From the NCBI RefSeq assembly GCF_028714775.1, contig NZ_JAQTLS010000005.1:161573-225572 (forward strand): a stretch of DNA of 64,000 bases, given 5' to 3'. This DNA is from Thiothrix sp. (GTDB lineage Bacteria > Pseudomonadota > Gammaproteobacteria > Thiotrichales > Thiotrichaceae). The position numbers and the translations under genes were made by a program. Under the pieces are notes generated by a model. The model did not search any database. It was given only the letters and a program-made list of their open reading frames with translations, and had not been told where the DNA came from. Below, one piece after another: positions 1 through 64,000 of this stretch; position 1 is the stretch's first letter, and every line of letters starts with the position of its first letter.

Positions 1-2543
1 GGGTCGGCGGCGTCAACCGCGAAGTGCGCATTGAACTTAACCCCGCGCTGATGGCGGGCATGGGTGTAACTTCCGCTGACGTTTCCAGCCGCTTAGGGCA
101 AATGCAGCAAGACGCCCCCGGCGGACGCGGTGACGTAGGCGGCAGCACACAATCGGTACGCACCTTAGGGCGGGTTAAAACCGCAGCGGAACTGGCTGCG
201 ATTGAAATCCCCCTCGCCAACGGGCGGCATGTACGGCTCGACCAAATTGCCAGCATCCAAGACAGCATTGCTGAACGTTCCACCCACGCGCTGTTGGACG
301 GCAAGGAAGTGGTCGGTTTCCAGATCACCCGTACCCGTGGCGCAAGCGAAATTGCGGTAGTGGATGGCGTGCGGGCGACCCTCAAAACCTTTGCCCTTGC
401 CCACCCGCAAGTCAAAATCGAAGAAGCCTACAACGCGGTCGAACGTATTCAAGCCAACTACACTGGTTCCATGCACCTGCTGTACGAAGGCGCAGCACTG
501 GCAATTCTGGTGGTCTTCCTGTTCTTGCGCGACTGGCGGGCAACCTTTGTTTCTGCCGCCGCGTTGCCACTGGCGATCATCCCCACTTTCATGGCGATGC
601 AATATTTCGGCTTTTCACTCAATATCCTCACCTTACTGGCACTCGCCTTGGTCGTCGGGGTGCTGGTGGACGATGCCATCGTCGAAGTGGAAAATATCGA
701 ACGCCACCTGCGCATGGGTAAAACGCCCTATCAAGCAGCGATGGAAGCGGCGGATGAAATCGGCCTCGCGGTCATTGCCACCACTTTCACACTGGTCGCG
801 GTATTCCTGCCCACCGCATTCATGGGCGGCGTACCGGGTAAATTCTTTGAATCCTTCGGCATCACGGCGGCAGTATCTGTGGTGTTCTCACTGATGGTAG
901 CGCGGTTGCTCACCCCGATGATGGCTGCGTACATGCTCAAGCCACACCCAGAAAAGGCAACGCAAGACGGCTGGATCATGCTGACCTACCTCAAAGCCGT
1001 CAATTGGTGCTTGAAATACCGCGCCATCACGCTAGCAATCGCCATTGCCCTGTTCATTGGCTCGGTAATGCTGGCGAAATTGCTGCCGAAAGGTTTCGTC
1101 CCGCCCGCTGACACCGCGTTGACTTCGGTCGCTTTGGAATTGCAACCGGGCAGCACGCTGGAAGAATCCCTTGCCACCGCTGAAAAAGCCCGCCAATTGC
1201 TCGCGCCAATGGGTGATGTAAAAAGGGTCTTCACACTGGCGGGCGGCAGTAGCGGCGTCAGCTCCGGCCCGATGCAGGAAAGTAGCGCGGCGGATGTACG
1301 CAAAGCCACCCTGACCCTGCAACTCACCACCCGCGAAGAACGTTCGCGCAAGCAAACGGAAGTGGAAAACGAAATCCGCACGCGCCTCAAACCGTTGCCG
1401 GGAGTGCGCTTCACGGTTGGTTCCGGCGGTGCTGGCGACAAAATGCAAGTAGTGCTGGCAAGCGATGACGGCGAGGTATTGATCGCCGCCGCGCAAGGGG
1501 TAGAACGCGACCTGCGTACCCTGCAAGGCATCGGCAACGTGGTTTCCGGCGCAAGCTTGCAACGCCCTGAAATCCACATCACCCCGGATTTTGCGCGGGC
1601 GGCGGAACTCGGCGTCAGCACCGAAGCCTTGGGTGCGGTAGTACGGGTAGCCACCAGCGGCGACTTTTCCACCCGTTTGCCCAAGCTCAACTTACCGCAA
1701 CGGCAAATCCCAATCCGGGTGCAACTTGACCTGTCGGTACGCGAAAATCTGGATACCATCCGCCAACTGCGCATTCCGGGGCGTAATGGTTCCGTGCCGC
1801 TTTCCGCTGTAGCCGATGTGCAATTGGGCAGTGGCCCAGCGCAAATTGCCCGTTTCGACCGGATGCGTAATGTCAGCATTGATGTGGAGCTGAACGGCCT
1901 GCCTGTCGGGCAAGTCATCGCACAGGCGGATAAATTGCCGTCGCTGCAAACACTGCCACCCGGTGTTTACCGGCAATCATCCGGCGATGCCGAACGCATG
2001 GCTGAACTGTTTGGCGGCTTCGGCGGAGCCATGCTGATCGGTGTGTTGCTGATTTACATTGTGCTGGTGCTGTTGTTCCACGACTTCTTGCAGCCGATCA
2101 CGATTTTGACCGCGTTGCCGCTGTCGGTGGGCGGGGCATTCCTCGCGCTGCTGGTGACGGGGATGAGTTTTTCGATGCCTGCGGTCATTGGCTTGCTGAT
2201 GCTGATGGGGATTGTGACCAAAAACTCGATCCTGCTGGTCGATTACGCGGTGATGGCGCGGGAACGTGACCAGTCCGGTCGCATCCCGGCGCTGATTGAC
2301 GCTTGCCACAAACGGGCGCGACCGATTGTCATGACCACAATTGCGATGGGCGCGGGGATGATGCCGACCGCGTTAGGGCTGGCGGCTGACCCCAGTTTCC
2401 GCCAACCGATGGCGATTGTGGTGATCGGCGGGTTGATTGCTTCGACGTTCTTGAGCTTGCTGGTGGTTCCGGCGGTGTTTACGTTTATTGATGATATTTT
2501 GGTGATTTTCAGGAAAGTGCGCGGGAAGTTACATCATGCTTAA
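1..2543 (+). CDS. Efflux RND transporter permease (AcrB-type), 5' truncated by window edge
   Basis: Frame is open from the window start (VGGVNREV...); typical RND motifs GVLVDDAIVEVENIERHLRMGKTP and GIVTKNSILLVDYA; highly similar to the ORF at 5102. Confidence 0.95.
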   Translation, partial: VGGVNREVRIELNPALMAGMGVTSADVSSRLGQMQQDAPGGRGDVGGSTQSVRTLGRVKTAAELAAIEIPLANGRHVRLDQIASIQDSIAERSTHALLDGKEVVGFQITRTRGASEIAVVDGVRATLKTFALAHPQVKIEEAYNAVERIQANYTGSMHLLYEGAALAILVVFLFLRDWRATFVSAAALPLAIIPTFMAMQYFGFSLNILTLLALALVVGVLVDDAIVEVENIERHLRMGKTPYQAAMEAADEIGLAVIATTFTLVAVFLPTAFMGGVPGKFFESFGITAAVSVVFSLMVARLLTPMMAAYMLKPHPEKATQDGWIMLTYLKAVNWCLKYRAITLAIAIALFIGSVMLAKLLPKGFVPPADTALTSVALELQPGSTLEESLATAEKARQLLAPMGDVKRVFTLAGGSSGVSSGPMQESSAADVRKATLTLQLTTREERSRKQTEVENEIRTRLKPLPGVRFTVGSGGAGDKMQVVLASDDGEVLIAAAQGVERDLRTLQGIGNVVSGASLQRPEIHITPDFARAAELGVSTEALGAVVRVATSGDFSTRLPKLNLPQRQIPIRVQLDLSVRENLDTIRQLRIPGRNGSVPLSAVADVQLGSGPAQIARFDRMRNVSIDVELNGLPVGQVIAQADKLPSLQTLPPGVYRQSSGDAERMAELFGGFGGAMLIGVLLIYIVLVLLFHDFLQPITILTALPLSVGGAFLALLVTGMSFSMPAVIGLLMLMGIVTKNSILLVDYAVMARERDQSGRIPALIDACHKRARPIVMTTIAMGAGMMPTALGLAADPSFRQPMAIVVIGGLIASTFLSLLVVPAVFTFIDDILVIFRKVRGKLHHA

Positions 2544-2591
2544 AAAGCGCTCCATCCTAATGTACAGAAAAAAGACTGAGAAGAAACCTGA

Positions 2592-4460
2592 TCACTTTTT
2601 AGTTGGACGCAACACTGGAATACGAACGTTTGGCTGTGTTTCATTTATGGATGCAGAATTATCAAGTTGAGTAATGCCAGAAAAAAGTATTTCATCATAG
2701 ATTTGCTGCGTTGCTACTAAGCGACTTTCGTTATCAAGTTTTTTCAGAATGTTGAGAGCGCTTTTCAATAAATTCTTACGGTTACCTTCTTGAACTTGAG
2801 CAAGTCTATAGTATGACCATGCCAAATCAACCTGCCATTGCACCACCTCAGGATCAAGTTCTGCCAGCTTTTTACTGATTGCCAATGAATCCTGATACGA
2901 CTTCAGCACGGCGGGCGCATCGCCATTCGCTCTGTAAATGCCACCTAGATTGTGGTATTTCACCGATAGGGCGCGTTGCCAATCCGTCTGCTTAGGGTTG
3001 AGGTCTACCAGCCTTTTTATGATCGACAGCGAGTCCTGATACGACTTCAGCGCGGCGGGCGTGTCGCCGTTCGCTTGATACATATCTCCGAGTCTCTCAT
3101 AACTCACCGACAGGGCGTATTGCCAATCCGCCCGCTTAGGGTTGAGGTCTACCAGCCTTTTTATGACCGACAGCGAGTCCTGATACGACTTCAGCGCGGC
3201 GGGCGTGTCGCCGTTCGCTTGATACATATCTCCGAGTCTCTCATAACTCACCGACAGGGCGTATTGCCAATCCGCCCGCTTAGGGTCGAGAATTACCAGC
3301 TTTTTCCTGACCGACAGCGAGTCCTGATACGACTTCAGCGCGGCGGGTGTGTCGCCGTTCGCTTGATACATATCTCCGAGTCTCTCATAACTCACCGACA
3401 GGTCGTGTTGCCAATCCGCCCGCTTAGGGTCGAGAATTACCAGCTTTTTTCTGATCGACAGCGAGTATTGGTAAGACTTTAAAGCAGCGGCTTTATCACC
3501 GTTAACTACTTGCAGATCACCAATAGCTTGGTAACTCACCGATAGATCGTGTTGCCAATCTGCCTGCTTCGGGTCTAGGTCTACGAGCTTTTGGGCTATC
3601 GACAGCGAGTTCTGATACGACTTCATCGCGGCAAGCGCGGCGCCGTTTGCTTTGTACAGGCTGCCTACCTTGTTGTAGCTCACCGACAGATTGTGCTGTC
3701 GCGCGGCATCCTCTGGAAATTTCACTGTGCGTTTTTTATCAAATTCTAAGACTACAAGGTATTTTTCCATTGCTTTCGCAGTATCACCCAATTTTTCAAG
3801 AGCAGTTCCTTCATCAGCCAAGGCCATATACAACCAATCTTCATCTTCTGGTCTAAGATTTTTTTGTAGACCCTGAGCGGCTTCCAATGCCAAATTGTTA
3901 TTCCCAACCTTTTGGGCAATGTCGTAAACATTTTTCCATGCTATCAGGTTATCTGGCTGGAGTTGGGTGACTTCGCGGTAGCGGGCGAGAGCCTTGTCGT
4001 GGTCAAGGCGTAGTTCGGCGACTTCGGCGAGATCAAGGGCGCGTTGGGCGAGGTGCTGTTTGGAGAATTGCAGGTCTTTGTCGTAAGCCTGTTGCAGCAG
4101 GGTTTCAGCTTGTTCGAGGTTACCAGTGTCGAGTTCTTTGCGGGCTTGTTGGGCGAGTTCGTCGGTTTTGGCATATTCACCCAGTTTTTGCTGCAAGTCG
4201 GCGTATTTGCGTTTGAGTTCTTCCAACTGGGCGTTGAGTTGGTCTGCCGGAGTGCCTTGCGCTTTTAATGCCTGCGCCAGTTTTTCCACCAACTCAGGTG
4301 GCATATTGATCGTGGCATTCTGGATGTTGGTTTGCTGGACGCTAACATTTCCCCCCGCCACCACATTCGGCGAATAATCACCCTTGCTGCTTTGGCTGAC
4401 TTCCTGCTTGTCGCCACAGGCTGCGAGCAACAACACACTGGCAAATAACAAACGGCGCAT
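2592..4460 (-). CDS. TPR-repeat lipoprotein
   Basis: Lipobox-like N-terminus MRRLLFASVLLLAACGDK (start placed 27 nt inside the ORF); repeated SVSYERLGDMYQANGDTPAALKSYQDSLS units. Confidence 0.85.
   Translation of the reverse strand: MRRLLFASVLLLAACGDKQEVSQSSKGDYSPNVVAGGNVSVQQTNIQNATINMPPELVEKLAQALKAQGTPADQLNAQLEELKRKYADLQQKLGEYAKTDELAQQARKELDTGNLEQAETLLQQAYDKDLQFSKQHLAQRALDLAEVAELRLDHDKALARYREVTQLQPDNLIAWKNVYDIAQKVGNNNLALEAAQGLQKNLRPEDEDWLYMALADEGTALEKLGDTAKAMEKYLVVLEFDKKRTVKFPEDAARQHNLSVSYNKVGSLYKANGAALAAMKSYQNSLSIAQKLVDLDPKQADWQHDLSVSYQAIGDLQVVNGDKAAALKSYQYSLSIRKKLVILDPKRADWQHDLSVSYERLGDMYQANGDTPAALKSYQDSLSVRKKLVILDPKRADWQYALSVSYERLGDMYQANGDTPAALKSYQDSLSVIKRLVDLNPKRADWQYALSVSYERLGDMYQANGDTPAALKSYQDSLSIIKRLVDLNPKQTDWQRALSVKYHNLGGIYRANGDAPAVLKSYQDSLAISKKLAELDPEVVQWQVDLAWSYYRLAQVQEGNRKNLLKSALNILKKLDNESRLVATQQIYDEILFSGITQLDNSASINETQPNVRIPVLRPTKK
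2887..3750. repeat. Tandem 144-bp (48-codon) repeats inside the TPR gene
   Basis: The motif gag/gaa-t-cctgatacgactt recurs at 2887, 3031, 3175, 3319, 3463 (diverged) and 3607, exactly 144 bp apart; the middle copies are nearly identical. Confidence 0.9.
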
Positions 4461-4486
4461 AACGAACCTCAGGCACGCATCCTTCA

Positions 4487-4533
4487 CCTCCCCTGATAAG
4501 GGGAGGCCGGGAGGGGTTTCTTTCGAAAAAGGG
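4487..4533. repeat. Palindromic REP-like element, intergenic copy
   Basis: CCTCCCC-TGATAA-GGGGAGG perfect stem followed by ccgggaggggtttctttcg; same family as 21541-21660. Confidence 0.7.
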
Positions 4534-4534
4534 G

Positions 4535-4888
4535 TTACTTGGCGAAGTCCACCGTATTCGGGCTTTGCGTCCCGCTACTTTTCTGCCCGACATCAGCACC
4601 AGCCGGGACATTACCCGCCTTATTGCCGCTCTGCAAGCCCGCACTTTCCTGTTGCACCGTTGTTTGCGGCAAATGCTGCACCACACTCGACACAAAACCC
4701 AGCACAATAATCAGCACCGCCACTGCAAAGGTATACAGCAAGCCCTTATCCATCACCCGCCCGGTATCCTTGGCGGTGAGCTTATCGGTATTGAATGTTT
4801 TCAGCAAAGTCGCCAGCACCAGCAGCACAAAACCGAACAACACCAGCGGGTGTTTCAGATGTTCAATCCACGGGGTAGGGTTTTCCAT
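4535..4888 (-). CDS. Hypothetical membrane protein with two predicted TM helices
   Basis: ORF 117 aa, hydrophobic segments HPLVLFGFVLLVLATLL and LLYTFAVAVLIIVLGFVSSV. Confidence 0.65.
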   Translation of the reverse strand: MENPTPWIEHLKHPLVLFGFVLLVLATLLKTFNTDKLTAKDTGRVMDKGLLYTFAVAVLIIVLGFVSSVVQHLPQTTVQQESAGLQSGNKAGNVPAGADVGQKSSGTQSPNTVDFAK

Positions 4889-5045
4889 CGCAAGCCTCCA
4901 ATAGGAAATAACACAAACGCTTGAAAGTTTAACAGATCATCAATGCGGATGGATTCCCCCCTTGCCGGATTGCCCACAAATAAACCGCAACAAAATAAGC
5001 ACCCCGACTAAACCAACCCTGCTTTTCTGGGTCAAACTGGACAAC

Positions 5046-5093
5046 TGACCCTTGGTCATCTAAGCTCCCTGCAAAACAACTGACTGGCAGTCA
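5046..5093. promoter_or_regulatory. Two TetR-type operator palindromes upstream of the RND gene at 5102
   Basis: TGACC-CTT-GGTCA (5046-5058) and TGACT-GGC-AGTCA (5081-5093), each preceded by CAAC; same motif as at 13752 and 13786. Confidence 0.7.
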
Positions 5094-5101
5094 TTACCCT
5101 C

Positions 5102-8100
5102 ATGAACGTATCCGCGTGGTCAATCCGCAACCCGGTTCCGGCTATCCTGCTGTTCGCATTGCTGACTTTTATCGGCATTGGCGGCTTTAAAGCGCTCGGC
5201 ATCCAACAATTCCCCGAAGTGGAACTGCCCATCGTCACCGTGAGCATCGGTTTGGAAGGCGCATCGCCCGCACAACTGGAAACCGAAATTGCCCGCAAGG
5301 TCGAAAACGCCGTTGCCAGCTTGAGCGGCGTCAAACACATTTACGCCAACCTGACCGATGGCGCTGCGTTGATCAGCGTGGAATTCACCATCGACAAGGA
5401 CAGCGAAGTCGCGCAAAACGAAGTGCGTAATGCCGTCGACAGCATCCGCGCCAGCCTCCCCGCTGCCATGACCGACCCTGTGGTATCCAAACTCAGCACG
5501 GCGGGTAGCCCGATCCTGACCGTCACCGTGACGTCCGACAAATTGGATGAGCAAGGCTTGTCGTGGTTTGTCGACAACGAGGTTTCCAAAGAACTGCTTG
5601 CCACCAAAGGCGTAGGGCTAGTCTCGCGGGTCGGCGGGGTCAACCGCGAAGTGCAGGTCAACCTTGACCCGGCACTAATGGGCGGGCTTGGTGTGACCAG
5701 CAGTGACATTTCCACCCAGTTGGGGCGTGTGCAGCAAGATGCTTCCGGCGGGCGCGGTGATGTCGGCGGTGGTGTGCAATCCATCCGCACCCTCGCTGCT
5801 GTGCAAACTGCGGCGGATATTGCTGCATTGGATATTCCCCTGCCCGACGGCAGGCAAGTGCGCCTCGACCAGATTGCCCACATCAGCGACACCGCAGCGG
5901 AACGCGCCAGCTACGCCTTGCTGGATGGCAAACCCGTGATCGGCTTCCAAATCACCCGCACCAAGGGAGCCAGCGAAGTCAGCGTCGCAGCAGCAGCCCG
6001 CGCCACCATTGAAAAACTGCAAGCCACTTACCCGCAAGTACATTTCGAGGAAGCCTTCGACACCGTAGAGCCGATCCAAGAAAACTACGACGGCTCCATG
6101 ATGTTGCTGTACGAAGGTGCGGCACTGGCAATTCTGGTGGTGCTGATTTTCCTGCGTGACTGGCGGGCAACGCTGGTATCAGCGGCGGCTTTGCCACTGG
6201 CAATCATCCCCACCTTTGCGGTCATGCACTACTTTGGCTATTCGCTCAACCTGTTGACCTTACTGGCAATGGCGCTGGTAGTCGGGGTGCTAGTCGATGA
6301 CGCGATTGTGGAAGTGGAAAACATCGAGCGCCATTTACGCATGGGCAAAACACCCTACCAAGCGGCGATGGAAGCGGCGGACGAAATCGGCCTTGCGGTC
6401 ATTGCCACCACCTTTACCCTGATAGCGGTATTCTTGCCCACGGCGTTTATGGGCGGCATTCCGGGGAAGTTCTTCGAGCCGTTTGGGATTACGGCGGCGG
6501 TGGCAATTTTCTTCTCGCTGGTGGTAGCGCGGTTACTCACGCCGATGATGGCGGCTTACATCATGAAAGCGCACCCGCAGACGGATAGCCGAGACGGGCG
6601 GGTTATGAGCCATTACCTGCGGTTGGCCCGCTGGTGTTTGCGTCACCGCCTCATCACGGTTGCCGCTGCCATTACGCTGTTCGTGGCGTCGCTGGCGATT
6701 ATTCCGTTGTTACCCACGGGCTTTATCCCGGCGGGCGACACCATGCAAACCGCCGCCAAGCTGGAATTGCAACCGGGCAGTACCCTTGATGAAACCCGCG
6801 CCTCCGCCGAACAGGCACGCCAGTTGCTCGCGGACATCCCCGAAATTACCCGCGTATTCACGATGGTCGGCGCATTCAGCGGTGATGGCGGGCCGTTTGC
6901 GATGGGGGCAAGTGCTGACGTGCGCAAGGCGACACTCAATATCTTGCTGAAAAAACGCCACGAACGTAACCGCACCCAAAGCGAAGTCGAAATCGAGATA
7001 CGCCAGCGCCTGCAAGCCTTGCCAGGAGCGCGGGTTACGGTCGGTTTGGGTGGCGAAAAAATGCAAATCGTACTGGCAAGCGACGACAATAAAGCCCTGC
7101 AAATCGCTGCCACCGCCGTCACCCGCGACTTGCGCACCCTCAAAGGACTTGGCAATATTTCTTCCAGCGCCAGCCTGCAACGCCCGGAAATCCAGATCAT
7201 CCCCGACTACGGGCGGGCGGCGAATGCGGGGGTAACAGCGCAATCCTTATCCAGCACCATCCAGATGGCAACCAACGGCGACTTTGCCGCGCAATTACCC
7301 AAACTAAACCTGCCGCAACGCCAAGTGCCGATCCGGGTGCGTTTGGACAAAGCCTTCCGTAAGGATTTAGCGCAAATCCGCCAAATGAAAATTCCCGGCA
7401 GCCACGGCATGGTCAACCTCACCAATGTCGCCGAAGTGCGCATGGGCAGCGGCCCGGCACAAGTTGACCGTTTCGACCGCAAGCAAAACGTCACGCTGGA
7501 CGTGGAACTCAACGGGCGCAGCTTGGGCGAAGTGATTGCGGAAGCGGATAAACTGCCCGCCCTGCAAACCCTGCCTGCCGGGGTCAAGCGCCAGAATATT
7601 GGCGACGCGGAAACGATGGCGGAACTGTTTGGCAGTTTCGGCACGGCGATGCTGATCGGCGTCCTGTGCATTTACATCGTGCTGGTGTTGCTGCTGCACG
7701 ATTTCCTGCAACCCATCACGATTCTGGCGGCGTTGCCGCTGTCGCTGGGCGGCGCGTTGATGGCCTTGCTTGTCACCCACAACAGCATTTCCATGCCCTC
7801 GGTCATCGGCTTGCTGATGCTGATGGGGATCGTGACCAAAAACTCGATCTTGCTGGTCGATTACGCCATGCTCGGGCTACATGAACATGGACTGCAACGC
7901 TTCGATGCGCTGATTGACGCTTGCCACAAACGGGCACGACCAATTGTCATGACCTCAATTGCGATGGGCGCGGGGATGTTACCGACTGCGCTGGGGTTGG
8001 GTGCTGACCCTAGCTTCCGTGCACCGATGGCGGTGGTGCTGATCGGTGGGCTGGTGGCGTCCACCTTCCTCAGCTTGCTGGTTGTGCCGGTGGTGTTTAC

Positions 8101-8170
8101 GTTGGTGGATGATTTGGTGGTGGGGATTAAGAAGTTGTTTGGTAATACCCGACCTGCGGCTCGGCAATAG
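5102..8170 (+). CDS. Efflux RND transporter permease (AcrB-type)
   Basis: Full-length 1022 aa RND protein; MNVSAWSIRNPVPAILLFALLTFIGIGGFKALGIQQFPEVELPIVTVS start; conserved TM4 motif. Confidence 0.95.
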   Translation: MNVSAWSIRNPVPAILLFALLTFIGIGGFKALGIQQFPEVELPIVTVSIGLEGASPAQLETEIARKVENAVASLSGVKHIYANLTDGAALISVEFTIDKDSEVAQNEVRNAVDSIRASLPAAMTDPVVSKLSTAGSPILTVTVTSDKLDEQGLSWFVDNEVSKELLATKGVGLVSRVGGVNREVQVNLDPALMGGLGVTSSDISTQLGRVQQDASGGRGDVGGGVQSIRTLAAVQTAADIAALDIPLPDGRQVRLDQIAHISDTAAERASYALLDGKPVIGFQITRTKGASEVSVAAAARATIEKLQATYPQVHFEEAFDTVEPIQENYDGSMMLLYEGAALAILVVLIFLRDWRATLVSAAALPLAIIPTFAVMHYFGYSLNLLTLLAMALVVGVLVDDAIVEVENIERHLRMGKTPYQAAMEAADEIGLAVIATTFTLIAVFLPTAFMGGIPGKFFEPFGITAAVAIFFSLVVARLLTPMMAAYIMKAHPQTDSRDGRVMSHYLRLARWCLRHRLITVAAAITLFVASLAIIPLLPTGFIPAGDTMQTAAKLELQPGSTLDETRASAEQARQLLADIPEITRVFTMVGAFSGDGGPFAMGASADVRKATLNILLKKRHERNRTQSEVEIEIRQRLQALPGARVTVGLGGEKMQIVLASDDNKALQIAATAVTRDLRTLKGLGNISSSASLQRPEIQIIPDYGRAANAGVTAQSLSSTIQMATNGDFAAQLPKLNLPQRQVPIRVRLDKAFRKDLAQIRQMKIPGSHGMVNLTNVAEVRMGSGPAQVDRFDRKQNVTLDVELNGRSLGEVIAEADKLPALQTLPAGVKRQNIGDAETMAELFGSFGTAMLIGVLCIYIVLVLLLHDFLQPITILAALPLSLGGALMALLVTHNSISMPSVIGLLMLMGIVTKNSILLVDYAMLGLHEHGLQRFDALIDACHKRARPIVMTSIAMGAGMLPTALGLGADPSFRAPMAVVLIGGLVASTFLSLLVVPVVFTLVDDLVVGIKKLFGNTRPAARQ

Positions 8171-8348
8171 CCTCCTCCTGCATATCCATATCCGTGCGCC
8201 GTTCCAGTAAGGCTTTTTGTGACAAACCATGGGCGCAACGCAACTCATACAGCGGCATTTCTGCCAGCATGATGTGCAGTTTCGCTTTAGCTTGAGCCTG
8301 TGCGTCAAGCGACATTTTAGCTGTTAACTCGGAAAATTTCTTAGCCAT
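8127..8348 (-). pseudogene. Truncated XRE/HigA-type antitoxin remnant
   Basis: MAKKFSELTAKMS...MLAEMPLYELRCAHGLSQKAL resembles this antitoxin family, but the expected HTH recognition helix appears missing before ERRTDM, and the C-terminus runs into the RND 3' end. Confidence 0.55.
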
Positions 8349-8396
8349 TAAGCAAGCCCTCCTTGCGTCTGAAAATCCGGTGATAAAACGGACTGT

Positions 8397-8444
8397 TGTA
8401 GGAGCTTGCCCTGCAAGCGATCGCCAGCATGGCTGGCTCCTACA
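8397..8444. repeat. REP-like palindromic element
   Basis: TGTAGGAGC (8397-8405) ... GCTCCTACA (8436-8444) perfect 9-bp arms with internal TTGCCCTGCAAG and CCAGCATGGCTGG; resembles the tgtaggagc...ttgc REPs of other gammaproteobacteria. Confidence 0.65.
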
Positions 8445-8766
8445 GGAAAAACAGGCGGGACGTTAGCTTACCGCCATGCTGGTAGCTGTTGAGCGGGATG
8501 GCACGGAAGTCGTAACACAAGCGCCACAGGTGGCGGCAAACTTCAAGGTCACGGTTGGCGAGAAATAGGAAGGTACGCTTGTTGGGCGCATAAGCCGCCG
8601 TCACCAGCGATTCGAGGATAATCAGCAGCCGATTTTCGAGCTTTTCGCCCAAAGTGAAACGTCGGTTACGGGGCAGCTTATCGAGGTGCGGGATCATCCA
8701 TAGCAACAATTCCCGGCAATCCTGAACGGCTCGTGGAACGGACGGGGCAGACTCTTTTTTATTCAT
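8440..8766 (-). CDS. Avd-like (bAvd / four-helix-bundle) diversity-generating-retroelement accessory protein
   Basis: 108 aa basic helical protein (RELLLWMIPHLDKLPRNRRFTLGEKLENRLLIILESLVTAAYAPNKRTFLFLANRDLEVCRHLWRLCYD), characteristic of bAvd-type proteins; directly downstream of an FGE-type variable-protein gene. Confidence 0.75.
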   Translation of the reverse strand: MNKKESAPSVPRAVQDCRELLLWMIPHLDKLPRNRRFTLGEKLENRLLIILESLVTAAYAPNKRTFLFLANRDLEVCRHLWRLCYDFRAIPLNSYQHGGKLTSRLFFL

Positions 8767-8777
8767 TAGGTTGCCTC

Positions 8778-8804
8778 AAAAAAAATCGACCGCGCGATGC
8801 GCGG
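8778..8804 (-). terminator. Hairpin plus T-run between the FGE-domain gene and avd
   Basis: CCGCGC-ATC-GCGCGG (minus strand, 8790-8804) followed by TCGATTTTTTTT; about 83 bp downstream of the target-gene stop. Confidence 0.6.
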
Positions 8805-8886
8805 TAACACCAACCCAACCACCACCATTCCCGGCAGCGACCTCAGAAAAGTATAGGCCATCTCCCCGACGATAAAGGATAAAGGG

Positions 8887-11745
8887 CTAATTAGTCCTGG
8901 CGGCTCGCAAGACTCGAAATCCCACACCGTAGCTTCGGTTGACAGTGTTGGTCCAGAGACGCGCGGAGGAACGCAACCACTCAGGTTTGTCGTTCCACGA
9001 ACCACCACGCAACACCCGCACACCTGACTCATTTTTAGGCTCCATACAACGACCTTCACTGCCATCAAAGTCTGCTTTCCACTCAGAGCATGTCCATTCC
9101 CAAACATTGCCCGCCGTATCATACAACCCGAAAGCATTAGGAGAAAAACTGCCTATTGGCGCTACATACTTTCCACCCCATTGGTCATCACAACCATCAC
9201 AATTCGCTTTACCTTTTGCAGCATCTTGATCACCCCACCAGTAAGGCGTATCAGTTCCGGCACGTGCCACATATTCCCACTCAGCTTCAGTCGGCAGACG
9301 GTATTGGTAGTTGCCTTCCGTTTTGATACTCAACCATTGCAGATAAGCATTGGCATCATTCCACGACACATAGGTCACAGCACGCCGCCCACGCTCGTTT
9401 TTGCTGGGTTCACCATTCGGGTATTTCAGGTCTTTTTGTGTTCCTTGCTGTTGCCAAACGTAGTAATCGTACTGCTCATACGTCACTTCGTATTTACCGA
9501 TGAAAAAGGGCTGCGAAATTGTGGCATTGGTAGCAGGATAACCAAAATTTTGCTGACCATATACTCCCTGATCGTTCAATGATTTATTCGCCATCTCCCC
9601 GAAATCCTTGTCGTATTCCCCTACCCGGAATTCACCAGTCGGTGGCTGAATTTCTTTTTCCACCAGTTCAGGCAAAGGCTCCGGCAACCAACCCCAACTC
9701 ATTAGACGGAATTTTTGCAAGGTCAGCATGTAGGATGGCGGCAAGCTGTTATCCAGCGTCCACAAGTAAGATTGCCCGACGAAGGCCAGCAACAGCAACA
9801 GCATGACGCCTTGCCCCCATCCAACCCGACGGCTACGGCGCAGGAAACATTCATCCACACTGCCCTGCTCCGGGCGCAGCTTGCGGTAAGCACGTAATTC
9901 ACTCCAGCTTGCCAGATTGAACCAACGCCCCAAGCCCTTTTTACCCTGCCATTCCTTCGCTTGTCGGGTGAGTTGGTCACGGTAGAACCCACGCTCGCGG
10001 TTTTTGTCGATGTAGTCGTAGAGGGTTTTCCAGTAGCCGACCAGCTTGCCGCTGGTTTCATCCTTACCTTTGGCGCGGATCAGGGTTTCGTGGATGAGGT
10101 CAATGGATTGGTCGTGCTCATTATCGCCAACCGTCACCAGCAGGCGCAGGCTACCATTAGCTTTGCGGTTGCCACCGTCCGGCGTTGGCCTGCCCGTCAG
10201 GTAATCAATCACCTGTTGCCCACGTTTAGGGTCAACCTTTTTGCCCCCCGCTGCCAGCCGCGCTTCACCCAAGGGCAAACGACGGCGGGTATGACGGCCT
10301 TCGTCATTGATGCGGGTCAGCGCCAACAGCAATTCCAGCGCATCGGCTTTGCCTTTGGGCAGATCACTTTCCAAGCGTGCCAACAACGCATCAGCCTGTT
10401 CTTCCAGCAAACCAGCAATACCGCCCTTGCTGATGTACAACTCACCGCTGAGGCGATTGCCCTGCCGTTGTTCCCACAACACCCGCAAGGCATTTTCCAC
10501 CAGTGGCAATGCGCCCGGTTCATCTTTGGCATCGTTCATGATGGCGGTGGTAATCGCACCCACATCCAGCCCCGCCAGCCGTGCAGGCTGTTCGATGGCT
10601 TCGCGCAAGCCATCCTGCGCAATGGTTTTCAACAGGTAGCGTTTGCAGTGCTGGTTGTAGAGTTCCGACAGGCATGGCAATTGCTCGAAGCCTTCCAAGA
10701 AGTCGATGCGCACCGTGCTGATCACAAACAGCGGACAATCTTTGTCTTTCAACGCGGTGGATAGCTGCTGGTCAAAGTGCAACTTTTCGGCTTTGTCGGC
10801 AAAGGTGAACAACTCCTCAAACTGGTCAACCACCAGCAGAAAGGCTTTTTTATCCTGCTTGAAATCACGCAAGCGCAGGGCAAGCGCGTTAGGGTCTTGC
10901 CGCAAACTGCGGTAACGCTTGCCCGTATCACGTAACGCCGCGTCCGCCACCAGCGAATGCTCCAGCACTTCCGCCAGTTGTTGCAACGGCTTTTCCCCCG
11001 GCATCAACGGGCCGAGGATGTGCCACTGTTCGTAGCCAGTCCGTGCCCACAATGCACCCTGTTGGATCAGCGGCAACATTCCGGCGTTCACCAGCGAGGA
11101 TTTGCCTGCACCGCTATTGCCTTCAATTTGCAACCAGCGACAGTATTGCGTGTCGATGGGGATGTTGGCGGGATTGCTGTCGCGTTGTGTGCCGAGGAAT
11201 TTGAGGGCTTCCAGCGTTTCCTTGCGCCGCCCAAAAAACAGGTGTGCATGTTCGGGCTGGAAAGCACTCAAACCAAGGAACGGACAACCTTCCACGGTAT
11301 TGCTGTTGTCCAGCAGTTCGGTTTTATCGCGGATGGCGTGGATAAGGGTTTCTGGCAAAGCCTGATCGGCTTGCCAACGCTGGATTTGGAACAGGCTCAG
11401 GAACGGCGGCAGGCTATGCACATTGCCTTCCGGCAGCAGGATCGGGAAAATCGGCAGACGTTGCCCATCATCATGCGGCGACAGATGTCGCGCCAAAGCA
11501 AACTGGGTTTCCGCCATCACCCAACGCTGGATGCCGTTCGCCCCAACCAGCAGCACAAAGGCAGAACAGCTTTGCAGCGCGGTTTGTAGCTGCGCCATCC
11601 AATTATCGCCAACGCGGATGGAGTCTTCGTCACGGAATACCGTAAACCCGGCTTTTTCCAATTCAGTACGCAAGGCAAGCGCCGCTTCCAGATTGGTGCG
11701 GCTGTAGCTGAGAAAGATTTGTGCGGTCGGCGGGGTTACACTCAT
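8887..11745 (-). CDS. TIR - nSTAND NTPase - TM - formylglycine-generating-enzyme (FGE)/C-type-lectin domain protein; candidate DGR target
   Basis: TIR-like N-terminus (AQIFLSYSRTNLEAALALRTELEKAGFTVFRDEDSI), Walker A GNSGAGKSS, Walker B FLLVVDQFEELF, TM helix GVMLLLLLAFVGQSYLW, FGE core (YRLPTEAEWEYVARAG, GLYDTAGNVWEWT, VRVLRGGSWN...GVGFRVLRA); start MSVTPPTAQ at 11745. Confidence 0.9.
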   Translation of the reverse strand: MSVTPPTAQIFLSYSRTNLEAALALRTELEKAGFTVFRDEDSIRVGDNWMAQLQTALQSCSAFVLLVGANGIQRWVMAETQFALARHLSPHDDGQRLPIFPILLPEGNVHSLPPFLSLFQIQRWQADQALPETLIHAIRDKTELLDNSNTVEGCPFLGLSAFQPEHAHLFFGRRKETLEALKFLGTQRDSNPANIPIDTQYCRWLQIEGNSGAGKSSLVNAGMLPLIQQGALWARTGYEQWHILGPLMPGEKPLQQLAEVLEHSLVADAALRDTGKRYRSLRQDPNALALRLRDFKQDKKAFLLVVDQFEELFTFADKAEKLHFDQQLSTALKDKDCPLFVISTVRIDFLEGFEQLPCLSELYNQHCKRYLLKTIAQDGLREAIEQPARLAGLDVGAITTAIMNDAKDEPGALPLVENALRVLWEQRQGNRLSGELYISKGGIAGLLEEQADALLARLESDLPKGKADALELLLALTRINDEGRHTRRRLPLGEARLAAGGKKVDPKRGQQVIDYLTGRPTPDGGNRKANGSLRLLVTVGDNEHDQSIDLIHETLIRAKGKDETSGKLVGYWKTLYDYIDKNRERGFYRDQLTRQAKEWQGKKGLGRWFNLASWSELRAYRKLRPEQGSVDECFLRRSRRVGWGQGVMLLLLLAFVGQSYLWTLDNSLPPSYMLTLQKFRLMSWGWLPEPLPELVEKEIQPPTGEFRVGEYDKDFGEMANKSLNDQGVYGQQNFGYPATNATISQPFFIGKYEVTYEQYDYYVWQQQGTQKDLKYPNGEPSKNERGRRAVTYVSWNDANAYLQWLSIKTEGNYQYRLPTEAEWEYVARAGTDTPYWWGDQDAAKGKANCDGCDDQWGGKYVAPIGSFSPNAFGLYDTAGNVWEWTCSEWKADFDGSEGRCMEPKNESGVRVLRGGSWNDKPEWLRSSARLWTNTVNRSYGVGFRVLRAARTN
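8890..9025 (-). other. Candidate DGR variable region (VR) at the 3' end of the FGE-domain gene
   Basis: C-terminal VLRGGSWNDKPEWLRSSARLWTNTVNRSYGVGFRVLRAARTN occupies the position diversified in FGE-type DGR target proteins. Confidence 0.55.
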
Positions 11746-11799
11746 GCCCGATCTCCAAGCCCATAGGAATAGCAAGGATTATGGCACAAAAACCCACAC

Positions 11800-11842
11800 T
11801 GTCATGCATAGCATCTTGTACGCCTGATGTTGTAACATGACA
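11800..11842. promoter_or_regulatory. Inverted repeats upstream of the TacAT-like operon
   Basis: TGTCATG (11800-11806) / CATGACA (11836-11842) and nested ATGTT-GT-AACAT (11827-11838). Confidence 0.45.
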
Positions 11843-11867
11843 GTATGAATTCCAAGGGAGGAACACC

Positions 11868-12152
11868 ATGCTCGCCACCACCGCCACGACCCGCCCTGCC
11901 CGTTTCGGCCTGCGGGCAACCTTGCAACAAGAAGCCATTTTGCGCCGCGCCGCTGAAGTCAGCCGCAAGTCCCTGACGGAGTTCATTCTGGACAGTGCCT
12001 GTGCCGTTGCCGAACAGACCTTGCTGGAACAGCGCCTGTTCATGGTTTCCGGGCAACAATACCAAACCTTGCTGGAACTGCTTGACCGCCCACCCCAAGC
12101 GAATGCCGGGTTAGAAAAACTGTTCAGCAAAACCGCACCGTGGGAACAGTGA
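11868..12152 (+). CDS. DUF1778 / TacA-like RHH antitoxin
   Basis: 94 aa; RFGLRATLQQEAILRRAAEVSRKSLTEFILDSA; stop overlaps the start of the downstream GNAT gene (TGATG). Confidence 0.85.
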   Translation: MLATTATTRPARFGLRATLQQEAILRRAAEVSRKSLTEFILDSACAVAEQTLLEQRLFMVSGQQYQTLLELLDRPPQANAGLEKLFSKTAPWEQ

Positions 12153-12640
12153 TGCACGCACCAGCACCGTTATTGCGCGAACACGAATTGGAAGATTTTG
12201 ATTGCGGGCAAACCTCCCTCAATGACTGGTTACAACGTTATGCCCGCCAAGCACAAGGCAGCGGCTCTGCCCGTACCTTTGTGGTTACAGATGAAAAGCG
12301 TGTAGTTGGCTATTTCAGCCTGACGGTAGGCCAAGTTGATACGCTGGATGCGCCGGAACGGGTACGCAAAGGTATGGGGCAATATCCCATTCCTGTCATT
12401 CTGCTGGCGCGGTTGGCGGTTGACCAACGCTACCAAGGGCAAGGGATTGGCGTAGGGTTACTGAAAGATGCGATCCGCCGTGCCCTGATGATTGCAGAAC
12501 AGGCGGGAGTGCGGGCTATGATGACGCATCCCCTCAACGAGGATGCTGCACGTTTCTACCGTACATTCGGCTTTGAAGCATCCCCACTGGGCGGACAACA
12601 ACTGCTGCTGTTGTTGAAGGATGCCAAAAAATACGCCTAA
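12152..12640 (+). CDS. GNAT-family toxin (TacT-like)
   Basis: DFDCGQTSLNDWLQRYARQAQGSGSARTFVV...LARLAVDQRYQGQGIGVGLLKDAI...FYRTFGFEASP; paired with a DUF1778 antitoxin. Confidence 0.88.
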   Translation: MHAPAPLLREHELEDFDCGQTSLNDWLQRYARQAQGSGSARTFVVTDEKRVVGYFSLTVGQVDTLDAPERVRKGMGQYPIPVILLARLAVDQRYQGQGIGVGLLKDAIRRALMIAEQAGVRAMMTHPLNEDAARFYRTFGFEASPLGGQQLLLLLKDAKKYA

Positions 12641-12646
12641 CACCCG

Positions 12647-13003
12647 TTACTTCTTCTTCATCTTCTCTTTCAAATCCGCAAACGGGTTATGCGTTGCCGC
12701 TGCTGGGCCTTTGGTTCCCGCTGAGCCGCCATGCATTGCTTCGATCAGCTTTTGGTGTTCGTTGTCGTGGCAATACAGGCATAACAATTCCCAGTTACTG
12801 CCATCTGCCGGATTATTGTCGTGGTTGTGGTCACGGTGATGCACGGTCAGTTCCCGCAGGTTGGCGTGGGTAAATTCACGGGTGCAACGCCCGCAAATCC
12901 ACGGGTACAGTTTGAGCGCTTGTTCGCGGTAGCCTTTGGAACGGTCTTCGGCATTCTTGCGGGCTTTGAGGACGATTTTTTCGTGTTCGGGATTCAGGTT
13001 CAT
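12647..13003 (-). CDS. yajD: YajD-family HNH nuclease
   Basis: CGRCTREF...LTVHHRDHNHDNNPADGSNWELLCLYCHDNEHQK. Confidence 0.85.
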   Translation of the reverse strand: MNLNPEHEKIVLKARKNAEDRSKGYREQALKLYPWICGRCTREFTHANLRELTVHHRDHNHDNNPADGSNWELLCLYCHDNEHQKLIEAMHGGSAGTKGPAAATHNPFADLKEKMKKK

Positions 13004-13104
13004 GGATATTTGCCCTTCAATTCAGTAGTAGGGGCAAGCATAGCACAGCCCATCAGGCAGGTGGAGCCGTGCAACACCTGCCCGATTTAGCGCGGCTAAC
13101 CCCC

Positions 13105-13680
13105 TTAGCGGTGCGGCCTTCTTTTCACCGGAATCGGTTTGAGGTTGCTCGCGCTCAGCCCCATTTCCTCGTCTGCCATCATGCGGCTGCGGTCAACGAA
13201 AATGGAAATCGGATAGCCGTACTTACGGTCATATTTCACATCAATTTGCGCGGCCTTGCTGTTGACCGCTTCTTGAATGGTTTTGAACAAACCATCTACA
13301 GTCATGGCACGGTCACGGGCATCGGTATTGGCAGGAGCCATGCGTCCATTTCCGGCAGGTAACGCGGCTGGCGGCGTTGACACGGCTTTCACGACCTTGC
13401 CGCCTTTCACCGTAATCTGGATGGGAGCGGTAAATTCCGGCGCACAGAAACAACTGCGGGCTAGAGTGAATGTGTAATTGCTGATTTTCTGCGCTTTCCA
13501 CTTCATCTGATTGGCTTTCAATGCTTTGAGGATCAACGGCATACGTGGATCAGGCTGTTCAATCGGCATTCCCCCGTCAACAGGTGGTGGCGGTGGTACT
13601 GGCGGCAAACCGGCAGCATTGGCAATAGCGCTGAACCCCAGCATTAACGACAGCAACGTGGTAACTAATGGCTTGAACAT
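13105..13680 (-). CDS. Secreted DUF6174-like hypothetical protein
   Basis: Signal peptide MFKPLVTTLLSLMLGFSAIANAA; NYTFTLARSCFC...PIQITVKGGKVV. Confidence 0.6.
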   Translation of the reverse strand: MFKPLVTTLLSLMLGFSAIANAAGLPPVPPPPPVDGGMPIEQPDPRMPLILKALKANQMKWKAQKISNYTFTLARSCFCAPEFTAPIQITVKGGKVVKAVSTPPAALPAGNGRMAPANTDARDRAMTVDGLFKTIQEAVNSKAAQIDVKYDRKYGYPISIFVDRSRMMADEEMGLSASNLKPIPVKRRPHR

Positions 13681-13751
13681 AAAAAGATTCCTTTCGTGAG
13701 TGTTATGATCAGTTTGGCAGCTTAATGGTGTGGAAGTTCCCGCTCGACAAC

Positions 13752-13798
13752 TGACTGCCGGTCATTTACAATCGCTACAAACAACTGACCGCTAGTCA
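13752..13798. promoter_or_regulatory. Two TetR-type operators upstream of the tetR gene
   Basis: TGACTGCCGGTCA (13752-13764) and TGACCGCTAGTCA (13786-13798), both in CAAC-TGAC-N5-GTCA-TT context, same as at 5046/5081. Confidence 0.75.
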
Positions 13799-13803
13799 TT
13801 TAT

Positions 13804-14445
13804 ATGCAAATCCGCGCTACCAATCCCGAAGATAAGGAACTGCGCCGCGAGGCCATCCTTGATGCTGCCGAACAACTGTGGCTTTCCCAACCCGAACGCA
13901 TGGCGAATGTGGCAGACATTGCCAGCGCTGCTGGGCTTGCTAAAGGTACAGTCTATCTGTATTTCCGCAGCAAGGAAGAGCTGTTTCTCGCCATCCACGA
14001 ACGGCATGTGACGGAGTTTTTCAACCGCGTCGCAGAACGTGCCCGACAAGACGCCCCGATGACGCTGGAGGATATGCTCAGCCTCACCCGCCAGTTCTTG
14101 CTCAATACCCCCGCGTTTTTACCTTTGGCGACGCAATGCCACGGCATGATGGAACGGCACATCCCGCTGGAAGTCGGCTACGCCTTTGAAGAGCGCACTT
14201 ATGCCCGCCTGAATACGGTTGTCGCCGCCCTGCAACGCCATTTCCCGCTGATTACCCCGGCGCTGATGCTGCAAAGCTACGCACTGATTCTGGGGCTGTG
14301 GCAATTGCTGCGCCCTACCCCGCTGAAAGAGCTGATGAAAGAACGCTCGCTGATCTGCGCTTGCACCGACGATTACCTGCTCATGCTGGAAAATGCCCTG
14401 AACGCCCTGTGGCGCGGTGCACTGACCCCGGAGGAACTGACATGA
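13804..14445 (+). CDS. TetR/AcrR family transcriptional regulator
   Basis: REAILDAAEQLWLSQPERMANVADIASAAGLAKGTVYLYFRSKEELFLAIHE. Confidence 0.95.
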   Translation: MQIRATNPEDKELRREAILDAAEQLWLSQPERMANVADIASAAGLAKGTVYLYFRSKEELFLAIHERHVTEFFNRVAERARQDAPMTLEDMLSLTRQFLLNTPAFLPLATQCHGMMERHIPLEVGYAFEERTYARLNTVVAALQRHFPLITPALMLQSYALILGLWQLLRPTPLKELMKERSLICACTDDYLLMLENALNALWRGALTPEELT

Positions 14446-15512
14446 AACGCATCTTACTGCTGGCTTTGCTCGCATCATTAGCGGCTTGCAAGGAATCAGA
14501 AGCCCCCGCAGCCCCCATCCGCCCCGCCCAAGTCTGGACAGTTACCGACCAAACCACAGCCAGCAATGTCAGCTATTCCGGCGAAATCAAGGCGCGTTTT
14601 GAGGCCGACCTGTCGTTCCGTGTCAGTGGCAAAATCATGGCACGCGAAGCAGAAGCCGGTGACAGCGTAAAAGCCGGACAAGTGTTGGCACACCTCGACA
14701 CCACCGACTTGAACCTGAACACCCAAGCCGCGCAAGCCGCTGCCCGCGCCGCCCTCTCCGACCAAGCCACCGCCAAAGCGGAACTGGCACGCAACCGCGA
14801 ACTGTTCCAGAAAAATTTCATCAGCAAAGCCGCGTTGGAAGCCTACATCAACCGTTACAACGCCGCCGAATCCAGCGCCAAGGCCGCCACCGCACAGTTT
14901 GATCTGGCACAAAACCAATCCGGCTACAGTGACCTGAAAGCCGACAAAGACGGGGTAATCACCACGTTCAGCGCCGAAAGCGGGCAAGTGGTCGCTGCCG
15001 GACAACCCGTCGCACACATTGCTTACGACGGCGAACGCGAAGCCTACATCCGCATCGGTGAAAATACCGCCAAAACCCTCACTGCAGGCACGTTGGTCAA
15101 TATCAAACTGTGGTCACAGCCGGACACAGCCTTTCAGGGCAAAGTGCGGGAAATTTCCCCTGCCACCGACGTTACCCGCAGCTTTTTGGTCAAGATCAGC
15201 CTGTTGAACCCGCCGGAAGGTGTACGGCTGGGTGCAACCGCCGACATCAGCTTGCCTGCGGCGCGTACCCAAGAAACTAACTGGTTGCCTGCTTCCGCAC
15301 TGTTCCAACAAAGCAAACAAGCTGCCGTGTGGGTCATGGGGGCAGATCATCAAGTACACACCCAAGCCGTCAACGTGATTGCCTATGGCGAAGACGGGGT
15401 AATAGTCAGCGGTTTGCAAGCGGGCGCACAAGTGATCGCCGCCGGTATCCACAAACTGAGCGAAGGGCAAACCATCACCCCCATTCCATATGACGGGAAG
15501 GCTGGCTCATGA
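14442..15512 (+). CDS. RND efflux periplasmic adaptor (membrane fusion) lipoprotein
   Basis: MKRILLLALLASLAACKE lipobox; GEIKARFEADLSFRVSGKIMAREAEAGDSVKAGQVLAHLD; ATGA overlap with tetR. Confidence 0.93.
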   Translation: MKRILLLALLASLAACKESEAPAAPIRPAQVWTVTDQTTASNVSYSGEIKARFEADLSFRVSGKIMAREAEAGDSVKAGQVLAHLDTTDLNLNTQAAQAAARAALSDQATAKAELARNRELFQKNFISKAALEAYINRYNAAESSAKAATAQFDLAQNQSGYSDLKADKDGVITTFSAESGQVVAAGQPVAHIAYDGEREAYIRIGENTAKTLTAGTLVNIKLWSQPDTAFQGKVREISPATDVTRSFLVKISLLNPPEGVRLGATADISLPAARTQETNWLPASALFQQSKQAAVWVMGADHQVHTQAVNVIAYGEDGVIVSGLQAGAQVIAAGIHKLSEGQTITPIPYDGKAGS

Positions 15513-18500
15513 ACGGTTTCAATCTCTCGGAATGGGCGCTGCGCCACCGTAATTTCGTCCTGTATTTGATGATACTGACGCTGGGTTTAGGCATTTTCGG
15601 CTACGGCAAGCTGGGGCAATCGGAAGACCCGCCCTTCACCTTCAAAGTGATGCTGATACAAGCCTATTGGCCCGGTGCGACTGCGCAAGAAGTGGAATCG
15701 CAAGTCACCGACCGGATTGAGAAAACCGTACTCGAAACCGATTACGTCGACGTGGTTCGCAGCTTTTCGCGCCCCGGCGAGGCTAATATTTTCGTCATTG
15801 CCAAAGATAATGCCCCTTCCAGCGCCATGCCGGATATGTTTTACGACATCCACAAACGCACCGAAAACATGGAACGCAGCCTCCCCCAAGGTGTGCAAGG
15901 GCCGTTTTTCAACGACGAATTCGGCGAAACTTACGGCAATATTTTTGCCCTGACGGGTGATGGTTTCAATTTCGCCCAATTGCGTGACGCGGCAGATGAC
16001 ATCCGCAAGGAATTGCTGCGGGTCAAAGACGTGGCGAAAGTCCTCAGCATTGGTGAGCAAGATGAGCGCATTTACATCGAACTCTCCAATACTAAGCTGG
16101 CGACTTTGGGTTTCACCGTGCAACAACTGGTCAATGTCTTGCAGGCGCAAAACAGCATCGCCGCCGTGGGTGCGTACAACACCGCTTCCGACCGCATTTA
16201 CGTGCGTCCACAAGGGGCATTCACCAGCCTTGAAGACATCCGCAACCTGCCGATCAATATCGGCGACCGCACCTTGCGCCTGCGCGAAGTGGCGGAAGTG
16301 AAACGCGGATTGGTCGATCCGCCGCATTCCACCTTCCGTTATCAGGGGCAAGAAGCGCTCGGGATTGGCGTTTCCATGCGCAAAGGCGGCGACATTATTG
16401 CGCTGGGCAAATCACTGGATGAAGCGCTAGTCCGTATCGAAAGCCAGCTTCCCGTCGGCATGGAACTGCACCGGGTCAATGACCAACCCTCGGCGGTGAA
16501 ACGCTCGGTCGGCGAATTCCTGCAAACCGTGTTTGAAGCCGTCGTCATCGTGCTGGCGGTAAGTTTTATCAGCCTTGGGGTACGCGCTGGAACAGTGGTC
16601 GCACTGTCGATCCCGCTGGTACTGGCGGCAACCTTTTTCACTATGCACCTGTTCGGCATTGGCCTGCACAAGATTTCGCTAGGGTCATTGGTGCTAGCCT
16701 TGGGGCTGCTGGTGGATGACGCCATCATCGCTATCGAAATGATGGTGGTGAAAATGGAAGAAGGCTGGGATCGGGTCAAAGCCGCAAGCTTCGCCTACAC
16801 CACCACCGCGTTTCCGATGCTAACCGGGACGTTGGTCACGGCGGCAGGCTTCCTGCCAATTGCCACCGCACAATCCTCGGTCGGGGAATACACCCGTTCA
16901 ATCTTTGAAGTAGTCACGATTGCGCTGGTGATTTCGTGGTTTGCGGCGGTAATTGTGATCCCGTATTTGGGGTTCAAATTGTTGCCGGAGCATGTGTCGC
17001 ATGATCCCTCCCAGGAAAAGGAAGGGTATTTCGCCAAATTACTCAAACCCTTACTGGATGCCCAACATCACCTCGCGGAAAGGTTCTATCGCCATTTCCG
17101 CCACCTGATCCAAGCCTGCGTCAATTACCCAGCAATCGTCATCTTACTGACGCTCGCCACCTTCATCGGCTCCATCATGCTGTTCCAGTTGGTGCAGAAA
17201 CAGTTCTTCCCCGATGCCACACGCCTAGAGTTGATCGTTGACCTGAAATTACCAGAAGGTTCTTCTCTGCAAGCGACCCAAGCGGAAGTCGGCAAGCTGG
17301 AAAAATACCTGAATACCCAGCAAGACCATATCGACAACTTCGTCGCGTATGTGGGCAACGGTTCGCCACGTTTCTACCTGCCGCTTGACCAACAACTGCC
17401 TGCCGCCAGTTTTGCGCAATTCGTGATTACCACCAAAAGCATTCCCGACCGCGAAGTTTTACGCACCCAACTAATCGACCTGTTGGATAACAGCGGGCAA
17501 TTCACACTGACGCGCGGGCGTGCCGTGCGCCTAGAAAACGGCCCGCCAGTAGGCTACCCGGTACAGTTCCGCATTTCCGGCGATGATTTGTGGAAACTGC
17601 GCGAACTTGCCGAACAAGTTGCCAGCGCCATGCGTGCCAACCCACATCTGGTCAACGTGCATTTGGACTGGAACGAACGCAGCAAAGCCATTCGCCTGAA
17701 AGTAGACACGGCAAAAGCCATCAGCCTCGGCGTGACCCAAGCCGCCCTGTCGCAACTGCTGCAAAGCACCCTGCAAGGCACACCCATCGGCGAATTCCGC
17801 GAACAAGACCAAACCATCCCCATTCTGCTGCGCGGGACAGAAGGCGAACGCGACCAACTTTCCCGCCTTGCCGGGCTGAATGTGCCAACCTCCACCGGCA
17901 AAACCGTGCCGTTGTCACAACTGGCGAATGTCGAATACGCGCAGGAAGAAGGCATCCTCTGGCATCGCAACCGCGTCCGCACCATCACGGTACGCGGGGA
18001 TATTTACGGTAAAATCCAAGCACCCACTGTCACCGAAGAAGTGGAAGCGCGGCTGGGTGACATCCGCAAAGCCTTGCCGCTGGGCTACCGGCTGGAAACG
18101 GGTGGGGCGGTAGAAGAAAGCGCGAAAGGCAACGAATCCATCGGTGCGGGTTTCCCACTGTTCATCATCGTGGTGCTGACCTTGCTGATGATCCAATTGC
18201 AGAGTTTCCAGCGCGTCATTATGGTGATGCTGACCGCGCCGTTTGGGCTGATAGGAGTGGCGGTATTCCTGCTGCTGTTTAACCAGCCATTCGGCTTCGT
18301 GGCAATGCTGGGGACGATTGCACTTTCCGGCATGATCATGCGCAACTCAGTAATCTTGCTGGATCAGATCGAGCGCAATATCGAAGAGGGGCAAGTGCCA
18401 CGCGAAGCGGTGATTGATGCTGCGGTAAGGCGTTTCCGCCCGATCATGCTGACTGCGCTGGCGGCAATACTGGCGATGATCCCACTATCAGAAAGTGTGT

Positions 18501-18649
18501 TTTTCGGGCCGATGGCGGTAGCGATCATGGGTGGGTTGCTGGTGGCAACGGTGCTGACCTTGTTATTCCTGCCAGCGCTTTATACCGTGTGGTTTAAGCT
18601 GAGCAAAGGGAAGGATGCGTTTGTGAGTGAAACTCAAGCCAGCGGATAA
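15509..18649 (+). CDS. Efflux RND transporter permease
   Basis: 1046 aa RND protein; LVLALGLLVDDAIIAIEMMVVKMEEG; overlaps the adaptor stop. Confidence 0.95.
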   Translation: MNGFNLSEWALRHRNFVLYLMILTLGLGIFGYGKLGQSEDPPFTFKVMLIQAYWPGATAQEVESQVTDRIEKTVLETDYVDVVRSFSRPGEANIFVIAKDNAPSSAMPDMFYDIHKRTENMERSLPQGVQGPFFNDEFGETYGNIFALTGDGFNFAQLRDAADDIRKELLRVKDVAKVLSIGEQDERIYIELSNTKLATLGFTVQQLVNVLQAQNSIAAVGAYNTASDRIYVRPQGAFTSLEDIRNLPINIGDRTLRLREVAEVKRGLVDPPHSTFRYQGQEALGIGVSMRKGGDIIALGKSLDEALVRIESQLPVGMELHRVNDQPSAVKRSVGEFLQTVFEAVVIVLAVSFISLGVRAGTVVALSIPLVLAATFFTMHLFGIGLHKISLGSLVLALGLLVDDAIIAIEMMVVKMEEGWDRVKAASFAYTTTAFPMLTGTLVTAAGFLPIATAQSSVGEYTRSIFEVVTIALVISWFAAVIVIPYLGFKLLPEHVSHDPSQEKEGYFAKLLKPLLDAQHHLAERFYRHFRHLIQACVNYPAIVILLTLATFIGSIMLFQLVQKQFFPDATRLELIVDLKLPEGSSLQATQAEVGKLEKYLNTQQDHIDNFVAYVGNGSPRFYLPLDQQLPAASFAQFVITTKSIPDREVLRTQLIDLLDNSGQFTLTRGRAVRLENGPPVGYPVQFRISGDDLWKLRELAEQVASAMRANPHLVNVHLDWNERSKAIRLKVDTAKAISLGVTQAALSQLLQSTLQGTPIGEFREQDQTIPILLRGTEGERDQLSRLAGLNVPTSTGKTVPLSQLANVEYAQEEGILWHRNRVRTITVRGDIYGKIQAPTVTEEVEARLGDIRKALPLGYRLETGGAVEESAKGNESIGAGFPLFIIVVLTLLMIQLQSFQRVIMVMLTAPFGLIGVAVFLLLFNQPFGFVAMLGTIALSGMIMRNSVILLDQIERNIEEGQVPREAVIDAAVRRFRPIMLTALAAILAMIPLSESVFFGPMAVAIMGGLLVATVLTLLFLPALYTVWFKLSKGKDAFVSETQASG

Positions 18650-19122
18650 AGGTCATCACACGCCAACGCCGCCAAACAATCCTGCAACTTGCGCCCATCC
18701 GCAAACACCTGATGCGGCGCAAGATCAGCCAATGGCAATAGCACAAACGAACGCTCGCAAATACCGGGATGCGGCACTAGCAAATCGACATCACGAATAA
18801 CGGCATCACCGTACAGCAACAAATCAAGGTCAAGGGTACGCGGCCCCCAACGCAAACTCGCATCACGCACCCGCCCGTGCGCCCGTTCCACCGTAAACAG
18901 GATTTGCAGCAAAGCATGGGGATCCAGCATGGTTTGTACACAAGCGACAGCATTCACATAATCCGGCTGGTCTTGCGGCCCCATCGGTTTGCTGGCGTAG
19001 AAACGGGAAACACCGCGCAATTCCACCCCTTCCGTGGCAGAGAGTTGCGCGATAGCAGAATGCAGGTTTGCCGCAGGGTCGCCGAGATTACTGCCTAATC
19101 CGACGTAGCAGATGGTATTCAT
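18634..19122 (-). CDS. folK: 2-amino-4-hydroxy-6-hydroxymethyldihydropteridine diphosphokinase
   Basis: YVGLGSNLGDPAANL...VERAHGRVRDASLRWGPRTLDLDLLLYGD. Confidence 0.95.
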   Translation of the reverse strand: MNTICYVGLGSNLGDPAANLHSAIAQLSATEGVELRGVSRFYASKPMGPQDQPDYVNAVACVQTMLDPHALLQILFTVERAHGRVRDASLRWGPRTLDLDLLLYGDAVIRDVDLLVPHPGICERSFVLLPLADLAPHQVFADGRKLQDCLAALACDDLYPLA

Positions 19123-20417
19123 TCAGCAGACGGAGCCGCAGAAGTCGCTTTGGCGTTACTGCTCTTGCGCCGCTTTTTACGGCGGGGCGGGCCTTTCTTG
19201 CCGGGTGCATCTTTGCACAACTCCGGGCGCTCGTCTGGTGCGGCATGTTGGAAAGCTGTCCACCATTCGCAATCGCCTTCCACTTTTTCCCCGGATTGGG
19301 CACGCAGACAGAAGAAATCATAGGCAGCGCGGAAACGTGGGTGACTTACCAGCACGCTAGCACGGCGCAAATCGCGGAAACGGAAACGCCCTTGCAACGC
19401 CCATATTTCGCGGGTGATATTGCTGTAACGGCGCGGCACGGCGGTGAAATCCACCTGATCCTGCAAGGCTTCGGTAGCAGCTTGCTGGATCGCCTGATTT
19501 TCCGGCATTCCTTTGAGTTGCAGTTCTTCGGAAATGTAATTCACTTCAAACCACAGCAACACCGCATACAAAAACGCAGGCATGACCGACTTGCCTTCGG
19601 CAATGCGCTGGTCGGTGTTACGCAACGACAATTCCAGCATTCGGGCGAATGCGCCTGTGTCATCGTCAGCAATGCCTTCGTCGGTCAATGGCAAAACGTT
19701 TTTCAATAAATCGTATTTGCGCAATAACTGGAAGGTGTTCCAACCATCGCCGCTATGCAGCAACTTGATGATTTCGTCGAACAAACGCGCCGAAGAAACG
19801 CCATCCAACAGGATTCCCAAAGGCTGGACAAACGCCTCCGTGCTTGGCTCAATATCAAACCCCAATTTAGCGGCGAAACGGATGGCACGTAGCAAACGCA
19901 CCGGGTCTTCGCGGAAACGCTTTTCGGGGTCGCCAATCAGGCGAATTTTACCGTTACGCAGGTCATCCAAACCGCCGACAAAATCCAGCAGCTCGCCATT
20001 CGAGGGGTCATAAAATAAGGCATTAATGGTGAAATCACGCCGCCATACATCTTCTTCCAACGTGCCGTACACATTGTCGTGGATAATGCGGCCTTCGTCG
20101 TTAACTTTACCGCCATCATCGTTGTCATCGTGGGGAGCGCGGAAAGTTGCCACTTCCAAATAATCGCGCCCGTAATAAATGTGGGCAAGGCGGAAACGCC
20201 GACCAATCAGGCGGCAGGAGTTAAATAAGCGGCGAATTTCTTCGGGGCGGGCGCTGGTGGCAATGTCAAAATCTTTGGGGGTCTTGTCAAGCAGCAGGTC
20301 ACGGACGCACCCACCCACCAGATAGGCTTCATAGCCCGCCTTCTGTAGCCGACGGATAACATCCTTAGCTCGACCACATACTTTGTCAGGATGAATCTCA
20401 AGTTCCGTTTTAGACAC
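19119..20417 (-). CDS. pcnB: Polynucleotide adenylyltransferase (poly(A) polymerase)
   Basis: YLVGGCVRDLLLDKTPKDFDIATSARPEEIRRLF...RRDFTINALFYDP; basic C-terminus. Confidence 0.93.
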   Translation of the reverse strand: MSKTELEIHPDKVCGRAKDVIRRLQKAGYEAYLVGGCVRDLLLDKTPKDFDIATSARPEEIRRLFNSCRLIGRRFRLAHIYYGRDYLEVATFRAPHDDNDDGGKVNDEGRIIHDNVYGTLEEDVWRRDFTINALFYDPSNGELLDFVGGLDDLRNGKIRLIGDPEKRFREDPVRLLRAIRFAAKLGFDIEPSTEAFVQPLGILLDGVSSARLFDEIIKLLHSGDGWNTFQLLRKYDLLKNVLPLTDEGIADDDTGAFARMLELSLRNTDQRIAEGKSVMPAFLYAVLLWFEVNYISEELQLKGMPENQAIQQAATEALQDQVDFTAVPRRYSNITREIWALQGRFRFRDLRRASVLVSHPRFRAAYDFFCLRAQSGEKVEGDCEWWTAFQHAAPDERPELCKDAPGKKGPPRRKKRRKSSNAKATSAAPSAE

Positions 20418-20497
20418 AGCTAAATCACTACTCCCCGATGTGAAAGTGGTAATAATACCACTGCCAAAAGCATATACCTACCCTAACTGCAACTTTT

Positions 20498-20977
20498 TTA
20501 CAACACATGAAAGAGTGTTTTCGCCATGACGATGGCATTTTCCCGCCCCACCACGGCTGGGTAGTAGCCTTTGCGCAAACCGATCTCATTAAAACCAATG
20601 TTCATATACAAACGGATTGCTGAAAAATTAGACTGTCGCACTTCCAAAAAACACGTTTCCGCTTTCATGCCTTGCCCAATGCGCTCCAGCGTTTTCCACA
20701 GACGGCTGCCTAAACGCTTACCTTGGTCTTCCGGGCGGATGCAAATATTCAGCAGGTGCATTTCATCCAAGGAGAACATGACCGCTGCGTAACCGACCAT
20801 CTGGTTATTTTCTTCGTAAACCCAGCAAGAATAGCCGTGACGGAGGCAGTCGAGAAAAATGTTGCGTGTCCACGGGAAAGGAAAAGCCCGTTCTTCAATC
20901 GCCATTACTGCATCCATGTCCTCGGGGGTCATGGGGCGTAAGGGCAGGAAATCAGTGTCGTTCGGCATGGCGGGCAA
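20498..20977 (-). CDS. rimI: [Ribosomal protein bS18]-alanine N-acetyltransferase
   Basis: GNAT fold; FPFPWTRNIFLDCLRHGYSCWVYEENNQMVGYAAVMFSLDEMHLLNICIRPEDQGKRLGSRLW. Confidence 0.88.
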   Translation of the reverse strand: MPAMPNDTDFLPLRPMTPEDMDAVMAIEERAFPFPWTRNIFLDCLRHGYSCWVYEENNQMVGYAAVMFSLDEMHLLNICIRPEDQGKRLGSRLWKTLERIGQGMKAETCFLEVRQSNFSAIRLYMNIGFNEIGLRKGYYPAVVGRENAIVMAKTLFHVL

Positions 20978-21761
20978 ATACTTCTAGGGCAAACTGCAAA
21001 TCCTGCCATGCCTTGCGTTTGTCGGCAGGCTGGCGCAGCAAGTAAGCAGGGTGATAGGTGACGATGACTGGCGTTTGGCTCAACGGGGCTCGGTGTTCCT
21101 GACCACGCAGACGAGCCAACGGCGCTTGGGTATGCAACAGGTTTTGTGCAGCAATGCGCCCCACCACCAGAATCAGTGTGGGGTTAACCAGCTCAATTTG
21201 GCGCTCCAAATAAGCGCGGCAATTGGCGGCTTCTTCGGGTTTGGGGTCACGGTTGTTGGGCGGGCGGCATTTCAACACATTAGCGATGTAAACCGACTCA
21301 CGCGGCAAACCGATGGCACTTAACATATTGTTGAGCAATTGCCCTGCCTTACCGACAAAAGGCTCGCCCCGGCGGTCTTCATCTGCACCGGGGGCTTCGC
21401 CAATGATCATCCAGCGGGCTTGCGGGTCGCCAACGCCGAATACCGCTTGCTTGCGGGTTTTGCTGATGTCGCAACGGGTGCAAGCTAGGACAGTGGCGCG
21501 GAGGTCTTGCCAAGAAAGAGTGGAGCAATCGGAAACACGTTCCCCCGACTGCACCGAAGAAACTCCTCCCGACCTCCCATTGTCAGGGGAGGAGAAAGGA
21601 ACCACCTCCGCTCTTGCCCTCTCCCCTGATAAGGGGAGGGTTGGGGAGGGGTTTTCTTCCGGGAAAACTGGGACAACTTCGGCAGCAACAACAGCAAGCT
21701 TCGGCTTCCACACCGGAATCCCCATCGCCTGCATGTAACGCTGACGCCGTTGCGCATCCAC
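20952..21761 (-). CDS. Uracil-DNA glycosylase (family 4/5-like) with repeat-derived insertion
   Basis: LACTRCDISKTRKQAVFGVGDPQARWMIIGEAPGADEDRRGEPFVGKAGQLLNNML...VITYHPAYLLRQP; linker ENPSPTLPLSGERARAEVVPFSSPDNGRSGGVSSVQSGE encoded by palindromic repeat DNA. Confidence 0.9.
   Translation of the reverse strand: MDAQRRQRYMQAMGIPVWKPKLAVVAAEVVPVFPEENPSPTLPLSGERARAEVVPFSSPDNGRSGGVSSVQSGERVSDCSTLSWQDLRATVLACTRCDISKTRKQAVFGVGDPQARWMIIGEAPGADEDRRGEPFVGKAGQLLNNMLSAIGLPRESVYIANVLKCRPPNNRDPKPEEAANCRAYLERQIELVNPTLILVVGRIAAQNLLHTQAPLARLRGQEHRAPLSQTPVIVTYHPAYLLRQPADKRKAWQDLQFALEVFARHAERH
21541..21660. repeat. Palindromic REP-like element inserted in frame within the UDG gene
   Basis: CTCCTCCC...GGGGAGGAG and CTCCCC-TGATAA-GGGGAG(GG)TTGGGGAGGGGTTTTCTTCC, shared with 4487-4533. 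Confidence 0.75.
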
Positions 21762-21767
21762 TGGTGC

Positions 21768-23318
21768 TTACACCCCGTCGTGCTGGTGCGGGTGCGCCCG
21801 TTGGTTCTGGCTAACCAGCTTGTTCCATGCCTCCACGTAAGCCTTGGCGGAAGCAATCACGATGTCAGTGTCTGCGCCGTGCCCGTGAATGATGCGCCCT
21901 GCTTTTTCCAAACGCACCGTTACTTCGCCCTGCGCATCCGTGCCGCTGGTGATGTTGTTGACGGAATACAGCGCAAGGTTAGCCGTTTCACCCACGATAA
22001 TTTCAATCGCTTTGTAAACGGCATCAACCGGGCCACCACCAACCGCTTCGGCAGTCTGCTCCACGCCGTTGGCTTTCAAGGTCACGGTCGCATGGGGCGC
22101 TTCGCCTGTGGAGGAACACACGTGGGATGAAACCAGTTCGTAGGCTGCATCTTCCTGTGCGGAACGCGCATCCATCATCAGCACCATCAAGTCTTCGTCG
22201 AAAATGTCGTGCTTGCGGTCAGCCAAATCCTTGAAGCGCGAAAACGCGGCATTGAGTTCCTCTTCCGAGGCCAATTCGATACCCAAATCCTGCAAGCGGG
22301 TTTTCAAGGCATTACGCCCGGAATGCTTACCGAGCACAATTTTGTTGTCCGACCAGCCCACATCTTGCGCCCGCATGATTTCGTAGGTTTCACGGTGTTT
22401 TAAGACGCCATCTTGGTGGATGCCGGATTCGTGCGCGAAAGCATTCGCCCCGACAATCGCCTTATTCGGCTGCACCGGGAAGCCGGTAACGTTGGAAACC
22501 AAACGCGAAGTCGGCACGATGTGGGTCGCGTCAATGCGGGTTTCAACCGGGAATACGTCAGCGCGGGTGCGTACTGCCATGACCACTTCTTCCAAAGAAG
22601 CGTTACCGGCACGTTCGCCCAAGCCGTTGATGGTACATTCCACCTGCCGTGCGCCTTGCATCACCGCTGCGAGGGAATTCCCTACCGCCAAGCCCAAGTC
22701 ATTGTGGCAATGCACGGAGAAGACGGCTTTGTCCGCATTTGGGATCGTTTGGATCAAGCGACCGACCATATCGCCGAAAACGGAAGGAATCTGGTAGCCG
22801 ACCGTATCAGGGATATTGATAGTCCGCGCCCCCGCCACAATCGCCGCTTCGATTACCCGGCAGAGGAAATCAAACTCGGAACGCCCCGCATCTTCGCAAG
22901 AAAATTCCACATCATCGGTGTAATTCCGCGCACGCTTGACTGCATGTACCGCCTGTTCCACCACTTGATCCGGCGACATGCGCAACTTGTTCAGCATGTG
23001 GATCGGGGAAGTGGCGATGAAAGTGTGGATACGCCCGGAATTGGCGAATTTGATCGCTTCCGCTGCGCGGTCAATGTCCTTATCCAAAGCACGCGCAAGG
23101 CCGCACACCGTACTGTCCTTGACGATACTCGCAATGGCTTTGACCGACTCAAAATCGCCGGGGCTGGCAATTGGGAAGCCCGCTTCGATAACATCCACGC
23201 GCATTTTTTCCAGCATCAACGCAATACGGATTTTCTCTTCCTGCGTCATGGATGCGCCGGGGCTTTGCTCGCCGTCACGCAAGGTCGTATCGAATATAAT
23301 TAAACGCTCTTTTGACAT
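21768..23318 (-). CDS. leuA: 2-isopropylmalate synthase
   Basis: [64 protein letters not shown]-terminal regulatory domain. Confidence 0.97.
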
Positions 23319-23466
23319 GATGTTGCTCCAAACCGCCGCCTGTACATAGCTTGGTTGACAGGCAGTGTATCAATCTAAAATGGGGGTAATGATAGCGCGT
23401 GTTGCCCCGCCGGGCATGAGAATTTATGCCGCCCAGCAGGGCAGTCGAAAGAGGGGCAGGAGCAGC

Positions 23467-23502
23467 GTGTAGCGACGTGTATTCATAGTGCCGACGCTAC
23501 AC
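23467..23502. repeat. Inverted repeat between the SPFH gene and leuA
   Basis: GTGTAGCG (23467-23474) ... CGCTACAC (23495-23502), perfect 8-bp arms. Confidence 0.5.
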
Positions 23503-23518
23503 CAAAGCTGCGGGGAGA

Positions 23519-24439
23519 TCAAGCATTTGCAACGTCGAAAGGAAATGCGCGCCGTGCCGCTGCCAACTCCTGCTGGGTTTGGATGCGGGTCAAAGCCACA
23601 TCACGCTGCACCATTTCCAGCGCCAGTTCTTTGGCGATCTGGATTTCCTCCAACTCCTGCTCAGCCTTCGCATCCGCTTCTGCCTTAAAACGGATATGCT
23701 GCAAGCGGGCGACAAACTCTTTCCGCTCCCACTCCATACGCTGGATAGCCACATCGAAATCGTGCCGTTTGCTGGACAACACGTCCTCACGCTGCTGGAC
23801 ACGACGTTGTTTGCTATAACTCAAACGGGTCTGTTCCAACAACGCCAAGCCTTTCACATCCAAGCAATTTTTGGGGTCGTAAAAATCCGGGGCAGTTTGC
23901 TGCAATTGCACAAGGGAAAGGGATACCAACTCCAGCCCATACTTCGCCAACGAAGTGCTGATGTCCCGTGCAATATGGTCGGTAAAGGCGGAACGCTGCT
24001 GGTGCAGTGTTTCTAATTCCCTGCCCGCCACAAGCGTTTCTACCAGTGCCTTAAAATCGGTGTCACGCCATTGTTGCACATGCGCGTATTGCAAACCCGC
24101 TTGCCCAAAAGTACGCGCCGCTGTAAGGATTGCCCCCTCCTGTGCCGCCAAGCGTATGCTGGCAACCAAGGTAATATCCACCCGCAACAAGTCCTGGGTA
24201 CGTAACGCTGCTGTCCCCATTGCCGCCAACTCAACACTGTAGGTTTGCAAACTGAAAGCAGTGATGTGCTGGATACCGGGAATAACAAAAGCCCCTTGTT
24301 TCAACAATACTTTTTGCCCACCCCAACCAGAGCGCACGTAAGCCATCCCCGTTGGAACCCGGATATACATGAGATACAACAATCCCACTACGCCAGTAAG
24401 CAAGCCCAACAGTAGCCCCGGATAAATGAAATTCCCCAT
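23519..24439 (-). CDS. SPFH/band 7 (flotillin-like) membrane protein
   Basis: N-terminal TM; GWGGQKVLLKQGAFVIPGIQHITAFSLQTYSVEL; coiled-coil C-terminus. Confidence 0.8.
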   Translation of the reverse strand: MGNFIYPGLLLGLLTGVVGLLYLMYIRVPTGMAYVRSGWGGQKVLLKQGAFVIPGIQHITAFSLQTYSVELAAMGTAALRTQDLLRVDITLVASIRLAAQEGAILTAARTFGQAGLQYAHVQQWRDTDFKALVETLVAGRELETLHQQRSAFTDHIARDISTSLAKYGLELVSLSLVQLQQTAPDFYDPKNCLDVKGLALLEQTRLSYSKQRRVQQREDVLSSKRHDFDVAIQRMEWERKEFVARLQHIRFKAEADAKAEQELEEIQIAKELALEMVQRDVALTRIQTQQELAAARRAFPFDVANA

Positions 24440-24448
24440 TGTTTCGCC

Positions 24449-24691
24449 CTACCCCATCACACTGCCGGACACACGCCCTTCAAAATACACATCAAGCAAC
24501 TGCAAGGGCAGCACACCCAACACCTCGGCGATACTGATTATGGTCGACAAGCGGACTTCCTTGATGTCTGCATTCAGCAGGTTGTACCACGTCTGGCGGG
24601 ATATTTTGGCGCGTTTCGCCACGTCGATGTTGGAAAGCCCCTGTTTTCGCATTTGTTGGAGCAAGAAGGCAGAAAGTGCCTGAGCTGACAT
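24449..24691 (-). CDS. XRE-family HTH regulator
   Basis: LQQMRKQGLSNIDVAKRAKISRQTWYNLLNADIKEVRLSTIISIAEVLGV. Confidence 0.85.
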   Translation of the reverse strand: MSAQALSAFLLQQMRKQGLSNIDVAKRAKISRQTWYNLLNADIKEVRLSTIISIAEVLGVLPLQLLDVYFEGRVSGSVMG

Positions 24692-24871
24692 GATTGTTCC
24701 CCCTGATTCTTGTTATTGGCATATTTTTATCACACTTCGCGAACAAAAACACACCAATTGTCCAACAAGCTGGACACAATGTTGTGTACAATCTGCACAG
24801 GGCTGAAACAACATACCTGCTCACAACGAAAATAACTTGAACAACTCAATAAGAAATAAAGGGCGCATTCC

Positions 24872-25447
24872 ATGAAAAAGAAACTACTTGTCCTCTCCCT
24901 CGCAGCCATCCTCGCTGCACCTGCCGCGTTCGCCTTATACGATGGCAGTACAGACCTAAATACCGGCACTGCCGATGATGCAGCAGACAAGCAAAATGTC
25001 AAAATTATCGTCCCGGAAGTAGCACTGCTACAGGTTGCAGACGCTGACGTGAACATAACCATGCCTGCGCCAGTAAATGCTGGTGAAGGTTTCAAAGTCA
25101 CAAGTAATCAGACATCCAGTGCGCAATTACTCAAAATCAGCTCAAACAGCGAAGCCGGTGTCACCACAGGAGACCGCAAACTAACCGCAAGCATCGCAAC
25201 AGAGCTACCTAGTCATTGGAAGTTGACTGTTGCCCCGAGCACAACTGTTGGCACACTAAATACATTAGCATTTACTGATTCAGTGAAATCTATTGATATA
25301 ATCACAGCTATATTGAACAAAAGAGATGCTAGTGGAACCATCACATATACATTTGGCCCGGAAACTGATGGGGACATGATGGCATTTTCTGCGGCGGATG
25401 ACGCTGCCAAAACCATTGAGATTACTTACACACTATCCGACGTGTAA
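24872..25447 (+). CDS. Secreted beta-rich (pilin/fibre subunit-like) protein 1
   Basis: Signal peptide MKKKLLVLSLAAILAAPAAFA; QNVKIIVPEVALLQV motif and C-terminal ITYTLSDV shared with the ORFs at 29729 and 30299. Confidence 0.6.
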   Translation: MKKKLLVLSLAAILAAPAAFALYDGSTDLNTGTADDAADKQNVKIIVPEVALLQVADADVNITMPAPVNAGEGFKVTSNQTSSAQLLKISSNSEAGVTTGDRKLTASIATELPSHWKLTVAPSTTVGTLNTLAFTDSVKSIDIITAILNKRDASGTITYTFGPETDGDMMAFSAADDAAKTIEITYTLSDV

Positions 25448-25459
25448 GCAAAACATCCA

Positions 25460-25480
25460 GTCCGGGTGCAATGCCCGGGC
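25460..25480 (+). promoter_or_regulatory. Stem-loop after the first subunit gene (partial terminator or mRNA stabiliser)
   Basis: GTCCGGG-TGCAATG-CCCGGGC (one G-U pair) directly downstream of the stop at 25447. Confidence 0.5.
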
Positions 25481-25515
25481 TTTCTGGGGATTTCGGAGCT
25501 AATGGGGTAAACATC

Positions 25516-26007
25516 ATGCGATTATGGCAACAGGCATTGTTCAGCGTTGTGCTGGCGGGTGTATTCGTAACGGCACAAGCTGCTGATATTACTGTAACTG
25601 ACTGGTCGTACACTTTCACGGATGACATTACCAATGCTGGCACCTACTACGACAAAACGTTGGACAGCCCCAGCAATGCAAGCACTATCAGCGTCCAGAA
25701 TCTGGGTGGCAGCCTTACTTATTGGAAGGTTCAAGCAAAACGCTCAAACAGCAACAATAATGGCTTAAACATTCACATCACCCGCACAGGTGCAGGCAGT
25801 GGTAACGGCACAATCAGCGGCAACAGCATCATCCTTTTGGACGAATCGTTCAAAACCATTTTCTGCGGTTCCGGTACTGGCAACCGTACAGACATACCAT
25901 TGCAATTTCAGCTAACCAACCTAGGTGTCGAAGATGGCTACGGTACACCACTCCGCCTACCAATTGATTACAAAATAATCACAAGTACAACTGAAGACTG
26001 CACATAA
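25516..26007 (+). CDS. Secreted hypothetical protein of the fibre cluster (possible minor subunit)
   Basis: Signal peptide MRLWQQALFSVVLAGVFVTAQAA; beta-rich. Confidence 0.6.
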   Translation: MRLWQQALFSVVLAGVFVTAQAADITVTDWSYTFTDDITNAGTYYDKTLDSPSNASTISVQNLGGSLTYWKVQAKRSNSNNNGLNIHITRTGAGSGNGTISGNSIILLDESFKTIFCGSGTGNRTDIPLQFQLTNLGVEDGYGTPLRLPIDYKIITSTTEDCT

Positions 26008-26032
26008 TTTCATATAAACAGGGGCTTACACT

Positions 26033-26857
26033 ATGAAACACACCTTCCTGAAATGCGTGGCTCTCGCTATTCCATGCCTATTCTTTAACCCAGCACAAGC
26101 CGCCGTCATGCTCTCTGGCGGATTGACGCATGAATACAACGTCAACCCCGGCAGCACCGTCAGCGGTGTACTGGAACTCAAAAATACTGGCAATGAAGCT
26201 GCTGAAGTCAAAATTTATCAAGAAGATGTTAAAGTCAATGCGGCGGGCAGTACGGAATACACCCCCGGCAACGGTAGCCATGCACGTTCCAACGCCAACT
26301 GGATTAACCTTGGCACTGACCGTGTAACACTTGCCCCCGGCGCAAGCCAAAGCGTCCCTTATACCCTGCAAGTCCCCGGCGGCAACCTGCAAGGCTCGTA
26401 TTGGAGCATGTTGATGCTCGAACCTGTTTCTAACAGCTCCCGCGAATCACAGCTTGCCCCACAAACAGAGAAACCCGGCCTGACCATCCACCAAAAAGTC
26501 CGCTATGCCGTACAAGTCCTCGCCAACGTGGGCAACCAAGGTGCTGCCAACCTGAAATTTGAAGCCCCGCAAGTCACGAAAGATAGACAGGGCGGACGCG
26601 CTTTCCATGTTGCCATCGCCAACACAGGTAATCGTCACAGCCGCCCCAAAGTCTGGCTGGACGTGTTCGGTGCGGACGGCAGCAACGTTGGCAAATTCAG
26701 TGCTGAAACACACGGCTTATACGCGGGTGAACGCGAAATGTTCAGCATCAACCTCAGCGACTTATCCCCCGGTAATTACAAAGCATTACTCGCCGCAGAA
26801 GACAATAACAACGGACAAATGTTTGGCTCCGATATAAACCTGACCATCAAGCCATAG
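26033..26857 (+). CDS. Periplasmic Ig-like, chaperone-like protein
   Basis: Signal peptide; N-terminal Ig-like domain (VNPGSTVSGVLELKNTGNEAAEVKIYQEDVKVNAAG) with PapD/DUF916-like character; 274 aa. Confidence 0.55.
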   Translation: MKHTFLKCVALAIPCLFFNPAQAAVMLSGGLTHEYNVNPGSTVSGVLELKNTGNEAAEVKIYQEDVKVNAAGSTEYTPGNGSHARSNANWINLGTDRVTLAPGASQSVPYTLQVPGGNLQGSYWSMLMLEPVSNSSRESQLAPQTEKPGLTIHQKVRYAVQVLANVGNQGAANLKFEAPQVTKDRQGGRAFHVAIANTGNRHSRPKVWLDVFGADGSNVGKFSAETHGLYAGEREMFSINLSDLSPGNYKALLAAEDNNNGQMFGSDINLTIKP

Positions 26858-26888
26858 TTTGTTCCAGCAACGGCATCTTGAAGGGGCA

Positions 26889-29708
26889 ATGAACGTGGAA
26901 CAACCACAGCCAACCGTGGCACGGGATGCTTTGCGGCTAACACTTGCTGCAAGCTTGCTGGTGCTGGCGCAAGTTGCAACGGCTGCGGATGAAATCAGCA
27001 TTACCCCCGGACAACGCCAAGTTACCGCCAGCAAGCCGGGCATCATTACCCTGCGGATTGAAATCGAAAACCGCACCGGACAAGCCCAACAGCTACAGGA
27101 AAACCTCACCCTGCCAGCCGGTTGGGAACTTGTTACCAACACCGCGCCTTTTTTACTCGCCAGCGGGGCGCGGGATATACGCCTTATTCATGTCGTTGCC
27201 CCACGTGGCACGGCATCTGGCACGTACATGATTGGCTATCAAGTTTCCGCACAAGATAACGGCGGCATCACCAGCAGCCAAACCGTTGCCGTCCAGATGG
27301 AAGAACAGGCGGGTGTAAAACTCGCCGCCGTCGCCCCACCCAGCAGTTTATTGGGCGGGGAAGAATACAATGTCAGCTTCATGCTGGAAAACACCGGCAA
27401 CCATGCCGTTACCTACAGCCTCGCTGCCAATGATGACGATGGCTACGTTAAAGCAGTGACACCACGCAGCCTAACGCTAGCCGCCGGTGAAACCGGGAAT
27501 GTCACGGTCACAGGGCAAATTCCCCGCAGCATCGAAGAAAGCACTGCTTACCGTGTCAACCTACAAGCACGTGGCGGCGGTAAACTGGCAGAAGAATCTG
27601 TCACCATCCCGTTAATTGCCCGCACCCCCAAAGGCATGGGCAAATACCAAAAACTGCCCGGCAAGCTAACCACTCACTACACGCGGCAAAAACGCCAAAA
27701 TGCCGATGGCAGCGAAACCGATTCCAGCCAAGCCCAACTGGAATATTACGCCAAAGGGGCTATCGACCAAGATGGCGAACACAATGTTGAAATCCGCTTA
27801 CGCAATGGGCGCGACAGCAATGAAACAGACACCAACAGCAACCAGCAAGCTGAATACCAGTTCACTTACGATAATGGTGCGTGGGAAGTCAAAACAGGCC
27901 ACCAAAACTTCCACACCAGCAACCTAAGTGGCAATTCCCTATCCGGCGTAGGTGTTGAAACAACTTACACCCCAAAAAACAAAAAACACCGCAAACCGCT
28001 GGAGATCAAAGCCTTTAGCGGGCAAAGCCGTCCTGCTGATACCAATAAGGAAAAAGTTTCAGGCGCTGCCATCCATTACCAATGGGATGAATTCGACGCG
28101 GGTGCAAGCGTTATCCAGCACAAAAAGGAAGCCACCACCACTGAACCGGCAAAGAATGAAACTATCGCCGCCGTTAATGGCGCATGGCAGGGGGAACACG
28201 CAGGCATCCGTTCTGAAGTCGCGAAAGACAACGATGCCAAAGCCTGGAGCGTCGACCTCAATGGACAATGGCATGAAATCAGCGCGAATGCTTCCTACGT
28301 CGAAGCTGACCCCAAATTTGATGGTGGCAGTTCGGATACTAAACAAGCTTTCGCCAATGCCCGTTACCAGATTGACGAAAAAACCAGTGTAGAAGCCAGC
28401 AGCCGCCATACCCGCGATAATCTGGCGCAAGACTCCAGCAAAGAAATCCGCCAAGACAAAGAACATCAAGTCAGCATCAGCCGTAGCTTCGGCGACGAAC
28501 GGCAAATCGAAGTCAGCTTAGGGCATAAGCGGCGCAATGAAAAAGACTTACGCATCGCCCCGTCCACCGACCGGGAAATCCAAGCCACCACATTGGAATA
28601 CCGTCAGCAGTTTGAAACTTTCCATGTCCGCGCAGCACTCGCCCATGGATCACGTACTGACCGTATAAAAAGCAGCAGCAAAGGTAACAAACAAGAATTA
28701 GCCATCAACTGGAAGCCCACCACATCACTCGACATCAATACCAGCTACGCCATCAGCAACGGCCTTGATAGCGACGGCAAAACCACCTCCGCCGGTTTGA
28801 ATGCCACTTACCAACTCGACCGCAAAACCGAGTTATCCGGCTATTTACAACGTAACCAAAATGATAGCGACAACACCCACGCCAATAGCTTTGAAGCCAA
28901 ATACAGCCGCGACCTAAAACGTTGGGGAAATATCGGCCTCAGTGCCCGCCGGGTCGATAGCCTCGCCAGCGATGGCAAGTTGAGCCATGACAATATTTTC
29001 CAAGTCGAATACGGCCTACCGCTGGACATGCCTATCCGCAAACGCAAAAACATCGGCTCTGTACGTGGGAAAGTGCGTTTCGCCGCTGATGAGCGTCCTG
29101 CCAGCGATGTGGTGGTACAAATGGGCGGGCAATTTGCTGTTACCGACCAAAACGGTAAATTTCACTACCCGGATATGGTTGCCAAAGCGTATCCGATCCA
29201 AGTCGACGGCAGTCGGGCGAATACCCAAGGCTACATGCTCAGCCAAAACGGTGAGGAAGCCAACGTCACCGTGCAATCCAGCCAAACCGTAGAGCCGGTA
29301 TTGGAGTTGTACCCTGCTTCGCGCATTAGCGGCAAACTCCAGACTTATGTGCCCGATGCTGCCGCCGCCTTAAATATCGACCACGCAGATAGCCCTCTGC
29401 GGGCTGAAAAGGGGCTGGGAATGGTTCTGGTGGAACTACGCCCTGTCGGTGAGGTCGGCAAACGCATTACCCACAAACGCACCACACTGTACGACGGCAG
29501 TTTCAGCTTTGTCGGCATCCCACCCGGACAATGGCAACTGGTGGTGGTGGACAGTGACAAAGTTCCCGACAATTATCGCCTTGAACAAACCCAGTTTGCC
29601 ATCGACCTAAGTTCTGGTGGCAATCAGGAAGTCTTGATACGCGCCCTGCCAACAGCGCAAAACATCAAAAAAACCGGCCCCAGCGGGGGCTTTAACGTTG
29701 TCGGCTAA
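26889..29708 (+). CDS. Outer-membrane usher-like protein: NEW3-like N-domains, predicted beta-barrel, C-terminal Ig/carboxypeptidase-regulatory-like domains
   Basis: Signal peptide; ITPGQRQVTASKPGIITLRIEIENRTGQ (NEW3-like); about 450 aa of alternating amphipathic strands; SVRGKVRFAADERPASDVVVQMGGQFAVTDQNGKFHY. Confidence 0.6.
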   Translation: MNVEQPQPTVARDALRLTLAASLLVLAQVATAADEISITPGQRQVTASKPGIITLRIEIENRTGQAQQLQENLTLPAGWELVTNTAPFLLASGARDIRLIHVVAPRGTASGTYMIGYQVSAQDNGGITSSQTVAVQMEEQAGVKLAAVAPPSSLLGGEEYNVSFMLENTGNHAVTYSLAANDDDGYVKAVTPRSLTLAAGETGNVTVTGQIPRSIEESTAYRVNLQARGGGKLAEESVTIPLIARTPKGMGKYQKLPGKLTTHYTRQKRQNADGSETDSSQAQLEYYAKGAIDQDGEHNVEIRLRNGRDSNETDTNSNQQAEYQFTYDNGAWEVKTGHQNFHTSNLSGNSLSGVGVETTYTPKNKKHRKPLEIKAFSGQSRPADTNKEKVSGAAIHYQWDEFDAGASVIQHKKEATTTEPAKNETIAAVNGAWQGEHAGIRSEVAKDNDAKAWSVDLNGQWHEISANASYVEADPKFDGGSSDTKQAFANARYQIDEKTSVEASSRHTRDNLAQDSSKEIRQDKEHQVSISRSFGDERQIEVSLGHKRRNEKDLRIAPSTDREIQATTLEYRQQFETFHVRAALAHGSRTDRIKSSSKGNKQELAINWKPTTSLDINTSYAISNGLDSDGKTTSAGLNATYQLDRKTELSGYLQRNQNDSDNTHANSFEAKYSRDLKRWGNIGLSARRVDSLASDGKLSHDNIFQVEYGLPLDMPIRKRKNIGSVRGKVRFAADERPASDVVVQMGGQFAVTDQNGKFHYPDMVAKAYPIQVDGSRANTQGYMLSQNGEEANVTVQSSQTVEPVLELYPASRISGKLQTYVPDAAAALNIDHADSPLRAEKGLGMVLVELRPVGEVGKRITHKRTTLYDGSFSFVGIPPGQWQLVVVDSDKVPDNYRLEQTQFAIDLSSGGNQEVLIRALPTAQNIKKTGPSGGFNVVG

Positions 29709-29728
29709 GCCATCATAGGAGCTTCAGT

Positions 29729-30211
29729 ATGAAAACTTTCTACTACACCCTCACTATCGCCCTGTTGGGTAGCACGGGGACGACCCATGCGGCTGATACC
29801 GTTACCCAAAACATAGACCTGACTATTCCCCTTGTAGAGCTGATTGATGTCGAGAACATATCCCCCACTTTTGACTTCAGCGCCCCCAGCAATGCAGGGG
29901 ATGGATTTGCAGCACCAGAGGGCGTCACGTCCAGTGTTGCCATTACCTCCAATAACCCAAATGCGCAGTTAGATGTCCACACCAGTAGTAATATAAACGG
30001 CATTGACCTAAAAATTAGCAGCACCAGTGGGATTTGCGACTCATCGACATTATCCGACCGGCTCAGTACAGCACCTCAATATTGTAGTGTTGGCAAACGT
30101 CAAACCAGCTCAGGTAGCCTGACAATCAGTGCTGAGCCATCGGGCGGTAACGGCATGATCCCTTACGGCACGTACTCCACGGATATTATTTATACGCTAA
30201 CGCAAAACTGA
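29729..30211 (+). CDS. Secreted fibre subunit-like protein 2
   Basis: Signal peptide; VTQNIDLTIPLVELIDVENISPTFDFSAPSNAGDGF; C-terminal DIIYTLTQN. Confidence 0.6.
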   Translation: MKTFYYTLTIALLGSTGTTHAADTVTQNIDLTIPLVELIDVENISPTFDFSAPSNAGDGFAAPEGVTSSVAITSNNPNAQLDVHTSSNINGIDLKISSTSGICDSSTLSDRLSTAPQYCSVGKRQTSSGSLTISAEPSGGNGMIPYGTYSTDIIYTLTQN

Positions 30212-30298
30212 AATGGCACTGCCACTGATCGTGGCGCACGGGACAAAAGGCAGGGAATCACGTAGCCTGTAGGGGTCAGAACTGGTAGGAACTCCCCC

Positions 30299-30697
30299 AT
30301 GCGCCCCAGATACTATTTCGGCATTTTATTGATTGCAGCAGGAAGTACGCTCGCGCTTGCGGGCAACACGTCCCAAATCCTCAAGCTTACTGTGCCCAAA
30401 GTTGTCTTGATCGACATTGACCCCGCCATCCCCTTTAGTTTTGCGCAGGGGGCAAAGAATGCCAGCGGCAACAGCCTCCTCTCCATCAGCTCCAATGACC
30501 CGCAAGCCAAGCTGCAAATCACGCCTTCAGGACTGAACCTTGCCGTTACATCCGAAGTGCTGGGCTGCCCAACGGAAGCCAGCACAACCACGATTATCTG
30601 CAAGGTAGGGGTGACACGCACCAAGGGCGCTGTTCTAGCATTTAACGCTACCCAAATAGGTAGCGCCCCCAATATTGTCTATACGATCAGCGATTAA
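30299..30697 (+). CDS. Secreted fibre subunit-like protein 3
   Basis: Signal peptide; TSQILKLTVPKVVLIDIDPAIPFSF; C-terminal IVYTISD. Confidence 0.6.
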   Translation: MRPRYYFGILLIAAGSTLALAGNTSQILKLTVPKVVLIDIDPAIPFSFAQGAKNASGNSLLSISSNDPQAKLQITPSGLNLAVTSEVLGCPTEASTTTIICKVGVTRTKGAVLAFNATQIGSAPNIVYTISD

Positions 30698-30703
30698 CGA
30701 GGA

Positions 30704-31483
30704 TTACTCGACGCCCTTTCTGCGCCGCTGGAACTTCCGGTAACGCCGCCACACCCACAGCACTGGCCCGGATGACGCATACAAGAAAAACACCCCAAAC
30801 AGCACTTTCGGCGGGTCAATCGTGGTCAAGGCAAACACCAGCAACACCGCCAGCACCGCTATAAACGGCACACGGTTGCGCAGGTCAAGGTCTTTGAAGC
30901 TATAGAAACTGACATTGCTCACCATCAGCAAGCCCGCCGCCAACGTAAGGAAAAGGGCTGGCATTTGCAGGTTACGCCCGGTCATGGCGAGATCATTGAA
31001 TACCCACACCATCCCCACCACCAAAGCGGCAGCGGCTGGGCTGGGCAAACCGACGAAGAAGCGCTTGTCCACCTTACCGATTTGGACATTGAAACGTGCC
31101 AAACGCAACGCGGCGCACGCAACGTAAACGAAAGCTGCTAACCAGCCAGCTTTGCCCCACGCCACACCATAAGATTGCAGGTGCACCAACGCCCACTGGT
31201 ACATGACCAGCCCCGGTGCAACCCCGAATGAAATCAAATCTGCCAAGCTATCGTATTGTGCCCCAAACTCTGATTGGGTATTGGTCATACGGGCAACGCG
31301 CCCATCCAGACCATCAAGGATCATGGCGATAAACACGGCAATTGAAGCCGCCTCGAACTTGCCCTGCATCGCAGCGACAATAGCGTAGAAGCCACAGAAC
31401 ATGGCTCCGGTAGTCAGAAGGTTAGGTAAAAGATAGATGCCCTTGCGCGGCGATGATTTTAGTTCTGGTTGTTGGTCTTCCAC
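30704..31483 (-). CDS. pssA: CDP-diacylglycerol--serine O-phosphatidyltransferase
   Basis: GIYLLPNLLTTGAMFCGFYAIVAA...DGLDGRVARMTNTQSEFGAQYDSLADLISFGVAP. Confidence 0.96.
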   Translation of the reverse strand: MEDQQPELKSSPRKGIYLLPNLLTTGAMFCGFYAIVAAMQGKFEAASIAVFIAMILDGLDGRVARMTNTQSEFGAQYDSLADLISFGVAPGLVMYQWALVHLQSYGVAWGKAGWLAAFVYVACAALRLARFNVQIGKVDKRFFVGLPSPAAAALVVGMVWVFNDLAMTGRNLQMPALFLTLAAGLLMVSNVSFYSFKDLDLRNRVPFIAVLAVLLVFALTTIDPPKVLFGVFFLYASSGPVLWVWRRYRKFQRRRKGVE

Positions 31484-31683
31484 TGTGCATTATTCCCATT
31501 AACTGGCGTTATCAGAGGCTTGGCAGCAGGTCGCTCGACGACAGGCGGCGTCACCGTTTGGATGATATTGTGATAAATCATCCAAACGGTATACGCAAGA
31601 CTAACGGCACTTGCTGCCAGCAGAATATTAGCCAGCATCCTCGCAAAGTGGAACGTATTTTTACTCGGTTCCTTATTCTTCAC
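31459..31683 (-). CDS. Small membrane protein, hypothetical
   Basis: GTG start; single TM LANILLAASAVSLAYTVWMIYH; overlaps flanking genes. Confidence 0.55.
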   Translation of the reverse strand: MKNKEPSKNTFHFARMLANILLAASAVSLAYTVWMIYHNIIQTVTPPVVERPAAKPLITPVNGNNAQWKTNNQN

Positions 31684-31792
31684 CCGATTTCTTTACGAAC
31701 ACCCAGCCCAGATATGCCATCATCACCAACATGAAGACGATCACGATTAGGGTCAACACCCCCATCCAACTTCCAAACAGTAGCTCAGTCAT
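31673..31792 (-). CDS. DUF3149-like 39-aa small membrane protein (absent from ORF track)
   Basis: MTELLFGSWMGVLTLIVIVFMLVMMAYLGWVFVKKSGEE read directly from the minus strand. Confidence 0.75.
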   Translation of the reverse strand: MTELLFGSWMGVLTLIVIVFMLVMMAYLGWVFVKKSGEE

Positions 31793-31866
31793 GGTAGCCT
31801 AATCTCCTATACTAATGACAGTAAACGTGTACAATGCCAAGTTTAAGCGAAGATGTGCACGTAAAT

Positions 31867-31880
31867 CTGATTTACATCAA
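31867..31880. promoter_or_regulatory. FNR-box-like site upstream of fnr
   Basis: CTGAT-TTAC-ATCAA, one mismatch to TTGAT-N4-ATCAA. Confidence 0.5.
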
Positions 31881-31937
31881 GAAAACGATTGCCTCATGCG
31901 ATTTACAGGGATGGTGAGGTAACTATCTTGCAAGTCG

Positions 31938-31951
31938 TTGACAATTGTCAC
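31938..31951. promoter_or_regulatory. FNR-box-like palindrome directly upstream of fnr
   Basis: TTGAC-AATT-GTCAC, containing the perfect palindrome TGACAATTGTCA. Confidence 0.5.
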
Positions 31952-31966
31952 GGTTCGGGACAACAC

Positions 31967-32719
31967 ATGAAGACAGTGCCAGTACAGACAACCAAAAAAT
32001 CAGCCGTTGCTTGCCACAATTGTAGCTTGAGCGAACTCTGCCTTCCCCGTGGACTCACCCGCGAGGAGCTTGAGTTGTTGGAAAATGCCATCAACAAAAC
32101 AGTAAAAATCAAGAAGAAAGATTACCTGTTTCACCGTGATGACCAACAACACTCCATTTTTGCCGTCAAGGCAGGAGCCGTCAAAACGTCCCTTTCCACC
32201 CCCGATGGCGAAGAACAGATACTGGGCTTTTACCTGCCGGGCGATTTACTGGGCTTTGATGCCTTCGCCAACAACCGCCACACCTGTGACGCACAAGCAC
32301 TGGACGACACCTTAGTCTGTGAACTCAACATGGACAGTTTTCAGGAATTATGCGGCAGACTGAGCAGCATGCGCGGGCAAATGATGCGCCAGATCGGTGC
32401 TGAAATCGAACGTGAACACATGCTGCTGCTGACCTTAGGGCAAATGCGCACTGAAGAACGGCTGGCAACTTTCCTATCCGGCTTGTCAGAGCGCAATAAG
32501 GATCGCGGCTTTTCATCCACCGAATTCAACCTGCCGATGGCACGCCACGACCTCGCCAACTACCTTGGCATGGCCGTAGAAACCCTCAGCCGCATGTTTT
32601 CCCGCTTACAGGAAGAAAACATCATCGTGGTGCAGCATCGCCTGATCAAAATCCAAGATATGGAGCGCCTCAAACAATTGGCGCACCACACCTGCCGTCC
32701 AGCCAGCGACGTGCTCTAA
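31967..32719 (+). CDS. fnr: FNR/ANR-family oxygen-responsive CRP-type regulator
   Basis: N-terminal CHNCSLSELC cysteine cluster; cAMP-like fold; LPMARHDLANYLGMAVETLSRMFSRLQEENII HTH. Confidence 0.93.
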   Translation: MKTVPVQTTKKSAVACHNCSLSELCLPRGLTREELELLENAINKTVKIKKKDYLFHRDDQQHSIFAVKAGAVKTSLSTPDGEEQILGFYLPGDLLGFDAFANNRHTCDAQALDDTLVCELNMDSFQELCGRLSSMRGQMMRQIGAEIEREHMLLLTLGQMRTEERLATFLSGLSERNKDRGFSSTEFNLPMARHDLANYLGMAVETLSRMFSRLQEENIIVVQHRLIKIQDMERLKQLAHHTCRPASDVL

Positions 32720-32729
32720 ATAAGAGCGC

Positions 32730-34115
32730 TTAAATAACGCGCGAGAAACGTTGCTGAGCACCCTGCTTACGCAGGCCGACATCAAATACCATGCAAATGT
32801 TACGGATCAAGAAACGCCCACGCGGCGTTACCTCAATACCACCGTCAACAAAACGCAGCAAATCATCACCTGCCATCGGTTGCATCAATGCCAACTCAGT
32901 TGCGAAATATTCGGCAAAGTTCACATGGTATGCCCGTTCAATTTGCGCAAAGTTCAGGCTGAAATGGCAAGCCAGTTGCTGGATAATTTCCCGCCGCAAG
33001 ACATCATCCTCATCCAAGGTAATGCCCCTAACAACCGGCAAATGCCCCGCATCAATCGCAGCATAGTATTCATCAAGCGTTTTGACGTTCTGGCTGTAGC
33101 ATTCCGCCACACTGCTGATGGAGCTGACGCCCATCGCCACCAGATCACAATCTGCATGGGTGGTGTAGCCTTGGAAATTGCGGTGCAACGTTCCTTGGCG
33201 CTGGGCAATCGCCAGTTCATCATCCGGCTTGGCAAAGTGATCCATGCCGATGTATTCGTAGCCTGCCGAGGTCAGGTGCTCAACTGCCAATTGCATGATT
33301 TGTAATTTAGTTTCACCCGATGGCAAATCATCATCATTGATACGCCGCTGCGCCTTAAACAGGTTGGGCAGGTGCGCGTAGTTGAATACCGAAATGCGGT
33401 CTGCTGACAACTCAATGATGGTATCCAGCGTCTGGCGGAAACTTTCCACTGTCTGGAATGGCAAACCGTAAATCAGGTCGACACTGACAGATTTCGCCCC
33501 GTATGCACGGCACGCCTCAATCACCGCCTTGGTTTGTTCAATCGGCTGGACGCGGTTAACGGCGACTTGCACACGCTCATCCACATCCTGCACACCCAGA
33601 CTGAAACGGTTGAACCCGATTTCACGCAGCACGCCAATCGTTTCCGGGGTGACTGAACGCGGGTCAATTTCAATCGAGTAATCGCCTTCGTCGGTAATGT
33701 GCAGGGAAAAGTGTTCCCGCGTTTTTTCCATCAGCGCACGCATTTCGTCATGGCTGAGGAAGGTGGGCGTACCGCCGCCCCAATGCAATTGCTCTACCAA
33801 GCGGTCGCGGTCATACAGGCGCGACTGCATCTCGATTTCCCGGAACAGGTAGGTGAGGTACTTTTCAGACAGCGAACGGTCTTTAGTGGCGATTTTATTG
33901 CAGGCGCAGTAGAAACAGACGGTATCGCAGAACGGAATGTGGAAATACAGTGACAACGGCAACGGGATTGGGTCTTCGTTGCTCATGTAGGCATGTGCCT
34001 TGTATTCGTCCTCAGTGAATGGCCCGAATGCAACCGCCGTCGGATAAGACGTGTAGCGCGGCCCTGCCGTGTCATACCGACGAATCAAATTTGCATCAAA
34101 CTGGACTGTACTCAT
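32730..34115 (-). CDS. hemN: Oxygen-independent coproporphyrinogen III oxidase
   Basis: YTSYPTAVAFG...YFHIPFCDTVCFYCACNKIATKD; start MSTVQFDANLIRRYDTAG. Confidence 0.96.
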   Translation of the reverse strand: MSTVQFDANLIRRYDTAGPRYTSYPTAVAFGPFTEDEYKAHAYMSNEDPIPLPLSLYFHIPFCDTVCFYCACNKIATKDRSLSEKYLTYLFREIEMQSRLYDRDRLVEQLHWGGGTPTFLSHDEMRALMEKTREHFSLHITDEGDYSIEIDPRSVTPETIGVLREIGFNRFSLGVQDVDERVQVAVNRVQPIEQTKAVIEACRAYGAKSVSVDLIYGLPFQTVESFRQTLDTIIELSADRISVFNYAHLPNLFKAQRRINDDDLPSGETKLQIMQLAVEHLTSAGYEYIGMDHFAKPDDELAIAQRQGTLHRNFQGYTTHADCDLVAMGVSSISSVAECYSQNVKTLDEYYAAIDAGHLPVVRGITLDEDDVLRREIIQQLACHFSLNFAQIERAYHVNFAEYFATELALMQPMAGDDLLRFVDGGIEVTPRGRFLIRNICMVFDVGLRKQGAQQRFSRVI

Positions 34116-34207
34116 ACCAACCTCTTTTGCACCCAATCGGGGGTGAATACATAAATGCTGCATGTGCTGCTCAAATGCAAGCCTCTGGCACGAAAGATCA
34201 CACTAAG

Positions 34208-34221
34208 TTGATATGCATCAA
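34208..34221. promoter_or_regulatory. Canonical FNR box in the intergenic region upstream of hemN
   Basis: TTGAT-ATGC-ATCAA perfect palindrome. Confidence 0.85.
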
Positions 34222-34255
34222 GAAAGTGTCAGCTCATGGATTGTATCCCATACGG

Positions 34256-34386
34256 AAAATGGGTCTAATGAACCTTGGAAGCTGTTGGCATCGATGTTCG
34301 TTACCTCCTCTGGTCGGCAGTTTCCATCAACGCTCTACATACCCTAAAGCATTAGGCTCTCACTTTTTCGAGAGCCTTCTTTTTTT
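34256..34386 (+). ncRNA. Candidate FNR-activated small RNA (FnrS-like)
   Basis: No + strand ORF; FNR box centred about 41.5 bp upstream of the proposed start; stem GGAAGCTG/CAGTTTCC displaying ACCTCCTCT; canonical terminator GGCTCTC...GAGAGCC-TTCTTTTTTT. Confidence 0.55.
34355..34386 (+). terminator. Rho-independent terminator of the candidate sRNA
   Basis: GGCTCTC-ACTTTTTC-GAGAGCC followed by TTCTTTTTTT. Confidence 0.85.
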
Positions 34387-34502
34387 CAGAATCCCACAAC
34401 TGATACAGGCCATTGACAGCTTGTAACTGGTCAGGTTCCGTCCTCTAGCCCCAAGAGCGCGATATTAACTTGCTGGCGGCAACAGCACAAACCGCTGAAC
34501 GG

Positions 34503-34967
34503 CTAATTCACAGCTACGACCGCCTTACCTTCCTTGACCCAACCAGTAATACCGTGCGTCACGTTGTAAACTTGTTTATAACCCACTTGCACCAACATTT
34601 CTGATCCCGCACGGGTGCGGTTGCCAGTACGGCAAATCAAGGCAACGGGCTTATCCATCGGGGCAACTTGCTGGATTTTTGTGAGGAAATCTGCCGCAAC
34701 CGAACCGTCTTTCTGAAACAGGGTGATCGGCTGGCTACCCGCCACGATGCCCGTTTCTTGCCATTCTTCTGGCAAACGAATATCCACCAGCGGGACTTTT
34801 TCATCCAGCAAGGTTTGCAGTTCGGTATTGGAGACATTGCTCACACCACCCTGTTGCCCAGCAGCAACTGCACTCTTTATGCCTACGCTTTCTGCTTTCG
34901 AGCATGCCCCGACACTGACAAGCGCACTGAACGCAATTGCCAACGCCAACCATTTAACTCCATACAT
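34503..34967 (-). CDS. Rhodanese-like domain protein, secreted/lipoprotein
   Basis: VPLVDIRLPEEWQETGIVAGSQPI...VALICRTGNRTRAGSEMLVQVGYKQVYNVTHGITGW. Confidence 0.9.
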   Translation of the reverse strand: MYGVKWLALAIAFSALVSVGACSKAESVGIKSAVAAGQQGGVSNVSNTELQTLLDEKVPLVDIRLPEEWQETGIVAGSQPITLFQKDGSVAADFLTKIQQVAPMDKPVALICRTGNRTRAGSEMLVQVGYKQVYNVTHGITGWVKEGKAVVAVN

Positions 34968-35016
34968 TGTTGTTTATACTCCAAAATAAAGTCTATTCTA
35001 AACGCTTATCAAACCA

Positions 35017-35391
35017 TCAATCTTTGCTGAAAATCCCATTGCTGGTGATGATCACCCGGTTTACCCAACGGTCAGACATTTTACCCACGCAAGCCTCAAC
35101 CTTGCTACCATCCAGCAATTGGGCTTCAAGGCTATAACCCCTGCTCGGTTCGTGATTGAGGGTAATCATGCGGGTTTCGCCCGCCCGCAATTGGGTCAGC
35201 AGAATCTTTTCCTGCGTGGTGTCGCTGCCGTGTTCGATTTTCAGCAAGGGGATGATTTCCCCGCGCATATTGCTGATTTCCACAAATAAGGGACGCCCCG
35301 GATATTGCAACCCATACCAGAGCTTCATGCCAAACGCGCCCACGACCACGCCCATCAGGGTAAGCAATACCAACGGCTTGAAATTTGTCAT
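35017..35391 (-). CDS. Hypothetical membrane-anchored protein
   Basis: N-terminal TM PLVLLTLMGVVVGAFGMKLWYG. Confidence 0.5.
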   Translation of the reverse strand: MTNFKPLVLLTLMGVVVGAFGMKLWYGLQYPGRPLFVEISNMRGEIIPLLKIEHGSDTTQEKILLTQLRAGETRMITLNHEPSRGYSLEAQLLDGSKVEACVGKMSDRWVNRVIITSNGIFSKD

Positions 35392-35397
35392 CGTGAT

Positions 35398-36249
35398 TTA
35401 CTGTCCTGAATGACTGACAGCATCTTGCAGGAAGGGCAGGTATCCTTCCCAAGCGGGTGGCGCTCCTGAGAGGGAGAAGACCACCATGCCGTGTTTGTCC
35501 AGCACATAGGTGGTGGGGAAAACTTCCGCCAATGTCCGATCTGACAGCCGCGTGCCATCCGCCAGTGCAAGCGACTCTTCCCCCATATCGGAAGCACCGC
35601 CATCAAACACGGGCAAGTCAAGATGCTTGGTTTTCAACCATGCACGGGATTCAGCGGCATCTTCACGCACAGGTACGAACAGCATTTCCACATCCAGCTT
35701 ATCTGCCTGTAAACGTTGGCGTAACTTAGCCAAATCGGGCAATTCATGGGCGCAGGAAGGACACCAACTGCCCCAGAAATGGAGCATCACCACATGACCC
35801 CGGTGCTTTTCCAAGGAAACCACATCACCATCGGCTGCAACTAAACGCAAGTCGGGGAAACGTTCGCCGCGTTTTGTCCCGACTTTGGCTTTAGCTGCAT
35901 CTTCTGCGTTTGCGTAATCCCCCCACAACCCTGACCAGCGTTGGGCATCAAACACGACGCTATCGTCTTGTGCGTAAGGGACGCATTTCTGCTCGGTGTA
36001 ACCGCCACACTCTTCCAAAGCGGTATCCAAGGCCATGTCGGGGGTGGATTGCTCAGCAGACCATGCCCACGTCCCGCCGGGTGCAATGACAAAGGCTTTG
36101 TGCTCGGCAGAGGCCATGTAATCCTGATACCCTGCCAAGCCTTTCTCGCCGAGGTGCGGAATAGCGGCTTGCCCGCCCTCCTCCGCCACTGCCAACGCAG
36201 TGCCAAACCATGCAGCAAAGAACAAAACAAGTGTCAGTTTACTGCCCAT
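35398..36249 (-). CDS. TlpA-type thiol-disulfide redoxin
   Basis: Signal peptide; VVMLHFWGSWCPSCAHELPDLAKLRQRL. Confidence 0.85.
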   Translation of the reverse strand: MGSKLTLVLFFAAWFGTALAVAEEGGQAAIPHLGEKGLAGYQDYMASAEHKAFVIAPGGTWAWSAEQSTPDMALDTALEECGGYTEQKCVPYAQDDSVVFDAQRWSGLWGDYANAEDAAKAKVGTKRGERFPDLRLVAADGDVVSLEKHRGHVVMLHFWGSWCPSCAHELPDLAKLRQRLQADKLDVEMLFVPVREDAAESRAWLKTKHLDLPVFDGGASDMGEESLALADGTRLSDRTLAEVFPTTYVLDKHGMVVFSLSGAPPAWEGYLPFLQDAVSHSGQ

Positions 36250-36256
36250 AAGTATC

Positions 36257-36877
36257 TTACTTATGCTCCTCTTCGATCTCTTCCCAGCCCGTGATCATGG
36301 TTTTGATGTGCGCAAATACCGTATGCCCGGTGGTGGTGAGGTAAATGTGGGCAATAATGAATATCAGGAACATGAATGCCCCCGCCGTGTGGACAAACGC
36401 CACCACATCTAATGGCAGGTAGCCACCCAGCCAAGTTGGTTGCCACACACCGTAAAACAGGTAGAACAAGCCCGACCCCCAAACCAGCGGTGACATCAGC
36501 GACAGTACCGCCAAATATGCCAAGCGTTGCAGTGGGTTGTGCTTGTTGTCCGTGGTTTTCTGGTAGGGGTTAGGCGCATGGACAAAGATGCCGTAAGTGT
36601 AATACTTAATCATCGCATCCACCTTTTTCAGGCTAGGGATGTAATGCCGCCATTCCCCCGTCGTGAACTGCCAAAAGATCGTGAATGCCCACAGCACCAG
36701 CAACGCCCACGCCGCATAGATATGGTATTCCACCGCCGTTTTGAAGCCCCAAAATTCATACGTGCCGTGGACTTCAAACCCCGTAAACAGCATGAAAAAA
36801 ATCAGCCCCGCCTGCGACCAGTGCCAAAAGCGTTCATAGCCTTTGTAAAGGTAAATTCTGTTCACCACCGCTGACAT
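36257..36877 (-). CDS. Cytochrome b/b561-type membrane subunit
   Basis: YERFWHWSQAGLIFFMLFTGFEVHG; conserved His in TM helices; follows the octaheme cytochrome gene. Confidence 0.85.
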   Translation of the reverse strand: MSAVVNRIYLYKGYERFWHWSQAGLIFFMLFTGFEVHGTYEFWGFKTAVEYHIYAAWALLVLWAFTIFWQFTTGEWRHYIPSLKKVDAMIKYYTYGIFVHAPNPYQKTTDNKHNPLQRLAYLAVLSLMSPLVWGSGLFYLFYGVWQPTWLGGYLPLDVVAFVHTAGAFMFLIFIIAHIYLTTTGHTVFAHIKTMITGWEEIEEEHK

Positions 36878-38607
36878 GCTAGCCCCCTCTTTTTCCTGCT
36901 GACGCAAATAGTGCGCAATGCACCGTGGATAATGACACCGAGCAAAGCAAGTATCGCCGCCGCCCAGCCAAACATATCGAGGTATTTATTACCATCAACC
37001 CCCGGCATGTACACCCCGCCGATGCCCTTCAAACGGCTTTCTGCCTGATGGCATTGGGCGCAAGCCAAGGCATCACCTTTAGGTGCAACCATGTGGGCAA
37101 TCGGCCATGACATTTCCGTGCTAACAAAATCAAACTTGCCGCTGTAAGGCATTTCAGCGCTCGCCATGCCTGCGGTAATCGCTTTTTGCCAATCAAAGTT
37201 GTGCCACAATGCTGTTTCATCTTCGCCCGCCGTATGCACATTAAGCAGATAGCTGAATTCCTTGTCGTAAGCCTGTTTGCCCCGATGCACCTTGAAAGGC
37301 CAAATGCGCGAATCTGCTGCCCCTGCTGTCCCTTCCGGTTGGTTGATATTGACGGTTTTACTGGGGTCGATCTTGTCACCACGAGCGCTGTAATTCATGT
37401 CGCCATTGAACCACTTGTATTCGGGAATCAAGTAAGAATCCCACACGAAAGTTCCTTTCTTGGAGTCGAAAGCCCGCCGTCCGGCACTGTCTTTGGTGGC
37501 AATCGGTTTACCTTCTGGCCCCATCTTTGTGGCAGTAGACCAATCCCACGATTTTTCAGTACCCACACCGCCACGCGCATATTCGGGAATATGGCAGGTC
37601 TGACAAGCCAACTTATCGGTATGGGCATTCAGTTGCCCCATCAATAACGGATTTTGCTGGTGCGGTTTATCACCGTGGCAAGACTGGCAAGAGGCCGGAT
37701 TCTTATCGTCTTTAGCACCACGGGTATGTGCATTCCCCGTCATGACTGCGGTCACTTCGTAACGGCTACCGGAGACTTTATGCTCATCCGTTTGGTGGCA
37801 CGTGGTACAACTGAAGTTCAAGCCCTGTGCATCCATGTGTACGTCGAGGTACTTGCCCGGTTTTTTCAAGGAACTGTCCAAATCACCGTGCTTCGTGCCA
37901 TCGCCGCCCGCACCGTAAAAATGGCAAGAACCGCAGTTGGCACGGTTGGGCTTAGCAACCAATTGCGCAATCATTTTCAGGTCTGCCGCTTCCACAAACT
38001 TACCGGAATCTTTGGGGAATTCCTTGCGCTCGTACACCGGATGCCCCGCATCCCCCGGCAGCTTGCGGTAAGTCGCGGTACTGTCATGACAAACCAGACA
38101 ATCCACGTTCTTTTCATTTTTAAAATCGAAGTGCTTATCCTGCCAACCGTAACCCGCGTGGCAAGCCATGCAATCTTTTTCGTTGGAAATGGCGCTGGTG
38201 CAGAAGTTGTTGATGACATTCTTCTTACCCAATTTCTTGCCGGACTTGTCGATGTATTCCCACGTCCAATGCTTGGTTTTCATGACGTGTTTGGCGGCTT
38301 CGGTGTGGCAGGTCAAGCAGGCTTCGGTCACTTCAGGGCCAGACTTGAAATCTTTTTGCAGCGCTTCAAACCTGCTGTGATCAGCCGTGGTGTGGTCTTT
38401 GTTCGCCATTGCTGCCGTCAACGGTGGTGTTGCAGGCGGCGCAGGTGTGGCGGGTGTTGGTGGTGCAGGCTGTGCCGCTACTACCGCTGTCGGAGCTGGC
38501 GCGGGTACTGCCGTCGTTTTAGGGTCATCAGCAAATGCCACCGACGTTACCCACGCCAACATCAAGGGAAGCAATAATCCCCGTGCGTATAACCACTGCA
38601 TCATCAT
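36862..38607 (-). CDS. Tetrathionate reductase family octaheme c-type cytochrome (OTR-like)
   Basis: Eight CXXCH motifs counted (CLTCH, CMACH, CLVCH, CGSCH, CTTCH, CQSCH, CQTCH, CAQCH); C-terminal TM. Confidence 0.85.
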   Translation of the reverse strand: MMMQWLYARGLLLPLMLAWVTSVAFADDPKTTAVPAPAPTAVVAAQPAPPTPATPAPPATPPLTAAMANKDHTTADHSRFEALQKDFKSGPEVTEACLTCHTEAAKHVMKTKHWTWEYIDKSGKKLGKKNVINNFCTSAISNEKDCMACHAGYGWQDKHFDFKNEKNVDCLVCHDSTATYRKLPGDAGHPVYERKEFPKDSGKFVEAADLKMIAQLVAKPNRANCGSCHFYGAGGDGTKHGDLDSSLKKPGKYLDVHMDAQGLNFSCTTCHQTDEHKVSGSRYEVTAVMTGNAHTRGAKDDKNPASCQSCHGDKPHQQNPLLMGQLNAHTDKLACQTCHIPEYARGGVGTEKSWDWSTATKMGPEGKPIATKDSAGRRAFDSKKGTFVWDSYLIPEYKWFNGDMNYSARGDKIDPSKTVNINQPEGTAGAADSRIWPFKVHRGKQAYDKEFSYLLNVHTAGEDETALWHNFDWQKAITAGMASAEMPYSGKFDFVSTEMSWPIAHMVAPKGDALACAQCHQAESRLKGIGGVYMPGVDGNKYLDMFGWAAAILALLGVIIHGALRTICVSRKKRGLACQRW

Positions 38608-38649
38608 CTCCTCACTTTAGTTACGCCCAATCACCAGGTATGCTGCCAC

Positions 38650-39198
38650 TTAACATCCGCCGCCAGCTTCTTTGCCAGCGCCGCCACCAGCGCCGGGCAT
38701 ACCTTTAATCAGGGGAGGGGCAGGTTTAGAAGGGTCAAATGCAATGAAACTGGCTTGGTCAGCAGCAACCTCAGCCATGATTTCACCGACTTTACTGCCG
38801 AACATACGTCCCAACAGGCCAGCATTCATCAAGCCAACGTAAGTTTTGCCGTCGTTCTTTTTGTAGACCGTAATGGTGCAAGGCATCAAGATCGAGAGGA
38901 TGCGGGTTTTATCATCTTTGAGCATTGGCCCAGAATAACGGGTGCTGCACGCTTCAATCAAGAGTACTGGAAGCGCATTTTCACCCGCTGCCTGAAGCGG
39001 CTTAACAGGGTCACGCAAGCCAGAAAGCGACCAACCTTTGTCCTTTTTGGCTTGAATATTAGCCTGAATCCGGGCGGCTGTTTCCTCTACTGTGAAAGGA
39101 CTTTCAATTTCCCGAAACATAAAACTACCCATCATGGTTCCAGCCAAAACCAGAACAGACACGATGCCTGCGATAAAACCACCGATAACTTTGAGCAT
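38650..39198 (-). CDS. DUF302 domain protein
   Basis: VEETAARIQANIQAKKDKGWSLSGLRDPVKPLQAAG...LIEACSTRYSGPMLKDDKTRILSILMPCTITVYKKNDGKTYVGLMNAGLL. Confidence 0.85.
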   Translation of the reverse strand: MLKVIGGFIAGIVSVLVLAGTMMGSFMFREIESPFTVEETAARIQANIQAKKDKGWSLSGLRDPVKPLQAAGENALPVLLIEACSTRYSGPMLKDDKTRILSILMPCTITVYKKNDGKTYVGLMNAGLLGRMFGSKVGEIMAEVAADQASFIAFDPSKPAPPLIKGMPGAGGGAGKEAGGGC

Positions 39199-39313
39199 GT
39201 CACCCCTCCAGCCGCCGAATAGAAGCAGCCCACATACTCAACTAATAACCACACAAATACATTGAAAAACCGCAATACTTCCGGGAAGCCGATAAAAAAC
39301 ACGTAGAGGGCAT

Positions 39314-39350
39314 AAAAAAGGCCGCTGCACAAACCATGCAGCGGCCTTTT
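39314..39350 (-). terminator. Rho-independent terminator downstream of fixH-like gene
   Basis: GGCCGCTGCA-CAAACCA-TGCAGCGGCC with flanking A6/T4 runs. Confidence 0.85.
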
Positions 39351-39377
39351 ACACAAAATAACCAGCGTTTTGCGGAC

Positions 39378-39878
39378 TTACAAATCCGGCTTCATGTCCA
39401 AAACCATGTCTGCCTCGTGCATCATGCCAGACAAGCGCCAACTTTCATCTTGCGCACTTAAATAGACATACCATTTGCCGGGTGCTAAAGGCTCAAACTG
39501 CCCTGACCAAAAGCCATCAGCCGTTTGTGCCAACATCACCGCCTGATCCAATTGTGGGAAGGTGGCATGGGAAAACTTCATCCGCAAGGTTTCACCTTTT
39601 GCCACATCTGTCTTGTTCAGCAGCACCTGTAAACTTTTACCACTAACCGACAACTTCGCCGTCAATCCCAAGGACTGGGCTTTTTGCCCGTGCTCCTTAA
39701 TATCATTGATTGCCAAGCCAGCCTTGTAGTAATCGTCCACAACCAGCCCGCTTGAGGTCAGTGCAGCCAATCGGTAAGTATAAAGGCTCGCCACCACCAC
39801 TGAACCCGGCAACGCAATCAATATCCAAGGCCACACCTGCTTATACCAAGGCTTTGTGTCTTCAATGCGCATACGCAA
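39378..39878 (-). CDS. FixH-family cbb3 oxidase biogenesis protein
   Basis: WYKQVWPWILIALPGSVVVASLYTYRLA...LVVDDYYKAGLAIN. Confidence 0.85.
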   Translation of the reverse strand: MRMRIEDTKPWYKQVWPWILIALPGSVVVASLYTYRLAALTSSGLVVDDYYKAGLAINDIKEHGQKAQSLGLTAKLSVSGKSLQVLLNKTDVAKGETLRMKFSHATFPQLDQAVMLAQTADGFWSGQFEPLAPGKWYVYLSAQDESWRLSGMMHEADMVLDMKPDL

Positions 39879-39886
39879 CCCTCACT

Positions 39887-41287
39887 CTATTTACCCGGAC
39901 CAAGGAAGCGGCCCTCTTGGGAATCCGTCAACGTTGGATTCTCCTCCGCTTCAATGTGGAACATAACCTTTTCACTCTTGGATGTCATCTTATCCGGGTT
40001 CGCCCTGACGTTCACGGTCACTTCAGCCACTTTGCCGGAAGGTACATTCACATTATCCACACCAGAGAGCGTCATACCTTCAATGCCGGATACCGTAATC
40101 TTGTACTTATGCGCCTGCTGATCCATGTTGATGACTTTCAGGATGTAGATATTTTCAATACCACCATCCCCCGTATCACGGAACAGCACATTGCGGTCAC
40201 GGATAACGTCCATGTCCAGCGGAATGCGGTTCACCATTGAATACAGCAAAGCCACTGTAATCAACGTCAACAACCCGGCATAGATTAAGGTACGTACACG
40301 CAGGATATGGGTTTTACCACCATTCAGTTCATGCTCAGTGGTATAGCGCACTAAACCACGCGGGGAACCGATTTTATCCATAACCGTATCGCAAGCGTCG
40401 ATACAAGCAGCACAACCGATACACTGGTATTGCAGGCCATCGCGGATGTCGATACCTGTCGGGCAGGCTTGCACACACAAGGTACAATCGACGCAATCGC
40501 CTTCGCCCGCAGATTTATCCGCACCACGTTTACGCACACCACGCGGCTCGCCACGCGCTTCGTCATAGGAAATGATCAGGGTATCTTTGTCAAACATCGC
40601 ACTTTGGAAACGTGCATAAGGGCACATGTACAAGCAGATTTGTTCACGCAGGAAGCCCGCATTGCCATAAGTGGCGAAACCGTAAAACAGCACCCAGAAC
40701 AATGCCCAACCACCTAACGTACCGCCAGAGAATTCAGTCCACAAGGTTTCCATCGGGACAAAGAAGCCCACGAAGCTGAAACCTGTCAGCAGCGAAAAGA
40801 ACAACCACAGGGCATGTTTAATGACTTTCTTACTGATCTTGGAACGATCCCAAGCAGCATTTTCCAACTTGATTTGCTGTGGCCTGTCGCCTTCCACCCA
40901 CTGCTCAATCCAGACAAAAACCTCGCTCCACACCGTTTGCGGGCAAGCATAGCCGCACCAAATGCGTCCTGCCAAGGCCGTCACGAAGAATAAGGTTAGC
41001 GCGGAAATGATTAGCAACAGCGCCAAATAGAAGAAATCCTGTGGCCAGAAAACCATGCCAAACAGGTAGAATTTGCGGGCAGGCAGGTCAAACAGCACCA
41101 ATTGCTGTCCTCCCCACTTAATCCAAGGCAGGATATAGAACAATCCTAGCAACAACCACACAGTCACTTTGCGCAAGGTCGTGAAAAAACCTTTCGTTTG
41201 TCGCGCATAGATTGTCTTGTGCTTTTGATAAAAACCGCTGTCAACCAGCCCGTCTTCTGCCGGTGTTTTGTCAGGAGCTTTTTCCAT
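39887..41287 (-). CDS. ccoG: Cytochrome c oxidase accessory protein CcoG (polyferredoxin)
   Basis: GRIWCGYACPQTVWSEVFVWIEQWVEGDR; CVDCTLCVQACPTGIDIRDGLQYQCIGCAACIDACD. Confidence 0.94.
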   Translation of the reverse strand: MEKAPDKTPAEDGLVDSGFYQKHKTIYARQTKGFFTTLRKVTVWLLLGLFYILPWIKWGGQQLVLFDLPARKFYLFGMVFWPQDFFYLALLLIISALTLFFVTALAGRIWCGYACPQTVWSEVFVWIEQWVEGDRPQQIKLENAAWDRSKISKKVIKHALWLFFSLLTGFSFVGFFVPMETLWTEFSGGTLGGWALFWVLFYGFATYGNAGFLREQICLYMCPYARFQSAMFDKDTLIISYDEARGEPRGVRKRGADKSAGEGDCVDCTLCVQACPTGIDIRDGLQYQCIGCAACIDACDTVMDKIGSPRGLVRYTTEHELNGGKTHILRVRTLIYAGLLTLITVALLYSMVNRIPLDMDVIRDRNVLFRDTGDGGIENIYILKVINMDQQAHKYKITVSGIEGMTLSGVDNVNVPSGKVAEVTVNVRANPDKMTSKSEKVMFHIEAEENPTLTDSQEGRFLGPGK

Positions 41288-41414
41288 CTTGATACCCTTT
41301 AACCTTACTACACAGTGGAGACGTAGCAAGCCTAGCATGTTAGTGGGATTAGCTTATTGATAAAAAGCGATTTAGCGGGCAGTTTTATTAATTTTCGTAG
41401 CCCCAAAACAAACA

Positions 41415-41432
41415 AGCCGCCTTGCGGCGGCT
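41415..41432 (-). terminator. Stem-loop downstream of ccoP
   Basis: AGCCGCC-TTGC-GGCGGCT followed on the minus strand by a T-rich tract. Confidence 0.6.
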
Positions 41433-41450
41433 CGTTGATCTAAGCAAAGA

Positions 41451-42347
41451 TTACTTCTTAGACAGGCTATAAACGTAAGCTGCCAACAGATGTACCTTGT
41501 CTGCGCCAAGGAAATCTGCGTGTGCTGGCATCTTGCCGTTACGCCCTTTGCTGATGGTTTCCTTGATGGTGTCAAGGGAAGAACCATACAACCAAGTGGT
41601 GTCAGTCAGGTTAGGCGCACCCATTGCTTGGTTGCCTTTACCATCCGCACCGTGGCAGGCAACGCAATCCAAGGTTGGATACATCGCTTTACCTGCTTCC
41701 GCTTTAGCAGCGTCAACACCTTCAGTACGACCACTCAAGCTAGCAACATAGTTAGCCACTTTATCAAGGTCATCCCCAGCAAGTGCCGGATGTGGTGGCA
41801 TAGCCCCCTGACGACCCATCATGATGCTTTGTTTGATCTGGTCAGGTGTACCGCCGTACAACCAATCGGCATCTGCCAAGTTAGGGAAGCCTTTCGCACC
41901 CTTACCGTCAGAACCGTGGCACAGTGCACAGTAGCTCAGGAACATACGCTGCCCCATGCCGTGTGCATCTGCGTCAGACGCGACCTGTTCAATCGGCATG
42001 GCAGCATACTTCTTGAAAATCGGGTCGAACGTCTTAGCTGCATTATCCATCTCAGCGCCGTACTGGCTACCTTGTGAAGTCCAGCCCAGATACCCTTTGA
42101 AAGTACCTAAACCAGGGAACAACACCAGATAAACCAGAGAAAAGACGATAGTGATGTAGAACAACCACAGCCACCAACGCGGCAATGGGTTGTTAAACTC
42201 TTGCAGGCCATCCCACGCATGTCCAGTGACATCACCTTGCGCCGCTTCGCCGGGACGCTTTTTGGTTGTCCAGCGCACCAGCCAGTAACAGGCAAAGATA
42301 TTGCCCAGCGCGATCACGATGATCCACGCACTCCAAAAACTGCTCAT
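41451..42347 (-). CDS. ccoP: cbb3-type cytochrome c oxidase subunit III (di-haem)
   Basis: Two haem motifs CALCH and CVACH; N-terminal TM domain. Confidence 0.96.
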   Translation of the reverse strand: MSSFWSAWIIVIALGNIFACYWLVRWTTKKRPGEAAQGDVTGHAWDGLQEFNNPLPRWWLWLFYITIVFSLVYLVLFPGLGTFKGYLGWTSQGSQYGAEMDNAAKTFDPIFKKYAAMPIEQVASDADAHGMGQRMFLSYCALCHGSDGKGAKGFPNLADADWLYGGTPDQIKQSIMMGRQGAMPPHPALAGDDLDKVANYVASLSGRTEGVDAAKAEAGKAMYPTLDCVACHGADGKGNQAMGAPNLTDTTWLYGSSLDTIKETISKGRNGKMPAHADFLGADKVHLLAAYVYSLSKK

Positions 42348-42523
42348 TTATCTACCTCCTTCACAGACGCCTCGTGTACACGCTCATCCTCTTGGTCGAA
42401 GATGGAATTGGCAGCCACATCGAAGCGTCTTTTACGCTTCCGGCTATACGCCCACACCACCATCAATACGAAGGCAATCAGTAACGTCAGCGTCGTAATA
42501 CCACGGAAATCGTTGTAATCCAT
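42344..42523 (-). CDS. ccoQ: cbb3-type oxidase subunit CcoQ (59 aa, absent from ORF track)
   Basis: MDYNDFRGITTLTLLIAFVLMVVWAYSRKRKRRFDVAANSIFDQEDERVHEASVKEVDK read directly; ATGA overlap with ccoP. Confidence 0.9.
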   Translation of the reverse strand: MDYNDFRGITTLTLLIAFVLMVVWAYSRKRKRRFDVAANSIFDQEDERVHEASVKEVDK

Positions 42524-42532
42524 GACACTGCC

Positions 42533-43141
42533 TCAACGCTGTGTCTTGATGACAGTACCCAAGTTTTGCAGATAAGCAACCAGCGCATCCTGTTCGGTTT
42601 TGCCTTTTACTTCCTCTGCACCCTTAGCGATTTCCTCGTCAGTGTACGGTACACCCAGTGTCTGCATGACTTTCATCTTAGCAGCCGTATCCGCGCCATC
42701 CAGCACGGTTGTAGCCATCCAAGGGAAACCAGGCATGTTAGACTCAGGCACCACATCACGCGGGTTGTTCAGGTGGGTACGATGCCAGTCATCACTGTAA
42801 CGCCCGCCAACACGTGCCAAATCAGGGCCAGTACGTTTGGAACCCCATTGGAACGGATGGTCGTAGACAAATTCACCCGCAACAGAGTAGTGACCATAAC
42901 GTTCAGTTTCAGCACGGAACGGACGGATCATTTGCGAGTGGCAGTTATAGCAACCGTTTTTGAGGTAAATATCACGCCCTTCCAGTTGCAGTGCGGTGTA
43001 GGGCTTCAACCCATCAACCGGCACGGTGGTGTCTTTCATGAAGAACAGCGGCACGATTTCCGCCAAGCCCCCCATGCTCACCGCCAGCACCATCAGGACG
43101 GCCATCAGACCCACGTTCTTCTCGACGACTTCATGACTCAT
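42533..43141 (-). CDS. ccoO: cbb3-type cytochrome c oxidase subunit II
   Basis: [54 protein letters not shown]. Confidence 0.97.
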
Positions 43142-43153
43142 GATAAATCCTCC

Positions 43154-44587
43154 TTAGTGGGCTGGAGCCGCAATGGCAACATCAACAGGTTTTGCGCCAG
43201 CCACGGTTTTCAACACGTTGTAGAGCATGATAACCATGCCTGACACCACGAGGAGACCGCCCAAGAAGCGCACGAAGTAGAACGGATAAGTGATTTTCAG
43301 CGATTCAATGAAGCTGTAAGTCAATGTACCGTCTGCGTTCACTGCACGCCACATCAAGCCTTGCATAACACCAGAAATCCACATGGAAGCGATATAAAGT
43401 ACGACACCGATAGTCGCAACCCAGAAATGGATTTCGATCAGCTTGGTGCTGTACATGCTTTCACGCCCGAACACTTTTGGAATCAGCGCATACAAAGAAC
43501 CGACAGAAACCAGCATTACCCAGCCCAAAGCGCCGGAGTGGACGTGGCCTACAGTCCAGTCAGTGTAGTGTGACAGTTCGTTAACGGTTTTGATTGCCAT
43601 CATCGGGCCTTCAAAGGTAGACATACCATAGAAAGACAGGGAAACAATCAGGAAGCGCAGGATAGGGTCAGTACGCAGTTTGTGCCATGCACCGGAAAGC
43701 GTCATAATGCCGTTGATCATACCACCCCAGCTTGGAGCCAGCAGGATCAGGGAGAACACCATACCCAAAGATTGGGTCCAGTCTGGCAGCGCGGTGTAGT
43801 GCAGATGGTGAGGGCCTGCCCACATATAAGTAGAGATCAATGCCCAGAAATGCACAACTGACAAGCGATAAGAATAAACCGGACGGCCTGCCTGCATCGG
43901 AACGAAGTAGTACATCATCCCCAAGAACGCTGCTGTCAGGAAGAAACCAACCGCATTATGCCCATACCACCATTGCACCATAGCATCAATCGCGCCAGGG
44001 TAAACAGAGTAGGACTGGAGCCAGCTTCCGCCAAACAGGGCAATTGGCAACTCAGCGTTATTGACCAAGTGCAGCAATGCAATTGTCAGGATGAACGCAC
44101 CGTAGAACCAGTTCGCCACATAAATGTGGGAAGTCTTGCGCTTCATGATCGTACCGAAGAACAGGATAGCGTAAGCAACCCAGACTACAGTGATCAACAA
44201 GTCAATCGGCCATTCCAGTTCTGCGTATTCTTTGGAAGAAGTGATCCCCAACGGCAGGCTAATCGCCGCCAGCAGGATAACCGCTTGCCAACCCCAAAAC
44301 ACGAAAGCAGCCAGTTTGTCAGAGAGCAAACGGGTATGACAGGTACGCTGTACAACATACAGCGAGGTCGCAAACAAAGCAGAGCCACCGAAGGCAAAAA
44401 TAACTGCATTAGTATGCAATGGGCGTAAACGACTGTACGTCAGCCACGGAATATCAAAATTCAATTCCGGCCAACGTAATTGTGCGGCGATGAGCACGCC
44501 CACCGTCATACCGACGATCCCCCAGATCACCGTCATGATGGCAAACTGCCGCACGACCTTGTAATTGTAGGTCTGCTGGTTCTCCAT
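43154..44587 (-). CDS. ccoN: cbb3-type cytochrome c oxidase subunit I
   Basis: Haem-copper oxidase core; [34 protein letters not shown]. Confidence 0.97.
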
Positions 44588-44706
44588 AAAGTCCCTCCGA
44601 AAGAGTTGAACACCTCACCGGGAATAGTGCCATAAAACACGCAATGATGTGTGTGAAATCACACACTCCGGTAAGCGAAGCATCTACTAGAGAGGGGCTG
44701 TTATGC

Positions 44707-44720
44707 TTGATTAAAGTCAA
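44707..44720. promoter_or_regulatory. Canonical FNR box upstream of ccoN
   Basis: TTGAT-TAAA-GTCAA about 120 bp upstream of the ccoN start. Confidence 0.8.
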
Positions 44721-44972
44721 CATTGACTGTGGCAGATTGGAGACATTTACGTAAACTGTCATTTTTATGACTTATATCAAGTAATTCCACACCCACTACT
44801 TGAGCAAATAATAAACAACCCCATGCAAGGGCGAGCACTAATTAAAAAATAAGCAAAATCAATTTTCCCGATTATCGCAATAAACTACCCGATTGGCCTC
44901 GTCTGCAACTGCACCGTTTAGCGCCTTTGGTATGCTTATCTACAGCGTGACCACTCCCAAACCCGATTGACG

Positions 44973-46241
44973 ATGAACAAAAAAACCAGCCAGACCTATG
45001 TCGTCCATATCATTACCAGCCTAGCCGCTGACGGGGCTGGGACAATGCTGTATCGGCTGCTGGCGCACACCAACCGCAGCCAGTTTTACCCCATAGTCAT
45101 TTCACTGGATAACGATGCGCACCTCGCTGCCAAAATCCGCGCCCACGGCATCCCCGTACACTGCCTCAACATGGCTAACAGCCTCACTTCCGGGTGGCAC
45201 ATCCTTAAACTGGCAAGATTGTTGCGGGAACTGACCCCCGATGTCATCCAAGGCTGGATGTACCACGGCAATCTGGCGGCATCCATTGCCAACACAACAC
45301 TTTCCAACCGCTACCCGGTGTTCTGGAATATCCGCCAAAGCCTTTACGACATTGAACTGGAATCCACCACCACCCAATGGGCGATCCGGCTATCCGCCAA
45401 ACGTTCAGACAAACCCACTGGTATCCTCTACAACGCTTACCTCGCTGCCGAACAACACGCCAATTTCGGCTTTAAAGAGGCGAAAGCCCATATCATCCCC
45501 AACGGCTTCGACACCCACCTATTCGCCCCCAACATTTACAGCCGGGAAAACATCCGCCAGAGCTTGGGTATCCCCGCTGATAGCGTTGCCATCGGCATGG
45601 TGGCGAATTATCAGCCTATGAAGAACCATGCGCTGTTCATTGATGCTGCCAATTTTCTGGCGCAACACCAAAAGAATGTGCATTTCATCCTAACAGGAAG
45701 GGACATCACCCCCGAAAACCGTGACATTGCCGCACTCCTGAAACGTTGTCCGTCGTTACAAAACAAGCTCCATCTCCTCGGAGAACGCAACGACATCCCC
45801 GCCGTCATGAATGCGCTAGACATATTTTCCCTCACCTCCACCTACGGCGAAGGCTGTTCCAATGTCATTGGGGAAGCAATGGCGTGCGGCATACCCTGCG
45901 TTGCCACCGATGTCGGCGACATACCACGCATTGTTGGCAATACCGGGCAAATCCTACGGGACGCAACTGCATCCTCACTGGCATTTGCATGGCTGGAATG
46001 GATTAACGCAGGTGAAACTTGGCGCAAAGAACAAGGGCAACGGGCACGGCAACGCATCCAAAAGCACTACAACATCAAAGACATCACCGCGCAATACCAA
46101 GAATTATATTGCGCAGCGGCACGTGCATCAGGCGGGAACAGCCCCCATCAACCGGGTGAGAAAAACGCCTCATCAAACATCTCGATAAACCGTTTTGCCT
46201 GCGGGGTAAAGAACTTGCCACGCCTCACAATCAGCCCGTAA
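44973..46241 (+). CDS. Glycosyltransferase family 1/4-like
   Basis: YVVHIITSLAADGAGTMLYRLL...PNGFDTHLF...SLTSTYGEGCSNVIGEAMACGIPCVATDVGD. Confidence 0.9.
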   Translation: MNKKTSQTYVVHIITSLAADGAGTMLYRLLAHTNRSQFYPIVISLDNDAHLAAKIRAHGIPVHCLNMANSLTSGWHILKLARLLRELTPDVIQGWMYHGNLAASIANTTLSNRYPVFWNIRQSLYDIELESTTTQWAIRLSAKRSDKPTGILYNAYLAAEQHANFGFKEAKAHIIPNGFDTHLFAPNIYSRENIRQSLGIPADSVAIGMVANYQPMKNHALFIDAANFLAQHQKNVHFILTGRDITPENRDIAALLKRCPSLQNKLHLLGERNDIPAVMNALDIFSLTSTYGEGCSNVIGEAMACGIPCVATDVGDIPRIVGNTGQILRDATASSLAFAWLEWINAGETWRKEQGQRARQRIQKHYNIKDITAQYQELYCAAARASGGNSPHQPGEKNASSNISINRFACGVKNLPRLTISP

Positions 46242-47059
46242 CTGCGTGATGGGAAATGGTCATTCAGCGGAATCGCCTTGATTTTTTCGTTCCCGGTCAG
46301 GCAGACCTCGGTCACGATGGAAACCCCCAAGCCCATTTCCACGTATTTTTTGACGATTTCCCAACCACCGGCTTCCATCGCCACCGAATAAGGCAACTCG
46401 TTCTGGCGGAACACGGTATCCACCATGCGCCACGTACTCATGTTGCGCGGCGGCAAAATCAAACCGTAAGGACTGATGTCTTCCAACGTCACCGTCTCCT
46501 TCTCCGCCAAGGGGTGGTTTTCCCCGGTGATCAGGATCGAGCCAAAGGAGACAAACGGGCGATAGATGATGCCATCAGGAATTTGCAGCAACGGCCCCAC
46601 CGCCAAATCCACTTGGTCCTCCAGCAACATTTTCATACCGCTTTGCCCGGTAACGTTATGCAGGTTGATGCGGATGCCGGGGTAAACTTCGTGGAAACGG
46701 CGCAGGTACTCAGGCAATACATACAAGGCCGTAGACTGCCCGGCAGCAATGTTCAGTTCGCCCTTTTCCATCTTGCCCAAATTGGCGGCAAAACTTTCCC
46801 GCAAGCCATCTATCCCGGCAGCAATTGGCTGTACAAGCTGGTAAAGTATCTTACCTTCGGGGGTCAAACGCACACTCGGGCCGCGCCGCTCCAACAACTG
46901 CTCGCCCATCTCACGTTCAAGCGCTTGGATTTGCAGGGAAACCGTGGGCTGGCTGATATGCAATTGCTCAGCAGCGTGGGTGATGTTCTCCTTTTGCGCC
47001 ACCACACAAAAAGTCCGCAATAATTTGTAGCGCGTTTGCTTGTAGTAGTGCATTGCCAC
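46148..47059 (-). CDS. LysR-family transcriptional regulator
   Basis: LLRTFCVVAQKENITHAAEQLHISQPTVSLQIQALEREMGEQLLERRGPSVRLTPEG. Confidence 0.93.
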   Translation of the reverse strand: MAMHYYKQTRYKLLRTFCVVAQKENITHAAEQLHISQPTVSLQIQALEREMGEQLLERRGPSVRLTPEGKILYQLVQPIAAGIDGLRESFAANLGKMEKGELNIAAGQSTALYVLPEYLRRFHEVYPGIRINLHNVTGQSGMKMLLEDQVDLAVGPLLQIPDGIIYRPFVSFGSILITGENHPLAEKETVTLEDISPYGLILPPRNMSTWRMVDTVFRQNELPYSVAMEAGGWEIVKKYVEMGLGVSIVTEVCLTGNEKIKAIPLNDHFPSRSYGLIVRRGKFFTPQAKRFIEMFDEAFFSPG

Positions 47060-47089
47060 GGTCGTTCATCCTCCCTAAATTATTCCATT

Positions 47090-47104
47090 ATTGTGCAGCA
47101 CAAT
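47090..47104. promoter_or_regulatory. LysR-type (T-N11-A) box in the lysR-ppsA intergenic region
   Basis: ATTGTGC-A-GCACAAT perfect palindrome; second palindrome AATTG-AAA-CAATT at 47111-47123. Confidence 0.65.
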
Positions 47105-47166
47105 AGTAATAATTGAAACAATTGATTTTTGAACAGGGCAATTTTTCGTTACATTACGCCGCAGTT

Positions 47167-47239
47167 AAACATTCACACCGAATGTTTTTCTCATGCTAAC
47201 TGTGGTGCTTGCGGCGTCGATGTAGACGCCGCTCTTTTT
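47167..47239 (+). ncRNA. Structured leader or small RNA upstream of ppsA: two hairpins, the second terminator-like
   Basis: AAACATTC-ACACC-GAATGTTT (47167-47187) then GCGGCGTC-GATGTA-GACGCCGC-TCTTTTT (47211-47239), 84 nt before the ppsA start. Confidence 0.5.
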
Positions 47240-47322
47240 CCCCTTCTTCCCCTATGAAACAATAATGCTAACCGTTCGGTAGGAATCAACATTTTCCAAC
47301 AGCGACTCAGGAGTATTTCACG

Positions 47323-49710
47323 ATGGCAGATTACATTCTTTGGTTTGATCAATTGGGAATGCACGATGTCAACATCGTCGGCGGTAAGAACGCATCCCTC
47401 GGGGAGATGATCAGTAACTTAGCAAACGTCGGGGTCAGCGTCCCTAACGGCTTCGCTACCACCACACATGCTTACCAAGATTTTATCCGCGCTGATGGTC
47501 TGGCTGACCGTATCAACGCGCTATTGAATTCCCTTGACGTAGACGACATCCACGCCCTGACTAGCGCAGGCAAAACCATCCGTGGTTGGGTCATGGATAC
47601 ACCACTGCCAGAGAAACTGCTGGAAACCGTGCGTGAAGCCTACGACACACTGGCTGCCGGTTCTGGCGACACCGCTTCTTTCGCAGTACGCTCTTCCGCC
47701 ACCGCTGAAGACTTACCGGATGCCTCTTTCGCAGGCCAGCAAGAAACCTTCCTCAATGTACGCGGCCTCGACAACGTAATCGCGGCAATCAAGGAAGTTT
47801 TCGCTTCCTTATATAATGACCGCGCGATTGCTTACCGTGTCCACCAGCATTTCGAGCACGACAAAGTGTTCCTGTCTGCGGGCGTGCAAAAAATGGTACG
47901 CAGCGACATCGGCGCTAGCGGCGTATTGTTCACCCTCGACACTGAATCCGGCTTCCGTGATGCAGTATTCGTCACTGGCGCATACGGCTTGGGCGAAACC
48001 GTGGTACAAGGCGCAGTCAACCCGGACGAATTCTACGTTTACAAACCCAACATTGAAGCAGGCCGCCCAGCGATCCTGTCACGCCGTTTGGGGACTAAAG
48101 CCATTGAAATGGTGTACGCAGCCACTGCTGGCGATGCGCATAACAAGGCAACCCTGACCCGCGAAGTGGACACTGCACGCAGTATGCGTTTCTGCTTGAG
48201 CGACGAGCAGGTTGAATCCCTTGCCCGCCAAGCCATGATCATCGAAAAGCATTACCAGCGCCCGATGGACATCGAATGGGCACTCGACGGCGGCGACGGC
48301 AAGCTCTACATCGTACAGGCTCGCCCTGAAACGGTCGAAAGCCGCGCCTCCGCGACCATCATTGAACGTTACCAGCTCAAAGAAAAAGGCACTGTCGTTG
48401 CCGAAGGCCGCGCTATCGGCCAAAAAATCGGCCAAGGCCCTGCCCGCATCATCATGAGCATCAACCAGATGGATCAGGTCAAGGAAGGCGACGTGCTCGT
48501 TACCGACATGACCGACCCAGACTGGGAACCGATCATGAAACGCGCTTCCGCCATCGTCACCAACCGGGGTGGACGTACTTGCCACGCCGCGATCATTGCG
48601 CGTGAAATGGGTATTCCAGCGGTCGTTGGTTGTGGCGATGCTACCCAGCGCGTCAGCGACGGCGATGAAATCACTGTTTCCTGCGCTGAAGGTGACACCG
48701 GCTTCATTTACAGCGGTTTGCTGCCATTTGAAGTACGCACTGCCGACACTGGCAACCTGCCTGACCTTTCCGTCAAAATCATGATGAACGTGGGCAACCC
48801 ATCCCGTGCTTTCGCCTTCTCGCGTCTGCCAAATGCAGGTGTAGGTCTGGCACGTTTGGAATTCATCATCAACAACACTATCGGTATCCACCCGAAAGCG
48901 TTGCTGGAATTCGACAACCTGCCTGCTGACCTGATGGCTAAGATTGGCAAGAAAATCGCCGGTTACGCCAGCCCAGTCGACTTCTACGTGGAAAAACTGG
49001 TCGAAGGCATTGCGACCCTCGCAGCGGCTTACGCGCCTAACAAAGTCATCGTGCGCATGTCCGACTTCAAGTCGAACGAATACGCCAACCTGATGGCAGG
49101 CGACCGTTACGAGCCGCACGAAGAAAACCCGATGATCGGCTACCGTGGTGTTTCCCGCTACCTGTCCGAATCATTCCGCGCCTGCTTTGAACTGGAATGC
49201 CGCGCACTGCGTAAAGTCCGTAACGAAATGGGCTTGACCAACGTCGAAATCATGATCCCATTCTGCCGTACTTTGGAAGAAGCACAGCAAGTGGTTGCAC
49301 TGCTGGCAACCCAAGGTATCAAGCGTGGCGAAAACGGCCTGCGTTTGATCATGATGTGCGAAATCCCATCCAATGCGGTACTGGCGGAAGAATTCCTCGA
49401 ATACTTCGACGGCTTCTCCATCGGTTCCAACGACATGACGCAGTTGTCCCTCGGCCTCGACCGTGACTCTGGCTTGATTGCGCACCTGTTCGACGAACGT
49501 AACCCAGCAGTGAAAAAGCTGTTGAAGATGGCGATTGATGCCTGCCACAAGCACGGCAAATACGTCGGTATCTGCGGTCAAGGGCCTTCTGACTACCCGG
49601 ACTTCGCCGTATGGTTGCACCAACAAGGTATCAGCAGCCTGTCGCTGAACCCGGATACCGTGGTTGACACTTGGTTGCACCTTGCCAGCTTGGACGAATC
49701 CAAGGCATGA
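47323..49710 (+). CDS. ppsA: Phosphoenolpyruvate synthase
   Basis: [73 protein letters not shown]. Confidence 0.97.
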
Positions 49711-50552
49711 GTGACGGCAAATGCAAAAAACGTCGGACGGTATTTTACCTGTCCGACCGGACTGGCATTACCGTCGAAACACTGGGTCACAGCTTGCTGA
49801 CCCAGTTTGACGGCATCCAGTGGCGCAAAGTCGGCATCCCCTTCCTCGATACCGAAGAAAAGGCTATCGAGGCGGTGGAACAGATCAACCTGATGGCGGC
49901 ACTCGATGGTTGCCGCCCGCTGGTATTCAGCACCCTGATCAACCCAGAAGTACGCTTGTGGATTGAGAAGGCCGAGTGCACCATTTACGATTTCTTCGAC
50001 ACCTTTATCGGGCCGTTGGAGCAAGAGTTAGGGCAGCAATCCTCCCACGCTATCGGGCGTTCGCACGGTTTGCACAACAATGCCTCTTACACCAAGCGTA
50101 TTTCCGCCATCAACTTCGCGCAAGCGAACGACGACGGCATCAGCGCCAAAAACTTTGCGGACGCTGATATTATCTTGGTGGGTGTATCACGCTCTGGCAA
50201 AACCCCGACCTGTTTGTATTTGGCAATGCAATACGGCATTTACGCTGCCAATTACCCGCTGACAGAAGAGGATATGAATTCCTCTACCCTGCCTGCGATC
50301 ATCCGCCCTTTCCGCAACAAGCTGTTCGGGCTGACCATTACGGCGGAACAGTTGCAACGCATCCGGCAGGAACGCAAGCCTAACAGCCGCTATGCCTCAC
50401 TCAGCCAATGCCAGCAGGAACTCGAATGGCAGCACAGTCTCTATCGACGGGAAAATATTCCGTTCATTGACACCACTGCTATCTCGATTGAGGAAATTGC
50501 CACCACCATCATTAACCGTAGCGGCCTCAAGCGCCAGTTGTACGGCGAATAA
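49707..50552 (+). CDS. ppsR: PEP synthase regulatory protein (DUF299 kinase/pyrophosphorylase)
   Basis: [53 protein letters not shown] overlap with ppsA. Confidence 0.95.
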
Positions 50553-50693
50553 GCTACACCAGTTATCTGGTTTTATATCGCGCCCATACAGATTATTGAT
50601 TACGATAGTGATTAGTCGTCGGGTACCGCCCCATGCAGTACCCTGCGGATAAACCCATTATTCAGTATAAAAATAACTCAAGGGAGACAGCCT

Positions 50694-52202
50694 GTGGCAA
50701 TACGCAAGCCCGGCGCGATACCTTACCTGTTCCTCGCTGCCCTCCTCTGTGGATTACTGTTTTCCGCTGCCATGCGCCTTCACCTCAATTTCAACGGCGG
50801 GCATATCGACGAATACGATTACTTGTTTGTCGGCAAGCAATTGCTGGCGGGCAAGGAATGGCGTACCTATTTCTACATTTTTGGTTCCAACCTAGACTGG
50901 TATCTGCTGGGCATCGGTGAGGCCATCGCGGGGCTGGAAGGGGCACGGGCAGTCGCGGGCTTGCTTGGCCTGTTGTCATTGGCTGGCATGTATTTCTTTG
51001 TGCGCCAGTTATACGGCTCGGTGGTGCTGGCGGGCTTGAGCGTGGCGCTGTTTGCGATGCAGGCGGCACATATTTTCATCAGCAAGTTTGCGACTTACGA
51101 CATCATTGCTCTGACATTTTTCAGCCTGTCGTTGGCTCCGTTGCTACAAGCGTGCGAGCGTCAGGGCAGGCAACGGTACCTGGCATTGCTGATGGCGGTG
51201 GCATTGTTTGCGCTAGCTGTAACCAGTAAATATATCGTGGTTGCCTACCTACCTTTGCTGGTATTGGTGGCCTTATGGTTATCACCACTGGTGGGTGTGC
51301 TGTTTGGCTTGGGCGTTACGCTGATTCTGGGGATATATGTCGGTTTGCACTGGGAAGACCTGCAAGGGCTGTACACCATACAGATCAAAGGGGTGCATGG
51401 TGCAAACTCCAACTACGAATACCTGTTGCACATGGAAACCCTGTATCTGGCCTTGCCGCTGACAATGTGGCTGGCAGCGCTGGGTTGGCAAGTATTCCGC
51501 CTGCGGGGGCAAGCCCTGCGTGACCGCACGACACTGATCATGCTGACCCTGCTGGTATTTGCTTTGCCACTGGCGGCTTACCATTTGCACGGAAAAAACA
51601 TGATTTCGCTGTACAAGCATCTGGTGTACGCGCTGTTTTTCCTCTCGCCAGTGATGGCATGGCTGTTGTGGAATGTGCTGGAACGTTTCAATTTCAAACT
51701 GGCGGTGCAGGCAGTTGCTGCGGCTATGGTGCTGGGCATGGTATGGCTGAATTACGCCCTACTGCTTGATATGGAAAATGGCTACCCGGATGTACGCCCA
51801 ATCATCGACGCAATGGCAGCACAGCCTATTGATGCCAATACCACCATTGCCAGCGAAGACCCCTACCTGATGCGTTATGCCGCCTTCGGCAAGCTTTCGC
51901 AAAATCACATCAAGGAATTGCAATGGATGGACAACAACATGGATGGCAAATCGGAAAAGAAAGATGTGGTCGAAGCCTTGTGGGACAACAAGTTTACCTA
52001 CGTATTCATGGATAACCTGATCCAGCCCACCGCCAACCAAGATTTGCGCGGGGTGATGAAAAGCCGGGGCTATGAAAAGGTATTGGAAATCCCTTGGAAA
52101 ACTACGCAAGTGATGAGCAGGCAGGATAAGGGTGTGCTGGAACTGTACAAAAGCACCCGTCCGCCGCGCATTCCCATCACTGAAGATGCGATGTTCAAAT
52201 AA
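50694..52202 (+). CDS. Glycosyltransferase family 39 (PMT/ArnT-like) membrane protein
   Basis: GGHIDEYDYLFVGKQLLAGKEWRTYFYIFGSNLDWYLLGI; multiple TM helices; GTG start. Confidence 0.8.
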   Translation: MAIRKPGAIPYLFLAALLCGLLFSAAMRLHLNFNGGHIDEYDYLFVGKQLLAGKEWRTYFYIFGSNLDWYLLGIGEAIAGLEGARAVAGLLGLLSLAGMYFFVRQLYGSVVLAGLSVALFAMQAAHIFISKFATYDIIALTFFSLSLAPLLQACERQGRQRYLALLMAVALFALAVTSKYIVVAYLPLLVLVALWLSPLVGVLFGLGVTLILGIYVGLHWEDLQGLYTIQIKGVHGANSNYEYLLHMETLYLALPLTMWLAALGWQVFRLRGQALRDRTTLIMLTLLVFALPLAAYHLHGKNMISLYKHLVYALFFLSPVMAWLLWNVLERFNFKLAVQAVAAAMVLGMVWLNYALLLDMENGYPDVRPIIDAMAAQPIDANTTIASEDPYLMRYAAFGKLSQNHIKELQWMDNNMDGKSEKKDVVEALWDNKFTYVFMDNLIQPTANQDLRGVMKSRGYEKVLEIPWKTTQVMSRQDKGVLELYKSTRPPRIPITEDAMFK

Positions 52203-52204
52203 GG

Positions 52205-54727
52205 ATGCAGATGATACGCAAGTTCATCCCTTTGTTGCTGTTGTGGGCGGGTGCATCGCCAGCCGCACAACTTGCTGCCCGTACTGAACTGGCGTGCATG
52301 GATGTGCAGGTGCTGGAACCCGGCCTGTTCCGCACCAGTTACCGCCCGGCAGCACGTTGCAATGAACCTGCATTTCCCCCCAGCCCTTATGTGCTGGACG
52401 ACAAACTTGCACCCAACGCGGCAGACATCCGTATGGAGGGTGACAAGCAGGTGCAGGAAACCAGCCGCCTGCGTTTGACGCTTGATACCACATCACTCTG
52501 CCTCGGCGTCTATGACAATGTGAAGCAACGTGACGTTACCCGGCTATGCCCCGGTCTCGGCAACAACGGCGGATTTACGCTGGCAATGGATAAGGGTAAG
52601 GTGGAACAGCTTTACGGCCTTGGTCAGCAGCACCCTGCCCCCGGCACAACCGATGGCGACTGGCTAAAACGCGGCACGCGGGTGGCAGGCAGCAAATACG
52701 GCAACCAATTAGTCGATGCCAACGGCGGTTTGGTCGGCAATACCCAATTCCCCATCCTCTATGCACTCGGTAAGGACATAACGCCGTGGTCGCTGTTTCT
52801 GGACAATTCCTATCCGCAAAACTGGGATTTCCAACAAGACCCGCTGAAAGTCGGGGTAAGCGGCGGGGATGACCTGCGTTTCTATTTCCGCGTGGGTGAT
52901 TCACTGGCGGATTTACGGCGTGGTTACATGCAATTGGTGGGCAAGCCGCTGGTTCCGTCGCGTAAACTGCTGGGCTTGTGGATGTCCGAATACGGCTACG
53001 ATGACTGGGCGGAACTGGACGGGGTGCGTAAATCCTTACAGAACAATGGCTTTCCGCTGGACGGTTTCGTGATGGATTTGCAGTGGTTCGGCGGGATCAT
53101 TGACGGCTCTGAGGATAGCCGCATGGGGGCGCTGACGTGGGATGAAAGCCATTTCCCCAAGCCTGCCGACAAAATCAAGGAACTGAGCAAACAGCACGTG
53201 GGGTTGATGCTGATCGAGGAATCCTACGTCAGCCGGGGCTTGCCGGAACACCAAACCTTGCAGGACAAGGGCTATCTGGTCAAACAGCCGGATGGCAAGC
53301 CGGTGTATCTGGCAAAAAAACCGTGGTGGGGCAAAGGCGGGATGATCGACTGGAGCAACCCAGAAGCCGCCGCTTACTGGCACGACACCAAACGCCAACC
53401 TCTGGTGGACATGGGCATTCTAGGGCATTGGACAGATTTGGGCGAACCGATGGATTTCGCCGCCGATGGTGTTTATCACGGCTTTACGCCCGGCAAAACC
53501 CACCATTCCGATCTGCACAATTTGTATAACCTGTTATGGCATCGCTCGATTTTCGAGGGGTATCAACGTAATGGCAGCAAGCACCGCCCGTTCATGCTGT
53601 CACGTTCCGGTGGGCCGGGGATGCAGCGTTACGGCGCGGGCATGTGGTCGGGGGATATTCCGGCACGGCTGGAGAACCTCGCTTCCCACCTGAATGCGCA
53701 GATGCAGATGAGCCTGTCGGGGGTGGATTATTTCGGCTCGGATTCTGGTGGCTTCTACCGCAAATCGTTTGATGGCAAGCCGGAAGCGTATGGGGATTTG
53801 TATACCCGCTGGTTCGCGGTTTCTGCGCTGATTGACCTGCCGCTGCGCCCGCACGCGGATAATGTCTGCAACTGCTTCCACACCGCGCCGGATCAAGTCG
53901 GTGATATTGCCAGCAACCGGGCGAATGCACGCCTGCGTTACGAACTGATGCCTTACTACTATGCACTAGCGCACCGCGCCCACCGTTTCGGCGACCCGAT
54001 CATTGCCCCGGCAATCTACGCCGATGAAAACGACCCGGCGCTGCGTGGTATGGGTGCGGAAAAATTGATTGGCGATGATTTGCTGGCGGCGTTAGAAACA
54101 CGTTCCAGCAGCAAGGCCATGCGTGTTTACCTGCCCAAAGGCGAGTGGTTCGATTACCACACCCATGCGTGGCAAGGCAGCAAAGGCGAATGGCTGGAAA
54201 ACGTCCCGTTGTACCACGGTAAGCTCTACCGCCTGCCGTTGTATGCACGCGCCGGAGCGATCATCCCGGTTCTGGCTATGGCGGATGGCAGTGTGGATGC
54301 TTTCGGACGCACCCAAGGCAGCATGGATAAACCCACGCTGTTGAAACTGGACATCTTCCCGCACAATCAAGCCAGCGAATTCACCCTGTATGAAGATGAC
54401 GGCGAAACCACTGCCTATTTGCAAGACGCCGTGCGCACTACCCGCATCCGCCAGCAGCGCGGGGAAAACGACCAGCACATCTGGCTAGATGCCGCCAAAG
54501 GCGACTACCAAGACGCTCCCGAACAGCGCGAAGTGCAACTGGTACTGGCAGAAATCGCCCCAGTTGCCTCCATCAGCGTTGATGACAAGCCGCTGGATGC
54601 TGCCGGGAAATCCGGCTACGGTTGGCAACGCATCAACCCCAATACCCTGCAACTGCGCTTGCCTGCACTCGCAGCCAAACAGGATCACCACATCGACATC
54701 CGCTATCAGGCGAAGGAGAAAAAGTAA
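52205..54727 (+). CDS. Secreted glycoside hydrolase family 31 (alpha-glucosidase-like)
   Basis: Signal peptide; FPLDGFVMDLQWFGG; GHWTDLGEPMDF; HNLYNLLWHRSIFEGYQRN; RPFMLSRSGGPGMQRYGAGMWSGDI. Confidence 0.9.
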   Translation: MQMIRKFIPLLLLWAGASPAAQLAARTELACMDVQVLEPGLFRTSYRPAARCNEPAFPPSPYVLDDKLAPNAADIRMEGDKQVQETSRLRLTLDTTSLCLGVYDNVKQRDVTRLCPGLGNNGGFTLAMDKGKVEQLYGLGQQHPAPGTTDGDWLKRGTRVAGSKYGNQLVDANGGLVGNTQFPILYALGKDITPWSLFLDNSYPQNWDFQQDPLKVGVSGGDDLRFYFRVGDSLADLRRGYMQLVGKPLVPSRKLLGLWMSEYGYDDWAELDGVRKSLQNNGFPLDGFVMDLQWFGGIIDGSEDSRMGALTWDESHFPKPADKIKELSKQHVGLMLIEESYVSRGLPEHQTLQDKGYLVKQPDGKPVYLAKKPWWGKGGMIDWSNPEAAAYWHDTKRQPLVDMGILGHWTDLGEPMDFAADGVYHGFTPGKTHHSDLHNLYNLLWHRSIFEGYQRNGSKHRPFMLSRSGGPGMQRYGAGMWSGDIPARLENLASHLNAQMQMSLSGVDYFGSDSGGFYRKSFDGKPEAYGDLYTRWFAVSALIDLPLRPHADNVCNCFHTAPDQVGDIASNRANARLRYELMPYYYALAHRAHRFGDPIIAPAIYADENDPALRGMGAEKLIGDDLLAALETRSSSKAMRVYLPKGEWFDYHTHAWQGSKGEWLENVPLYHGKLYRLPLYARAGAIIPVLAMADGSVDAFGRTQGSMDKPTLLKLDIFPHNQASEFTLYEDDGETTAYLQDAVRTTRIRQQRGENDQHIWLDAAKGDYQDAPEQREVQLVLAEIAPVASISVDDKPLDAAGKSGYGWQRINPNTLQLRLPALAAKQDHHIDIRYQAKEKK

Positions 54728-55092
54728 TGCACAACGCTTCCCTGTGGGTTTATGTACTGCTGGTGCTATCCATCGGGTGCAGCAGTACGGCGCAGATTTT
54801 TCAGAAACTGGCGGCGCACGATCTGGCAACCCACACGGGTTCGCCGCTGTCTTTACTGCTGAAACCTAACATCCTGCTGAGCGTGTTTTTCCTCGGCACG
54901 GGCTTGCTGCTGTGGCTGGTGGTACTGGGCAAGCTGGAACTGAGCATTGCCTACCCGATGCTGAGCCTAGGCTATGTGGTGGTGATGCTGGCAGCTCGCC
55001 AGTTGTTCCATGAAAGCATTCCACCGCGCCGCTGGCTGGGCACGGCTTTCATCATGGCAGGCATTTCGCTGCTGGTCGGGGGTATCGCATGA
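54727..55092 (+). CDS. SMR/EamA-type small transporter (ArnE-like flippase subunit)
   Basis: 4-TM protein; KLELSIAYPMLSLGYVVVMLAARQLFHESIPPRRWLGTAFIMAGISLL. Confidence 0.8.
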   Translation: MHNASLWVYVLLVLSIGCSSTAQIFQKLAAHDLATHTGSPLSLLLKPNILLSVFFLGTGLLLWLVVLGKLELSIAYPMLSLGYVVVMLAARQLFHESIPPRRWLGTAFIMAGISLLVGGIA

Positions 55093-55487
55093 AATGGTTA
55101 CTGATGGCGATTTCGATTACCTGCGGGGCGCTGGGGCAATTGTTCATGAAGGCGGGGATGCAATCGGTGGGGGCGCTGGCGGCGTTTTTCCCCGCGTTGC
55201 AATCCGGGCAGGTTAGTACGGAACAATGGTTTGGCGTGCTGTGGGTGGTGGCGGGCATTGTCTGTTACGGCATTGCCATGCTGGTGTGGATTTATGTGCT
55301 CGGGCATTTTGAACTGAGCGTGGCGTACCCTTTACTGAGCGTGGGGTACATTCTGGTTTATCTGGGCGCGGTACTATGGCCCCGGATCGGCGAATCTTTC
55401 ACGCTGGGCAAGACCGGCGGGATCATGCTGATCATGCTGGGCGTGGCGCTGGTAGCAGCACCTTCTGAGGCAAAACAACATGAATAA
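55089..55487 (+). CDS. SMR/EamA-type small transporter (ArnF-like flippase subunit)
   Basis: HFELSVAYPLLSVGYILVYLGAVLWPRIGESFTLGKTGGIMLIMLGVAL; overlaps the upstream gene. Confidence 0.8.
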   Translation: MKWLLMAISITCGALGQLFMKAGMQSVGALAAFFPALQSGQVSTEQWFGVLWVVAGIVCYGIAMLVWIYVLGHFELSVAYPLLSVGYILVYLGAVLWPRIGESFTLGKTGGIMLIMLGVALVAAPSEAKQHE

Positions 55488-56220
55488 CGAACGACCTTAC
55501 CTTTCCATCATCATTCCGGCCTACAACGAGCAAAGCCGGATTGCCGATTCGCTGTACAAGGTGAAGGATTACCTCTCCCGCCAAACCTACCGCAGCGAAA
55601 TCATCGTGGTGGATGACGGCAGCCGCGACCTGACCACCGAAGTGGTGAAATTCATCGACATTTACGGCAAGGAAACCAAGGAGCAGGAAGAAGGCCAGTT
55701 GATGGAAAACATCAAAAACGTCGGTAAAGGCTTTTCGATTGCACGCGGCATGATCAAAGCATCCGGCGACATCGTGCTGTTCAGTGATGCTGACCTTTCC
55801 ACCCCGATTGAAGAAATCGAAAAGCTGCTGCCGTACTTTGAGCAAGGCTTCGATGTGGTGATCGGTTCACGCAAACTGGCGGATTCCGAGGTGGAAAAAA
55901 AGCCGTGGTATCGGGATGCGATGAGCCTGATCTTCAACATAGCCGTGCGCACCCTCTCTGTTCCCGGCATCAAGGATACGCAGTGTGGGTTCAAGGCCTA
56001 CCGGCGTGAAGCGGCGCAACGGATTGCCTTATTACAGCGCATTTACGGCTTCGGCTTTGACGTGGAGCATTTGTACATTGCCCGCAAGCAGGGCTTTAAA
56101 ATCAAGGAGGTGGCGGTGAAATGGGAACACATGGACGGCTCCAAGGTTGACCCAATTAAGGATTCGATCCGCATGTTTACGGATTTGTTGAAGATTCGGT
56201 GGTTGCATCGGGCGATGTAG
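55480..56220 (+). CDS. Glycosyltransferase family 2, dolichyl-phosphate-mannose-synthase-like
   Basis: YLSIIIPAYNEQSRIADSLYKVKDYLSRQTYRSEIIVVDDGSRD; DIVLFSDADLSTPIEEIEKLL; TQCGFKAYRREAA. Confidence 0.92.
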   Translation: MNNERPYLSIIIPAYNEQSRIADSLYKVKDYLSRQTYRSEIIVVDDGSRDLTTEVVKFIDIYGKETKEQEEGQLMENIKNVGKGFSIARGMIKASGDIVLFSDADLSTPIEEIEKLLPYFEQGFDVVIGSRKLADSEVEKKPWYRDAMSLIFNIAVRTLSVPGIKDTQCGFKAYRREAAQRIALLQRIYGFGFDVEHLYIARKQGFKIKEVAVKWEHMDGSKVDPIKDSIRMFTDLLKIRWLHRAM

Positions 56221-56329
56221 TGAACGTGTCAGCGATCAGGAAATTCATGTGTTACCTTGAGAAGGTTTTCAAACAGGCTGTAAACTGCACCACCAATTGG
56301 AAAAAAACCACTCAAACGGGATTGCATGA

Positions 56330-57262
56330 ATGTATCAAATTACTGAAATTACGGAACGTCACCAGCTAGAGCAGCTAGGCAGTAAGCCGAAATTTTGGTT
56401 TTATGATGAAGCTGCGGGTGTTCAACAACTTTGTAAGGTAGGACGTGCGGGAACAGGCGAGAACTGGGCAGAAAAAGTTGCCTATGAACTGGCTCGACTC
56501 ATTGGGCTACCCAGTGCAGGCTACGATCTGGCTACATGGCAAAAGCAGCAGGCTGTTGTATCTCCATCTTTTGTTCCTGAAAACTGGTTGTTAGCACACG
56601 GCAATGAAATATTGACAAAGTTTGTCGAGAGTTATGATGAAAAACAGGCATTTCAGTTGAGGCAATACCGGCTAAATACTGTCATGGCACTGCTCTACCA
56701 ATGGCAACAAAAGGAAGTCGTCCAGCTACCACTTGGGTACAAACCCACAAGCGATGAAGGCGTTTATGATGTGGCAGGTATGTTTGTAGCATACTTGATG
56801 TTCGACTGTTTGATAGGTAATCAGGATCGGCACGACCAGAATTGGGGCATAATTCTGGACTATACTGAACCAAGCGGGGGGATTTTCCTTGCCCCATCGT
56901 TCGACCATGCGTCCAGTCTGGCCTGCCGTTTGACGATAGAAGAGAAAAAAGAACGCTTGAAGACCAAGGATGTGGGGTATTCTGTAGAAGGCTTTGCCCG
57001 GAAGGCCAGAACGCCATTTTTCAGCAATGACGGCACGCAGCGGTTACGAAATCTGGAATGTTTCGAGAGTGCCGCAATGATGAGCAAGAAACCAGCGCAA
57101 ATTAAGCAGTGGGTTGAACGGCTAGGTGCTATAGAACCAGCACAAATTGAACACATTCTTGGGCAAGTGCCCGCAGAATTCGGGATGGATGCTGTGACCA
57201 GCGAATTTACGCTGAAATATCTGGAAGCGAACAGGAAATTTATTTTAGGTCTGGAGTTATGA
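56330..57262 (+). CDS. HipA-like kinase-fold protein
   Basis: LIGNQDRHDQNWGII catalytic-loop-like, APSFDHASSLA metal-binding-like; 310 aa. Confidence 0.8.
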   Translation: MYQITEITERHQLEQLGSKPKFWFYDEAAGVQQLCKVGRAGTGENWAEKVAYELARLIGLPSAGYDLATWQKQQAVVSPSFVPENWLLAHGNEILTKFVESYDEKQAFQLRQYRLNTVMALLYQWQQKEVVQLPLGYKPTSDEGVYDVAGMFVAYLMFDCLIGNQDRHDQNWGIILDYTEPSGGIFLAPSFDHASSLACRLTIEEKKERLKTKDVGYSVEGFARKARTPFFSNDGTQRLRNLECFESAAMMSKKPAQIKQWVERLGAIEPAQIEHILGQVPAEFGMDAVTSEFTLKYLEANRKFILGLEL

Positions 57263-58011
57263 GTAAGAAGCTACTGTTATTCTGGCAAAACCCAACGAGT
57301 CGGCGCTGGATGACCTTGGGGTTACTGGAAAAGCGTGGGGGTATCTATTCGTTCCGCTATAGCCAGTCAGCCAAAAAATCACCAGAATTTGTCCCGTTTG
57401 GGGTGATGAACAACGTCACTAAAACCTATGAGTCGCAGGCGTTGTTCCCTATCTTCAAAAATCGCCTGTTAGCCAAGAACCGCCCGGAATATGCCGACTA
57501 CATGGAGTGGTTGGGCTTGAGCAAACAGCTCGTCACCGATATGGATGAACTGTCCAGATCAGGTGGCATCCGTGCTACTGACAACTTGCAACTGTTCCCT
57601 TACCCTGAAAAGCAGGATGGCAAGTATGTAGTGGAGTTTTTTGTGCATGGCATCCGTCATGTACCTACCCGACAGGCTGACAGAATCGCCACATTGCAAA
57701 GTGGTGATGAGCTATTCCTGATGAAGGATGTGCAGAATCGGGCGGATGCTTTGGCACTGGCGATCAGGACGAATGACCCACCGGAAATTATCGGCTACTG
57801 CCCCAGTTTCTTTACGGCTGACATTAATCAGTTATTGGATGCGCAACCCCCAGCCAACGTGAAGCTATCTGTCGCCAAGATTAATCTGACTGCACCGTTA
57901 CAGTACCGTTTGATGTGCAGGCTGGAATCTCCGTGGTTATCAAACTTCACCACCTTTGCTGATGGTGAGTTTGAAGATGAATGCCCCGTTATGCTGAAAG
58001 TGGCTTCATAG
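57259..58011 (+). CDS. HIRAN-domain protein with HipA-N-like N-terminus
   Basis: YESQALFPIFKNRLLAKNRPEYADYMEWLGL followed by FFVHGIRHVPTRQADRIATLQSGDELFLMKDVQNRADALALAIRTNDPPEIIGYCPSFF; ATGA overlap with the upstream gene. Confidence 0.7.
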   Translation: MSKKLLLFWQNPTSRRWMTLGLLEKRGGIYSFRYSQSAKKSPEFVPFGVMNNVTKTYESQALFPIFKNRLLAKNRPEYADYMEWLGLSKQLVTDMDELSRSGGIRATDNLQLFPYPEKQDGKYVVEFFVHGIRHVPTRQADRIATLQSGDELFLMKDVQNRADALALAIRTNDPPEIIGYCPSFFTADINQLLDAQPPANVKLSVAKINLTAPLQYRLMCRLESPWLSNFTTFADGEFEDECPVMLKVAS

Positions 58012-58018
58012 CTGACTG

Positions 58019-60814
58019 CTAAATCCGAAACACCTTCATCACCTCATCCCCCAAATGGTTGATCACCTTCACCGCGATCCGCCCTGACTGCGGCTTTTTG
58101 AACGGGCGGGAAACGTCGCTGTTGAGCGTTGCCCATGCTTCTTCGTTGATTTCGGCCTTGAGGGTGGTTTTGAGTGCCTTGTACGGGTCATTTGCGCCGA
58201 GGAAATAGGCGTGGCGCACGAAGAAACTTTCTTCGTTGTAGTCGGTGTCGATGAACCAGCAGGCGATGCCGTCAGCATTGTCGCTGATGACTTCGCCGGT
58301 TTGGGGTTTGAATACGTCCACGCCGTTGACTTTGACTTGGATGCGGTTGCTGCCTGCGTCGAGGATGTCGATGTCGGGTTCGCCGAAGATGACGAATAGG
58401 TTGCCTTTGCCAGTGTTTTTGAGGTCTTCCGCCATGTGCAGGTCGGCGTTCATGCGGGCTTTGAGTACCGGGATGCGCCCCAGTTTGTGGAATTCGGCGG
58501 AATGCGCGTCGTAGTTGAAGGCGCAGGCAATCAGCACGTCGAATCCGGCGTCACCGGCTTCGCGGGCAGCTTGTACCAGATCGGGGCGCGAGACTGTGCC
58601 GAATTCGGGGCCGATGAAAATGGCGGCACGGCGTTCTTCACCGCCGTCGGTGTTGCCTTCGAGGTAGCGGCCTTCGGCGCAGATCAGGTCGCCCGGCCAA
58701 GGTTGCAGGCTGATGAAGTTGATTTTGTCTTCTTTGTGCGCTTGCTGGACTCCGGCGGTTTTGAGGTTTTCGAGGATAATCTGGGCGAAATCGCGAGCAT
58801 CCGTGTAGCCACTGGCGGATTCTTTGACGCCATCCATCAGTTCGTCGTTTTCGTCCACGCCGAGGACGCGGTGGGGGGAAAGGCTTTCGACGGTGAATGG
58901 CCCGGCAACGCGCACTTTGCTTTTGTCGTCATAGGGTTTGTCGTAGAGGTATTCGTAGTCGGCTTTGGCGGCGATGGAGGCGTCGATTTCCTGCTGGCGG
59001 GCAATGCGGTGTTTCCACCAGTCGGCGTGCAGTTGTTTGGCGGCTTTTGACCATTTCTCATCGGCTTCGCGGGGGATTTCCCATTCCTGCCAGTCTTGCT
59101 TTAGGGTGGTGTTGAGTTGTTGGCGCAGGGGTTCGAGTTTGGCTTGGTGGTTTTCCCAGATTACGTCGATTTCGGCGTTGTTGGCGATGGCTTTGAGGGT
59201 GATGTGGGGGACGCGCTCGTAGACGAAGCCTTGGCGGATGTTGCCGTAAGTGGGTTTGCTGGCGGGGATAGTGCGGGTGATGTCGGCTTCTTTTTGTTGG
59301 CCTTCGGGGGAGTCGGCTAGCAGGTAATAGGGGTAGCGTGCGCCCATGATGCGGGCGCGGGCTAAGGCCAGTGCTACCCGTGAGGTGTCCACCGTGATCC
59401 AGCGGCGACCCCATTGCTCCGCCACGTATGCGGTTGTGCCGCTGCCGCACGTCGGGTCAAGCACCAAATCCCCCGGATCAGTCGTTATCAAGATGCATCT
59501 TTCAATAACTTTACGCACAGTTTGAACAACATAAAGTTTGTCATCACCAAACCCTCCTGTACGGGTGTCTTCCCAAATATCCGAACTAGACTTGAACGGG
59601 AAATCATTGAAGTAGCGGATAAAATTAAGACTGCGCCCAATTGGTAATAGTCGGTCTGCTAATTCCAGCTTTTTTAGACCGGTGAGATTTGTACTGAATG
59701 TGCGGTTTCCTGGTGAATAAGAAGTGCCCTGAAACGTATAGCTTTGAAGGTCATTGGCATTTTTTGACCGAGCACTTGTCAATGGATTCGGACGATAAAC
59801 ACGTGAATTAGGTGGTGGTTCTGCCACACTCGAAATTTCTTCGCTTGTTAGATTACGACGAGTGCCGTCTGATAGTTCAACAAATCGAATGTTAACTTCT
59901 GAACGCCAGTTTCTTGGCTCGTAGGAATTCCGAAACTTAACCTCTTCGCGACGTTTTGCGAACCAAAGCAGCAGATCTGTGGTTACATCCAGAAGGCCGC
60001 TTCCTTTACCAGTAGTTTTACGAAAAACGATTTGTCCGCAAAAATTTTCATCGCCGAAAACTTCGTCGAGGACGGCGCGGACGCGGTGGACGTTTTCGTC
60101 GCCGATTTGGACGAAGATAGAGCCGGAGTCGGTGAGCAGGTCGCGGGCGACGGTGAGCCGGTCACGCAAGTAGGTGAGGTAGGAGTGGATGCCATCACGC
60201 CACGTATCGCGGAAGGCTTTGACCTGTTCGGGTTCGCGGGTGATGTGTTCCTTGTTGCCATCCTTCACGTCGCGGCTGGTGGTTGACCACTGGAAGTTGG
60301 AGTTGAATTTGATCCCATACGGCGGATCAAGGTAAATGCACTGCACCTTGCCGCGCAAGCCCTCACGTTCCGCCAGCGATGCCATCACTTGCAAGCTGTC
60401 ACCCAGAATCATGCGGTTCGTCCAGTTGGCATCATGCTGGTAGAACTCGGTGCGGGCTTCCTCACTCGGCACGCCATTGAAATCGGCAAACAGCTCAAAC
60501 TGGTTCTCCGCTGCCTTGTCATCCTGCCCGCTACGCCGCAGCAAGTCATCAATCAGCACCTTCGGATGCACCTTGTCCTGAATGTACAACGGCGGCGCAT
60601 TCACCACCAGATCAGACCAATCCTGCTCATCCTTGCCCCGCCACACCAATTGCGGATCAAAGTCACGGTTACGCCGCTCATACGCGACCCGCACCGGATT
60701 GGCCTCGTCCTGACGCATCACCGACTGGTATTCAGCGGTGGGGATATTTTTGCGCGTGGCCTCGGTGTGCTTGAGGGCAGAAACGGTTTTTTTGTCTGAA
60801 GGTTGTTGTGCCAT
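58019..60814 (-). CDS. Type III-like R-M site-specific adenine DNA methyltransferase (Mod)
   Basis: CIYLDPPYGIKFNSNFQWSTT (motif IV) and DLVLDPTCGSGTTAYVAEQWGRRWITVD (motif I). Confidence 0.92.
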   Translation of the reverse strand: MAQQPSDKKTVSALKHTEATRKNIPTAEYQSVMRQDEANPVRVAYERRNRDFDPQLVWRGKDEQDWSDLVVNAPPLYIQDKVHPKVLIDDLLRRSGQDDKAAENQFELFADFNGVPSEEARTEFYQHDANWTNRMILGDSLQVMASLAEREGLRGKVQCIYLDPPYGIKFNSNFQWSTTSRDVKDGNKEHITREPEQVKAFRDTWRDGIHSYLTYLRDRLTVARDLLTDSGSIFVQIGDENVHRVRAVLDEVFGDENFCGQIVFRKTTGKGSGLLDVTTDLLLWFAKRREEVKFRNSYEPRNWRSEVNIRFVELSDGTRRNLTSEEISSVAEPPPNSRVYRPNPLTSARSKNANDLQSYTFQGTSYSPGNRTFSTNLTGLKKLELADRLLPIGRSLNFIRYFNDFPFKSSSDIWEDTRTGGFGDDKLYVVQTVRKVIERCILITTDPGDLVLDPTCGSGTTAYVAEQWGRRWITVDTSRVALALARARIMGARYPYYLLADSPEGQQKEADITRTIPASKPTYGNIRQGFVYERVPHITLKAIANNAEIDVIWENHQAKLEPLRQQLNTTLKQDWQEWEIPREADEKWSKAAKQLHADWWKHRIARQQEIDASIAAKADYEYLYDKPYDDKSKVRVAGPFTVESLSPHRVLGVDENDELMDGVKESASGYTDARDFAQIILENLKTAGVQQAHKEDKINFISLQPWPGDLICAEGRYLEGNTDGGEERRAAIFIGPEFGTVSRPDLVQAAREAGDAGFDVLIACAFNYDAHSAEFHKLGRIPVLKARMNADLHMAEDLKNTGKGNLFVIFGEPDIDILDAGSNRIQVKVNGVDVFKPQTGEVISDNADGIACWFIDTDYNEESFFVRHAYFLGANDPYKALKTTLKAEINEEAWATLNSDVSRPFKKPQSGRIAVKVINHLGDEVMKVFRI

Positions 60815-60818
60815 GTGT

Positions 60819-63800
60819 TTATTCCTGTCCCTGTTTGCCCACAATGCTGGTATTGATCATGCTGTCGAATTCCGTTGCAATTTTTTGTGCGAAATCTTCT
60901 TCCATCCCCCACACGTCGCCAAATTCGGCAAACGCCCAGCGCCCGTAACGCTTGAGGTTGTTGACTCCCGGAACCCAGTAGTTTTCCATCGTCGCCCGCT
61001 TTTCCTTGGCATCTTCACGCCGGTAGCCCTTGATCTCGACAATCAGGTTCAGCGGGTCGGCTTGCCCGTCATCCACCAGCACGATGAAATCGGGGATGTA
61101 GGTGCGCCGGGTGGAACCGTACTGGTAGGGCGCTTCCAGTCCCAAATTGTGGTTCTTGACGTAAGCGATGACACGCGGGTGCGCTTCCACCACCCGGCAG
61201 AATTCGCCCTCCCAATCGCTGTCGAGGATTGCCCAGTTGACGTGGCAATGCTGCGGGCTGGTTTCCCAGCGGTCGGTTTTGGCGGTGTGAAAACTGACGT
61301 GCGCGGTGGAGCCGGTCGGGTTGTAAGCATCCAGCATGGCCTTGACCGGGCGTTCCCCGACCATTGCCCGCGTGATCCCGGCAGTGATGCGCTCGCAAGC
61401 CATGTCCGCCAGTTCCTGATACATCAGTTGCGCCGGGTACGTGCCGCCCTTGCACACCAGATAGCCATCCAGCCATTGCTTGGCGATGCGCTTGAGTTGC
61501 CCGAACAAATGCAGTTTCGGTTCTTCGCCGGGGTCGCGCCACTTGGTGTACAGCAGCCGTTTGGTCAGGTTCATCAACAGGGTGGAATGGCGCATGTCGC
61601 CCAGATGCTTGAGGTTCAAATCCACTGCTTCGCCAATGATGCCGGAATTGCGGGTAATGGATGGCCCGACCAGTGCTGGCGTCAGTTCCAGCAGCGAATC
61701 TTCGTTGAAGGTGGCGCTGAGGCGTTCTTCCGGCAATTCGACCCGGTAGCCTTCCACCCGTGGGAAGGTGATAGCCAGCGGGTTGCGTGCCGGGCTGATC
61801 GCCTTGACGTGGATGGTTTCACGCGGCGGTTGCGGTTTCACCACCACCGGCTTGGCAGTGAAATCAAACGGAATGCCCAGCACGTCGGCATATTCCACGT
61901 TGAACAGGCCATCCGCATTCAGCTCATACGACTGGCGGCGCAAGGCACGGCCTATCACCTGTTCGCACAACAATTGCGTGCCGAAAGCGCGTACCCCCAG
62001 CACATGCGTGACGGTGTTCGCGTCCCAACCTTCGGTGAGCATCGAAACCGACACCACGCAGCGGATGGATTCGCCCAGCCGCCCTTGCTTGCCCACGGTG
62101 TTCATGACCTCGCGCAGCAAGTCCTGATCGGTGATGTTTTCCGCCCCTTTGTGGTCGCCACGCTCGCGCATGTCGTAGCGGAAACGTTCGATTTCATCCC
62201 CCGCCATGCTGCGGAAATTGGTATCCAGTGCATCACCAGATTCGAGTTGCTCGCTGTCGATCAGCAGGGTATTGGGACGTGGCAGCGGGTTGCCATGTGC
62301 GTCGTAGTTCCTGAACAGTGCCAGCCGCCCGTTTTCCAGACTGCTGGAACCGTCATCATTGTCACGCTGGAAACCGGCAATGAAGTCATACACCAGCTTG
62401 GAAGTGGAGGTGTTATTGCACACCACAATGAAACAGGGCGGGACGGTGATGCCACTCTCTTGCCACAAATGGAAGGTTTTTTCGTAATGCCCGTACAGGG
62501 CTTCGAGCGCAGTCTGCAATTCCACCGGCAGGCTGAGCGGGTCAAGGGTATTGGCTTTGCCCCGGCCTTTTTTCGGCATTCGGGTGCGGATATGCGTCCA
62601 CAAATCGCGGAACTTGGGCATTTCGCCGCCGGGGATATTGTCCGACACCGGCACGCGCGGCAGTTTAACAATGCCGCATTCAATCGCATCCATCAGCGAA
62701 AAGTCGCTCATTGTCCACGGGAACAACGTGCCTTCGGCATAACCGGAACCACGCAGGAAAAAAGGCGTGGCGGACAAGTCCATCACCCGCAGCACACCCA
62801 GCTTGCGCTTGATCGCTTCCAGCCCGGAAATCCACAGGCGGGCAGCTTCGTTGTTTTTCTGTGCCTCGGTTTTGTCTTCACCCTTCAAGGCGCTGAGGTC
62901 GTCTTCGCCCGGCTTTTCGCGGTAGCAATGGTGCGCCTCGTCATTCAGCACCATGATATTTTTCATGCCCATCAGTTCCGGCATAACCCGCTGCAACATC
63001 TGGCCTTCGGTTTCCTGCGTATTGAGCGGCTCGCCTTTGCGCCCCTGAAGCAGCAAGCGCCCGCCTTTGGAAAGCTCCATGCGTTCGCGCAGCTTGAAAG
63101 CATGGTAGTTGGTAATGACAATTTTGGCGCGTTCCAGATCGGGCAGCATGTCGCCCGGAACCAGTTCACGGCTCTGGTAATAGCTGTACGGGTCATTGGG
63201 TTGCAACACTTGCAAGCGGTCACGGATGGTCAAGCCCGGTGCGACAATCAGGAAACCACGGGTGAAACGTTTGCTGTTGGGGTAACGTACCGCATTGATG
63301 GTCTGCCACGCGATCAGCATCGCCATGACGGTAGTTTTGCCTGCCCCGGTAGCCAATTTCAGCGCCAGTCGCAGCAGTTCGGGGTTGGCTTCCTGATTCG
63401 CACCTTCCAGATGATCCAGAAAATAGCGGCCTTTGTTGCCAGAAGTCGGTGCGACTTCCAGCAGCCAGATGGCTGTTTCGACCGCTTCCACCTGACAGAA
63501 AAACGGGCGGATGCTGTTGAATTCGTGGGAACGCCAATGTTGCAGCAAACGAGCGGTTTCTGGTGTCACCTTCCAGTCTTTTTGCGGGAGTTTGCGCCAG
63601 TCATCCACGTACTTGCGCAATTCATTGATCAGCGAAGTCGGATCGTATTTTTGTCCCTGACTTGCCAGCTCTGGTATATCAAACAGTAAATCTTGCTGGG
63701 GCGCGGCATCTTTGCGTTTTTTGGGCTTAGGGATAGGGGTAATGAAATCGGCACGGCGACGGGCTTCAATGGTTTTCTGGGTGGGCTGGCCTTGATCATC

Positions 63801-63872
63801 CAGCTCCCAGTGCCGGGTTGGGTAGGCGTAGGGTGAATTCAGTATGGGTTGTTCAAAAAAGGGGTTTTGCAT
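60819..63872 (-). CDS. Type III-like restriction endonuclease / DEAD-box helicase subunit (Res)
   Basis: LKLATGAGKTTVMAMLIAWQ (Walker A); MVLNDEAHHCY (DEAH); IPDFIVLVDDGQADPLNLIVEIKGYRRED (PD-(D/E)xK). Confidence 0.92.
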   Translation of the reverse strand: MQNPFFEQPILNSPYAYPTRHWELDDQGQPTQKTIEARRRADFITPIPKPKKRKDAAPQQDLLFDIPELASQGQKYDPTSLINELRKYVDDWRKLPQKDWKVTPETARLLQHWRSHEFNSIRPFFCQVEAVETAIWLLEVAPTSGNKGRYFLDHLEGANQEANPELLRLALKLATGAGKTTVMAMLIAWQTINAVRYPNSKRFTRGFLIVAPGLTIRDRLQVLQPNDPYSYYQSRELVPGDMLPDLERAKIVITNYHAFKLRERMELSKGGRLLLQGRKGEPLNTQETEGQMLQRVMPELMGMKNIMVLNDEAHHCYREKPGEDDLSALKGEDKTEAQKNNEAARLWISGLEAIKRKLGVLRVMDLSATPFFLRGSGYAEGTLFPWTMSDFSLMDAIECGIVKLPRVPVSDNIPGGEMPKFRDLWTHIRTRMPKKGRGKANTLDPLSLPVELQTALEALYGHYEKTFHLWQESGITVPPCFIVVCNNTSTSKLVYDFIAGFQRDNDDGSSSLENGRLALFRNYDAHGNPLPRPNTLLIDSEQLESGDALDTNFRSMAGDEIERFRYDMRERGDHKGAENITDQDLLREVMNTVGKQGRLGESIRCVVSVSMLTEGWDANTVTHVLGVRAFGTQLLCEQVIGRALRRQSYELNADGLFNVEYADVLGIPFDFTAKPVVVKPQPPRETIHVKAISPARNPLAITFPRVEGYRVELPEERLSATFNEDSLLELTPALVGPSITRNSGIIGEAVDLNLKHLGDMRHSTLLMNLTKRLLYTKWRDPGEEPKLHLFGQLKRIAKQWLDGYLVCKGGTYPAQLMYQELADMACERITAGITRAMVGERPVKAMLDAYNPTGSTAHVSFHTAKTDRWETSPQHCHVNWAILDSDWEGEFCRVVEAHPRVIAYVKNHNLGLEAPYQYGSTRRTYIPDFIVLVDDGQADPLNLIVEIKGYRREDAKEKRATMENYWVPGVNNLKRYGRWAFAEFGDVWGMEEDFAQKIATEFDSMINTSIVGKQGQE

Positions 63873-63879
63873 CCGTTGA

Positions 63880-64000
63880 GGCTGTAGAAAAACCCTCCAA
63901 ACCCCTATGTTGTGGGATAATTAGGCATCGCAAGCATCCGAACGGGTAAGCAGGCATGGCACGCTACAAACCGATCCATCAAGGCGTAAAACTGTTGGCG
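63880..64000 (+). mobile_element. Left end of a probable IS1182-like insertion sequence; transposase start at 63956 (truncated by window)
   Basis: MARYKPIHQGVKLLA... resembles the N-terminus of IS1182-type transposases; preceded by ggctgtagaaaaaccctccaaacccc, a likely terminal repeat. Confidence 0.5.

Follow-up and report, generated by a model that had tools for sequence, protein, structure and literature searches.

The window analyzed here, which is the whole stretch of 64,000 nucleotides of Thiothrix DNA, carries on its minus strand a receptor gene whose product combines TIR, nSTAND1, transmembrane (TM) and FGE segments, followed by a hairpin, a remnant of avd and a pair of repetitive palindromes. 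The features are listed below in window coordinates.

8397..8444 (no strand): two TGTAGGAGC-type REP elements in inverted orientation, directly beside the scar (2 exact matches where 0 were expected)
8440..8766 (-): truncated avd remnant (Avd profile matches and alignment with an intact Avd)
8447..8464 (-): AACGTCCCGCCTGTTTTT, read here as a deletion scar fused to avd and identical to the 3' arm of the terminal hairpin of the template repeat (TR) spacer
8789..8805 (-): hairpin ACCGCGC-ATC-GCGCGGT with a T run, between target and avd (from the sequence)
8887..11745 (-): TIR-nSTAND1-TM-FGE receptor gene, the DGR target (Pfam)
8897..9015 (-): variable repeat (VR; adenine test against the Lamellibrachia-endosymbiont TR)
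8905..9642 (-): FGE/C-type-lectin-like sensor domain (PF03781 FGE-sulfatase, E 7.2e-45, aa 712-957)
9754..9810 (-): single TM helix (Kyte-Doolittle peak at aa 656)
9940..11283 (-): nSTAND1 NTPase domain (Pfam, E 1.3e-75, aa 165-612)
11404..11718 (-): TIR domain (Pfam TIR_2, E 1.7e-17, aa 20-124)

The receptor open reading frame spans 8887-11775 on the minus strand, and the ATG at 11745 yields a protein of 952 aa. Its effector half pairs a TIR domain with an nSTAND NTPase in which both the Walker A motif (GNSGAGKS at aa 219, near 11098-11121) and the Walker B motif (LLVVDQFE at aa 313) are intact, as in TIR-STAND receptors. The RWV.AE segment of the TIR domain, which we take to be the site of the expected NADase glutamate, is retained in the orthologs, and PADLOC matches were confined to the TIR part of the protein. 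One strong hydrophobic segment (near aa 656-674) separates nSTAND1 from FGE, and an RRSRR stretch on its N-terminal side suggests, by the positive-inside rule, that the TIR and STAND domains lie inside the cell and the FGE domain in the periplasm. In a PDB search the FGE domain matched 2y3c (Treponema denticola variable protein 1) with an E-value of 2.1e-16, such that both this match and PF03781 assign the VR-bearing end to the C-type lectin/FGE fold of DGR targets. The initial annotation had described a TIR domain followed by STAND-type Walker motifs (A and B), a single TM helix and, at the C-terminus, an FGE domain, a conflict-system architecture joined to a DGR-variable domain; Pfam (TIR_2, nSTAND1, FGE-sulfatase), motif and hydrophobicity analyses agree with that description throughout. 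Thiothrix orthologs share 64-75% identity with the window receptor. In both the TIR domain and the FGE flank pN is low relative to pS, which supports purifying constraint and hence retained receptor function, with dN/dS values that are rough given near-saturation of synonymous sites. FGE domains abound in this genome, with 10 matches to the query, and a TacA-type antitoxin and GNAT toxin pair lies upstream of the receptor gene (window 11868-12640).

The best-fitting template for the window VR is the TR of a Lamellibrachia barhami endosymbiont. Against it the VR differs at 14 of 32 adenine sites and at 7 of 87 non-adenine sites (p=2.6e-5), the seven latter differences mixing drift of the TR and of the VR because the reference TR comes from another genus. 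Comparison with the closest ortholog (from genome G006) gives the same picture, with differences at 16 of 32 adenine sites and 6 of 87 others, so the adenine-biased variation that the initial annotation proposed to look for among relatives is present. In the upstream flank, used as control, 18/82 adenines versus 106/309 other bases differ; adenines are not favored there, and the bias is thus limited to the VR. Codon changes within the VR fall mostly at AAC codons, pS is 0.19 in the VR versus 0.53 in the flank, and pN is 0.169 versus 0.053. The extreme case is the comparison of a sister locus on contig C14 with genome G015, whose VRs differ by 13/88 non-synonymous and 0/32 synonymous changes beside a flank pS of 0.56. 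Low synonymous and high non-synonymous change is what is expected if VRs have been copied anew from a TR that they share. Judged from these comparisons, TR-templated adenine mutagenesis evidently rewrote the end of the window FGE domain, and the receptor is, as first proposed, DGR-diversified, with domains and adenine test in agreement. The C-terminus quoted in the initial annotation as the variable region was correct in sequence and is confirmed by this test; its C-terminal position holds, and its limits, given as 8890-9025, are corrected to 8897-9015.

The hairpin that had been noted between the receptor and the Avd-like frame is indeed present and may be a terminator and/or a DGR hairpin; similar hairpins occur 3' of the VR in the Lamellibrachia endosymbiont, in the marine Thiothrix-type metagenome-assembled genome (MAG) G011 and in G002. 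The bAvd-like frame that follows matches two DGR Avd models below their cut-offs, Pfam bAvd (E 5e-8; 33.8 bits, cut-off 40) and NCBIfam NF033474 (E 4.4e-17; 62.3 bits, cut-off 80), in line with the earlier assignment. The intact Avd of the relative clears both models, and the low scores of the window protein are probably explained by its missing 3' end. Indeed, it aligns with the endosymbiont Avd to about residue 100 and then runs into LTSRLFFL, encoded by AACGTCCCGCCTGTTTTT and neighboring bases, where the intact protein goes on; a functional DGR would have an intact Avd, and this one has lost its C-terminus and misses both curated cut-offs.

The genome holds exactly two copies of the 18-mer AACGTCCCGCCTGTTTTT, one in the window and the other following the TR spacer of the sister locus (C14:78143-78160). 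At C14 and in G011 it forms the 3' arm of the hairpin closing the TR spacer, and nearly so in the endosymbiont, and the scar together with the adjoining REP element matches a segment downstream of the G011 TR at 50 of 52 positions. Because avd is truncated and fused to AACGTCCCGCCTGTTTTT, the 3' end of avd, the reverse transcriptase (RT), the TR and the spacer must have been deleted locally and the outer edges joined. Read in this way, the junction of a truncated avd with the 3' end of a TR spacer, remnant and breakpoint as in degenerate DGRs, evidently records the deletion beside the REP pair of what would have been a complete local avd-RT-TR-spacer cassette, with a breakpoint whose location is approximate. 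Of the earlier suggestion of a remote fossil target, "fossil" stands and "remote" does not, since the scar belongs to a local cassette.

The sister locus (C14:74781-78160; L010 6791-10161) encodes a paralogous TIR-nSTAND1-FGE protein and keeps its VR, a TR ~350 bp downstream and the conserved spacer, and it has neither avd nor RT. All 11 of its TR/VR mismatches over 125 bp fall at TR adenines, and the absence of any non-adenine mismatch suggests that a working RT acted there until recently. A REP pair lies between its VR and TR, and a stretch resembling the 3' end of an RT gene precedes the TR; C14 thus underwent a loss complementary to that in the window. The full arrangement survives in the Lamellibrachia barhami endosymbiont (L018), with target, hairpin, Avd, RT and TR in order and 12 of 12 TR/VR mismatches at TR adenines, and in a marine MAG (L017; also G011 C121) a target and its TR are present with no adjacent RT, 17 of 20 mismatches being at adenines. 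The TR-spacer RNA region (L010 9984-10160, L018 14486-14650 and L077 8677-8849) extends ~170 nt after the TR, ends in a strong hairpin and is well conserved between genera. Past the terminal hairpin, RNAalifold on four sequences returned a covariation term of only -0.56, and identity of the spacer with the Rfam RT-7 RNA was rejected (18.8 bits against a threshold of 116.8).

A search with PF00078 found no RT in the 64-kb window, in keeping with the initial annotation. The whole-genome search for a DGR RT and a matching TR that it had called for was likewise negative: neither an intact DGR RT with a catalytic YxDD motif, local or elsewhere in the assembly, nor a TR matching the window VR except at adenines (queried with the VR and both relatives' TRs) was found in this genome, a draft of 4.3 Mb in 70 contigs from which an RT or TR could be missing. 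Several candidates were discarded on inspection. As a template for the window VR, the C14 TR has 23 non-adenine mismatches in 95, and the C31 TR can be aligned along just 33 bp. The DGR-type RT on C31 is truncated and lacks the central palm segment with the YMDD motif that is present in the intact RTs of the same subtype in G011 and G012, and the remaining RTs are group II-type with maturase-like sequence (C45), adjoin a Cas1-like gene (C6) or are retron-like by eye (C4). The C31 locus itself (C31:10366-18310; L011) is a DGR with an HRDC accessory, a TR and two FGE targets; next to it are a trypsin-like protease and an AAA (MoxR-like) ATPase, a set reminiscent of ternary conflict systems. Another DGR relic is a 99-aa DGR RT thumb fragment (C5:145782-146024; L138 6783-7079), which sits beside a NACHT-FGE gene some 15.5 kb ahead of the window.

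Full-length orthologs occur in seven other Thiothrix genomes (G001, G002, G006, G008, G013, G014 and G015) and at two loci in G011 (C121, and C9 with an internal stop). In the flanking stretches of the orthologs in these seven genomes and at the two G011 loci, no intact cognate Avd and RT was found, and the single-contig genomes G006 and G001 contain neither a TR for their orthologs nor an intact cognate RT. In G006, G015 and G001 a different small inverted-repeat element lies directly 3' of the VR; the expected position of the DGR cassette is taken up by elements of ~150 bp that are related to one another and have ends of the GAAGAAAATCCTCCCCC...GGGGATTTTCTTC type (L063 9300-9500, L064 9180-9340 and L065 8110-8270, respectively). 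G005 has kept a TR, and its target is broken. Intact DGR RTs are encoded in G004 and G009 (a related subtype) and in G011, G012 and G008 (another subtype); other FGE targets adjoin most of these RTs. A broad class sample of 369 genomes added a single strong match, which had no tested DGR part closer than 1.5 kb, and a plasmid search returned no relative.

The REP element abutting the scar has 30 copies in the genome, 12 of them within 2 kb of FGE loci against 0.4 expected, a significance that is only a guide as the copies are clustered. TGTAGGAGC REP elements also flank a RAYT gene on C3. That region (C3:29494-35074; L078) holds two convergent FGE targets, separated by the REP-associated tyrosine transposase and by REP elements, and its counterpart on C16 of G011 has a TR, an Avd-like frame and RT fragments between the targets. 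The TGTAGGAGC palindromes, their inverted pairs and the flanked RAYT gene resemble GTAG-tagged REP elements and their transposases (PMC3733652, PMC2817692); unlike in those systems, the elements are here concentrated at degenerate DGR loci, a link that none of the best-ranked papers of our literature search describes.

We consider it highly probable that the window gene was the target of a once-complete local DGR and that a later deletion beside the REP pair stranded the receptor. The initial annotation favored service in trans by an RT and TR elsewhere in the genome, a mode of action proposed for DGRs 4 and 5 of Thiohalocapsa PB-PSB1 (PMC10907252); in its favor, C31 carries a DGR-type RT gene and C14 a TR. 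That the window target is still diversified in this manner is very unlikely, as neither TR matches the VR at non-adenine sites, the C31 RT lacks the YxDD-bearing palm, and the G006 and G001 orthologs are equally without a TR and an intact cognate RT. We regard as rather unlikely a related possibility, in which the C14 and G011 loci would be "satellite" DGRs that retain just template and target and continue to be rewritten by an RT from elsewhere, with the window locus as the fully stranded end state; the RT source may then be unassembled, of another subtype or in other cells.

An intact cassette might instead persist in other strains or cells, the assembled version being one deletion variant while diversification continues elsewhere. 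Long reads revealed such coexistence of intact and degraded variants for Thiohalocapsa DGRs 3 and 7 (PMC10907252), and the clean TR/VR pair at C14 speaks for recent activity there; against this stand the orthologs in other Thiothrix species, which also lack the cassette, and the other small inverted-repeat elements directly 3' of the VR in G006, G015 and G001, such that we judge this explanation unlikely. That the gene is an ordinary FGE receptor never served by a DGR, with Avd as a chance neighbor and variability due to positive selection on the binding surface, is barely credible: FGE domains are frequent in the genome and need not be DGR targets, but the adenine bias is limited to the VR and synonymous change is suppressed there, the intact DGR of the endosymbiont shares the gene order and has a homologous Avd, and the 18-nt TR-spacer scar and the TR-VR pairs of C14 and the endosymbiont contradict it.

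Under the local-deletion reading, the original DGR would have comprised target, hairpin, avd, RT, TR and spacer RNA; the sequence shows that TR-templated adenine mutagenesis rewrote the FGE end and that the deletion later took away RT, TR and spacer along with the 3' end of avd. The receptor is now probably frozen in a single form and passed on like any other immune-type receptor. As inferred from its domains, the periplasmic FGE lectin would bind a ligand of surface or phage origin, the signal would pass inward through the single TM helix, nSTAND1 would oligomerize using NTP, and the TIR domain, as an NAD-degrading or signaling effector, would kill or arrest the cell.

The FGE/C-type lectin fold is common to the window domain and TvpA (2y3c) of Treponema denticola, an FGE-type DGR target and surface lipoprotein with a C-terminal VR; in the window the fold is instead joined through a TM helix to TIR-nSTAND1. 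The Bordetella phage BPP-1 DGR (Mtd/Avd/bRT) combines target, hairpin, avd, TR and RT and acts by A-to-N mutagenesis; layout and mutagenesis are alike here, whereas the window has a cellular receptor as target and no RT or TR. DGR-diversified STAND-FGE sensors, TIR effectors and trans service have been described in multicellular bacteria, together with degenerate loci in which MITE-like repeats replace the RT or TR, several per genome among clade 5 DGRs (PMC10907252, PNAS 2024). Clade 5 targets such as those of Thiohalocapsa PB-PSB1 DGRs 3 and 6 likewise join nSTAND1 or NACHT to a C-terminal C-lectin/FGE domain, some with TIR (PMC10907252), a likeness in target architecture that extends to the several degenerate loci per genome and to the MITE-like repeats in place of RT or TR; the window has no RT to place in the clade. 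The window locus is hence a degenerate DGR target of an already known class, and it differs from the Thiohalocapsa loci in its readable scar, in having no matching TR and in the absence of the machinery also beside orthologs in seven genomes.

To that work (PMC10907252) the present case adds a scar that can still be read, a sister locus left with its template but no machinery, REP elements gathered at these loci, and the repeated loss of the machinery within one genus while the receptors persist. The locus offers a readable example of how bacterial "somatic hypermutation" systems end, with the machinery gone, the receptor intact and constrained, and small palindromic repeats at the breakpoints where diversifying machinery was lost. 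The scar and the RT-less TR/VR pair also mark former DGR targets that searches for RT genes alone miss. If confirmed, these receptors of Thiothrix would amount to naturally fixed samples of a huge library, which would allow ligand binding to be compared across fixed alleles with a known likely template.
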